29,629 nucleotides of DNA, taken from a virus. Positions within the stretch are counted from its first letter, which is position 1, and every line of letters starts with the position of its first letter. The notes below the pieces were generated by a model. It made no database searches and was not told the DNA's origin. It saw only the letters and a list, made by a program, of their open reading frames with translations. The DNA is taken from the IMG/VR virus record IMGVR_UViG_3300033153_002351, positions 1 through 29,629 of that record. One strand, given 5' to 3'. Position numbers and translations under genes: made by a program. Of this stretch, positions 1 to 29,629 are shown piece after piece.

Positions 1-18
1 CCATAGATATTGCTATGG
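1..18. repeat. Short hairpin at the left edge
   Basis: CCATAG and CTATGG form a 6-bp stem around a 6-base loop. It lies about 100 bases beyond the end of the leftward membrane protein gene. No T-run follows, so I do not call it a terminator; the window edge prevents further reading. Confidence 0.3.
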
Positions 19-114
19 GTGATAAATATCTGGTCTTCTTAGCGTATAGACCAAAGCTATGTCAAGGTTTATTTTAGACCTAACATTATATGCAGGTACT
101 TGACTACATCCTAT

Positions 115-399
115 TTATTTAGGTATGTATGTATTTTTCGATTGCTTGCTTTTTGGTTTCTCCTTATGAGGAGGTATGGTACTTAGTAATAGATATATAA
201 AGTATCCTATCAAGCATACCACTGTAAATACAGCAATGCGTGTTATATATGGATTGGCCCAAGCCGAATGCCACATTCCCCAGTCACCAATGATAAAGCA
301 TATGGCTCCTAGGAATAGAATGACAGATAGTACTACACACCCTAGGTATACACCAAGTGTGAGTACTGTATATATGAATGCTTTGATTGCGTTTATCAT
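115..399 (-). CDS. Small two-helix membrane protein, function unknown
   Basis: The 94-aa product has two or three strongly hydrophobic stretches (about residues 9-37 and 51-72, for example VLTLGVYLGCVVLSVILFL) and a short lysine-rich tail (residues 78-94). This is the layout of a small inner-membrane protein with a basic cytoplasmic end. It is the last gene of a leftward pair: its ATG overlaps the stop region of the upstream 145-aa gene by four bases, which suggests translational coupling. I do not recognise a family. A holin is possible on topology alone, but the lysis genes of this phage lie elsewhere (13.8-17.4 kb), so an early membrane-modifying role is as likely. Confidence 0.7.
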   Translation of the reverse strand: MINAIKAFIYTVLTLGVYLGCVVLSVILFLGAICFIIGDWGMWHSAWANPYITRIAVFTVVCLIGYFIYLLLSTIPPHKEKPKSKQSKNTYIPK

Positions 400-833
400 A
401 GAGCGCGGTTATCTTCTCGTCCGTTAAGGCAAGCCTGTTGTTCATATTCTATTTGCTGTAAGTATTCATCATATAAATACTCCACTTCAATCTCTTCTCT
501 TTCCATGTCATTCATACACGGGATACTTAATTCTTCTGTAAGGATCCGGTTCATCTCTGTGTGATACTCCATAAGAGAGTAATACTCTTTAGCACCTTCC
601 ATGGCATCAAAGATATTTCCGTATTCTACCAAACGGTAGTCCTTTAGCAACCTTTCTATAAGAAGATCTTCATAGTCACTATAGGTATCATAAGTGTTAA
701 TAGAACAATTACCGTTATTACTTATTATAAGAACAGTGTATCCTGTGAACTCTGAGTCAGTGATCTTAACAACCATCAAAGGATATGGATTGTATTTCAA
801 TTTTGTAGGTGATGTAGGATATAGTATTTTCAT
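396..833 (-). CDS. Acidic hypothetical protein
   Basis: The frame is open back to 1028, but I start it at the ATG at 833 (MKILYPTSP), which gives 145 aa. The upstream part would be a proline- and serine-rich stretch that overlaps two hairpins and looks like untranslated leader. The N-terminal half (residues 20-80) reads like a small beta/alpha domain (VVKITDSEFTGYTVLIISNNG). The C-terminal half is rich in Glu and Tyr and probably helical (EREEIEVEYLYDEYLQQIEYEQQ). No catalytic motif is visible. It overlaps the downstream membrane protein gene by four bases, so the two are probably co-translated. Function unknown. Confidence 0.65.
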   Translation of the reverse strand: MKILYPTSPTKLKYNPYPLMVVKITDSEFTGYTVLIISNNGNCSINTYDTYSDYEDLLIERLLKDYRLVEYGNIFDAMEGAKEYYSLMEYHTEMNRILTEELSIPCMNDMEREEIEVEYLYDEYLQQIEYEQQACLNGREDNRAL

Positions 834-1055
834 TGTTATGTGTATTAGGTGATAGTTATAACCATATAATAATCTTATCTGGAGTAGGAGAGTTCGACTG
901 TTTGGTGAGGTTGATGAAAGTGATGGGGGTGGGCTGTACGCCTCACTCCCATGCACGTTTCGTTCCTCTAGTTCGTAGTATTTTCTTACATACGAACACA
1001 ATAAGTATGTAAGATGTGTAGAATACACTACACATCCTAATATTTACTTATTATA
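834..1055 (-). promoter_or_regulatory. Leader with two hairpins upstream of the 145-aa gene
   Basis: This 222-base gap holds two adjacent perfect hairpins: 985-1013 (CTTACATAC/GTATGTAAG, 11-base loop) and 1013-1036 (GATGTGTAG/CTACACATC, 6-base loop). They share base 1013. They sit just past the stop of the 130-aa gene in the direction of transcription. Neither is followed by a clear T-run, so they may be RNA processing or regulatory structures rather than terminators. No Bacteroidota -7 element is seen on the minus strand here. Confidence 0.4.
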
Positions 1056-1448
1056 CTACAGTTCTTCTGCAGTTCCTTCATCCTTTACTGAAGCTTCGCT
1101 TGCAGTATTAGAATTCGAGCTAGGAGAGTTACCCGCTAACAACTGAGCAGCAAACTGCTGAGCAATAGCTTCTCCTAACGGTCCTTCGAACTGTCCGGCC
1201 AATGAAGCAGCCTTCTTGTATTCAGACTTGTCAGCAATCACATTCCCCTTAGAGGTAATGATTAATGAACCTCGTGGTCCGACATAGTCTATTGTAAAGA
1301 ACAATGGCGTACCATTCTCTTCTCTCCAGAACTTACCTTTAGCTTTCTTATAAGCCTTAAGATCTTCATCAGTACCAGACACTTCGTACACGAACGTGTC
1401 ATTTCCATTTGCACTTACATACGTGCTTTTTTCGTTAATTCTTAGCAT
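1056..1448 (-). CDS. Hypothetical protein, paralogue of the 2236-2646 gene
   Basis: The 130-aa product aligns along its length with the 136-aa product of the gene at 2236-2646. Both share the block (V)SA.GNDTFVY.V.G, then LKAYKKAKGK, a run ending in LFFT, GNVI.DKS.YKKAASLA.QF, GPLGEAIA.QFA.QLL, and a low-complexity acidic tail ending in EEL. The conserved part is about 95 residues with alternating beta strands and a C-terminal helix. The acidic tail after a Ser/Asn linker recalls the tails of single-stranded DNA-binding proteins, but nothing else supports that function. The start follows an A/T-rich stretch with no Shine-Dalgarno site. The family is unknown to me. Confidence 0.75.
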   Translation of the reverse strand: MLRINEKSTYVSANGNDTFVYEVSGTDEDLKAYKKAKGKFWREENGTPLFFTIDYVGPRGSLIITSKGNVIADKSEYKKAASLAGQFEGPLGEAIAQQFAAQLLAGNSPSSNSNTASEASVKDEGTAEEL

Positions 1449-1732
1449 AACATTTGTTTTTTAACTTTGTATTTAACTTTTGTTTTGTGTGGCTCATGCG
1501 GATGATCTGGCACGAATGCTCCCAGTGTATGATATTATTGTAATCCTAGTCTTCCTCGTTCCGAGGGTGGATACTAACTGTTTAGCCCGCTAATGCAGGG
1601 AAACGTCTAAGTGTGGTGCTTGGATTCTTATCACGACTATTGGGAGTATCACGAACTACAGGTTCACCTGCAATCCCACGAACTCAAATACAAGAGGGGG
1701 TTGGGAGAAGAGTGGTGCTTACGTTGCTTACG
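1449..1732. other. Gap with a small GC hairpin and a direct repeat
   Basis: No convincing gene is seen in this 284-base gap. It holds a small GC-rich hairpin with 5-bp arms (CCTCG/CGAGG, 3-base loop) near 1555-1567. It also holds a direct repeat of TATCACGA (near 1629 and 1647) and, at its right edge, three copies of CTTACGTT-like sequence that run into the end of the basic protein gene. It probably serves as the 5' leader of the 130-aa gene. Confidence 0.35.
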
Positions 1733-2035
1733 TTACTTACGTTTGGAATTAGAACCTTTGCCGTTACGTGCGCGGTTACTAGAGCGTTTCTCGTTAACCA
1801 GCTTACCGGACTTTGTGTGCGACTTATCTGTATCCTTACTAGTAGGTGACTTGTCATTCGCCGCGTTGAGTTCTGCTCTGTACTTCTTACGTTCCGCCGT
1901 AGAGTGATACTTCTTGTTGTATGCATTCTTCTTAGCACGAGCTTCTGGGTTGGATGCGAAGTATCTGGCTGACTTGGATGTCCCAGTGGATTTGCCTGCG
2001 TTCTTGTTTCTACGTTGAGGTACTTTCTTTGCCAT
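1733..2035 (-). CDS. Small, highly basic protein, probably nucleic-acid binding
   Basis: The 100-aa product is very rich in Lys, Arg, Asn and Ser and has almost no hydrophobic core. The middle (residues 24-60) has the look of a recurrent phage type: ARYFASNPEARAKKNAY, then ERKKYRAELNAAN, then a DTDKSHTKSG segment and NRARNGKG near the end. From memory, proteins of this pattern occur in many unrelated phages as small uncharacterised basic proteins; I cannot confirm this here. DNA or RNA condensation, or a virion-internal role, would fit the charge. It stands alone between two hairpin-containing gaps. The stop codon lies inside a short tandem repeat (CGTAAG-like, three copies). Confidence 0.75.
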   Translation of the reverse strand: MAKKVPQRRNKNAGKSTGTSKSARYFASNPEARAKKNAYNKKYHSTAERKKYRAELNAANDKSPTSKDTDKSHTKSGKLVNEKRSSNRARNGKGSNSKRK

Positions 2036-2118
2036 GTATCTAATATACGAATTTAGAGCGAGTAATGAGAGGCGGATGATAGTAAAAATTATGTAAAGAA
2101 TATTTGTACGTCAGTACC

Positions 2119-2142
2119 GCTAATGACACATAAGTCATTAGC
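2119..2142. repeat. Perfect 9-bp hairpin upstream of the basic protein gene
   Basis: GCTAATGAC and GTCATTAGC pair around the 6-base loop ACATAA. It lies 84 bases upstream of the leftward ATG at 2035. It resembles the other left-arm hairpins in perfection but has a different loop. Role unknown. Confidence 0.5.
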
Positions 2143-2179
2143 TAACATGACGTGAGCATAGCGAACACCAGTGTGTGAG

Positions 2180-2218
2180 GGAAAAAAGAAAAGGACAATA
2201 CCCCAAAGGGTATTGTCC
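2180..2218 (-). terminator. Intrinsic terminator of the 136-aa gene
   Basis: Arms GGACAATACCC and GGGTATTGTCC form an 11-bp perfect stem with a 4-base loop (TTTG on the transcribed strand). On the minus strand it is followed by a T-rich run (TTTTCTTTTTT). It lies 17 bases past the stop at 2236, so it is a good factor-independent terminator for the leftward unit. Confidence 0.85.
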
Positions 2219-2235
2219 GTTCTTGTGTGGTGCTA

Positions 2236-2646
2236 CTACAACTCTTCAGCTTCTTCAGCTGGAGCAGTTTTAGTAGGCACGGAGTTCGACTGAGCAGGTG
2301 CTTGGGCCTTCCCAAGTAACTGTTCTGCGAACTGGCGCGCAATGGCCTCTCCGAGAGGGCCGTCGAACTGGGAAGCTAGCGAAGCAGCTTTCTTGTACGC
2401 GGACTTGTCGGGGATGACATTGCCTTTCTTCGTGATAATCAGGTTTCCTGATTCTCCGAAGAAATCTACTGTGAAGAATAGGGCAACGCCATCTTCTTCG
2501 CGGTAGTACTTCCCTTTGGCTTTTTTGTAAGCCTTAAGGGAAGCGGCGTCTCCCTCTACGGTATAGACAAAGGTATCATTACCTTTGGCTGAAACGTAGC
2601 AAGGGAGAGTCGGGTGAATCGTGGCAATAAGATTGATAATTTTCAT
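2236..2646 (-). CDS. Hypothetical protein, paralogue of the 1056-1448 gene
   Basis: I start this gene at the ATG at 2646 (MKIINLIATIHP), giving 136 aa. An in-frame ATG at 2697 would add 17 residues but would run through a hairpin (2676-2698) that belongs to a leader shared with other genes. The body matches the 130-aa gene at 1056-1448 (GNDTFVYTVEGD, LKAYKKAKGKYYREE, KKAASLASQFDGPLGEAIARQFAEQLL), with an acidic tail ending EEAEEL. The two copies show more difference in codons than in protein, so this is an old duplication kept by selection. The leader carries a three-hairpin cassette and a strong terminator follows. Function unknown. Confidence 0.78.
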   Translation of the reverse strand: MKIINLIATIHPTLPCYVSAKGNDTFVYTVEGDAASLKAYKKAKGKYYREEDGVALFFTVDFFGESGNLIITKKGNVIPDKSAYKKAASLASQFDGPLGEAIARQFAEQLLGKAQAPAQSNSVPTKTAPAEEAEEL

Positions 2647-2675
2647 AATTATTAATTGTTTGTGAGATTGGTGAA

Positions 2676-2779
2676 TGTGGAGATTCTTTATCTCCACAGG
2701 AACATGCAGGGGTTGGTGTTTAGGTTAAAACCAAAAGTTTTAACCTGTGCCAAGGTGAGAGCACCCCTGCGGTGCTCTC
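2676..2779 (-). promoter_or_regulatory. Three-hairpin cassette 1 (upstream of the 136-aa gene)
   Basis: Read leftward: hairpin C at 2757-2779 (9-bp stem, loop GCAGG); a linker containing GGCAC; hairpin A at 2722-2746 (10-bp perfect stem, loop TTTTG); the linker ACCAACCCCTGCATGTTC; hairpin B at 2676-2698 (9-bp perfect stem, loop AAAGA); then TTCACCAA and the ATG at 2646. Cassette 2 (3051-3154) has the same order, loops and linkers with unrelated stems. Such compensatory change shows that the folded form, in RNA or in single-stranded DNA, is what is selected. Confidence 0.75.
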
Positions 2780-2796
2780 GTGTGGTTTGGCGTAGG

Positions 2797-3009
2797 CTAG
2801 CTGTCTTTCTGAGCCTTGAGCTTCAGCTCGAGGTCACGAAAGGCAGCGGCAAGTGGGTAGCGCCGTTTAGCGATGGCTCTTTCCTTGGCCTCTAGGACAA
2901 GGACAAGGCCTATCGCGGCGTCGTTGTCACATACGTAGGAAATACAGCTCAGCTGTACATTTTCTTCGTCTGTGAGGTCTGTGCAATGGTCAATGTTGTC
3001 TTTTGACAT
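2797..3009 (-). CDS. Small hypothetical protein with a UVR-like C-terminal helix
   Basis: The 70-aa product has an acidic N-terminus (residues 1-25, with Cys at 9, 22 and 27) and a helical C-terminal half (AKERAIAKRRYPLAAAFRDLELKLKAQ). The segment LAAAFRDLELKL resembles the UVR-type helix pair found in small phage proteins, but this is only a pattern likeness. It lies between two three-hairpin cassettes, so it has its own regulated leader (3051-3154) and is followed by that of the next gene. No enzymatic motif is present. Confidence 0.65.
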   Translation of the reverse strand: MSKDNIDHCTDLTDEENVQLSCISYVCDNDAAIGLVLVLEAKERAIAKRRYPLAAAFRDLELKLKAQKDS

Positions 3010-3050
3010 AAGTTGAGTATTGTGCAGCGGCGAGGCTGCGGGTTGGTGAA

Positions 3051-3154
3051 ACGAGGAGATTCTTTATCTCATCGTGAACATGAAGGGGTTGGTTTGGGTG
3101 ATGTCCAAAAGACATCACCCGTGTGCCGGATGAGGACTCGCAAAGAGTCCTCAT
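3051..3154 (-). promoter_or_regulatory. Three-hairpin cassette 2 (upstream of the 70-aa gene)
   Basis: Read leftward: hairpin C at 3130-3154 (10-bp perfect stem, loop TTTGC); a linker with GGCAC; hairpin A at 3096-3120 (10-bp perfect stem, loop TTTTG); the linker CCAACCCCTTCATGTTC; hairpin B at 3051-3075 (nine pairs with one mismatch, loop AAAGA); then TTCACCAA. The ATG follows at 3009. The A and B loops and both linkers match cassette 1, while the stems do not. No T-run follows any of the three hairpins, which argues against ordinary terminators. Confidence 0.75.
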
Positions 3155-3168
3155 GGGCGGAATAGGGG

Positions 3169-3513
3169 CTAGTCATCGCCAGCAGGCCACTCGATATTAG
3201 GATCGATGGCTGCTGGTGGGACGCGTGAGACGTCAACTGGACTACTCCAGATGATGTCGGACAGGGACTTCTCTTTGATACTACAGGTAGTAGCAATGAG
3301 AAACTCGGTGTCGGCCACGGAGCCGAAAGGACATGCCAGGGTAACGGTGTGTCCTTTGGCATGGAAAACCAGGGCACGTTCTGCTTCTTCACGGGTGAAG
3401 TAGTAGAACTTGTGCTGGTTCGTGATAAAGCCAGGGACGCCATTCGTTAAGGCATGAACGAATTGCTGGGTGTCAAGGCGAACCTTGAGCTGGAAGATGT
3501 TTATATCTTTCAT
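3169..3513 (-). CDS. Hypothetical protein
   Basis: The 114-aa product is of mixed alpha/beta character. It opens with a strand-like segment (INIFQLKVRL), has a central helix (TREEAERALVFHAKG), a strand (HTVTLACPF) and a disordered proline-rich acidic tail (residues 88-114). No family is recognised. A type B hairpin (3560-3576) lies about 45 bases upstream of its ATG, as for its neighbours, and the three-hairpin cassette 2 follows its stop. It appears to belong to the same leftward early-type transcript as the 97-aa and 53-aa genes. Confidence 0.7.
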   Translation of the reverse strand: MKDINIFQLKVRLDTQQFVHALTNGVPGFITNQHKFYYFTREEAERALVFHAKGHTVTLACPFGSVADTEFLIATTCSIKEKSLSDIIWSSPVDVSRVPPAAIDPNIEWPAGDD

Positions 3514-3554
3514 GTGATAAGGTGTTGTGCGACAGCGAGGTCGCGGTGAAGTGA

Positions 3555-3716
3555 TCAGTTAAGGCTCTTTGCCTTATACTGTGAACGGTCTGGCTGGAGG
3601 TAATGGTTCTTGCTATAGATAAGTTCTATAGCATGCCATACCGAGTGTGCAGCGCGAATGATAACCTTCAGGGTATCAGTCGTGGGATCGAGGAATGTGA
3701 TACGATAGTATTTCAT
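3555..3716 (-). CDS. Small hypothetical protein (53 aa)
   Basis: The frame from the ATG at 3716 to TGA at 3555-3557 encodes 53 aa starting MKYYRITFLDPTTDTLKVII. The start (a strand, a turn with Asp-Pro, a second strand, then a helix) is typical of small phage proteins, and codon choice looks coding. It fills the gap between the 97-aa and 114-aa genes exactly. It is odd that two perfect hairpins lie inside the frame (3611-3633, 9-bp stem; and 3560-3576 at the very end), so an RNA-only role for this stretch remains possible. Confidence 0.55.
   Translation of the reverse strand: MKYYRITFLDPTTDTLKVIIRAAHSVWHAIELIYSKNHYLQPDRSQYKAKSLN
3560..3576 (-). promoter_or_regulatory. Type B hairpin (loop AAAGA) at a gene junction
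   Basis: TAAGGC and GCCTTA pair around AAAGA on the minus strand. It overlaps the last codons of the 53-aa gene and precedes the ATG of the 114-aa gene by 46 bases. The loop is identical to those of the hairpins at 2676, 3051 and 3739, and GTTCAC stands just upstream as in cassette 2. Confidence 0.6.
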
Positions 3717-3738
3717 GACGAGATGTGTTAGTGAATGA

Positions 3739-3761
3739 GCAACTAGGTCTTTCCTAGTTGC
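3739..3761 (-). promoter_or_regulatory. Type B hairpin (loop AAAGA) containing a stop codon
   Basis: GCAACTAGG and CCTAGTTGC form a 9-bp perfect stem around AAAGA on the minus strand. The TAG stop of the 97-aa gene (3754-3756) lies in the 5' arm, and the ATG of the 53-aa gene follows 22 bases after the hairpin. TTCACTAA follows, a variant of the TTCACCAA seen after the other type B hairpins. Confidence 0.65.
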
Positions 3762-4047
3762 GGGTGAGTCTTGGCCATAGGTCAGCGACGTTCATTTCTG
3801 TAACGTTGCTGTACCTTTGGACAAAGTGCTGGAATGCGCGGGGATGCGCAACAGGGTCTGGACGTTCAATGAACAGCTTGTGTTCGTTGATGGCCAGTCG
3901 CTTCTCTTGAAGCGAGCGAAAGCGCCCAAAGGAAGTAGCGCGGGCACGGAAGGCGGCAAGGGCTGCCTCGTCTCCATGAACAATGTAGACGAGCATGCAT
4001 CTGCCGTCCTGTGTGAGGTAACCGTGTGTGTAGGATAGTGTAATCAT
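3754..4047 (-). CDS. Hypothetical protein, first gene of the leftward unit
   Basis: The 97-aa product starts MITLSYTHGYLTQDGRCMLVYIVHGD. The motif of a strand, a turn and LVYIVHGDEAALAAFR resembles the start of the 130- and 136-aa paralogues (FVYEVSGTDEDLKAYK), so the three may share a fold; this is a weak likeness. The C-terminal half is rich in Arg, His and aromatic residues. It is the most upstream gene of the leftward unit, and its leader holds a type A hairpin (4091-4107) and the ACCAACCCCTTC linker but no type B hairpin. Confidence 0.68.
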   Translation of the reverse strand: MITLSYTHGYLTQDGRCMLVYIVHGDEAALAAFRARATSFGRFRSLQEKRLAINEHKLFIERPDPVAHPRAFQHFVQRYSNVTEMNVADLWPRLTRN

Positions 4048-4064
4048 AATTTCTAATTTTGATT

Positions 4065-4107
4065 ACTAGAAGGGGTTGGTAATTGGCGTACACGACCAAA
4101 AGTCGTG
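4065..4107 (-). promoter_or_regulatory. Type A hairpin and conserved linker upstream of the 97-aa gene
   Basis: CACGAC and GTCGTG pair around TTTTG (minus strand) at 4091-4107, followed leftward by ACCAACCCCTTC. Loop and linker match cassettes 1 and 2. The type B hairpin is missing here, and the ATG at 4047 follows after an A/T-rich stretch. Confidence 0.6.
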
Positions 4108-4352
4108 GACATTAGATATGGCAGGCGAGCGAGCGCAGCGAGGGAGCCTAGTGTGGGCAAGCCTCGACGCAGGAGAGGTGCGGCAGGTGGGTAGGCAGGG
4201 AAGGTGACCAGAGGGAACCTTTCCAAGGAAAAGCATGCTTTTCCCTACACTCTGCGAGCGAAAGAATTGAGCGAGCTAGCCAAGTGGGGGGTCCCCAAGA
4301 ATTTAAAATTCCATGGGGCTTTCGATAGAAAGACCCCTCACTCTCCATTCCA
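4108..4352. other. GC-rich, palindrome-rich non-coding stretch
   Basis: No convincing gene is seen. The stretch is richer in G and C than its surroundings. It holds an 18-bp perfect palindrome (4227-4244, GGAAAAGCATGCTTTTCC), a nested inverted repeat around GAATTTAAAATTC with flanking CCCCA/TGGGG (about 4292-4317), a hairpin with arms CTTTC/GAAAG (about 4319-4332), and repeats of GCGAGCG and GAGCGAG near 4131 and 4254. It precedes the leftward genes and could be a long structured leader, a replication origin or a packaging-related site. Nothing decides between these. Confidence 0.4.
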
Positions 4353-4685
4353 CGTATAATATTCTATGTCCGTTTTGTATAGTGTATAAGTGCAATAGCT
4401 AAAAAATATATATTATTTTTTTTTTGATATACACCAGAGCTAGGATCTGGCCGTAGGTTCTAAAAGGTAGTGCACCATGCGTACCCTTTGTATTGGTATA
4501 GGTATAGTTTGTCTTATGTTCTATAGGATATGGGAGATTACGGAGTAGGGAGCAGTTGTCTAGAATCTCTTTTGTAAAAAGTATTATATTTACGTATTAT
4601 CTTGTTTTACATTACGTTTATATTGGTGCTTATGCTGATAACAGTTTTATAATGTTTAGTATAAGAACTTTTAAAAAATAAAGAT
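4353..4685. other. A/T-rich divide between leftward and rightward genes
   Basis: This stretch lies between the leftward and rightward genes and includes a run of ten T near 4410-4420. Promoters for the rightward unit are expected here. Near-matches to the Bacteroidota -7 element exist (TATATTTA near 4587 and TATCTTG near 4600), but none has a well-placed -33 element, so I do not mark one. No ORF of note is present. Confidence 0.35.
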
Positions 4686-4790
4686 ATGAGTACGCAAAAA
4701 GATAGAAATGCAATGAATGTTTTAATAGGTATAGTAATAGGGTATTTTTTAGGTACTTTAGTTTTTTATTGTTTTTATACTTTGTTGTAA
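4686..4790 (+). CDS. Small single-pass membrane protein (34 aa)
   Basis: ATG at 4686 to TAA at 4788-4790 encodes 34 aa. A short charged start (STQKDRNAMN) is followed by about 22 hydrophobic residues (VLIGIVIGYFLGTLVFYCFY) that would span a membrane once. It opens the rightward block and is followed by another small gene at 4823. Upstream is an A-rich stretch of the kind that serves as ribosome binding region in Bacteroidota. Function unknown. Confidence 0.5.
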   Translation: MSTQKDRNAMNVLIGIVIGYFLGTLVFYCFYTLL

Positions 4791-4822
4791 CACGTTTTTA
4801 AATGTGATTATAATGTTAATGT

Positions 4823-5035
4823 ATGGGTGCTTATACAAACAAAAGTAATATGGGTAGTGTTCAAATGAAGTATACTAAGATTATGAGCAGGTATGATATT
4901 GGCCAGCATATACAATATAGGGGGGAGTGGTTTAGGATCCAGTCATTCCCGGATGCACATACGATCCTGGCAATTAACTTGGCTCCTACTTCGGAGCTAC
5001 CCCAACAAGTAAGAATCTTAATAACAGAATTATGA
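4823..5035 (+). CDS. Small hypothetical protein
   Basis: The 70-aa product has a likely core from residue 20 on: RYDIGQHIQYRGEWFRIQSF, then a segment with HTILAINLAP, ending QQVRILITEL. This looks like a small beta barrel of the type used in phage adaptor or accessory proteins. ATG codons at 4850 and 4865 are alternative starts; the first 14 residues are low in structure. Its TGA overlaps the ATG of the next gene (ATGA), so the pair is probably translationally coupled. Function unknown. Confidence 0.65.
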   Translation: MGAYTNKSNMGSVQMKYTKIMSRYDIGQHIQYRGEWFRIQSFPDAHTILAINLAPTSELPQQVRILITEL

Positions 5036-5256
5036 AATTAGATATAGATGAACAAGGCATGATAAGTGTCAAGGAAGTCTACAATACAATCAGGTTTATA
5101 TCTGATGATGGAGTGGAATTGTTTTTATGTATGCGAGATGGTGGATATGAATTTAAATATGGGGGTAGATGGTATCGTGTGAATAACGGTAAAGTTCTTC
5201 CTATGCCAAAACAAGATCTAATTAAAAATATAGACCATGGGTTTCTTTCCGAATAA
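5032..5256 (+). CDS. Small hypothetical protein
   Basis: The 74-aa product begins MKLDIDEQGMISVKEVYNTI and continues with alternating short strands (IRFISDDGVELFLCMRDGG, FKYGGRWYRVNNGKV). It is coupled to the preceding gene by an ATGA overlap and overlaps the next gene by 20 bases. No motif allows a function. Confidence 0.65.
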   Translation: MKLDIDEQGMISVKEVYNTIRFISDDGVELFLCMRDGGYEFKYGGRWYRVNNGKVLPMPKQDLIKNIDHGFLSE

Positions 5257-5506
5257 ACAGTTTAATACAGGACACCCTCCAGAAGATTGGGAAAAACAAA
5301 TGCGGGTGACTCTTAATAAAAACCTGGATAATAAATTGTTTACTGTAAAAACACGAACTGGTAGTAACATTATGCAGAAAAGTCCGTATATTGAATACCT
5401 CATATCTCAAGAGAAAATCAAACGACTTAAGAATGCAATACCCGTGGAAGAAGAAGACAACGATGGTTTACCAATGTCCAAAATGTCAGGTGAAGATGAA
5501 AAATGA
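5237..5506 (+). CDS. Small hypothetical protein
   Basis: The 89-aa product has a charged, probably helical middle (PPEDWEKQMRVTLNKNLDNK, then YLISQEKIKRLKNAIP) and an acidic end (VEEEDNDGLPMSKMSGEDEK). It overlaps both neighbours: 20 bases with the gene before it and 44 bases with the zinc-finger gene after it. No family is recognised. Confidence 0.6.
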   Translation: MGFFPNKQFNTGHPPEDWEKQMRVTLNKNLDNKLFTVKTRTGSNIMQKSPYIEYLISQEKIKRLKNAIPVEEEDNDGLPMSKMSGEDEK

Positions 5507-5591
5507 TCCGGAGAGTATTGCACTCCATAAAAAACTAAAACACTCAGAGATGTGCGTGACAGCAAAAATTTTAATACAAAAACCAACATAG
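5463..5591 (+). CDS. Tiny C2H2 zinc-finger protein (42 aa)
   Basis: From the ATG at 5463 the product is 42 aa and begins MVYQCPKCQVKMKNDPESIA. Cys5 and Cys8 form a CxxC pair and are followed after 13 residues by His-x4-His (HKKLKH), a compact C2H2 zinc-finger pattern. The purine-rich GAAGAAG lies just upstream. The frame is open further upstream (ATGs at 5391 and 5433), but that part overlaps the previous gene and looks non-coding. Single-finger phage proteins often bind nucleic acid or a host protein; the target here is unknown. Confidence 0.6.
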   Translation: MVYQCPKCQVKMKNDPESIALHKKLKHSEMCVTAKILIQKPT

Positions 5592-5594
5592 ATT

Positions 5595-6011
5595 ATGAGT
5601 AACAAATCACTACACAACACCACCGCCAACGGTGCCACGAAAAATGTCAAGGACATTAAGTTCTGGGGAGATGGCGACATGTTCAAATTACTTTGCAAAG
5701 CTTCTTCAGAGAAAGAAGGCTGGATGAAGTCAACCAAAGCTATGGAGATCCCGCAAGTGGGATGCGTAGTTCAGGTGACTACTCAACAATTAAATGACAC
5801 AGGCGTTCATAGAACATACTCAGATAATAAGAGTGAAGTTCAACAGTCGGTTATTGCTGAAGCTTTGACTTTTGTTCCTGGAGTTAAGATTGCCGAGATC
5901 TTTGAAAGTGGAGAGGGCACATTAGACACGGATCTGGATGCGATTCCAGTTACATCCCGCAAGCTTGTACCTTTAGACTGGGACGAGAAAGAAATCCTGC
6001 GTAATCAGTAA
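5595..6011 (+). CDS. Hypothetical phage protein
   Basis: The 138-aa product has a central, probably conserved beta-rich part (FWGDGDMFKLLCKASSEKEGW, then AMEIPQVGCVVQVTTQQ and AEALTFVPGVKI) and an acidic linker before the end (residues 105-125). The pattern of VVQVTTQQ followed by an AEALTFVPGVKI strand is familiar to me from hypothetical proteins of Bacteroidota phages, but I know no function. A strong terminator follows its stop by 18 bases, so it ends the transcript that starts near 4.6 kb. Confidence 0.72.
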   Translation: MSNKSLHNTTANGATKNVKDIKFWGDGDMFKLLCKASSEKEGWMKSTKAMEIPQVGCVVQVTTQQLNDTGVHRTYSDNKSEVQQSVIAEALTFVPGVKIAEIFESGEGTLDTDLDAIPVTSRKLVPLDWDEKEILRNQ

Positions 6012-6029
6012 TATCAAAAATTTTTAGAA

Positions 6030-6055
6030 CCTCAGCTCCTGCTGGGGTTTTTTTT
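6030..6055 (+). terminator. Intrinsic terminator after the 138-aa gene
   Basis: CCTCAGC and GCTGGGG form a 7-bp stem with the loop TCCT, followed by eight T. The T-run ends directly at an ATG (6056) that would extend the next gene, which is one reason to start that gene later. Confidence 0.88.
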
Positions 6056-6082
6056 ATGCCTAGAATGTTGTATGTTATATAT

Positions 6083-6607
6083 ATGAATGCAAACTTTGAA
6101 TTAAAGACAGGAGATATCCTGCACTGCTCAGGTAAGAGACTTTTAAGTAGACTTATCAAATGGGCTACCAAAAGCGAGTACTCCCACACTGCCATGGTAA
6201 TTGAGATCTGGGGTGTGATGTGTGTAATTGATTCTCAGAAGGATGGTACCAATCCCCGCCCTCTTGAAGCTTGGCTTAAGAAATACAACTACGAGATCAT
6301 AGTTGCTCGTCGTGAACTGGCCAAGCCCAGACAAAAGGAGATCTGTATGAGAGCTATGGGCAAGTCTGGTGTGACTGGATATGATTTTGTAACACTACTG
6401 ATCCGAGCCCCATGGGGATTGCTTACAGGCAAGTGGCTCAAAGATGAGGATCCTGAGCGCGAGATGGTATGCTCGGAATTTGTGATGTACTCCTATTTCG
6501 TGGAGAACTCTGGAAGATACTCTCCTGGAATGGTGTTTGAATATACTCAAGCACACAACTTTGAGCATAAAGTTTACGTCTATGACTTGGAGGATAAAAA
6601 AGATTAA
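6083..6607 (+). CDS. Permuted NlpC/P60-like (YiiX/YebB-type) cysteine hydrolase
   Basis: I start at the ATG at 6083 (MNANFELKTGDILHCSG), giving 174 aa; the ATG at 6056 abuts a terminator T-run. The motif GDILHCSG, then KSEYSHTAMVIEIWG with its His, and near the C-terminus MVCSEFVMYSYF with its Cys, match the order in permuted papain-like NlpC/P60 proteins, where His comes before Cys. These enzymes cleave amide bonds in peptidoglycan peptides, lipids or proteins. There is no signal peptide. Its position next to the tRNA arrays says little about its target. The array A promoter overlaps its 3' end. Confidence 0.78.
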   Translation: MNANFELKTGDILHCSGKRLLSRLIKWATKSEYSHTAMVIEIWGVMCVIDSQKDGTNPRPLEAWLKKYNYEIIVARRELAKPRQKEICMRAMGKSGVTGYDFVTLLIRAPWGLLTGKWLKDEDPEREMVCSEFVMYSYFVENSGRYSPGMVFEYTQAHNFEHKVYVYDLEDKKD

Positions 6608-6616
6608 CTATATTTG
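6587..6616 (+). promoter_or_regulatory. Bacteroidota-type promoter of tRNA array A
   Basis: TTG at 6587-6589 and TATATTTG at 6609-6616 are 19 bases apart, a full match to the Bacteroidota -33/-7 pattern (TTTG, about 19-21 bases, TAnnTTTG) except for one -33 base. It lies within the 3' end of the hydrolase gene. The predicted start of transcription (about 6621-6624) falls at or just before the ATG of the leader ORF, so that mRNA would be leaderless or nearly so. Confidence 0.8.
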
Positions 6617-6623
6617 CCCCGTA

Positions 6624-6710
6624 ATGAAGAACAAAGCAACATATTTATGCAGCAGACTCTCGTTTTGGTACCGCAATAGCGGCGCCCTAGGAGAAGATTG
6701 CATAAAGTAA
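6624..6710 (+). CDS. Leader peptide A, tRNA-sensing (28 aa)
   Basis: The ORF encodes 28 aa. Residues 7-17 read YLCSRLSFWYR (codons 6642-6674). These codons match, one by one, all ten tRNAs of the array downstream: TTA by Leu(TAA), TGC by Cys, AGC by Ser(GCT), AGA by Arg(TCT), CTC by Leu(TAG), TCG by Ser(TGA), TTT by Phe, TGG by Trp, CGC by Arg(ACG), and TAT and TAC by Tyr. No other amino acid occurs in the run. The 3' part of the ORF (6686-6710) forms one side of a predicted antiterminator. I infer an attenuation leader: a ribosome stalled at any of these codons would let the array be transcribed, while a ribosome reaching the stop would allow termination. The peptide itself need not have a function. 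Confidence 0.88.
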   Translation: MKNKATYLCSRLSFWYRNSGALGEDCIK

Positions 6711-6743
6711 TGTTGAGAACATATTTATGTAAGAGCCCCTAGG
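6686..6743 (+). promoter_or_regulatory. Predicted antiterminator of leader A
   Basis: CCTAGG at 6686-6691 pairs with CCTAGG at 6738-6743; TTGCATAAA (6698-6706) pairs with TTTATGTAA (6724-6732); ATGTT (6710-6714) pairs with AACAT (6718-6722). The outer pairing takes up the core of the terminator's 5' arm, so the two folds exclude each other. A ribosome at the leader stop (6708-6710) would sit on the middle helix and break this fold. AACATATTTATG also occurs at 6638-6649, in the first control codons, so the 6701-6714 segment has a second, upstream partner. Confidence 0.7.
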
Positions 6744-6770
6744 TCGTTTGACTTAGGGGCTTTTTCTTTT
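6734..6770 (+). terminator. Attenuator terminator of tRNA array A
   Basis: A 12-bp stem (arms 6734-6745 and 6750-6761, including AGCCCCTA/TAGGGGCT) with a 4-base loop is followed by TTTTCTTTT. The T-run ends one base before tRNA-Phe, leaving no room for another promoter, so the array can only be reached by readthrough. Confidence 0.9.
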
Positions 6771-6771
6771 T

Positions 6772-6844
6772 GGAGCTATAGCAAAGATGGACTATGCGGG
6801 GGTTTGAAGAACCTTAGATACTGGATCGTTACCAGTTGGCTCCA
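6772..6844 (+). tRNA. tRNA-Phe (GAA)
   Basis: A 7-bp acceptor stem (GGAGCTA/TGGCTCC), anticodon loop TTGAAGA and a T arm with an unusual loop (ATCGTTA) are seen. First gene of array A. CCA is not encoded. Confidence 0.85.
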
Positions 6845-6851
6845 CAACAAT

Positions 6852-6921
6852 GGGATATGGAAGGATACTGGCCGGAGCTGTAACCTCTTAGCCTTGCGGG
6901 GTTCGAGTCCCTGTTATCCCA
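6852..6921 (+). tRNA. tRNA-Tyr (GTA)
   Basis: Acceptor GGGATAT/TTATCCC has one mismatch at the last pair. Anticodon loop is CTGTAAC and the T loop TTCGAGT. At 70 bases it is short for a tRNA. The D arm is poorly formed. Confidence 0.75.
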
Positions 6922-6926
6922 CAAAC

Positions 6927-7014
6927 GGAAGATAAAGCAGTGGCATGGAGCCGCGACTAGTCTTGAAAACTAGGCTACGCGCAAGCGTACGGGGGTCGGG
7001 TCCTCTGTCTTCCG
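6927..7014 (+). tRNA. tRNA-Ser (TGA)
   Basis: Acceptor GGAAGAT/GTCTTCC, discriminator G, anticodon stem CTAGT/ACTAG with loop CTTGAAA, and a long variable arm (TACGC/GCGTA) typical of serine tRNAs. The T loop (GTCGGGT) departs from consensus. Confidence 0.87.
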
Positions 7015-7019
7015 CATAC

Positions 7020-7088
7020 ACATCTTGGGCTAAGGTAGCCAAAGCGACTCCAAATCGCTAGGACAGGGTTCGATTCCTTGAGGGTGTG
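7020..7088 (+). tRNA. tRNA-Trp (CCA)
   Basis: Acceptor ACATCTT/AGGGTGT, anticodon stem AGCGA/TCGCT with loop CTCCAAA, T loop TTCGATT, and discriminator G as expected for tryptophan. Length 69. Confidence 0.87.
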
Positions 7089-7094
7089 CAACAA

Positions 7095-7168
7095 GTCACT
7101 GTGACCGAGCGGCTATAGGTCCCAGTCTGCAAAACTGTGGTACGTCAGTTCGAATCTGACCGGTGACT
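7095..7168 (+). tRNA. tRNA-Cys (GCA)
   Basis: Acceptor GTCACTG/CGGTGAC, anticodon loop CTGCAAA, T arm GTCAG/CTGAC and discriminator T, the identity base of cysteine tRNAs. Confidence 0.9.
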
Positions 7169-7174
7169 CGATAT

Positions 7175-7256
7175 AGAAGATGAACCTACCTGGGTAGGCT
7201 TCCCCTGCTAAGGGAATGGATCCGCAAGGATTGGAGATCAGGGCTTCCGTCTTCTG
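7175..7256 (+). tRNA. tRNA-Ser (GCT)
   Basis: Acceptor AGAAGAT/GTCTTCT, discriminator G, anticodon stem TTCCC/GGGAA with loop CTGCTAA and a variable arm ATCC/GGAT. Its T loop (ATCAGGG) is unusual in the same way as that of the other serine tRNA. Confidence 0.85.
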
Positions 7257-7261
7257 CTAAT

Positions 7262-7347
7262 GCCGGCGTGGCGAAATTGGCTAATACGCGCTAGTCTTAG
7301 GAACTAGTGTCTTAAGTGACGTAAGGGTTCGAGTCCCTTCGCCGGTA
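7262..7347 (+). tRNA. tRNA-Leu (TAG)
   Basis: Acceptor GCCGGCG/CGCCGGT, anticodon stem CTAGT/ACTAG with loop CTTAGGA, long variable arm, T loop TTCGAGT. It would read CTN codons. Confidence 0.9.
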
Positions 7348-7352
7348 CATAT

Positions 7353-7424
7353 AGACTGTTAGTTTAATTGGAAGAACAGGGGGCTACGAACTCCCAGACA
7401 CGGGTTCGACTCCTGTACGGTCTA
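7353..7424 (+). tRNA. tRNA-Arg (ACG)
   Basis: Acceptor AGACTGT/ACGGTCT, anticodon loop CTACGAA, T loop TTCGACT. A34 would need conversion to inosine to read CGC. Confidence 0.9.
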
Positions 7425-7431
7425 CTTTAAT

Positions 7432-7517
7432 GCCCCTGTGGTGAAATTGGTTAGACGCACCAGACTTAAAATCTGACGGACATTATGTCCATCCCGGTTC
7501 GATTCCGGGCAGGGGTA
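7432..7517 (+). tRNA. tRNA-Leu (TAA)
   Basis: Acceptor GCCCCTG/CAGGGGT, anticodon loop CTTAAAA, long variable arm (GGACATTATGTCC), T loop TTCGATT. It reads TTA and TTG. Confidence 0.92.
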
Positions 7518-7522
7518 CACAT

Positions 7523-7595
7523 AGCTCTATAGCTTAAATGGAAAAGCATCGGCCTTCTAAGCCGACGACTCTGAGTTCGACTCTCAGTGGGGCTA
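7523..7595 (+). tRNA. tRNA-Arg (TCT)
   Basis: Acceptor AGCTCTA/TGGGGCT, anticodon stem TCGGC/GCCGA with loop CTTCTAA, T arm CTGAG/CTCAG. It is the last gene of array A; the promoter of array B begins 22 bases later. Confidence 0.92.
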
Positions 7596-7616
7596 CAAAA
7601 AATAATTAAGAAAAAC

Positions 7617-7647
7617 TTTGGAAGTTTAGCAACCTTTGTTATCTTTG
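7617..7647 (+). promoter_or_regulatory. Bacteroidota-type promoter of tRNA array B
   Basis: TTTG at 7617-7620 and TATCTTTG at 7640-7647 are 19 bases apart, an exact match to the Bacteroidota consensus. The predicted transcript starts near 7653 and has about 25 A/T-rich bases before the leader ATG. Confidence 0.88.
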
Positions 7648-7676
7648 ACCCGTTATAATAAAAAACTAAGCTACTA

Positions 7677-7760
7677 ATGAGACTAGCACAACATATAACG
7701 CCGATGGCGATTAATCAAGTGGAAGGGAAAGATCCCCGACTGCCTGAAGGTGTTGTGTAA
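7677..7760 (+). CDS. Leader peptide B, tRNA-sensing (27 aa)
   Basis: The ORF encodes 27 aa. Residues 4-20 read AQHITPMAINQVEGKDP (codons 7686-7736) and use only amino acids served by array B: Ala, Gln, His, Ile, Thr, Pro, Met, Asn, Val, Glu, Gly, Lys and Asp, all thirteen of them. Isoleucine appears both as ATT, read by Ile(GAT), and as ATA, which needs a lysidine-modified CAT tRNA; the array has two CAT genes. The flanking residues (MRL before, RLPEGVV after) are outside this rule. The codons after the run (7741-7750) form the 5' half of a perfect antiterminator. I infer a ribosome-mediated attenuator that responds to shortage of any of these charged tRNAs. Confidence 0.88.
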   Translation: MRLAQHITPMAINQVEGKDPRLPEGVV

Positions 7761-7799
7761 TATCTAACCGATATATAACCTACTAAACTCCTTCAGGCA
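7741..7799 (+). promoter_or_regulatory. Predicted antiterminator of leader B
   Basis: TGCCTGAAGG (7741-7750) is perfectly complementary over 10 bp to CCTTCAGGCA (7790-7799). The second segment is the 5' arm and loop of the terminator, so the folds exclude each other. A small hairpin (ATATC/GATAT, 7760-7774) fills the loop. The first segment lies between the control codons and the stop, so a ribosome at the stop would partly cover it and one stalled early would not. Confidence 0.82.
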
Positions 7800-7818
7800 A
7801 CTGAGGGAGTTTTTTTTT
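7785..7818 (+). terminator. Attenuator terminator of tRNA array B
   Basis: Arms 7785-7796 and 7801-7812 (AAACTCCTTCAG/CTGAGGGAGTTT) form a 12-bp stem with the tetraloop GCAA, followed by a run of T to 7818. tRNA-Pro starts four bases later. Stem and loop lengths equal those of the array A terminator. Confidence 0.92.
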
Positions 7819-7822
7819 GCCT

Positions 7823-7896
7823 CTAGGTGTATATCAGTCTGGTAGATTACGTGCTTTGGGAGCATGAGGCCGCAAGTTCGAATCTTGCCACCTAGA
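7823..7896 (+). tRNA. tRNA-Pro (TGG)
   Basis: Acceptor CTAGGTG/CACCTAG (with C1-G72), anticodon stem CGTGC/GCATG and loop TTTGGGA, T loop TTCGAAT. First gene of array B. Confidence 0.92.
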
Positions 7897-7987
7897 CTAG
7901 CAGGATGGTTGATTGCCACCACAACCTGAAAATTAAAAGAAATGGCAAGAGTTTTCCGGGCGGTTCTCACCAAAAACGCTCCCACCT

Positions 7988-8062
7988 GGGGCTGTAGCAA
8001 GTACTGGCTATTGCACCTGCTTTGCAAGCAGACGGTTGTGAGTTCAATTCTCACCAGCTCCA
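7988..8062 (+). tRNA. tRNA-Ala (TGC)
   Basis: Acceptor GGGGCTG/CAGCTCC, anticodon loop TTTGCAA, T arm GTGAG/CTCAC. A 91-base spacer without recognisable features separates it from tRNA-Pro. Confidence 0.92.
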
Positions 8063-8070
8063 CAATATAT

Positions 8071-8223
8071 GCGGGCGTAGCTAAGCGGTTTAGCGGGAGT
8101 CTGGGTTCATACCTGTCTTCGTCATGAGTAGTCGACCTTACCTTAAGTAAGTAGGGAGCGACATTCACTAGGAATACTTAACCTATTGAAGCTCTTACGC
8201 GAGTTCGAATCTCGTCGCCTTCA
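8071..8223 (+). tRNA. tRNA gene with an 83-base insertion in the anticodon loop, isotype undetermined
   Basis: The two halves of a tRNA are present: 5' acceptor GCGGGCG, TA, D arm (8080-8094), anticodon stem GGAGT (8096-8100); then 3' anticodon stem GCTCT (8191-8195), T arm GCGAG/CTCGT with loop TTCGAAT, and acceptor CGCCTTC. The acceptor has one mismatch and a wobble. Ninety bases lie between the stem halves where seven are expected. If 83 were removed, anticodons such as GTG, TTG or GGG are possible depending on the junction. The insert is too short for a known group I intron. It may be an intron of another kind or a disruption. Confidence 0.65.
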
Positions 8224-8307
8224 CAATAAACGTGTATAGAAACATGAGATTTCTATATATGTTCCGGAAGACGTGTATAGGATATACGATATTGTATATA
8301 CGTTCTT

Positions 8308-8380
8308 GCAGTATAAGTGTTACACGGTGGCACGTCTGGCTTCCAACCAGAGGGAGTGGGTTCGAGACCTGCATACTGCA
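8308..8380 (+). tRNA. tRNA-Gly (TCC)
   Basis: Acceptor GCAGTAT/ATACTGC, anticodon stem TCTGG/CCAGA with loop CTTCCAA, T loop TTCGAGA. The 84-base spacer before it holds hairpins with arms TATAGAAA/TTTCTATA and ATATAC/GTATAT. Confidence 0.92.
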
Positions 8381-8497
8381 CAAAAATACGGCTTGTTGGA
8401 GTGACGCCGGCGGGTTACTAAGGAGAGGGTGAGTACCTCACCAACCTTTGTCACGGGTTGGCGTATGTAAGAGCCTTGGTAGTGAGTATTTTAAAAT
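8381..8497 (+). other. Structured spacer within tRNA array B
   Basis: This 117-base spacer contains no tRNA that I can fold. It has complementary segments (GGTGAG/CTCACC with a 3-base loop; GTGAC/GTCAC; GGGTT/AACC) suggesting a compact RNA fold or the remains of a tRNA. No promoter or T-run is seen. Confidence 0.35.
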
Positions 8498-8572
8498 AGG
8501 CTATCGGTCCAGCTAGGAGTGGACGCCGCCCTGTCACGGCGGAGATCACGGGTTCAAGTCCCGTATGGCCTG
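8498..8572 (+). tRNA. tRNA-Asp (GTC)
   Basis: Acceptor AGGCTAT/ATGGCCT, discriminator G, anticodon stem CCGCC/GGCGG with loop CTGTCAC, T loop TTCAAGT. Confidence 0.92.
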
Positions 8573-8632
8573 CAAGGGAAAACCAATTCACACCCTTCAA
8601 GTGTTTGGTGACAGCGAGGAAAGACTGCACAA

Positions 8633-8705
8633 GACTTTGTAGCTGAGTCGGTTTAGCGCCTGACTGTTAATCAGGAGCACGTAGGTTCGAACCCTACCAG
8701 AGTCG
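8633..8705 (+). tRNA. tRNA-Asn (GTT)
   Basis: Acceptor GACTTTG/CAGAGTC, discriminator G, anticodon loop CTGTTAA, T arm GTAGG/CCTAC. Confidence 0.92.
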
Positions 8706-8711
8706 CAACAT

Positions 8712-8783
8712 TGGTGCATGGCCTAGCGGTAGGGCAGTATCCTGATAAGATAAAGATCGCTGGTTCGATTCCAGCTGTACCAA
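8712..8783 (+). tRNA. tRNA-Ile (GAT)
   Basis: Acceptor TGGTGCA/TGTACCA, anticodon loop CTGATAA, T arm GCTGG/CCAGC. It serves the ATT codon of leader B. Confidence 0.9.
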
Positions 8784-8788
8784 CATAT

Positions 8789-8861
8789 AGAGAAGTAGCT
8801 TAGCGGCAAAAGCGGGATCCTTACAAGGTCTTCATCGAGAGTTCGAGTCTCTCCTTCTCTA
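8789..8861 (+). tRNA. tRNA-Val (TAC)
   Basis: Acceptor AGAGAAG/CTTCTCT, anticodon loop CTTACAA, T arm GAGAG/CTCTC. Confidence 0.92.
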
Positions 8862-8928
8862 CACATAATAAGTTTAATAAACACCGTAAGTTTAAACATG
8901 AAAATAAAACACGCCATAAAACCCTAGG

Positions 8929-9002
8929 GGGCCTTTAGCTCAATTGGTCGGAGCAGCGCACTCATAATGCGAAGGTCGCCGGTTCAATCCCGGCAAGGCC
9001 CA
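8929..9002 (+). tRNA. tRNA with anticodon CAT (Met or lysidine-type Ile2)
   Basis: Acceptor GGGCCTT/AAGGCCC, anticodon loop CTCATAA, T arm GCCGG/CCGGC. Its body recalls the Ile2 tRNAs whose C34 is modified to lysidine to read ATA. Leader B contains an ATA codon, which supports having one such tRNA in the array. Confidence 0.88.
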
Positions 9003-9007
9003 CACAT

Positions 9008-9080
9008 GCGTCGGCAGCTTGACTGGAGGAGCACCGCCCTTTTAAGGCGGGGGTAGTGGGTTCGAGACCCACGCGGCGTA
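9008..9080 (+). tRNA. tRNA-Lys (TTT)
   Basis: Anticodon stem CCGCC/GGCGG with loop CTTTTAA and T arm GTGGG/CCCAC are clear. The acceptor (GCGTCGG/GCGGCGT) has one mismatch and two wobbles. Confidence 0.88.
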
Positions 9081-9091
9081 CAAAATATATT

Positions 9092-9164
9092 GCGGGGTAG
9101 ACTGGAGTTGGCCCCAGCCAGGTCTCATAAGCCTAGGACGCGGGTTCGAATCCCGCCCACCGCA
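9092..9164 (+). tRNA. tRNA-Met (CAT)
   Basis: Anticodon loop CTCATAA and T arm GCGGG/CCCGC are clear; the acceptor (GCGGGGT/CCACCGC) pairs well only at its outer end. With another CAT tRNA at 8929, one of the two is probably elongator or initiator Met and the other Ile2; I favour Met here. Confidence 0.82.
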
Positions 9165-9245
9165 ACAACATGTTAACACGAGTTAAAATGAACAACGTAT
9201 TTAACATATCAGTATCAGGACTAGAGGAACCAGTAGAGGAGATCT

Positions 9246-9318
9246 GCTCGGTTCGTCTAGCTGGACAGGACGTGCCCCTTTCAAGGGTAAAACACGGGTT
9301 CGATCCCCGTACCGAGTA
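9246..9318 (+). tRNA. tRNA-Glu (TTC)
   Basis: Acceptor GCTCGGT/ACCGAGT, anticodon stem TGCCC/GGGTA with loop CTTTCAA, T arm ACGGG/CCCGT. The 81-base spacer before it carries an ORF that runs into the tRNA; see findings. Confidence 0.92.
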
Positions 9319-9349
9319 CTTGTATCATCATACCCAGCAGTAATTATAT

Positions 9350-9422
9350 TCCTCCTAAGCTTTGCTGGCGAAGCAACTGTTTTGTAAACAGAGGATAGTC
9401 AGTTCGATTCTGACAGGAGGAT
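9350..9422 (+). tRNA. tRNA-Thr (TGT)
   Basis: Acceptor TCCTCCT/AGGAGGA, discriminator T, anticodon loop TTTGTAA, T arm GTCAG/CTGAC. Confidence 0.92.
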
Positions 9423-9428
9423 CTATAA

Positions 9429-9500
9429 TCCCGGATCGTCTAATTGGCAGGACATGTGGTTTTGGGCCATAGAATGCAGGTTCGAACCCTGCTCTGGGAT
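9429..9500 (+). tRNA. tRNA-Gln (TTG)
   Basis: Acceptor TCCCGGA/TCTGGGA with the T1-A72 pair usual for glutamine, anticodon loop TTTTGGG, T arm GCAGG/CCTGC. Confidence 0.9.
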
Positions 9501-9502
9501 CT

Positions 9503-9576
9503 GTGTAGGAAGCCGAAGTGGTCGAGGCGCCAGTTTGTGGTACTGGTCGGTGCGGGTTCGAGTCCCGTCTTACACC
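9503..9576 (+). tRNA. tRNA-His (GTG)
   Basis: Acceptor GTGTAGG/CTTACAC with discriminator C as in histidine tRNAs, anticodon stem CCAGT/ACTGG with loop TTGTGGT, T arm GCGGG/CCCGT. Last gene of array B; it completes coverage of all 20 amino acids. Confidence 0.92.
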
Positions 9577-9639
9577 CTAATATTTTTTTGTTATCTTTAT
9601 GGTGACGATATTGTCACATTACCATGAAAACTAACGAAG

Positions 9640-10059
9640 ATGGTAACTACATTCAATACCAAGGATCTCACGTCCTTTGGTCAATATCTGCTTTCTGCAG
9701 AAAGACGTGAACGATTTAAGAACAATCCAAACTTTCAGGATCATGAAATTCTTGAGCTACGATTAGCTGAGGTTCATCATGCTGATGTTGAAAATTGGAA
9801 AGATTCAATTTCTAAAGTCCAGAAGGTTCGGGCTAAATTCAGATGTAATAATGTTGATTCGGAAAATGTAACAGGCGATTCTCGAAACATTCAAATGGAG
9901 GTTGTCATTGATGGGAGCCCTGAGAATAAAGAGTTTTCTGAATACACTCCTTATGGTCAATTCAACATTGGTATTGATAAAGGAGCTAAAGCGCTTGAGC
10001 TGTTCGAAGAAGGACGCGAATACTACATCGATATCATTAAGGCTCCAGTGGAGTCTTAG
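9640..10059 (+). CDS. Hypothetical phage protein downstream of the tRNA arrays
   Basis: The 139-aa product begins MVTTFNTKDLTSFGQYLLSA and has HADVENWKDS near residue 50. The pattern FNTKDL.SFG.YLLS.ER followed by HADVENWK is familiar to me from hypothetical proteins of Bacteroidota and their phages, without a function. A positively charged first half is followed by a beta-rich acidic second half. The nearest upstream feature is tRNA-His, with only a hairpin (GTGAC/GTCAC, about 9602-9617) and a partial -7 element (TATCTTTA) between, so readthrough from array B could express it. Another 28-codon ORF (9624-9710) overlaps its start. Confidence 0.75.
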   Translation: MVTTFNTKDLTSFGQYLLSAERRERFKNNPNFQDHEILELRLAEVHHADVENWKDSISKVQKVRAKFRCNNVDSENVTGDSRNIQMEVVIDGSPENKEFSEYTPYGQFNIGIDKGAKALELFEEGREYYIDIIKAPVES

Positions 10060-10264
10060 GCTAAGTGTGGACTATATACTGCTAACAAGCCGTTTCCCGA
10101 TCTCTTGGGAAGGGTGGGGCAAACCATGCTTAAGATATATTGTCTGCAACTTGAGGGGTATTACTACCTTAACCTGAAGTCCATTTGAATATATCCGTGC
10201 ATAAACCCAGCAGTATGCCATTACTTAGTAACGGTGCATATGGGAATGGTTTTGCAAAGAGATT
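10060..10264 (+). ncRNA. Candidate structured RNA or long 3' region
   Basis: This gap of about 205 bases contains no credible ORF and is bounded by an intrinsic terminator. It shows many complementary segments: GTGGACT near 10066 with AGTCCAT near 10178 closing most of the region; TTCCC/GGGAA; GGTA/TACC; and ATGC..TTACT with AGTAA..GCAT near 10216-10240. No promoter was found inside, so it may be the 3' end of the 139-aa gene transcript. I recognise no RNA family. Confidence 0.35.
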
Positions 10265-10292
10265 AGGTCAGCATGAAAGTGCTGACCTTTTT
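10265..10292 (+). terminator. Intrinsic terminator before the fibre-like genes
   Basis: AGGTCAGCA and TGCTGACCT form a 9-bp perfect stem with loop TGAAAG, followed by five T. It isolates the tRNA region and the 139-aa gene from the structural block. Confidence 0.9.
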
Positions 10293-10347
10293 ATTTGGAC
10301 TTGAGAGAAAGATTGGCTATATTATAATATACTGTAAATCGTAAGAC

Positions 10348-10962
10348 ATGTCATCTAACCAAACTCAGTCACCCGGATCGTCCTCTGTGGCTAATCTTAA
10401 AAGTCAAGGAAATAAAGGTAATAATATGCCTTTTCAACTAGGATCCTTATTAGCTCAGAAACAAACTACAGATGCTATTATATCAGGTTTTAGTGGTCTT
10501 ATTACCATGCTTGGAACCAGAGAGTATGAGGCCAAGTTAGTTCAAGATTCTGCAGGCACCCCTATTACGTGGCTAGAAGTAAGAGTGTATAACACAGATA
10601 CCGGCATATTCGATCCACCCATATATTTCTTAGCAGGATCTACAGTACCCGGTGCTCCTACTTTACCTATTAGATATCTAAATGATACAACTATACTTTC
10701 GACAATAGCTTCTAATACAACTGCTGTTACTGGTGTTGTAACAAGCTTAACAAGAGTAACAGGAGCAGGTGCTGGTTCAGTAGCAGCAGGGAAAAGAACA
10801 ATATCTTTTTTTAATGCAGGAGCTGCTAATACCAATGTAAATGGTGCTGTATTAGAAGCTGGTGAGCTTGTAACTTATCCAGAATTAAGTAATAGAGATT
10901 TATATGCTGCAATAGCATATGATGCTTTAACAAGTGAATTACTAATATCAACAGTAGGATAA
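10348..10962 (+). CDS. Probable virion structural protein (fibre or decoration type)
   Basis: The 204-aa product has a low-complexity Ser/Gln/Asn start (residues 1-26; an alternative ATG at residue 27 gives MPFQLGSLLAQKQ) and then a Gly/Ala/Thr/Val-rich beta body. The end has the pattern RTISFFNAGAANTNVNGAVL, GELVTYPE, LYAAIAYDALTSELLISTVG, which is common in phage structural proteins of unknown detail. Its AT-rich codon use and its place directly before another fibre-like gene support a virion surface role. A/T-rich sequence GGCTATATTATAAT upstream (about 10315-10328) may be its promoter. Confidence 0.65.
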   Translation: MSSNQTQSPGSSSVANLKSQGNKGNNMPFQLGSLLAQKQTTDAIISGFSGLITMLGTREYEAKLVQDSAGTPITWLEVRVYNTDTGIFDPPIYFLAGSTVPGAPTLPIRYLNDTTILSTIASNTTAVTGVVTSLTRVTGAGAGSVAAGKRTISFFNAGAANTNVNGAVLEAGELVTYPELSNRDLYAAIAYDALTSELLISTVG

Positions 10963-10963
10963 T

Positions 10964-12135
10964 ATGGACATCTTAAGAGTATTGGGAAAAGATCAATATG
11001 ATGCAGCTATGAATGCAGCATCACCAGCTGCAGCAAATCCATTTGCTACTATAGCAGATTTAGGTGATTCTGGAATATATGGTCCATCTTCTTCATTAAC
11101 GGTTGATCATACAACAACATTAGGATTATTTGATTGGAACATTGATAGAACATTGATATTGATGTCCCCTTAACAGGTAGATTAAGAATAGGTAGAGTAG
11201 GGCAAACAGCTATAAGACCTATTCACTTTTTTACTCCAACTACGCTTCCTGTAAGATTTTCTGGATTTAATAGCAGTAATAACATAGCTGCAGTAGAGAT
11301 AGGTAATACAGATCATTCCATTGTAGCAGCAACATTTTACAATGATGGAGATGTAGTTTTAGGAGATGTAGGAGCTTTAGCAGGAACTGCTTCAACAGGT
11401 AGAGGTCGTGTAACAATTGGTGTTACTGCACCTCTTGTTGATTATAAACTTCAGATAAAAGGAATTGATGATGGCCCTGGTAGAGGTCCACTTGTATTAT
11501 ATAATAGTTCAGCTCAAGTTGTTGCTCAGTTTACAAATGCAAGAACGGCTGGAATAGGATCTTTAGGTTTATCTACTGAAACATTTAATGTAAGAAGTAT
11601 TGGAGATACAGCCGGAACTTGGATTGCTGTTTTTGAAAATCTTAGTGGTACTCCACATCATAAATTTAGAAGTGACGGATTTGCTGAGATTGGTATTCAG
11701 GGAGGGGCTACAAGAATGGGAGATGCAACATCTTCGTATTTATTTCAAAATGCTCAATCAACTACACAATTTACTAATTCAGGACTATGGGCAGGATTTC
11801 ATGCTGATAGAGATGGTGACGGGGCAGGAATGTTATCAAGTGCAGCTCAAGCATCTTTTGTAAGTACAGGAGTAATGACATTTGGTACGGATTGGAATAA
11901 TAATCCAAGTTCACCAACTTTTACTTTAGCAATGCTTATTAATGATTCTGATCAACATGTTGGTATAAATCCAGCATCAGGAGCAGTTAACCCAGCCTCA
12001 AGGCTTACTGTTTATAGTGGTGATGTTGAAACAACTGGATCAACAAACGGTTATATATTTGAATCTCCTGATGCTACAAGATGGCAATTGAAAGTTGATA
12101 ATTTTGGCTCACCTACATTTGTACCTTTACCATAA
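10964..12135 (+). pseudogene. Tail- or head-fibre-like protein gene with an 11-bp frameshifting duplication
   Basis: The first 69 codons (MDILRVLGKDQYDAAMNAAS onward) stop at 11171-11173. Just before, AACATTGATAG (11138-11148) is directly repeated (11149-11158). Removing one 11-base copy joins the two open frames as LFDWNIDIDVPLTGRLRIG and gives one 386-aa protein to 12135. The rest of the frame is open and clearly coding (for example VRSIGDTAGTWIAVFENLSG; the end is SRLTVYSGDVETTGSTNGY then WQLKVDNFGSPTFVPLP). Gly-rich, beta-rich sequence and that end are typical of phage fibres and spikes. As it stands the gene is broken. An internal ATG at 11716 could give the last 139 aa. Confidence 0.8.
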
Positions 12136-12158
12136 TTGATAATTAAACAATATAAAGC

Positions 12159-12473
12159 ATGTCTTTAAAAACATATACAATAACAGCAACAGGTCAAACC
12201 TCTAACGGAAATGTTATAGCTAAACCTTTTAGCTTAGAAGTGCATGAAGTTCATTATGTAAAATCAGATAACGTAGACCTTTTAACTATACATGTTTGCG
12301 TAAAAAATGGTTCAGGGAATAATTGTCCTTGGGATCAATTAGAAGGTAGAGGTTTTAATAGTGGAACTAAAAATTATAGTCCTACCCCTGCAATGAGTTC
12401 TTCTAAAAATTCTGATTTTTCAGCAACACTTGAAGCAGATCTTGAGGCTATTGTTCCTGGTGAATGGACTTAA
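12159..12473 (+). CDS. Small hypothetical protein of the fibre cluster
   Basis: The 104-aa product begins MSLKTYTITATGQTSNGNVI and alternates short strands (KPFSLEVHEVHYV, VDLLTIHVCVKNG). It ends in a segment with EADLEAIVPGEWT. It looks like a small all-beta domain. It lies 24 bases after the fibre-like gene and 12 bases before the next one, so all three are probably one transcript. No family is recognised; an accessory part of the fibre is a guess from position only. Confidence 0.6.
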   Translation: MSLKTYTITATGQTSNGNVIAKPFSLEVHEVHYVKSDNVDLLTIHVCVKNGSGNNCPWDQLEGRGFNSGTKNYSPTPAMSSSKNSDFSATLEADLEAIVPGEWT

Positions 12474-12484
12474 TAAGATAAAAT

Positions 12485-13057
12485 ATGGCATTAATAAGAA
12501 CAGGATCAACTACATGGGAAGATGATGTAGATCCAACAGTAAATTCAGATTCAAGTGTAGGGTATCAAACTGGAGATTATCATAGAAATACTGCAACTAA
12601 AGATGTATTCTATATTAAAGATACAACAGTTGGAGCTGCTGTATGGGTAGATGCAGATCCTTCTACTGGAGGAGGTGGAGGAACTTATTTCAAAGCAGAG
12701 GTTTTAATCACAAGCGGTACTGTTGGAGCAAGTGTTTCAGACCAAGCCGTGCCGAGTTTAACCTATACTATTCCAGCTGGGAAGGATGGAGACTACGTTT
12801 TCTACGCAATGATTAGCGTGGACATTGGAGGTAGTGACATGAAGCCTATGAGTATTATGCTTTTTAAAAATGGAGTAAAAGAAACGAACTCCGTAACTAT
12901 GGACTTTGCCAAGAAAAATGAAAACCAAAGTATCCAATTAACCTTCGCAATGGACGGCTTAGTGGCTACTGATGTAATCGCGGTTTACGTAAATAATGAC
13001 AACGAAGATATTAATACAATAATAGTGGGTAGAATATTAGCACAAAAATTCACTTGA
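12485..13057 (+). CDS. Probable virion surface protein with a C1q-like end domain
   Basis: The 190-aa product has an N-terminal part (residues 1-68, MALIRTGSTTWEDDVDPTVN ... AAVWVDAD) and a Gly-rich hinge (STGGGGGTY). The C-terminal beta domain (residues 70-190) has YTIPAGKDGDYVFYAMISVD, FKNGVKETNS, QLTFAMDGLVATDVIAVYVN. The order of strands with an IPAGKDGDY start resembles the C1q/TNF-like jelly roll used at tips of phage fibres, usually as trimers. Codon use changes at the hinge: the first part prefers A/T third bases, the second has more G/C. This suggests that the tip domain was acquired separately. Its TGA overlaps the next ATG. Confidence 0.65.
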   Translation: MALIRTGSTTWEDDVDPTVNSDSSVGYQTGDYHRNTATKDVFYIKDTTVGAAVWVDADPSTGGGGGTYFKAEVLITSGTVGASVSDQAVPSLTYTIPAGKDGDYVFYAMISVDIGGSDMKPMSIMLFKNGVKETNSVTMDFAKKNENQSIQLTFAMDGLVATDVIAVYVNNDNEDINTIIVGRILAQKFT

Positions 13058-13429
13058 TGGTGGATTGTTTGAAATGTGTCAACTCAGCTTGTTGTAGGTT
13101 AGAGGTTGAAGTTAATAGATCTGAATACGACAGGCTATTAAGGTTGGGTTTAGCAGATAAAATGGCAACGAATATTGACGCTTTTTTAATTAAGAACCCA
13201 AAGTATAAAAAACACGCTTTATTATTAGAGAAAATGTATAAAGATAATTTTGCAACAATAAAAAAAGGAACAACTGGCAACTGTATTTTGCTTGACAACA
13301 AAATGGAGTGTACGCAACTGTATTTTGCTTGACAACAAAATGGAGTGTACGATCTACGAGGATAGGCCAACAGTTTGCAAAGATTATGATTCTAATAGAT
13401 GTGGAAATATTAGAGAATTAAAGCAATAA
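13057..13429 (+). pseudogene. YkgJ-type zinc/iron-chelating domain protein broken by a 37-bp tandem duplication
   Basis: The protein starts MVDCLKCVNSACCRLEVEV, with the CxxCxxxxCC cluster of the YkgJ family. A 37-bp unit is present twice in tandem (13278-13314 and 13315-13351), which shifts the frame and ends the product at 13332. With one copy the protein continues as LLDNKMECTIYEDRPTVCK and on to a stop at 13429 (111 aa). That restores the second cluster C..IYEDRP..C..Y......C typical of the family. These proteins bind Zn or Fe-S by Cys clusters; their role in phages is not known. The gene is coupled to the upstream one by ATG/TGA overlap. Confidence 0.8.
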
Positions 13430-13467
13430 TTAATAAGACATGACTCCGACAGGAATAAACCAACAAA

Positions 13468-13788
13468 ATGAAGACAATAATTAATAAGAGTACAAAAATC
13501 ACTGAACAAATAAGCTCAGATCCTACTATAGAATTAAGAACACTTAATTATGCGGATCTTGCCTTACTTACATTAAATATTCCACCAGAAAGAGGTTGGA
13601 CAACTGCTGAAATGAGAATTAGACTTAAGGTTGAAGATAAACTTGAAGATGTGGAAGTAGAAGCTGAGGTTAACCTTGAAGATGCAGAGTTTGCTAAGCT
13701 ACTTGAATGTTCTAATCTTAAATGGAGTTTTAAGCATAAGGATATTTTAGCTTATTGTGATCATTTAGAAGAAGTAAATAAAAAATAA
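13468..13788 (+). CDS. Hypothetical acidic protein
   Basis: The 106-aa product has an N-terminal part with TIELRTLNYADLALLTLNIP and a middle with alternating acidic residues (KVEDKLEDVEVEAEVNLEDA). It ends with a helix (DILAYCDHLEEVNKK). It could be a small adaptor, but nothing specific is seen. It lies four bases before the holin-like gene. A 14-codon frame (13441-13485) upstream overlaps its start and is probably fortuitous. Confidence 0.65.
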   Translation: MKTIINKSTKITEQISSDPTIELRTLNYADLALLTLNIPPERGWTTAEMRIRLKVEDKLEDVEVEAEVNLEDAEFAKLLECSNLKWSFKHKDILAYCDHLEEVNKK

Positions 13789-13792
13789 TGAT

Positions 13793-14050
13793 ATGAATTC
13801 ATTCTGTTGCGTATTACAAAGAAAACCATTAATAGGAGCAGGAACTTCTATTGGATCTGGAGTTCTTGGCTTATCCTTTCAAACAGATGTAGCATTACTG
13901 ATTACTCGTAATTCAACTATGGAAACTTTAACACCCTATTTATCTTTTATAGCCCTAGGTATAGGTATTACCGTGGGTATACTAACCGTTATTCTTAAAA
14001 TAATGGAAATACGTGAGAAAAAACGTAAGAATAAAAATGGTCACGAATAA
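13793..14050 (+). CDS. Holin-like two-helix membrane protein
   Basis: The 85-aa product has two hydrophobic segments (about residues 13-34, GAGTSIGSGVLGLSFQTDVA and following; and residues 46-67, YLSFIALGIGITVGILTVIL) and a strongly charged C-terminal tail (KIMEIREKKRKNKNGHE). Size, topology and basic tail fit class II holins, which open the inner membrane at lysis. The endolysin gene is 2.5 kb downstream and another membrane-anchored protein follows directly. Family assignment is by topology only. Confidence 0.55.
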   Translation: MNSFCCVLQRKPLIGAGTSIGSGVLGLSFQTDVALLITRNSTMETLTPYLSFIALGIGITVGILTVILKIMEIREKKRKNKNGHE

Positions 14051-14519
14051 GGACAATATCAAGAAAGCTCTCTTCGGAGATAATATCATACTTTCAATAG
14101 GTAAGAAGATTCTTGAGTATGGTGCTATTTTCTTATTTATATGGAAGTTGGGACTACCCATGCTTCAACTAGAAGTTCAAGCTGAAATAGCAGTTCATGA
14201 AAAAGAAGTTAAGGATAAAGAAGACGCTAAGATCCCTTTTCGAGAACTTCTTGGACAAGAGATGGGTGTACAATCGGATAGAGTACATATCGTAATGGGG
14301 GATATTAAGCATAATGTTGACGCCGCTATTGATAGTGTAAAAAAGTTCTCTGAAGAATGGATACCTTATCTTGAGAAAGAACGCAATACCATACGCCCTA
14401 GACTTGAAATTATCAATGGTGATTCGTTTTGGATAGCTACTGATAATAAACCTTATCGTGTAGAGACTAACGGGTTTTATTACAAAGACGGTAAATGGAA
14501 ACTAATATTTACATTTTAA
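14037..14519 (+). CDS. Membrane-anchored hypothetical protein
   Basis: I start at the ATG at 14037 (MVTNKDNIKKALFGD, 160 aa), which overlaps the holin-like gene by 14 bases; an ATG at 14013 would add eight residues. A hydrophobic helix lies near residues 24-42 (YGAIFLFIWKLGLPMLQL), followed by a long charged helical region (QAEIAVHEKEVKDKEDAKIP) and a C-terminal beta segment (ETNGFYYKDGKWKLIFTF). A single anchor with a long periplasmic coil, next to a holin candidate, resembles the layout of inner-membrane spanins, but no spanin motif is visible. Confidence 0.6.
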   Translation: MVTNKDNIKKALFGDNIILSIGKKILEYGAIFLFIWKLGLPMLQLEVQAEIAVHEKEVKDKEDAKIPFRELLGQEMGVQSDRVHIVMGDIKHNVDAAIDSVKKFSEEWIPYLEKERNTIRPRLEIINGDSFWIATDNKPYRVETNGFYYKDGKWKLIFTF

Positions 14520-14534
14520 CTAATACATATAATA

Positions 14535-15941
14535 ATGGCTACTATAAATTTATTACTACAACAACCGGGTCCATTCATTACAGCATTACTACCAAACTTT
14601 CAGGAACTGGTACGTCTTAGAAATCCGTATTTGAATAATCAGGCTGCAGCGGTGATCTTTGAGAAGATGAGAAGTTGGGGTGATAATGAGATTAGATCAG
14701 AAGATTTCTTCTATGCCTTAGATAATAAAGGACCTACTCTTAAAGAGTTTGGTAATGGTGGAAATAATAAGATTAAGGGTATTACAAATGCTCTTCAAAA
14801 TAGTGAGGTTTTTAGCTACAGACAGAATGCAGAGACTAGTGCCTTCATAAAGAACTTTGTTTATAAGATGAATGCTTTTGATATGGGAGCTGCCAATGCC
14901 TGGCTAAACTTTCAGAAGATGGTAGATCTATTTTATAAGATGGTAGATGTTTCAGATTACTTTAGTAAAATTATTTTTGATACTTCACATTGTCCTCCAG
15001 GATCACCTAACTTATGTTTAAATAGAAGAAATAACGACTACTTCAATAGAATTGGTGTATATAGTAGACCTCTTACCACTTTAGGTACAGAAGGTACAGG
15101 TTTTCGTCTAATCAGTCAAATAGAAGGAGATGCTGGGACTAAAGAACAAGTAGCTGTCGGATTTACAGTACAGTCTACTAAATACTTTGAATGCCCACCA
15201 GAATTAGATCCATGTCCTGATTTCACAGAATATGTTGGAAGATACTTTGCATTAAACTATAACACTGCTGCTGATAACTGGGATGTATTCTGGTATGAGG
15301 TAGATGCTGTTGGGGCAGCTCCTACATTTGCTGCTGGGGGTACTATAAACTACATCAAGGTTGAGATAGCTTCTGCAGACACGGTTGAAGCTGTTAGAGC
15401 TGCTACAGATGCTGCTGTAATAGGAACTACTCATTGGGCTTTAGTGACAGGTAGACAATGTCCTCCTGCCGATGGATCTGGTTGTATATGGAAAATTACC
15501 TCAGTATATGAAGCAGATGTTGTTGGAGCTAGAACTAATCCTGTAGATGGTACAGATGGATTCTTTAAGCTTGAAACAACTATGTTAGCTTCTGATGGTA
15601 CAACTCTTGCTTCAGGTGTAGTAACTAATCAAGAATGGGTAGATACTCATAATAATGTACGTAGAGCATATGAACTTAACGAGCTCAGCAGAGACGTAAT
15701 GTATCTTAAAGGAATAAATATTATAGGTGTTAAATCAGCAACTGGTGGAGAAGATCCTTGTGAAAACGTAGACCCTCCTTGTGACTGTTGTGAAATTCCC
15801 GGAGCTCCTAACCCATGTGTAGCATGTTTTATTATTATACAAACCCCATGGGAAGGTAACATTAATCACTTACCTATTAATGCTCCTGGTGTAATAGGGG
15901 ATAACCGTGCAGGTAGAAATAGACTACAAGTATTTGGATAA
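14535..15941 (+). CDS. Large, probably structural protein, function unknown
   Basis: The 468-aa product begins MATINLLLQQPGPFITALLP with a helical N-terminal domain (residues 1-150). A beta-rich middle with Ala/Gly/Thr strands (residues 155-375) and a Cys-Pro-rich end follow. Three clusters of Cys-Pro (CPPGSPNLCLN, CPPELDPCPDF, CPPADGSGC) and a final run (EDPCENVDPPCDCCEIPG) suggest metal binding or disulfides. There is no signal peptide. Size and position in the late block support a virion component. A hairpin with terminator character follows its stop. No family is recognised. Confidence 0.65.
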   Translation: MATINLLLQQPGPFITALLPNFQELVRLRNPYLNNQAAAVIFEKMRSWGDNEIRSEDFFYALDNKGPTLKEFGNGGNNKIKGITNALQNSEVFSYRQNAETSAFIKNFVYKMNAFDMGAANAWLNFQKMVDLFYKMVDVSDYFSKIIFDTSHCPPGSPNLCLNRRNNDYFNRIGVYSRPLTTLGTEGTGFRLISQIEGDAGTKEQVAVGFTVQSTKYFECPPELDPCPDFTEYVGRYFALNYNTAADNWDVFWYEVDAVGAAPTFAAGGTINYIKVEIASADTVEAVRAATDAAVIGTTHWALVTGRQCPPADGSGCIWKITSVYEADVVGARTNPVDGTDGFFKLETTMLASDGTTLASGVVTNQEWVDTHNNVRRAYELNELSRDVMYLKGINIIGVKSATGGEDPCENVDPPCDCCEIPGAPNPCVACFIIIQTPWEGNINHLPINAPGVIGDNRAGRNRLQVFG

Positions 15942-15963
15942 TAATTCTTTCTTTCCATAAATA

Positions 15964-15992
15964 AAAGGAGTCGATGTAATGTCGGCTCCTTT
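15964..15992 (+). terminator. Terminator-like hairpin after the 468-aa gene
   Basis: AAAGGAG and CTCCTTT plus an inner T-G pair and CGA/TCG form an 11-bp stem with loop TGTAATG. The T-run is short (TTT, then CG), so termination may be partial. Confidence 0.6.
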
Positions 15993-16037
15993 CGTAATTG
16001 ACCCACCTAAAACCTAGTAGGTTTAAACTTTTATTAT

Positions 16038-16045
16038 TACATTTG
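16038..16045 (+). promoter_or_regulatory. Possible Bacteroidota -7 element
   Basis: TACATTTG matches the TAnnTTTG -7 consensus and lies 29 bases before the ATG of the 148-aa gene, just after a terminator-like hairpin. No good -33 element stands at the right distance, so it is a weak candidate. Confidence 0.4.
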
Positions 16046-16073
16046 CTAATATGTTTAACTAAAAGTCAGTCAT

Positions 16074-16520
16074 ATGTCAGAAACCAACGATACACAAGCA
16101 GAACAAAAAAACATTACCCCAGAAGAAATTAAAGCTATACGAGCTAGGGCTTTTAAATACTATAAGGAAGAAATTCAACTACTTAAAATAGAAGCTCAAT
16201 ATCACGACCTGAAAGCGCAGGTTGAAGAAGGTAAGTTACGTGAGTTAACTGCAATAGCACAGTATGCTCAAATCATGAATCCAGTAAATCAACAGCAAGA
16301 GCGCCCTGAAATAGGAGATGACGGCTTTCCAGTTGACTGGGAAGATGAACAGAAAGCTGAATATCTAAAAGCTCATCCTGAATATCAAGAGGAGTTGACC
16401 CGTCTTAAAGAAGCTCAAGCTAAAGATGCGGCAAAAGCCGATGCTGATAAACATGAGCTTAAACCAGAAGATGAAACCTCATCTGAAGAAAAGCCTAAAC
16501 GTAAACTCGCAAACTCATAA
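16074..16520 (+). CDS. Coiled-coil protein, possibly scaffold or assembly factor
   Basis: The 148-aa product is almost wholly helical and charged. Residues 17-70 form a likely coiled coil (PEEIKAIRARAFKYYKEEIQ, then LKIEAQYHDLKAQVEEGKLR). A linker (DDGFPVDWEDE) and a second helix with many Ala, Lys and Asp follow, and the tail is KPKRKLANS. It lacks hydrophobic membrane segments. It stands directly before the endolysin gene with three bases between them. Function unknown; an assembly role is inferred from composition and place. Confidence 0.68.
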   Translation: MSETNDTQAEQKNITPEEIKAIRARAFKYYKEEIQLLKIEAQYHDLKAQVEEGKLRELTAIAQYAQIMNPVNQQQERPEIGDDGFPVDWEDEQKAEYLKAHPEYQEELTRLKEAQAKDAAKADADKHELKPEDETSSEEKPKRKLANS

Positions 16521-16523
16521 CTC

Positions 16524-17420
16524 ATGTATATAAAAGAAGGTTCAAGAGAGAAAGATCTTATCAAGGAGATCCAGAAAGAAATAGGTGTGCTTATAGACGG
16601 AGACTTTGGCCCTATGACCAAAGCAGCTGTTCAAAGATGGCAATTAGCACATGGTTTAAATCCAGATGGTATAGTAGGTCCAGATACCATGGAAGAAATG
16701 GGTATATTAGATACGGATATATCTAATAACCTCTACAAGTTGGATAATGGTCTTCAGATAGAACGTTATCATTTACCTCGAGGTGAGTACATTGAAAATC
16801 CCAAGAACGGAAAAGACAACGATTACGTATTCATCCATCACACAGCCGGGTGGGAAAACCCCTATCGCGTTATTGATTCTTGGGGAAGAGATAGTCGTGG
16901 ACGTGTAGCTACCGAATTCGTAATAGGAGGACAGAAAGTTACTACTAATGCTGATAAGCATGACGGTAGAGTTCTCCAGGCATTTCCGGAAGGATGTCAA
17001 GGATGGCATTTAGGTCGCGTTGGTTCTGATCATATGCGTCGTCATTCAGTAGGAATTGAGATCTGCGCTTTTGGATATCTTAAAGGAGGTAAAACCTATG
17101 TAGGCGGTACAGTTATTAAAAATCAAGTATCTGAATTAGATGAAGAGTTCCGTGGATTCTACAGATGGCATAAATATTCAGATGCTCAAATTGAGTCTAC
17201 CAGAAAGCTTTTGCTTCATATTGCTAAAAGAGACAATATTGACCTCAAGGTAGGATTAGTGGAGTGGATCCACAAGTATGGAGGTAACAAGGCCTTTGAA
17301 TTTCAACAAGAGGCATATGAAGGTAACGTAAAAGGGTTACTTACTCATACTAACGTTCGTAAGGATAAATATGACAACTTTCCTCAACCTGAGCTAATTG
17401 ATATGTTGCTAACCCTGTAG
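16524..17420 (+). CDS. Endolysin: N-acetylmuramoyl-L-alanine amidase with peptidoglycan-binding domain
   Basis: The 298-aa protein has a PG_binding_1-type domain at residues 8-62 (IKEIQKEIGVLIDGDFGPMT, AVQRWQLAHGLNPDGIVGPD) and an Amidase_2 domain at about 100-290. Zinc-binding candidates are His105/His106 in FIHHTAGW and His275 with Asp281 or Asp284 in HTNVRKDKYDN, the standard places for this family. GWHLG and SVGIEICAFG are family blocks. The enzyme cleaves the bond between MurNAc and L-Ala in peptidoglycan. It has no signal peptide, so export at lysis would need a holin. It shares the late strand with its neighbours. Confidence 0.92.
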   Translation: MYIKEGSREKDLIKEIQKEIGVLIDGDFGPMTKAAVQRWQLAHGLNPDGIVGPDTMEEMGILDTDISNNLYKLDNGLQIERYHLPRGEYIENPKNGKDNDYVFIHHTAGWENPYRVIDSWGRDSRGRVATEFVIGGQKVTTNADKHDGRVLQAFPEGCQGWHLGRVGSDHMRRHSVGIEICAFGYLKGGKTYVGGTVIKNQVSELDEEFRGFYRWHKYSDAQIESTRKLLLHIAKRDNIDLKVGLVEWIHKYGGNKAFEFQQEAYEGNVKGLLTHTNVRKDKYDNFPQPELIDMLLTL

Positions 17421-17421
17421 T

Positions 17422-17841
17422 ATGGCTAAAGCAAAAGTAGTAACAAAGAAAGTAAGAATGGATCTTGATGATGTCATACGATATCAACTAATCACCCATT
17501 GCTTTATAAATCGTATTATGCTTAGTCGTGCAGAGATAGACTGTTTAACTATCTTAGGACAACTGGGTGATTATGAGCTAGCTGAATTTTGTTTATTGCC
17601 TCAAGTATCAGATGAACTCCTTAAGAACAAGATGGGTGCTGATTACAATAAGAATGAGCACAAGATAGGAATCTTTGTAAGCGCTCAGACTGTACGAAAC
17701 TTTATTAAGAAGGCATATGATAATGCTTTGGTTCATAAGGAAGGAACTAGTCGGAAAAAGATTCAGGTTAGTCCTAACCTTCAGATGTTATTTGAGGGTA
17801 CAATAGTGTTGGACTATAAAATCGCACACATTGCTACCTAA
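17422..17841 (+). CDS. Hypothetical protein with helix-turn-helix-like architecture
   Basis: The 139-aa product has helices around DLDDVIRYQLITHCFINRIM, SRAEIDCLTILGQLGDYELA and SAQTVRNFIKKAYDNALVHK, then KIQVSPNLQMLFEGTIVLDY. The repeated short helices ending in QTVRNFIKKAYDN resemble a winged-helix DNA-binding layout, and its neighbour is an IHF/HU-like protein. It overlaps that gene by 11 bases and follows the endolysin by one base. I know of no name for this protein. The call is by secondary-structure pattern only. Confidence 0.65.
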   Translation: MAKAKVVTKKVRMDLDDVIRYQLITHCFINRIMLSRAEIDCLTILGQLGDYELAEFCLLPQVSDELLKNKMGADYNKNEHKIGIFVSAQTVRNFIKKAYDNALVHKEGTSRKKIQVSPNLQMLFEGTIVLDYKIAHIAT

Positions 17842-18217
17842 GAACAGTAAACATTTTATTCAACCTACGGCAGATGAGTTGAACTATGATAAAACTATAG
17901 TTGAGGATGTTATAAGTTTCTTCTATGAAGATGTTCGAAGAACCCTTGTAGAAATGCGAGGACCAAATATCCAAGTAGAGAATCTTGGGTCTTTCAAGGT
18001 GAGAAATAATAAAATTCCCAAGCTAATTAATAAGTATGAACAATATTTAAATACCTTAGATAAAAAAGAATTCTCACAAGTAGCAATTATTAGAAGTGTT
18101 GAGAAACGTCTAGAGAAAACATTAAGATTAAAAAAGATTATGGATGAAGAGACGCAACGTAAGAAAGACCATTTAAAGATTAAAGATGAATACATTAGGA
18201 AAAATCTGGGAAAATAG
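17831..18217 (+). CDS. IHF/HU-like DNA-bending protein
   Basis: No ATG is available, so TTG at 17831 is the likely start (128 aa). Residues 20-55 show the HU/IHF dimer region (VEDVISFFYEDVRRTLVEM), then VENLGSFKVRNNKIPKL, where the LGSF(K/T)V strand is the family signature. The usual DNA-binding beta arm is replaced by a long, charged helical extension (residues 68-128). IHF/HU-like subunits encoded in the virion gene block are a known trait of crAss-like phages. A role in packaging or condensing DNA near the terminase is plausible. Both ends overlap neighbouring genes. Confidence 0.75.
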   Translation: MLPKNSKHFIQPTADELNYDKTIVEDVISFFYEDVRRTLVEMRGPNIQVENLGSFKVRNNKIPKLINKYEQYLNTLDKKEFSQVAIIRSVEKRLEKTLRLKKIMDEETQRKKDHLKIKDEYIRKNLGK

Positions 18218-18521
18218 ATATAAGATAGCTGAAGGCATTAAAAACTCAATTTTTAAGAAGGAAGACGTAGAAGAAGTAGTTAAAGAACGAATGAAAATTT
18301 GTGCACCATGTATAGATTTAGATGTAGAAGGAACTTACTGTGAAATAGCAGGCACACAACCTTGTTGTAAACAATGCGGTTGCTCCTTACATATAAAACT
18401 AAGATCTTTATCATCAGGTTGCGGTAATGAAGAGGATCCAAAATGGAACCCTGTAATAACACAAACAGAAGAAGATGAGCTCAAAGAAAGCATCGGATAT
18501 GATGATGGACATCATGACTGA
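18186..18521 (+). CDS. Small zinc-ribbon protein
   Basis: The 111-aa product has a helical start (IWENRYKIAEGIKNSIFKKE), then KERMKICAPCIDLD, a Cys at CEIAGTQPCCKQCGCSLHIK and SSGCGNEEDPKW. The series of CxxC, CCxxCxC and a last Cys before DPKW matches a recurrent phage zinc-ribbon type (Cys pair, CGC.L..K, CP...W). Such proteins are common near terminase or portal genes, but their role is not established. It overlaps both neighbours by more than 30 bases. Confidence 0.72.
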   Translation: MNTLGKIWENRYKIAEGIKNSIFKKEDVEEVVKERMKICAPCIDLDVEGTYCEIAGTQPCCKQCGCSLHIKLRSLSSGCGNEEDPKWNPVITQTEEDELKESIGYDDGHHD

Positions 18522-18813
18522 TAATTTTGAAGTATTAATTGGCAAAGGCCTTAGGCAACAAATAGAGGAATCTCACAAGGTTCCTTATACGTCCGTGAGT
18601 CCTTCGGATGTACGTGACAATTTGATCCGGCTGATCTTTAAAGAGGAGTTTGATCAGCTAGATAAATTATTGAAAAAGAACATTATACGTGATAATCAAC
18701 ATGCAACATTAACAGCTATGATTCTTTCTTCAGATAACGAGAGTACGGAACTAGCTCAAGACCTAATCAAAGTGATAACCAAAAAACATGGCAATAGAAT
18801 TCACGGCACATGA
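18475..18813 (+). CDS. Small helical hypothetical protein
   Basis: The longest frame gives 112 aa, but ATGs at 18499-18505 and 18514 (MTDNFEVLIGKG) are possible; the last overlaps the TGA of the upstream gene and would give 99 aa. The body is helical and charged (DVRDNLIRLIFKEEFDQLDK, then NESTELAQDLIKVITKK). It overlaps the nuclease gene by 26 bases. Nothing else is seen. Confidence 0.62.
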   Translation: MSSKKASDMMMDIMTDNFEVLIGKGLRQQIEESHKVPYTSVSPSDVRDNLIRLIFKEEFDQLDKLLKKNIIRDNQHATLTAMILSSDNESTELAQDLIKVITKKHGNRIHGT

Positions 18814-19603
18814 CCATAAATACACAAGTATAGATGACGCCGATATAGAATGGACAAGTGTAACAAGTTTAATAAGTAAATTTAAACCTCCATTTGAGAG
18901 AGATAAAATTGCAGAAGCTTGTTCTAAAAAGAAAAGCAGTAAGTGGTTCGGACTTACTCCAGATGAAATTAAAAACATCTGGGAAGGTGAAGCTAACAGA
19001 GCAACTACTCTAGGAAGTTGGTATCATGACCAACGTGAAGCAGATCTAATTGCCTGTGATACTCTTGAGAGAGATAATGTCGATATACAAATCATTCGTC
19101 CCATAGAAGAAGGAGATAAGAAAATTGCTCCTGATCAGAAGCTTTCTGAAGGAATTTATCCTGAACACATGGTTTATCTAAAATCAGCTAAGGTTTGTGG
19201 ACAAGCGGATAGGGTAGAAGTGATTGGTGACCGTATTGATCTCTACGATTATAAGACTAACAAAGAAATTAAGACTGAAGGTTACAAAGGACGCGATGGT
19301 GTCACAAAGAAACTTCTAGGACCATGCAGTCATTTAGACGATTGTCATCTAATGCATTATGCTCTTCAATTAAGTGTTTATATGTATATTATGCTTAAAC
19401 ATAATCACCACCTTAAACCTGGTAAATTAGAGATACATCATATTATATTTGAAAAAGAAAGCGAAGATGAATATGGCTACCCTATTACGGCTATAGATCC
19501 TAACGGAGATCCTATAGTAAAAGAACTTGTTAAATATGACCTACCTTATCTACAAAATGAAGTAAGAAATATGATTAAGTGGTTAAAACTTAATAGATCA
19601 TGA
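18788..19603 (+). CDS. PD-(D/E)XK superfamily nuclease (RecB/Cas4-like)
   Basis: The 271-aa protein has the RecB-type order of motifs: VTSLISKFKPPFERDKIAEA (substrate loop and start helix), TLGSWYHDQREADLI with the His of motif I, GQADRVEVIGDRIDLYDYKT with the Asp (D in GQAD), Asp-Leu and the DYKT lysine of motif II/III, then a Gln/Tyr helix (MHYALQLSVYMYIML). These residues bind the metal and cut DNA. Cas4/RecB-like nucleases close to the terminase genes occur in several large phages, where they may process DNA ends or help packaging. Its end overlaps the next gene by four bases (ATGA). Confidence 0.82.
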   Translation: MAIEFTAHDHKYTSIDDADIEWTSVTSLISKFKPPFERDKIAEACSKKKSSKWFGLTPDEIKNIWEGEANRATTLGSWYHDQREADLIACDTLERDNVDIQIIRPIEEGDKKIAPDQKLSEGIYPEHMVYLKSAKVCGQADRVEVIGDRIDLYDYKTNKEIKTEGYKGRDGVTKKLLGPCSHLDDCHLMHYALQLSVYMYIMLKHNHHLKPGKLEIHHIIFEKESEDEYGYPITAIDPNGDPIVKELVKYDLPYLQNEVRNMIKWLKLNRS

Positions 19604-20127
19604 TAGAGTTATTTGAGTTAGAAGATGGTGTGATAAAACCCACAGTTCATTGCCATAATATTAACTGGCTTAAAGCAATTATGAAAAAGTGGAAGAAGAA
19701 AGAACAGCATCTTGCTATATACGCATATATCTTTTATATGAGCTGTCCTCATCCAATTAAGAACCCTTACTTTAATATGCCGGAAGAAGAACGTGAAGAA
19801 GCCGTTCTTAAGGATCTTATGCCTATTGAGATTGATACAGAATCTACTGAGGTCCTTACGGCTATTGAGGAAGCTGAGAAATTATATGTAACACCTACTG
19901 TTCGTGCTTATCGAGGTTTAGAAATCCTGATGGATAATCTTACTACTTATATATCCACAGCTGAAATAACTGCTGGTCGAGATGGGAACATTAATTCTCT
20001 TATAGCAACTGCTTCTAAGTTTAGTTCCATCCGAGATTCTTTTAAGAAAGTTAAAGCAGATCTTGAAGCAGAACAAAATATAGGTACTAAACGTGGTGGT
20101 GGTGATATGGCTTATGATCAACAATAA
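19600..20127 (+). CDS. Hypothetical protein directly upstream of the terminase, candidate small subunit
   Basis: The 175-aa product starts with a short beta part (IELFELEDGVIKPTVHCHNI) and continues helical (WLKAIMKKWKKKEQHLAIYA), followed by an acidic segment (residues 60-85). Residues 115-155 form a coiled-coil-like stretch (NSLIATASKFSSIRDSFKKV). It ends in GTKRGGGDMAYDQQ. The position, one base overlapping the large terminase start, and a central helical oligomer-type region fit a small terminase subunit, but I see no helix-turn-helix to confirm this. Confidence 0.6.
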   Translation: MIELFELEDGVIKPTVHCHNINWLKAIMKKWKKKEQHLAIYAYIFYMSCPHPIKNPYFNMPEEEREEAVLKDLMPIEIDTESTEVLTAIEEAEKLYVTPTVRAYRGLEILMDNLTTYISTAEITAGRDGNINSLIATASKFSSIRDSFKKVKADLEAEQNIGTKRGGGDMAYDQQ

Positions 20128-22340
20128 TGGAAAAACCATATATAGAAATACCTACCTGGAACGAAGGTGATTGGACTACCACGACCTATCAACATAGAGA
20201 TGAGTTTAAAGATGTTATTACTGATTTATTTAAAGAGCCAGGTCAGTATCAGTTTGATGAAACATCATATCAATTCAACCTACAAGCAAGAAGTTTCAAT
20301 AAGAATGGTGAGATATATACCTACGAAAACTATATGACCCGAGACTGGAAGAAGTATTGGGATATTGAGAAAGAGAAATGTCGTAAAGGTGTTCTTTACA
20401 TCAACGAAGGTAAGACCTTCTATCTACCTCGAGAATATTATATGTGGATAAACTTTCTACCCATCTTCGATAAGGTGAAGAAAGATTATGATTTTCCTTT
20501 AGTATGGGATATCCAGTATCACTTGTCACTATATGAACTTCTAGCTGAATTAAACTATCAACATGCTACCATGCTTAAGAAACGGCAAATGGCCTCTTCT
20601 TATTATCACATGGCTAAGCTTCTTAATCAAATTTGGTTTGAGCGTGGAGTTACCCTTAAGATGGGAGCCTCACTTGAGAAGCATATCAATCTTGGTGGTA
20701 GTTGGAAGTTCCTGAATGAGTATAGATCCTTCCTGAATGAAAAAACAGCCTGGTACCGTGATATGAATCCAGGTGGTGTATTAGAATGGCAACAACAAGT
20801 TGAGATGAAGGATGATCATGGACGAAAGACCATGCGGGGTAATAAGGGGACACTATTCGGTACATCCTTTGAGAATGACGCTACTAAAGGTGTTGGTGGA
20901 CCCTGTGCCATGTTCTTCTATGAAGAGGCTGGTATTGCTCCTACCATGGATATGACATTCGAGTTTATGCGTCCGGCTATGCAGGCGGGTGAAGAGACTA
21001 CCGGTCTATTCATTGCTGCAGGATCCGTTGGTGAGCTGAAACATTGTGAGCCTCTTAAAGATTTCACGCTAAACCCTGACGCTAATAACATGTACGCTGT
21101 GGAACATAACCTTATGGATGATAAGGGTACACGCGGTCGCACAGCTCTGTTTATTCCGGAGCAATGGGGAATGCACCCCTATATCGACAAGTTTGGTAAC
21201 TCAATGCCAATTGAAGCAGAAGCAGCTATTGATAAGATGCGAGCTGTATGGAAGAAAACCCTTTCTCCAGAGCGTTACAGACTTCGTATCTCCCAGCATC
21301 CTAAGAATATTGAAGAGGCCTTTGCTTACCGTGAGGAGTCTATATTTCCGTTACACCTGGTTGATAAACAAGAGAGGAATATTGAAGAGGGGGATTATCC
21401 TTATGAGTTGATTGAACTATCCTTTACTGATGAGACAGAAAAAATCATTAAGGTCAAGAAAACAACTAAACCACCTATCACATCTTTCCCTGTAGATAAA
21501 AAGATGGAAGATAAAACTGGATCTATCGTAGTCTGGGAAAGACCTGACGAGGGTGAAATTCCGTGGGGAACATATTATGGATCTATTGACCCCGTATCAG
21601 AAGGTAAGACTGTTACCTCAGATTCGTTATGTTCAATTTATATATATAAGAACCCAATTGAGGTTACTCGGTACGATGAGAATGGTGAGATGGAGAATTT
21701 CGTTGAAGGAGATAAAATCGTAGCTGCCTGGTGTGGTAGATTTGATGACATCAACAAAACACACAAACGTTTACAACTTATTATACAGTGGTATAACTCT
21801 TGGACGATTATTGAGAATAATATCTCATTATTTATTCAACATATGATCTTTAAGAAAAAACAGCAGTATCTGGTTCCTAAGAATCAAATTGCCTTTCTTA
21901 AAGAAGTTCAAGCTAATAAGACTAGTTATCAAGATTATGGATGGAGAAATGCTGGTACATTATTTAAGGCACATTTACTCAGTTATTATATTGAGTGGCT
22001 TAAGGAAGAGATCTATCACGAAACTAAGCCTGATGGTACTGTAGTAAAGACTACATATGGTATATCTAGGATTCCCGATAAGATGGCTATGGTTGAAATG
22101 AAGCATTATGCTGATGGAGTAAATGTCGATAGGTTAGTTACATTAGCATCATTAATTGCTTTTGCTAAAGTCCAACAAGCTAGTCGTGGATATCGTAAAC
22201 GTATTGAGGATGATACAGGAGAACACTTGGAAAAGTCAGAGGAAATGTTTAAATTAAATAAGAACCCTTTTCGTCACATTGGGCGTAGAGGTGGTGGTAA
22301 AAACCGCCCTCCTCGTTCACCATTTAAGAACATAAAGTAA
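20127..22340 (+). CDS. terL: Terminase large subunit
   Basis: The 737-aa protein has the ATPase-nuclease plan of DNA packaging motors. The ATPase shows a degenerate Walker A region at about 150-160 (LKKRQMASSY, no Gly-Lys-Ser/Thr) and a clear Walker B with the catalytic Glu at 262-268 (MFFYEEAG). The nuclease domain has Asp488 in YYGSIDPV, an acidic residue at Glu563 (WTIIENN) and a final VDRLVTLASLIAFA helix with Asp before it, the RNase H-type set that cuts concatemers. The last 70 residues are basic. Length exceeds the usual 450-600 aa. It converts ATP to DNA translocation at the portal encoded next. Its codon use and reading order are regular. Confidence 0.9.
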   Translation: MEKPYIEIPTWNEGDWTTTTYQHRDEFKDVITDLFKEPGQYQFDETSYQFNLQARSFNKNGEIYTYENYMTRDWKKYWDIEKEKCRKGVLYINEGKTFYLPREYYMWINFLPIFDKVKKDYDFPLVWDIQYHLSLYELLAELNYQHATMLKKRQMASSYYHMAKLLNQIWFERGVTLKMGASLEKHINLGGSWKFLNEYRSFLNEKTAWYRDMNPGGVLEWQQQVEMKDDHGRKTMRGNKGTLFGTSFENDATKGVGGPCAMFFYEEAGIAPTMDMTFEFMRPAMQAGEETTGLFIAAGSVGELKHCEPLKDFTLNPDANNMYAVEHNLMDDKGTRGRTALFIPEQWGMHPYIDKFGNSMPIEAEAAIDKMRAVWKKTLSPERYRLRISQHPKNIEEAFAYREESIFPLHLVDKQERNIEEGDYPYELIELSFTDETEKIIKVKKTTKPPITSFPVDKKMEDKTGSIVVWERPDEGEIPWGTYYGSIDPVSEGKTVTSDSLCSIYIYKNPIEVTRYDENGEMENFVEGDKIVAAWCGRFDDINKTHKRLQLIIQWYNSWTIIENNISLFIQHMIFKKKQQYLVPKNQIAFLKEVQANKTSYQDYGWRNAGTLFKAHLLSYYIEWLKEEIYHETKPDGTVVKTTYGISRIPDKMAMVEMKHYADGVNVDRLVTLASLIAFAKVQQASRGYRKRIEDDTGEHLEKSEEMFKLNKNPFRHIGRRGGGKNRPPRSPFKNIK

Positions 22341-22341
22341 T

Positions 22342-25116
22342 ATGAAGGTATACAACGCATTAGATCTCAAAAAAGGTGCTAAAGCTGATTATAACAAAAT
22401 GGGTACGATTACACAACCTGTTCAGTTTTTACCAGCTGCCGATAAAGGTCCTGAATGGGCTGCCTGGAATATGGACTGGTTAGAGTGGCAAGGGCAAAAG
22501 CAGCTTCGTAGAAATGCTCAACGATTAATGAAGAACTATAAGCTCGCTGCTGGTATTATCGACAAAGCTGATTATATTCCTTCAGTAGAGAATGATTATA
22601 CTGATATAGTTGAACAACTTACTGCAGAGGATCCTTCTGCTCTTGAATTAAAGTTTTATCCTATTATTCCAAATGTAGTTAATACACTTGTAACTGAGTT
22701 CTCTAAAAGAAATAAAATAGTACAGTTTCGAGGTGTAGATTCATATACTCACAATGAGATTCTTAATAAGAAACGTGAGCAGGTAGAGAATGTCTTAGTA
22801 AAACAGGCTGAGATGAATATGATGCAAAAGATGATTGATGCTGGTGCAGATCCTAATGATCCCCAGTTTCAACAACAGATGCAGCAGGAGACTTCTCCAG
22901 AGAAGCTTAAGACTCTTCCTGAGATTGAGAAGTTCTTCACAAAAGATTATCGTACGTTAGCTGAACAATGGGCCTCTCATCAACACACTGTGGATGAGGC
23001 TCGGTTCTCAATGGACGAACTAGAGGAGCGCGGATTTAGAGATTCCCTTATTACGGATCGTGAGTTCTGGCACTTCAAGATGTATGAAGATGATTATGAT
23101 ATTGAGCTATGGAACCCTGCTCTGACATTTTACCATAAGTCCCCAAGTGAACGTTATATCTCCAATAGTAATTTCGTAGGTAAGACTGAGATGATGACTA
23201 CAGCTGATATAATTGACCAGTTTGGCTGGTTAATGACAGAGTCTCAATTAGAATCAATTGAGTCCATCTATCCCGTAAGATCTGCAGGGTACCCGATTAC
23301 GGGTATGCAGAATGATGGATCTTACTATGATGCTACCAAATCACATGAATGGAATACGGCTAATCCTCCATCACTAGCTTATCGACAGTTTCTGTCTATG
23401 TCAGATAACTTTGAACATCAAGGTGGAGATATTGTTAATAGAATACTCGGAGAATCAGAAGACTATAATGATCTAGGGACAGCTCATTTATTACGTGTAA
23501 CTACGGCTTATTGGAAATCCCAAATGCGTGTAGGTCATCTTACTGAGAAAACAGAAGATGGAGATACCATTACTGCTATTATTACTGAAGACTATAAGGT
23601 AACTAATACACCGATCTATAATAATCAGTTAATCAACAATAAGGATAAACGTACTCTCGTATTCGGACAGCATATCGACTGGATCTGGATTAATCAAACA
23701 TGGGGAACACATAAGATTGGACCTAATCATCCAAGCTTCTGGGGAATGACATCTCCAGGTGGAATAAATCCTATATATTTAGGAATCAACCAGAATCAAC
23801 CTGGACCACTCAAGTTTCAATTTAAAGGAGATAAGACTCTTTATGGTTGTAAACTACCAGTAGAAGGACGCGTATTCTCTGATCGTAATACAAGATCCAA
23901 TGCGCTTGTGGATTTAATGAAACCATTCCAGATAGGATTTAACATTGTCAACAACCAAATTGCTGACATCTTAGTTGATGAATTAGGTACGATTATCATG
24001 ATTGATCAGAATGCGTTGCCTCGGCATTCATTAGGTGAAGATTGGGGTAAAGGTAACTATGCTAAGGCATACGTTGCTATGAAAGATTTTCAGATCTTAC
24101 CATTAGATCCAAGTATAGCCAATACTGAAAATGCTACACAATTTGGTCACTTCCAGACATTAAATATGGAACAGACCAGTAGACTTATGAGTCGTATCCA
24201 ATTGGGTAATTACTTTAAGCAAGAAGCATTCCAGGTAGTAGGGGTTAACCCTCAACGCATGGGTCAGCAAATAGGACAGTATGAAACAGCTACTGGAGTT
24301 GAGCAAGCAGTATCAGGTTCTTATGCACAAACTGAAGTTTACTTCAAACAACACTCAGATGAGTTAATGCCAAGAGTGCATCAAATGAGAACTGATTTAG
24401 CGCAATTTTATCAGTCCACTAACCCATCGGTTAGGTTACAGACAATGACTTCTACTGACGAACGAGTTAATTTCCAGATGAATGGTACCGATCTCCTACT
24501 CCGTGATATTAATGTCTATTGTGTTACTAAAGCTAATCACAGACATATACTGGAGAAGATGAGAGCTATGGCTGAACAGAGCACAGCTCAAGGTGGAGCA
24601 AGTATTTATGATCTTGGACCAATTGTTCAAGCTGAATCTGTGGGTACGCTTAATAACGTACTTAAAGATATTGAGGCTAAACAAATAGCTCAGCGTCAAG
24701 AAACAATGCAGCATGAGCAGCAGATGAAAGAGAAGGAGATGGAACAACGTAGTAAAGAACTACAAATGGCTAATGATCATGACCTATCTCTTCAGGAAAA
24801 TAAGAGTCGTACAGACATCTTGGTTGCTGAGATTAGAGCTTCTGGATTCGGTGCTATGCAAGATCTCAACGAGAATAAGCAGTCTGACTTTGTTGATGCT
24901 ATGACTGAACTTAAAAAGACTGAGCAGTTTCAGGAGCAAATTAATATGCAGCAGACTAAAGAGTCTAATAGACAAGCTGAAAATGTAAGTAAGCAAAACA
25001 TGAAGCGTGAAGAGATGGATCTTCAAAGAGAACTTAAAGATAAAGATTTACAAATTGCTCGAGAGAATAAGAACCAATATGACCAGAAAAAACCTAACAA
25101 AAAGGATAAAAAATAA
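22342..25116 (+). CDS. Portal protein
   Basis: The 924-aa protein follows the terminase by one base. It has an N-terminal domain with WAAWNMDWLEWQGQKQLRRN, then the central clip/stem-like region. Residues 760-924 form a long charged coiled coil (AKQIAQRQETMQHEQQMKEK, QENKSRTDILVAEIRASGFG, MQQTKESNRQAENVSKQNMK) ending in KKPNKKDKK. Order (terminase, portal, scaffold, capsid) and size support the call. Portals of this length with a Gln/Lys-rich tail are known in crAss-like and related podophages. The dodecamer would form the vertex channel for DNA entry and tail attachment. No other function fits a gene of this place and length. Confidence 0.82.
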   Translation: MKVYNALDLKKGAKADYNKMGTITQPVQFLPAADKGPEWAAWNMDWLEWQGQKQLRRNAQRLMKNYKLAAGIIDKADYIPSVENDYTDIVEQLTAEDPSALELKFYPIIPNVVNTLVTEFSKRNKIVQFRGVDSYTHNEILNKKREQVENVLVKQAEMNMMQKMIDAGADPNDPQFQQQMQQETSPEKLKTLPEIEKFFTKDYRTLAEQWASHQHTVDEARFSMDELEERGFRDSLITDREFWHFKMYEDDYDIELWNPALTFYHKSPSERYISNSNFVGKTEMMTTADIIDQFGWLMTESQLESIESIYPVRSAGYPITGMQNDGSYYDATKSHEWNTANPPSLAYRQFLSMSDNFEHQGGDIVNRILGESEDYNDLGTAHLLRVTTAYWKSQMRVGHLTEKTEDGDTITAIITEDYKVTNTPIYNNQLINNKDKRTLVFGQHIDWIWINQTWGTHKIGPNHPSFWGMTSPGGINPIYLGINQNQPGPLKFQFKGDKTLYGCKLPVEGRVFSDRNTRSNALVDLMKPFQIGFNIVNNQIADILVDELGTIIMIDQNALPRHSLGEDWGKGNYAKAYVAMKDFQILPLDPSIANTENATQFGHFQTLNMEQTSRLMSRIQLGNYFKQEAFQVVGVNPQRMGQQIGQYETATGVEQAVSGSYAQTEVYFKQHSDELMPRVHQMRTDLAQFYQSTNPSVRLQTMTSTDERVNFQMNGTDLLLRDINVYCVTKANHRHILEKMRAMAEQSTAQGGASIYDLGPIVQAESVGTLNNVLKDIEAKQIAQRQETMQHEQQMKEKEMEQRSKELQMANDHDLSLQENKSRTDILVAEIRASGFGAMQDLNENKQSDFVDAMTELKKTEQFQEQINMQQTKESNRQAENVSKQNMKREEMDLQRELKDKDLQIARENKNQYDQKKPNKKDKK

Positions 25117-25119
25117 TCT

Positions 25120-25237
25120 GTAGCTATATTATAGAATATTTTTAGAGTCTAAGTAGGAGTTTGTTAAATGTTACAGGTTTAATTTGTTTAATTTTGAGTA
25201 TATTATTAATAACAGTTCGTACCTAAACCAACAACAT
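25120..25237 (+). promoter_or_regulatory. Gap with a possible promoter before the scaffold-like gene
   Basis: It contains TAGCTATATTATAG near 25122-25135, which resembles GGCTATATTATAAT upstream of the 10348 gene. It also contains TAATTTTG (-7-like) near 25190 with a TTTG 25 bases before it, which is a little far. Either could give the capsid genes an extra promoter. Confidence 0.35.
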
Positions 25238-26542
25238 ATGAGTACAAAAAATGAAACAGTCGTAAGTGAAGTCGAGATTGACAACCTAGATGACATTTTC
25301 GGAACAGGTGCCGCTAGTGTAATGACACCAGGGGAAGATGGTCCATCTAAGAATATCTTTGATAGACCTGGTAAAGAGAATAAAGAGTTCTTTGATAAAC
25401 CTGCAGCAGAACATGCTGCAGATCTGAAAGATAAATCACCAGTTGAAGAAGAGGATAAACCTCTTGTAGAAGGTGAAGACAAACCAATTGTTGAGGAAGA
25501 GGATAAGCCAGGTGAGCTTTCTCCAGAAGCAATCGCAGCAACCCTTGATGTGGATGTTAAGATTGATTCTGCAGATGATAAGAATTTAGGCGGTAGACCA
25601 ACTACAATGGAAGCTGTTGCAAAACAATTATATGAAAAGAAATTGATTCAGCCTTTTAAAGGAGAAGAAGATTTCTCTAAATATAAAGAACAGGATTTTG
25701 TAGAGCTTTTCGAAATGAATGCTAAAAACAACAATGATACTATACAGAAAGATGTTGAAGCAGCATTCTTTCAGTCATTAAGTCCAAGACTACAACAAGC
25801 ATATCATTACGTTGCTCAAGGTGGTCAAGATGAGATTGCATTATTTCAAGCTCTTGCGGCTTCAGAGGAAATGAGACAAGTTGATATTACTACTGAAGAT
25901 GGGCAAGAATATGCCGTTAGACAATACTACCAAGCTACTAATTACGGATCATCTCAAGAGATTGAAACAGAAATTAACAAGCTTAAAGATCGAGGCGAAC
26001 TTGAAGAGAAAGCTGAAAGATTCAAACCCAAGTTAGATCAAATGCAAGAAAGCGTTGTTCAGCAAAAGCTTCAACAACAAGAAACGTCAAATAAACAAAA
26101 GCATTCTCAAATGCAAGGATACATGGATAGTGTATATGATGTACTTGAGAAAGGGAAGGTGAATGATTTAGAGTTGGATGGTAATGTTCAGAATATGCTT
26201 TATGAAGGCTTAGTTAATCCTAAATATCCATCTATCTCTGGTAAGTCCACTAACCTCTTAGGTGCATTGCTCGAGAAGTATCAATGGGTAGAACCAAATC
26301 ACGAACTTGTAGCTGAAGCATTATATCTACTTGCAGATCCTGAAGGCTACCGTGAGAAAGTAAGAGAGGTTAATAATAAAGAAACTGTTGCTGAGACCGT
26401 AAGGACACTTAAGACAGAAGCATCTTCAAGTAAGGCCGGTGGCTCCTCTATACCGGAAGAAGTTGATAATAACCAACGACCAATTAACAAAGGGGATGGA
26501 ATACAACGTAAGAAGAATAATTTCTTCGCACGTAAAAAATAA
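25238..26542 (+). CDS. Probable capsid scaffold protein
   Basis: I use the ATG at 25238 (MSTKNETVVSEVEIDNLDDI, 434 aa); an in-frame TTG at 25184 would add 18 residues of unlikely type. The acidic N-terminal region (residues 1-110) has short repeats of EEEDKP and GEDKP. The middle is helical (KYKEQDFVELFEMNAKNN ... FQALAASEEM), with a coiled coil around 255-300 (LKDRGELEEKAERFKPKLDQ, VVQQKLQQQETSNKQK), and the tail is basic (RKKNNFFARKK). A long acidic helical protein with a basic end placed between portal and capsid is the usual scaffold pattern. The basic tail would bind the capsid subunit. Confidence 0.7.
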   Translation: MSTKNETVVSEVEIDNLDDIFGTGAASVMTPGEDGPSKNIFDRPGKENKEFFDKPAAEHAADLKDKSPVEEEDKPLVEGEDKPIVEEEDKPGELSPEAIAATLDVDVKIDSADDKNLGGRPTTMEAVAKQLYEKKLIQPFKGEEDFSKYKEQDFVELFEMNAKNNNDTIQKDVEAAFFQSLSPRLQQAYHYVAQGGQDEIALFQALAASEEMRQVDITTEDGQEYAVRQYYQATNYGSSQEIETEINKLKDRGELEEKAERFKPKLDQMQESVVQQKLQQQETSNKQKHSQMQGYMDSVYDVLEKGKVNDLELDGNVQNMLYEGLVNPKYPSISGKSTNLLGALLEKYQWVEPNHELVAEALYLLADPEGYREKVREVNNKETVAETVRTLKTEASSSKAGGSSIPEEVDNNQRPINKGDGIQRKKNNFFARKK

Positions 26543-26579
26543 TAACAAATAAATAAACATAAATTAAACTATCACAATT

Positions 26580-28214
26580 ATGGCAACTCCAGTTTTTAAT
26601 AACGGGATTTTCTTGAGAGATACGACCTATAAGGCAAGCTCTCATGTTGATTCTTACCATTTAATGAACATGTTGCAGGATGCTGAACCACAAGATTTAG
26701 GCCCCGTAGATATCTGGGCAATGAGTCAAAAGGTGGAGATGCCACTGTATCAAATGTCTTCATTCGGTGGAGAGAATATTATCGAGGTTGATAATGTAAA
26801 AGGTGAATATAAATGGCAAACTCCTATTTCACAGGAACTTCCTTATATCATTGAGGACATTGAACCAGGTAATGTAACAAAAGGTCTTGATGGGACAACC
26901 TTCAAGATTAAACTTAACGAACGTGACTTCGGACATGGTGATATTATCACTTATGACAAGTATAACGGTTGTGAGCTTTTCGTAGTACCAACAGAAGACA
27001 TTCTTCCAATGGGAGATGGATTCATCTATACGGTTCAGTTGGTAAACAATGACAACTACAAATTCTTAGACAATATATATTTGGCTAACGGAACTAAATT
27101 TTTCAGAAAAGGTTCTGCTAGAGGGGAATACGGAGAAAGATTCTCAGATATTCAGACAGGTGCTGGATTTAGAGAGTTTTACAACTACGTAGGAAACTCT
27201 GAGGCTCACGTTCACTATAGCATCTCGTCAAGAGCTGCAATGATGAATAAAGGCGGTCTTAATGCTGACGGAACTATTCCTGTTACTGAGATTTGGAGAA
27301 ACTTTGACAACGATACGTCAAACAACCCTTCAGTAAATAGTATTGAAGATATTATGAAAATGAAAGGTGAGAGCTGGACTAAGAAAGCAATTGCCAATGG
27401 TGATCTTTCTAGAACATTCCTTACTTCTTTAGAAGCTGCTCATTTAAGCAAAGTTGCTCAAGATATTGAGTCTTATCTTATGTGGGGACACGGTGGTCGT
27501 CTTAAGCAAGATGGTCCAGATGATATGAGATTATCAGTTGGTCTTTGGAAGCAATTAGACAGCTCATTTAAACGTATTTACAACAAAGCGACATTCTCTT
27601 TAGAATTGTTTAGATCTGAGTTGTATAACTTCTTCGCAGGAAGAGTTGAGTTTGAAGGTCCAGATCCAATGAGAAACCTAGTCGTTCAGACTGGAATGGG
27701 AGGAATGAGAATGGTTAACGAAGCGATCAAACGTGAAGCTGCCAACTCAGGACTTGTAATCCAAGCTGCTGAGAAAGACGGTGTAGGTGCAATCAAAGGT
27801 CAAGGAATGCATTTAGGATTCGGATACTCATACACTTCGTATGTGATTCCATTCTTAGCGAACGTTGAGTTCGTAATCAACCCGGCTTTCGATAACGTTC
27901 ACACGAACGATATTGAGAACCCTAAGATTGATGGGTTCCCATTAAGCTCATATAGCTTCATCATCTTTGACATCACAGAGAACACTAACGACAACATTTA
28001 CATGTTGAAGACTAAGTGGGATTCTGAGTTGAAATGGTGGTACCAAAATGGTACAATGGATTACATGGGACGTTCTAAAGGATTCCAGTCTTCTGGAAAC
28101 TTCAATGGATACCGTGTATTCATGTCGCAATGTTACCCAGCTATTTGGGTGAAGGATCCGACTAAAGTATTAAAAATTGTAATGAGAAACCCAATTACGG
28201 GAGGAACATTCTAG
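26580..28214 (+). CDS. Major capsid protein
   Basis: The 544-aa protein starts MATPVFNNGIFLRDTTYKAS and continues with the extended arm and alternating domains expected of an HK97-fold capsid subunit. The evidence is mainly order (after portal and scaffold), size, and its codon use. Third positions are shifted to C (AAC, GAC, TTC, ATC) relative to all neighbours, as in very highly expressed genes. An intrinsic terminator follows its stop. Capsid subunits of about 490-550 aa are usual for crAss-like phages. I see no catalytic motif and no protease next to it. Confidence 0.82.
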   Translation: MATPVFNNGIFLRDTTYKASSHVDSYHLMNMLQDAEPQDLGPVDIWAMSQKVEMPLYQMSSFGGENIIEVDNVKGEYKWQTPISQELPYIIEDIEPGNVTKGLDGTTFKIKLNERDFGHGDIITYDKYNGCELFVVPTEDILPMGDGFIYTVQLVNNDNYKFLDNIYLANGTKFFRKGSARGEYGERFSDIQTGAGFREFYNYVGNSEAHVHYSISSRAAMMNKGGLNADGTIPVTEIWRNFDNDTSNNPSVNSIEDIMKMKGESWTKKAIANGDLSRTFLTSLEAAHLSKVAQDIESYLMWGHGGRLKQDGPDDMRLSVGLWKQLDSSFKRIYNKATFSLELFRSELYNFFAGRVEFEGPDPMRNLVVQTGMGGMRMVNEAIKREAANSGLVIQAAEKDGVGAIKGQGMHLGFGYSYTSYVIPFLANVEFVINPAFDNVHTNDIENPKIDGFPLSSYSFIIFDITENTNDNIYMLKTKWDSELKWWYQNGTMDYMGRSKGFQSSGNFNGYRVFMSQCYPAIWVKDPTKVLKIVMRNPITGGTF

Positions 28215-28228
28215 AGAATATACTTACT

Positions 28229-28261
28229 GGCAGGAGGCTACAAAAGCCTTCTGCCTTTTTT
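28229..28261 (+). terminator. Intrinsic terminator after the capsid gene
   Basis: GGCAGGAGGCT and AGCCTTCTGCC form an 11-bp stem (one G-U) with loop ACAAA, followed by six T. It lies 15 bases after the capsid stop. Confidence 0.92.
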
Positions 28262-28336
28262 ACTTTGTACACGCCTGTTTAAGAGGATTGGCAGCCCTCA
28301 CTTAGTACTGTTTATAAACTAACAAAAACCAACAAG

Positions 28337-29341
28337 ATGAGCACAGACACTCAAGAATTAACACAAGTCGGAGCGATAGCTATCCGTCCTTATATCGAAG
28401 GACAAGTAGAGAACATGGGTCTCGAAAATTACGGTATGGTACTCTTCCCAGAGGTTCACCACGAAGAAGATCTAGCATGTATAACTAGAAATGGCGTAGA
28501 TCGCTACATAAATGGTTTAGATGAGTTCTCTTCATATATTCAAGGTATGAAGGACAAAAGCTTACAAAAAGCTGAGATTAAACATATCCGAAAGGAAGTA
28601 TCTCGACTGGAAGCTATGCTAGGAGATAACCATGTTAAAGTAGATGATGAAGATTTCTGGAATAAGATAGTTACACTTAAACCAAGTAATCATGATTTTT
28701 GGAAACAATTTAGTGTACGTTGTGGAAACAATGTACAATACTTAGACCCAGAAGATCCACATCAATATATTATTATTAAAGCTATCGAGGCAGGAGGTTT
28801 TAGTATAGTGGCTAAGAGTTTTGAAGAAGCTCGCGGATCACAGAAGCCACCAAAGTTTTATTTAGATAAACTGGCTAACACTGTTAAAACTAGAACTGAA
28901 GTTAAGAAACTTCGTAACAAGGCACTTGGATTACTTGATGAGTTATATGAAAATAACAGATCTATGTTTATGCAGGTATGTAAATTAGCGGATGCTCATA
29001 GTGCTCAGTATAAAAAGAGCACACCTCTTGATGTAATGTACGAGAATATGGACAACTACATCAACGGACTAGGGGTGGAGAAAAATAAGAAGCGCGCAGC
29101 TAAAACATTTATAGATGCTGCAGAGTTAGATCCGGAGACAAGAAAGATCAGAGCATTGGTTAAGGATGCTGGGTTCTACAAGATAATAGGTACAATGCCA
29201 GATGGTATCTTATACTACCTGGAAGACCGAACTGCTCTTGGTAAGAATGTTTCAGATGTCATTTTATACTTGAAAGATGCTACCAATGAAGATGTTCTGA
29301 TGAAGATCATGGAGAAGGTAGAGAAAGAGTGGAATAACTAA
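28337..29341 (+). CDS. Hypothetical, probably virion-associated protein
   Basis: The 334-aa product begins MSTDTQELTQVGAIAIRPYI. It has a charged helical part (DKSLQKAEIKHIRKEVSRLE), a middle with DFWKQFSVRCGNNVQYLDPE and YHEDPHQYIIIKAIEAGGF-like composition, and a helix-rich end (KTRTEVKKLRNKALGLLDEL, KNVSDVILYLKDATNEDV). No enzyme motif is visible. Its place directly after the capsid gene suggests a head or portal-associated protein. It starts about 75 bases after a strong terminator, so it needs its own promoter; a partial -7 element (TACTTTG near 28261-28267) is the only candidate. Confidence 0.72.
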   Translation: MSTDTQELTQVGAIAIRPYIEGQVENMGLENYGMVLFPEVHHEEDLACITRNGVDRYINGLDEFSSYIQGMKDKSLQKAEIKHIRKEVSRLEAMLGDNHVKVDDEDFWNKIVTLKPSNHDFWKQFSVRCGNNVQYLDPEDPHQYIIIKAIEAGGFSIVAKSFEEARGSQKPPKFYLDKLANTVKTRTEVKKLRNKALGLLDELYENNRSMFMQVCKLADAHSAQYKKSTPLDVMYENMDNYINGLGVEKNKKRAAKTFIDAAELDPETRKIRALVKDAGFYKIIGTMPDGILYYLEDRTALGKNVSDVILYLKDATNEDVLMKIMEKVEKEWNN

Positions 29342-29352
29342 ACTATTATATT

Positions 29353-29415
29353 ATGAAAACTAATAAGTCAGTAAAGGTGAGTAAGTCACCTACACCAGCA
29401 AACGGACGGCAGTAG
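29353..29415 (+). CDS. Very small ORF (20 aa)
   Basis: ATG at 29353 to TAG at 29413-29415 encodes 20 residues that are basic and polar (start MKTNKSVKVSKSP). A second 25-codon frame starts at 29416, one base after this stop (MFKFGWKIIYRNIRYNEARR and on to 29493). Either or both may be translated, but size gives no support. Confidence 0.25.
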   Translation: MKTNKSVKVSKSPTPANGRQ

Positions 29416-29461
29416 ATGTTCAAATTTGGGTGGAAAATTATTTACAGAAATATAAGATACA

Positions 29462-29629
29462 ATGAAGCCAGAAGAGGTCAAGCAAATAGCTGAAGCGATA
29501 GGGACTAACAATAACTCTGACTTAATCTATGGGGTTATAGGTTTGATTGTGTTAATCGCTCCTTTGCTTATGTGGCTTGGAAAAAATATAATGCGTAAGG
29601 TTGTTGACAAGGTTGTCACTGATACGGTT
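29462..29629 (+). CDS. Small membrane protein, cut by the window end
   Basis: From the ATG at 29462 there are 56 codons without a stop to the edge. The start is MKPEEVKQIAEAIGTNNNSD, followed by one hydrophobic segment (LIYGVIGLIVLIAPLLMWLG) and a charged stretch (KNIMRKVVDKVV). A short amphipathic helix before a single span is seen in some holins and in virion membrane proteins. The 3' end is missing. Confidence 0.6.
   Translation, partial: MKPEEVKQIAEAIGTNNNSDLIYGVIGLIVLIAPLLMWLGKNIMRKVVDKVVTDTV

Follow-up and report, generated by a model that had tools for sequence, protein, structure and literature searches.

Ribosome-mediated attenuation is known for the trp, his, pheA and thr operons, with multivalent leaders in ilvGMEDA and thr, and in pheST, through the PheM leader, a tRNA synthetase gene is under attenuation. 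With the organization that we predict for phage tRNA arrays, amino-acid operon attenuators share a short leader ORF carrying regulatory codons, alternative antiterminator and terminator structures, and a stop codon positioned to mask the antiterminator strand. pheST shares the stalling-based attenuation of a translation component, and T-box riboswitches likewise act on a terminator in response to tRNA status.

What tRNA arrays do for phages has been a matter of debate for decades. One proposal is that phage tRNA clusters counter tRNA depletion in infection (van den Berg et al. 2023, PMC10264068). That work concerns anticodon-loop mutations and phage tRNAs that resist host anticodon nucleases, and its text is silent on attenuation, leader peptides and operons; nor did we find a prior description of such leaders in the open-licence literature. 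Here we describe leader ORFs ahead of phage tRNA arrays and propose, with a probability of roughly 0.9, that a ribosome-mediated attenuator controls each array and tests the supply of nearly every tRNA that it encodes.

Short ORFs matched to two tRNA arrays

The window, that is, the whole 29.6-kb IMG/VR virus record analysed here, has a portal, terminase and major head protein that match crAss-like phage families. It carries two tRNA arrays at ~6.6–9.6 kb, each preceded by the same series of elements: TTGG-N18-TAnnTTTG, a short ORF, a terminator and, ~8–11 nt past the terminator stem, the first tRNA (Table 1). TAnnTTTG is a reported Bacteroides promoter element and, given the 7 nt that separate predicted promoter A from the ATG, the leader A mRNA is probably near-leaderless. 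Elsewhere in the window, an endolysin gene (Amidase_2, peptidoglycan-binding) lies at 16524–17420.

Table 1 Features of the two tRNA operons in the window, with the three leaders of phage region L099
Feature	Position	Strand	Details
Predicted promoter A	6587..6616	+	TTGG-N18-TATATTTG; ends 7 nt ahead of ATG
Leader peptide A ORF	6624..6710	+	28 codons, MKNKATYLCSRLSFWYRNSGALGEDCIK, then stop
Core A	6642..6674	+	TAT TTA TGC AGC AGA CTC TCG TTT TGG TAC CGC = YLCSRLSFWYR
Predicted antiterminator A	6681..6742	+	GGCGCCCTAGGA and GCATAAAGTAATGTT pair with AACATATTTATGTAAGAGCCCCTAGG (includes terminator 5' arm)
Intrinsic terminator A	6731..6770	+	15 bp stem, T tract; tRNA-Phe directly after
tRNA array A	6772..7596	+	Phe, Tyr, Ser(TGA), Trp, Cys, Ser(GCT), Leu(TAG), Arg(ACG), Leu(TAA), Arg(TCT)
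Predicted promoter B	7618..7647	+	TTGG-N18-TATCTTTG
Leader peptide B ORF	7677..7760	+	MRLAQHITPMAINQVEGKDPRLPEGVV, then stop
Core B	7686..7736	+	AQHITPMAINQVEGKDP, 17 codons
Predicted antiterminator B	7741..7798	+	TGCCTGAAGGTGTTG pairs with AAACTCCTTCAGGC (terminator 5' arm), 9 contiguous bp
Intrinsic terminator B	7785..7820	+	12 bp stem, T9
tRNA array B	7823..9577	+	Pro, Ala, Gly, Asp, Asn, Ile, Val, Met, Lys, Met, Glu, Thr, Gln, His
L099 leader 1			GRHIEQPIMDRA; array P D G M E A I Q H R
L099 leader 2			NWNKVFK; array K V N W F
L099 leader 3			SYCLLTLSYT; array L T C S Y

An earlier, sequence-only reading of leader A had assigned ten tRNAs to array A, and these assignments hold. ARAGORN called seven of them at default and Tyr (6852–6922) and Ser-TGA (6927–7015) only after its threshold was relaxed; Ser-GCT (~7177–7258), uncalled in the window even then, is supported by orthologues called in four relatives and by a pattern built on the window's copy, which finds orthologues in relatives. 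Translation and codon listing also confirmed the ORF and, at its residues 7–17, the run that we term core A, whose 11 codons cover all seven amino acids that array A serves (F, Y, S, W, C, L and R) and both Leu, Ser and Arg boxes. That the run holds a codon for every tRNA, isoacceptors included, is right at the level of codon boxes but not as strict Watson–Crick matching, because CTC needs Leu(UAG) to read by four-way wobble. The same reading had counted, correctly, 25 of 61 sense codons for these seven amino acids and put the run's chance occurrence at about 5 in 100,000. Monte Carlo values for 7/7 coverage in one uninterrupted in-set run within a random ORF of leader A length came close to this (p = 1e-5 under the codon usage of the window and 1.7e-4 under uniform codons). 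Beyond that reading lie leader B, whose core covers 13/13 array B amino acids and none from array A, and the recurrence of the arrangement in other phages.

Six of the amino acids served by array A, namely F, L, S, Y, C and W, are exactly those with U-starting codons, to which the window adds Arg (6772–7596); array A of two further phage regions, L089 and L100, comprises exactly this set and nothing extra. The second tRNA-Met of array B (9091–9166) is probably the initiator. At 8070–8226, tRNA-like ends uncalled at default stand ~155 nt apart and may be the remains of an interrupted or decayed tRNA gene, a reading with only a weak Rfam match (8154–8226) behind it. Some 110 nt between tRNA-Gly and tRNA-Asp (8384–8495) are tRNA-free, and gaps without an assigned gene likewise adjoin tRNA-Gly in L089 and L100.

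Recurrence in unrelated phages

The same arrangement was found in crAss-like metagenomic phages, Cellulophaga phage phi17:2, Leptolyngbya phage Lbo-JY46, Vibrio phage D69 and 16 Stenotrophomonas records; the 20 leaders analysed represent about seven lineages and not 20 independent events. The stop codon lies 57–76 nt ahead of the first tRNA in the detector-found cases. TAnnTTTG occurs within ~32 nt of the start in 16/20 leaders, compared with 0.5 per kb in the window, and the promoter motif precedes the leader in most Bacteroidota-type cases.

A 122-kb relative with a 69% identical portal has two operons as in the window, but operon B is where its Arg(TCT) and Arg(ACG) genes lie; Arg is missing from the core of its leader A, and AGA and CGC occur in that of its leader B. 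L100 has the same layout. The Arg tRNA genes sit together with AGA/CGC codons, in operon A in the window and in operon B in L089 and L100. L099 has three operons, each with its own leader (Table 1), the arrays of cultured phi17:2 are split into three operons with three leaders, and Lbo-JY46 and its metagenomic relative L110 have three leaders each. Outside this group, the D69 core, 24 codons long with 11/11 coverage, is identical in D148 and D181. Leader coverage is 14/15 in Stenotrophomonas phage IME-SM1 (a Menderavirus, which we take to be T4-like), where the predicted antiterminator has 10 bp, and this leader was found in 16 Stenotrophomonas phage records.

Some tRNA genes of these phages lie outside the arrangement. 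A first tRNA group of IME-SM1 (Arg, Ile, His; L119:1291–1618) is upstream of the leader, and those amino acids are missing from the core; the first array of D69 (L105:5001–6468) has no matching leader or terminator, whereas its second array has both. Lbo-JY46 (L102:1785–6250) has a cyanobacterial host on record, yet TTTGGTAG / TAnnTTTG promoters stand ahead of its leaders and its portal is crAss-like, and the host record deserves a check. Its leader 2 (L102:5391–5471) keeps Tyr and AGY codons although the Tyr and Ser(GCT) tRNA genes of L110 are gone, with a protein gene in their place (L102:5687–6060); from the sequence, we read this as a recent tRNA loss to which the leader has not yet adapted.

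A terminator and matching ORF preceded the tRNAs in 10 of 30 phage regions scanned. In the other 20 tRNA-bearing regions no matching leader was found: Myrna, EFDG1, Acj9, Kehishuvirus tikkala, cr108_1, GMA2, Erwinia pEa_SNUABM_43, XacN1, Sixama, Hades, csAssE-Sib (25 kb), T5, T4, F1M1E, DSS3_MAL1, W10-2, D6, Aeromonas D3, nt-1 and TrudiGerster. A relaxed match in Kehishuvirus tikkala was discarded because it overlaps a tRNA gene. By tRNA search, only 1 of 20 records of portal relatives (64–69% identity) has an array, so the distribution is patchy. No relatives were found for the protein at 6056–6607, and the four found for that at 9640–10059 have no array. A pattern scan of genome contigs gave no match, and a scan of 80 viral loci returned only the L099 genome again and added L151, which has a terminator without a matching ORF.

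Leader codons track the tRNA content of each array

For 19 leader/array pairs, mean in-run coverage was 0.976, compared with 0.44 for permuted leaders and arrays and a maximum of 0.655 among 5000 permutations. When the arrays of a single phage are compared, almost all leaders match the array that they precede but not a sister array; the exception is array 2 of Lbo-JY46, a two-amino-acid set. When only the first 70% of each leader was considered and no core was chosen, an amino acid was present in the leader in 163/168 cases with its tRNA in the array and in 65/232 without (p = 1.9e-50, 20 leaders; p = 4.9e-37 when a single phage represents each lineage). These p-values serve as guides, since the amino acids of any one leader lack strict independence. 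For split codon families, cores contained 46/47 boxes present in the array and 2/73 absent ones (p = 1e-29); the core is picked by amino-acid set, and the box test is therefore independent of that pick only for isoacceptors. In phi17:2, operon 1 has Arg(ACG) and its leader the codon CGT, operon 2 has Arg(TCT) and its leader AGA, and Arg isoacceptors are likewise split, across operons 3 and 1, in Lbo-JY46 and L110. Besides the Tyr and AGY codons kept in leader 2 of Lbo-JY46, the mismatches are small: Met, missing from leader 2 of phi17:2 and leader 1 of both Lbo-JY46 and L110 despite tRNA-Met in their arrays, and Leu(CAA), missing from the IME-SM1 leader.

Small amino-acid sets give only modest probabilities for a single case (p = 0.14 for leader 2 of Lbo-JY46 and 0.02 for that of L110), and taken singly such matches could reflect chance or a biased composition of short ORFs ahead of arrays. 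As an account of the whole set this is negligible, being excluded by the permutation and association tests (p < 1e-36 with one phage per lineage); moreover, leaders track array content, and the cores compared change only synonymously, with five synonymous and zero amino-acid changes between the leader B cores of L089 and L112. The comparison with relatives that had been proposed as a check points the same way, since the leaders of array-bearing relatives track their own array content, including where a tRNA gene lies in another operon.

It could also be argued that the leader peptide is itself the product, for example an anti-defence peptide, and the D69 ORF and phi17:2 gp077 are indeed annotated as hypothetical proteins. 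We give this hardly any credence, because between lineages only the amino-acid set is conserved, residue order being free, and the distal leader follows RNA pairing instead.

Predicted terminators, antiterminators and switching points

An intrinsic terminator lies between the leader ORF and the first tRNA in all 20 leaders. The best complement of the terminator 5' arm, examined in 19 leaders, falls in nearly all of them 0–25 nt past the start of the last core codon, and near or before the stop codon (combined p = 1e-13). Folding with the mRNA masked as by a stalled ribosome predicted sequestration of the terminator 5' arm at 0.60 for core stalls versus 0.08 for a ribosome at the stop, in the same direction in 20/20 leaders. 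With a strict 15-nt footprint the antiterminator went unseen in some leaders; scanning stalls at 10, 13 and 16 nt, together with a duplex search, resolved this. Where the gap after the core is short, a ribosome halted at any of the final one to three core codons would already cover part of the antiterminator. The codon at which the predicted fold switches differs from the core end by -0.45 +/- 1.36 codons (Spearman 0.93). Core end comes from tRNA content and switching point from RNA folding, and because these are separate measures, we regard their agreement as the strongest evidence for trp-like attenuation.

In the window, antiterminator B pairs better than shuffles in the duplex search (p = 0.002). 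AACATATTTATG is present both in core A and beside the terminator arm, so that GCATAAAGTAATGTT could pair with either, and the predicted pairing alternatives of leader A correspond to the classical 1:2 / 2:3 arrangement. Between L089 and L112, the leader B terminator arm and its partner have co-changed in a compensatory manner: pairing energies are -18.8 and -19.8 kcal/mol for their own partners and -10.6 and -13.1 kcal/mol when swapped. For D69, the duplex test did not set the terminator partner apart from shuffles (p = 0.51). With D69 weak in that test, the criterion of a mutually exclusive antiterminator, favoured by stalls and blocked at the stop, is met in computation only.

A stable attenuator-like fold is not in itself proof of the trp mechanism, and a translation-linked mechanism of another kind, such as RNA protection, tRNA precursor processing, Rho access or T-box-like direct tRNA binding, has to be weighed; a weak Rfam trpB motif match (6644–6772) stays below threshold, with 34.4 bits against a cut-off of 59. 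We consider these options very unlikely, since every leader is followed by an intrinsic terminator to which part of the distal leader is complementary, the core end coincides with the predicted switching point, codon matching requires translation, and no T-box or other riboswitch exceeded Rfam gathering scores in the window. The leaders meet the testable sequence features of leader-peptide attenuators; their translation and read-through in vivo are inferred.

Proposed mechanism and the signal sensed

Under the attenuator reading, RNA polymerase would start just upstream of the leader, with a ribosome trailing through the core codons. If all cognate tRNAs were supplied, the ribosome would reach the distal leader and stop codon and cover the antiterminator 5' strand, upon which the terminator would form and the array remain untranscribed. 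Were one tRNA scarce (cleaved, decayed or outcompeted), the ribosome would stall at a core codon short of that strand, leaving the antiterminator to take the terminator 5' arm and transcription to read through into the array. The tRNAs made would restore supply and close the switch, a negative feedback, and the switch would act as an OR gate over up to 14–15 amino acids. This reading rests on the leaders, their cores and terminators, matching content, operon tracking, covariation and the alignment of core end with switching point; stalling, antitermination and feedback in infected cells are inferred only, as is tRNA loss as the usual trigger. The idea that translation of leader A tests the supply of each array tRNA is thus supported, by sequence and folding evidence alone and without expression data.

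Arg CGN and AGR codons follow their own tRNA genes across operons, which suggests that decoding capacity is sensed rather than amino acids. Since host tRNAs can also read the core codons, only a loss of the total supply could act as the trigger; this, we infer, would be expected if host tRNAs were cleaved or decaying in infection, the hypothesis of van den Berg et al. (PMC10264068). A classical amino-acid attenuator, sensing uncharged tRNA and with the tRNA genes as merely controlled targets, would use identical stalling chemistry, and uncharged tRNA would trigger the switch too. We nevertheless find this improbable. Matching reaches the isoacceptor-box level (Arg in phi17:2, Lbo-JY46 and L110), a split that an amino-acid sensor does not need, and one-box-only cases give 8/9 versus 2/9 (p = 0.015), albeit in a small sample; in addition, up to 14–15 amino acids are tested at once, and a shortage of amino acids is not relieved by extra tRNA.

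With somewhat less assurance than for attenuation itself, we favour the view that several unrelated tRNA-rich lineages carry an on-demand module, in which isoacceptor-resolving multi-tRNA OR-gate attenuators turn the array on at tRNA loss, caused, for example, by a host anticodon-nuclease defence or by host shut-off. If true, some phages gauge the translation of nearly every cognate codon and make array tRNAs only when a cognate tRNA is missing and not by default, a behaviour more in keeping with a response to tRNA depletion than with static codon compensation. Such a dedicated tRNA-depletion alarm would explain phage arrays and their split into operons, and would provide a natural reporter of tRNA depletion in infection. 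These ideas are testable in cultured phages, namely phi17:2 and Stenotrophomonas phages Moby, Mendera and IME-SM1.

Comparison with known attenuators

If the attenuator reading is correct, attenuation is widened from one to three amino acids, as tested in amino-acid operons, to as many as 14–15 in one peptide, usually with one to a few codons each. The target also differs, amino-acid operon attenuators acting on enzymes and the phage leaders on tRNA genes. Isoacceptor resolution, occurrence in phages and, in Bacteroidota-type cases, a near-leaderless start set the phage leaders apart from those attenuators. pheST differs in testing a single amino acid, in controlling a synthetase gene and in its location on the host chromosome, and T-box riboswitches differ in binding tRNA directly through RNA, with no leader ORF. 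Relative to known attenuators, the novelty lies in the phage tRNA array as target, the number of tRNAs tested and the resolution of isoacceptors.

Follow-up and report, generated by a model that had tools for sequence, protein, structure and literature searches.

The window, the whole stretch of DNA analysed here (IMG/VR virus record, 29,629 bases), very probably carries an attenuator of the trp/his type at 7677-7818 whose leader peptide lists the tRNAs of its own operon, which would make it an OR-sensor of tRNA shortage. We refer to this design as an inventory leader. It likely represents a widespread, undescribed regulatory class, found in several unrelated phage groups, that senses a shortage of any encoded tRNA and switches on the full set. 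We observed the leader anatomy, a match between list and tRNAs across phages, competing RNA structures and a structural switch point that corresponds to where the list ends.

The terminase, portal and major head protein of the window phage match PHROG families. Judged from its sequence, the phage is a distant crAss-like phage, because the relatives of its terminase fall among crAss-like phages (21-25% identity to named phages); the host is probably a member of the Bacteroidota, as inferred from the promoter type. Searches with the terminase returned closer relatives (51-64% identity), and relatives were also sought with the neighboring 183-aa and 139-aa proteins. The tRNA array was absent from the 16 searched records of these relatives, and a degenerate leader B pattern gave 0 matches in viral_contigs. 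Lacking a close relative that carries the array, we widened the survey to tRNA-array phages generally. The window holds two tRNA blocks:

6772-7596, plus strand: tRNA block A, from ARAGORN (standard and loose) and Rfam, with Ser-GCT read by eye
7823-9577, plus strand: tRNA block B, from ARAGORN (standard and loose) and Rfam RF00005

Block A runs Phe, Tyr, Ser-TGA, Trp, Cys, Ser-GCT, Leu-TAG, Arg-ACG, Leu-TAA, Arg-TCT. Block B runs Pro, Ala, a tRNA-like gene interrupted by an insertion (8071-8224), Gly, Asp, Asn, Ile-GAT, Val, CAT (8929), Lys, CAT (9091, initiator-like), Glu, Thr, Gln and His. Taken together, the two blocks (6772-9577) cover all 20 amino acids, divided 7 versus 13 across two transcription units. 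The tRNA-like gene at ~8071-8224 has normal-looking D and T arms and a ~80-nt insertion in its anticodon loop, which is too short for a group I intron; loose ARAGORN proposed a tRNA-His(gtg) with an intron, and the identity of the gene is unclear. A candidate tRNA-Ser(GCT) at 7173-7257, read by eye and from the fold, was called by neither ARAGORN nor Rfam. The automatic callers missed it because its T arm is degenerate, with no TTCGA.

Directly 5' of block B lies leader B, which comprises the following features:

7617-7647, plus strand: Bacteroidota-type promoter of leader B, TTTG-N19-TATCTTTG, a pattern match
7677-7760, plus strand: leader ORF B, translated as MRLAQHITPMAINQVEGKDPRLPEGVV, 27 codons with the stop codon at 7758-7760
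7686-7736, plus strand: inventory core of leader B, codons 4-20, A Q H I T P M A I N Q V E G K D P
7741-7750, plus strand: 5' strand of antiterminator B, TGCCTGAAGG, perfect complement of 7790-7799
7785-7818, plus strand: intrinsic terminator B, a 12-bp stem, GCAA loop and nine T
7790-7799, plus strand: 3' strand of antiterminator B, CCTTCAGGCA, within the terminator 5' arm and loop

The peptide has the architecture MRL-AQHITPMAINQVEGKDP-RLPEGVV. Its 17-codon core, AQHITPMAINQVEGKDP, names all 13 amino acids of block B and no others, and the chance of such a list arising from random codons, corrected for placement, is 1.6e-6 to 7e-5 depending on the codon model. A preliminary description of this region had spoken of control codons; these are present, but the term understates the leader, whose codons match the whole tRNA set of the block. 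The remaining anatomy that it had proposed is borne out. The 10 bp that it paired are an exact reverse complement, and translation places the stop codon where it had been put, 25 nt from the stem, a distance in the same range as in other leaders. Its 12-bp terminator was recovered by RNAfold as the stem AAACTCCTTCAG (7785-7796) / CTGAGGGAGTTT (7801-7812), with one G-U pair and -17.5 kcal/mol, followed by a T-run at 7810-7818 that leaves the stated gap of 4 bases before tRNA-Pro at 7823. Its count of 15 downstream tRNA genes holds if the tRNA-like gene is included, loose ARAGORN finding 14 others. Beyond the 10 bp, the antiterminator gains three more pairs (GTT 7752-7754 with AAC 7786-7788), and the pairing of the leader tail with the terminator 5' arm reaches -25.2 kcal/mol; dinucleotide shuffles average -10.4, and 0/500 of them were as good. 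The promoter match ends 29 nt 5' of the ATG and is the sole match in the window, directly 5' of the leader; with 0.75 expected in the window by chance, it is not significant by itself. Similar promoter motifs occur 4-32 nt 5' of most other Bacteroidota-phage leaders examined.

Block A is preceded by a leader of its own:

6586-6616, plus strand: promoter-like CTTG-N19-TATATTTG 5' of leader A, an inference
6624-6710, plus strand: leader ORF A, translated as MKNKATYLCSRLSFWYRNSGALGEDCIK and a stop
6642-6674, plus strand: inventory core of leader A, codons 7-17, TAT TTA TGC AGC AGA CTC TCG TTT TGG TAC CGC
6680-6705, plus strand: 5' strand of antiterminator A, which pairs with 6726-6749
6731-6771, plus strand: intrinsic terminator A and T-rich tail, with a 15-bp stem at 6731-6764 (-24.3 kcal/mol)

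Leader A has the architecture MKNKAT-YLCSRLSFWYR-NSGALGEDCIK, and its 11-codon core names all seven amino acids found in block A and no others (random-codon chance, placement-corrected, 6e-7 to 4e-5 by codon model). The core contains one codon for each of the ten block A tRNAs, with Tyr twice, and it lists isoacceptors separately: the two Leu tRNAs are represented by TTA and CTC, the Ser pair by AGC and TCG, and the Arg pair by AGA and CGC. Since the AGC codon of the hidden tRNA-Ser(GCT) is among them, the list of a leader predicts tRNAs that the callers overlook. Antiterminator A (-20.3 kcal/mol; 0/500 shuffles as good) includes CCTAGG at 6686-6691 paired with 6738-6743, within the terminator 5' arm, and the tail of the terminator adjoins tRNA-Phe directly. 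The promoter-like motif ends 7 nt 5' of the ATG, from which we infer that the mRNA of leader A is nearly leaderless.

To survey the design, leader candidates were chosen by structure only, blind to composition, with a stop codon 15-35 nt 5' of the stem, a stem of -11 kcal/mol or better and a T-run <=15 nt before the tRNA. In a first set of 20 leader-block pairs, lists matched their own block better than permuted ones in all three measures (0/100,000 permutations). This set was partly drawn from phages already known to have leaders, which is not true of an independent second set, obtained by two additional pattern scans under criteria set in advance; its 8 pairs gave permutation p values of 1e-5 to 3e-4. 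With relaxed criteria the sets grew to 43 and 23 pairs (p<5e-5). Because homologs are included among the pairs (Callevirus; L089/L103/L173), independent origins are fewer than pairs. Bacterial chromosomes, sampled by the same kind of T-run and tRNA pattern, yielded 0 candidate leaders in 59 loci with >=3 tRNAs, even with relaxed criteria. Chance as the source of the match was ruled out by the permutation tests and the random-codon probabilities.

Inventory leaders were found in phi4:1, Calle_1, phi38:1, phi10:1, Gundel_1 and D69, in a huge phage of 635 kb and in numerous IMG/VR contigs, and independent phages that partition their tRNAs differently have different lists, each matching its own block. 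In Cellulophaga phage phi4:1 (Lightbulbvirus), for instance, each of three blocks comes with its own leader and terminator. QRLHLQELEQP precedes Pro, Glu, Gln, His, Leu, Leu and Arg; TKTGITVIDKTKGARA precedes Ala, Lys, Ile, Gly, Met, Asp, Thr, Val and Arg, with Met missing from the list; and NYCTYNNSNWSFSY precedes Tyr, Ser, Ser, Asn, Trp and Phe and a seventh gene, Cys, identified by eye, with one Thr extra in the list. In the annotation of this locus (L053:3066-5870), only the second of the three leaders overlaps a gene, the 'hypothetical protein' gp075, which has an upstream TTG start, and the annotated gp076 overlaps the Ser-TGA tRNA gene. Calle_1 and phi38:1 (Pervagoviridae) carry three leaders apiece; their third leaders differ outside the list and are identical in it from LLHQEP onward. 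Tenacibaculum phage Gundel_1 (Pachyviridae) has two leaders and phi10:1 (Assiduviridae) one, WSYSCF, before Tyr, Trp, Phe, Ser and Cys. The single leader of Vibrio phage D69, SHSICSQSAQHSARYNAFNSW, covers 11 amino acids and precedes Ser, Tyr, Ile, Ala, His, Phe, Arg, Ser, Cys, Trp, Gln and Asn. Among the contigs, L305 has QHSLSYQSQLRLFFVPK before Phe, Val, Ser, Pro, Arg, Tyr, His, Gln, Leu and Lys, and L337 has two leaders, RSHKHFSKSSKW before Phe, His, Trp, Lys, Ser and Arg, and LTVVNTLCI before Asn, Ile, Leu, Val, Cys and Thr. The L305 leader (L305:705-760) lies 3' of a sigma-70 consensus promoter, TTGACA-N18-TATAAT, and the design is therefore not tied to Bacteroidota promoters. In the 635-kb uncultured huge phage LR745206 (L347:3701-3880), a leader beginning MTTMNLNMTMNLTLNVVNITLCNIRPTEG lies 5' of Asn, Arg, Leu, Val, Ile, Thr and Met tRNAs. 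No leader was detected in the tRNA-cluster phages T4, Myrna, EFDG1, XacN1, PAU and D239; cr108_1 and Mosig have few tRNAs.

Based on this anatomy, we propose the following mechanism. When the listed aminoacyl-tRNAs are plentiful, the leading ribosome would pass the list and reach the stop codon, where it would cover the tail of the leader and, with it, the antiterminator strand; RNA polymerase would then halt at the terminator, just short of the first tRNA. If even one listed tRNA runs short, the ribosome would stall within the list, the leader tail would pair with the terminator 5' arm, and the tRNA array would be transcribed. The regulated product, tRNA, would directly relieve the stall, so that the leader would be an OR-gated, self-limiting sensor of shortage. 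Translation of the leader, ribosome stalling, and the direction and trigger of the response are all inferred, without transcript, term-seq or ribosome data. The trigger is likely the disappearance of host tRNAs, whether by shut-off, by decay or by tRNA-cutting defences. Phage tRNAs counter tRNA-cleaving defences (PMC10264068; PMC11555353), and this known role makes tRNA loss a plausible trigger.

Amino acid shortage is not excluded as a trigger. The leaders might sense starvation, that is, uncharged tRNA rather than tRNA loss, and be ordinary attenuators that happen to drive tRNA genes; the stall signal would be identical from either cause, and classical attenuators do sense charging (PMC1183508). 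However, a shortage of amino acid is not cured by more tRNA, and the lists track the tRNA set of the operon down to the Arg isoacceptor held, the list Arg codon being of the same class in 8/9 blocks with a single Arg class. For Leu and Ser, the class of the list codon does not always fit the single isoacceptor of the block, doing so in 13/19 cases. Leader A, in which the two Leu, two Ser and two Arg tRNAs each have a codon of their own, fits tRNA supply better than starvation, which we consider an unlikely signal, though one that keeps some standing.

The sensing of tRNA shortage by attenuation was modeled by ribosome-walk folding, in which the RNA 3' of the ribosome was folded for each leader codon position. 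For leader B, the antiterminator was dominant with the ribosome stalled at codons 3-18 (P 0.68-1.00; only 0.35 at codon 2), and the terminator became dominant from codon 19 at equilibrium, or from codon 21 if only the RNA preceding the terminator 3' arm is folded. Asp19 and Pro20, with which the list closes, are thus at or past the equilibrium switch. With the ribosome at the stop codon, the terminator was computed to be dominant. For leader A, folding before the terminator 3' arm is made gave the antiterminator for stalls up to codon 18 and lost it from 19, and at equilibrium the terminator was more stable than the antiterminator; the model therefore requires co-transcriptional (kinetic) folding. 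Without a ribosome, the predicted minimum free energy structure of both leaders is the terminator plus a leader hairpin. As far as sequence and folding can show, leaders A and B fit the trp/his type: control codons listing the downstream tRNAs, an intrinsic terminator between leader and first gene, a mutually exclusive antiterminator from the leader tail and, by computation, a stall that frees and a stop that masks the antiterminator, with termination in the absence of translation. The trp/his-type logic invoked in the preliminary description is thereby supported computationally, and the same geometry occurs in unrelated phages. The polarity of the model is inferred solely from folding, and efficient leader translation could conceivably promote, and stalling prevent, tRNA transcription; this is hardly credible, given that in the ribosome walks of both leaders a stall in the list led to the antiterminator and the stop codon to the terminator (for leader A only before the 3' arm is made).

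Across the survey, the antiterminator was better than that of shuffled leader tails at p<=0.05 in 19/23 leaders, and a convincing one was missing by this comparison in the other 4/23. After tRNAs missed by the callers were added to four blocks, 20 leaders were compared for the position of the switch: the last stall codon that frees the antiterminator lay <=2 codons from the end of the list in 13/20, and in 6/20 the computed switch codon was 4 to 12 codons off, on the late or early side. Agreement between list end and computed switch codon is what an attenuator with exactly these control codons would need. It also bears on whether the ORF is translated at all. Short ORFs 5' of terminators are common, and translation is evidenced only at the level of composition, so the hairpin and T-run might be a mere terminator or processing signal and the composition chance or a remnant. 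We place almost no weight on this reading: the blind tests show the match between composition and block in two independent samples, and the list tends to finish at the structural switch codon. That the peptide is a functional arrest peptide or gene product, like the TnaC or Erm leaders, is very improbable as well, for while a short leader and attenuator anatomy are common to arrest-peptide systems, residue order and length vary freely among the phages, no peptide motif is common to the leaders, and only the amino acid set tracks the tRNAs.

Why phages carry tRNA arrays is a long-standing open question. A built-in tRNA list is direct evidence that the phage regulates its tRNA supply, and it makes the question testable. 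If the proposed sensor is real, it would answer the destruction of host tRNAs, including that by tRNA-cleaving immunity, and inventory leaders would link phage tRNA arrays with tRNA-targeting immunity, one leader sensing more than a dozen tRNAs simultaneously. The list is also a computational signature with which tRNA operons can be found and completed, as it predicts tRNAs that annotation misses, and a natural multi-input sensor of tRNA shortage could supply synthetic biology. Our literature search, which left most subscription journals and preprints outside its coverage, found no leader peptides or attenuators 5' of phage tRNA genes, and the text of PMC10264068 does not mention a leader, terminator or attenuation.

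Within the literature covered, the inventory leader is a previously undescribed form of ribosome-mediated attenuation. Like T-box riboswitches, it would sense tRNA charging to control transcription termination; unlike them, it has no specifier loop or T-box, and the ribosome does the sensing. An Rfam scan of the window returned only tRNA families above the gathering score; weak matches at the leaders to RF04312 (trpB motif, 34.4 bits, gathering 59) and to RF00557 (L10 leader) were below gathering and were treated as chance. Arrest-peptide leaders (TnaC, Erm, SecM) were also rejected, there being no conserved arrest sequence and a resemblance of each leader to its own tRNA block in composition only. 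The use of phage tRNAs in counter-defence (PMC10264068, PMC11555353) offers a likeness of purpose, a reason for switching tRNA genes on upon tRNA loss. Attenuators of the trp/his/thr/ilv type are the closest in anatomy, sharing a short leader ORF with regulatory codons, a competing fold of the 1:2 / 2:3 / 3:4 type, a T-run terminator, a stop codon that lets the terminating ribosome cover region 2 and a control region with hardly any codons that are not regulatory, a property that theory ties to sensitivity (PMC1183508). The phage leaders differ in controlling tRNA genes rather than biosynthetic or synthetase genes, and in listing 4 to ~15 amino acids with 1-2 codons each, where known runs hold 1-3 amino acids. 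Multivalent attenuators, in which one leader senses several amino acids, are known from ilvGMEDA/ilvBN and thr. Those sense two or three related amino acids, whereas the inventory leaders sense the arbitrary tRNA set of their operon, are carried by phages and control a product that would itself relieve the stall.
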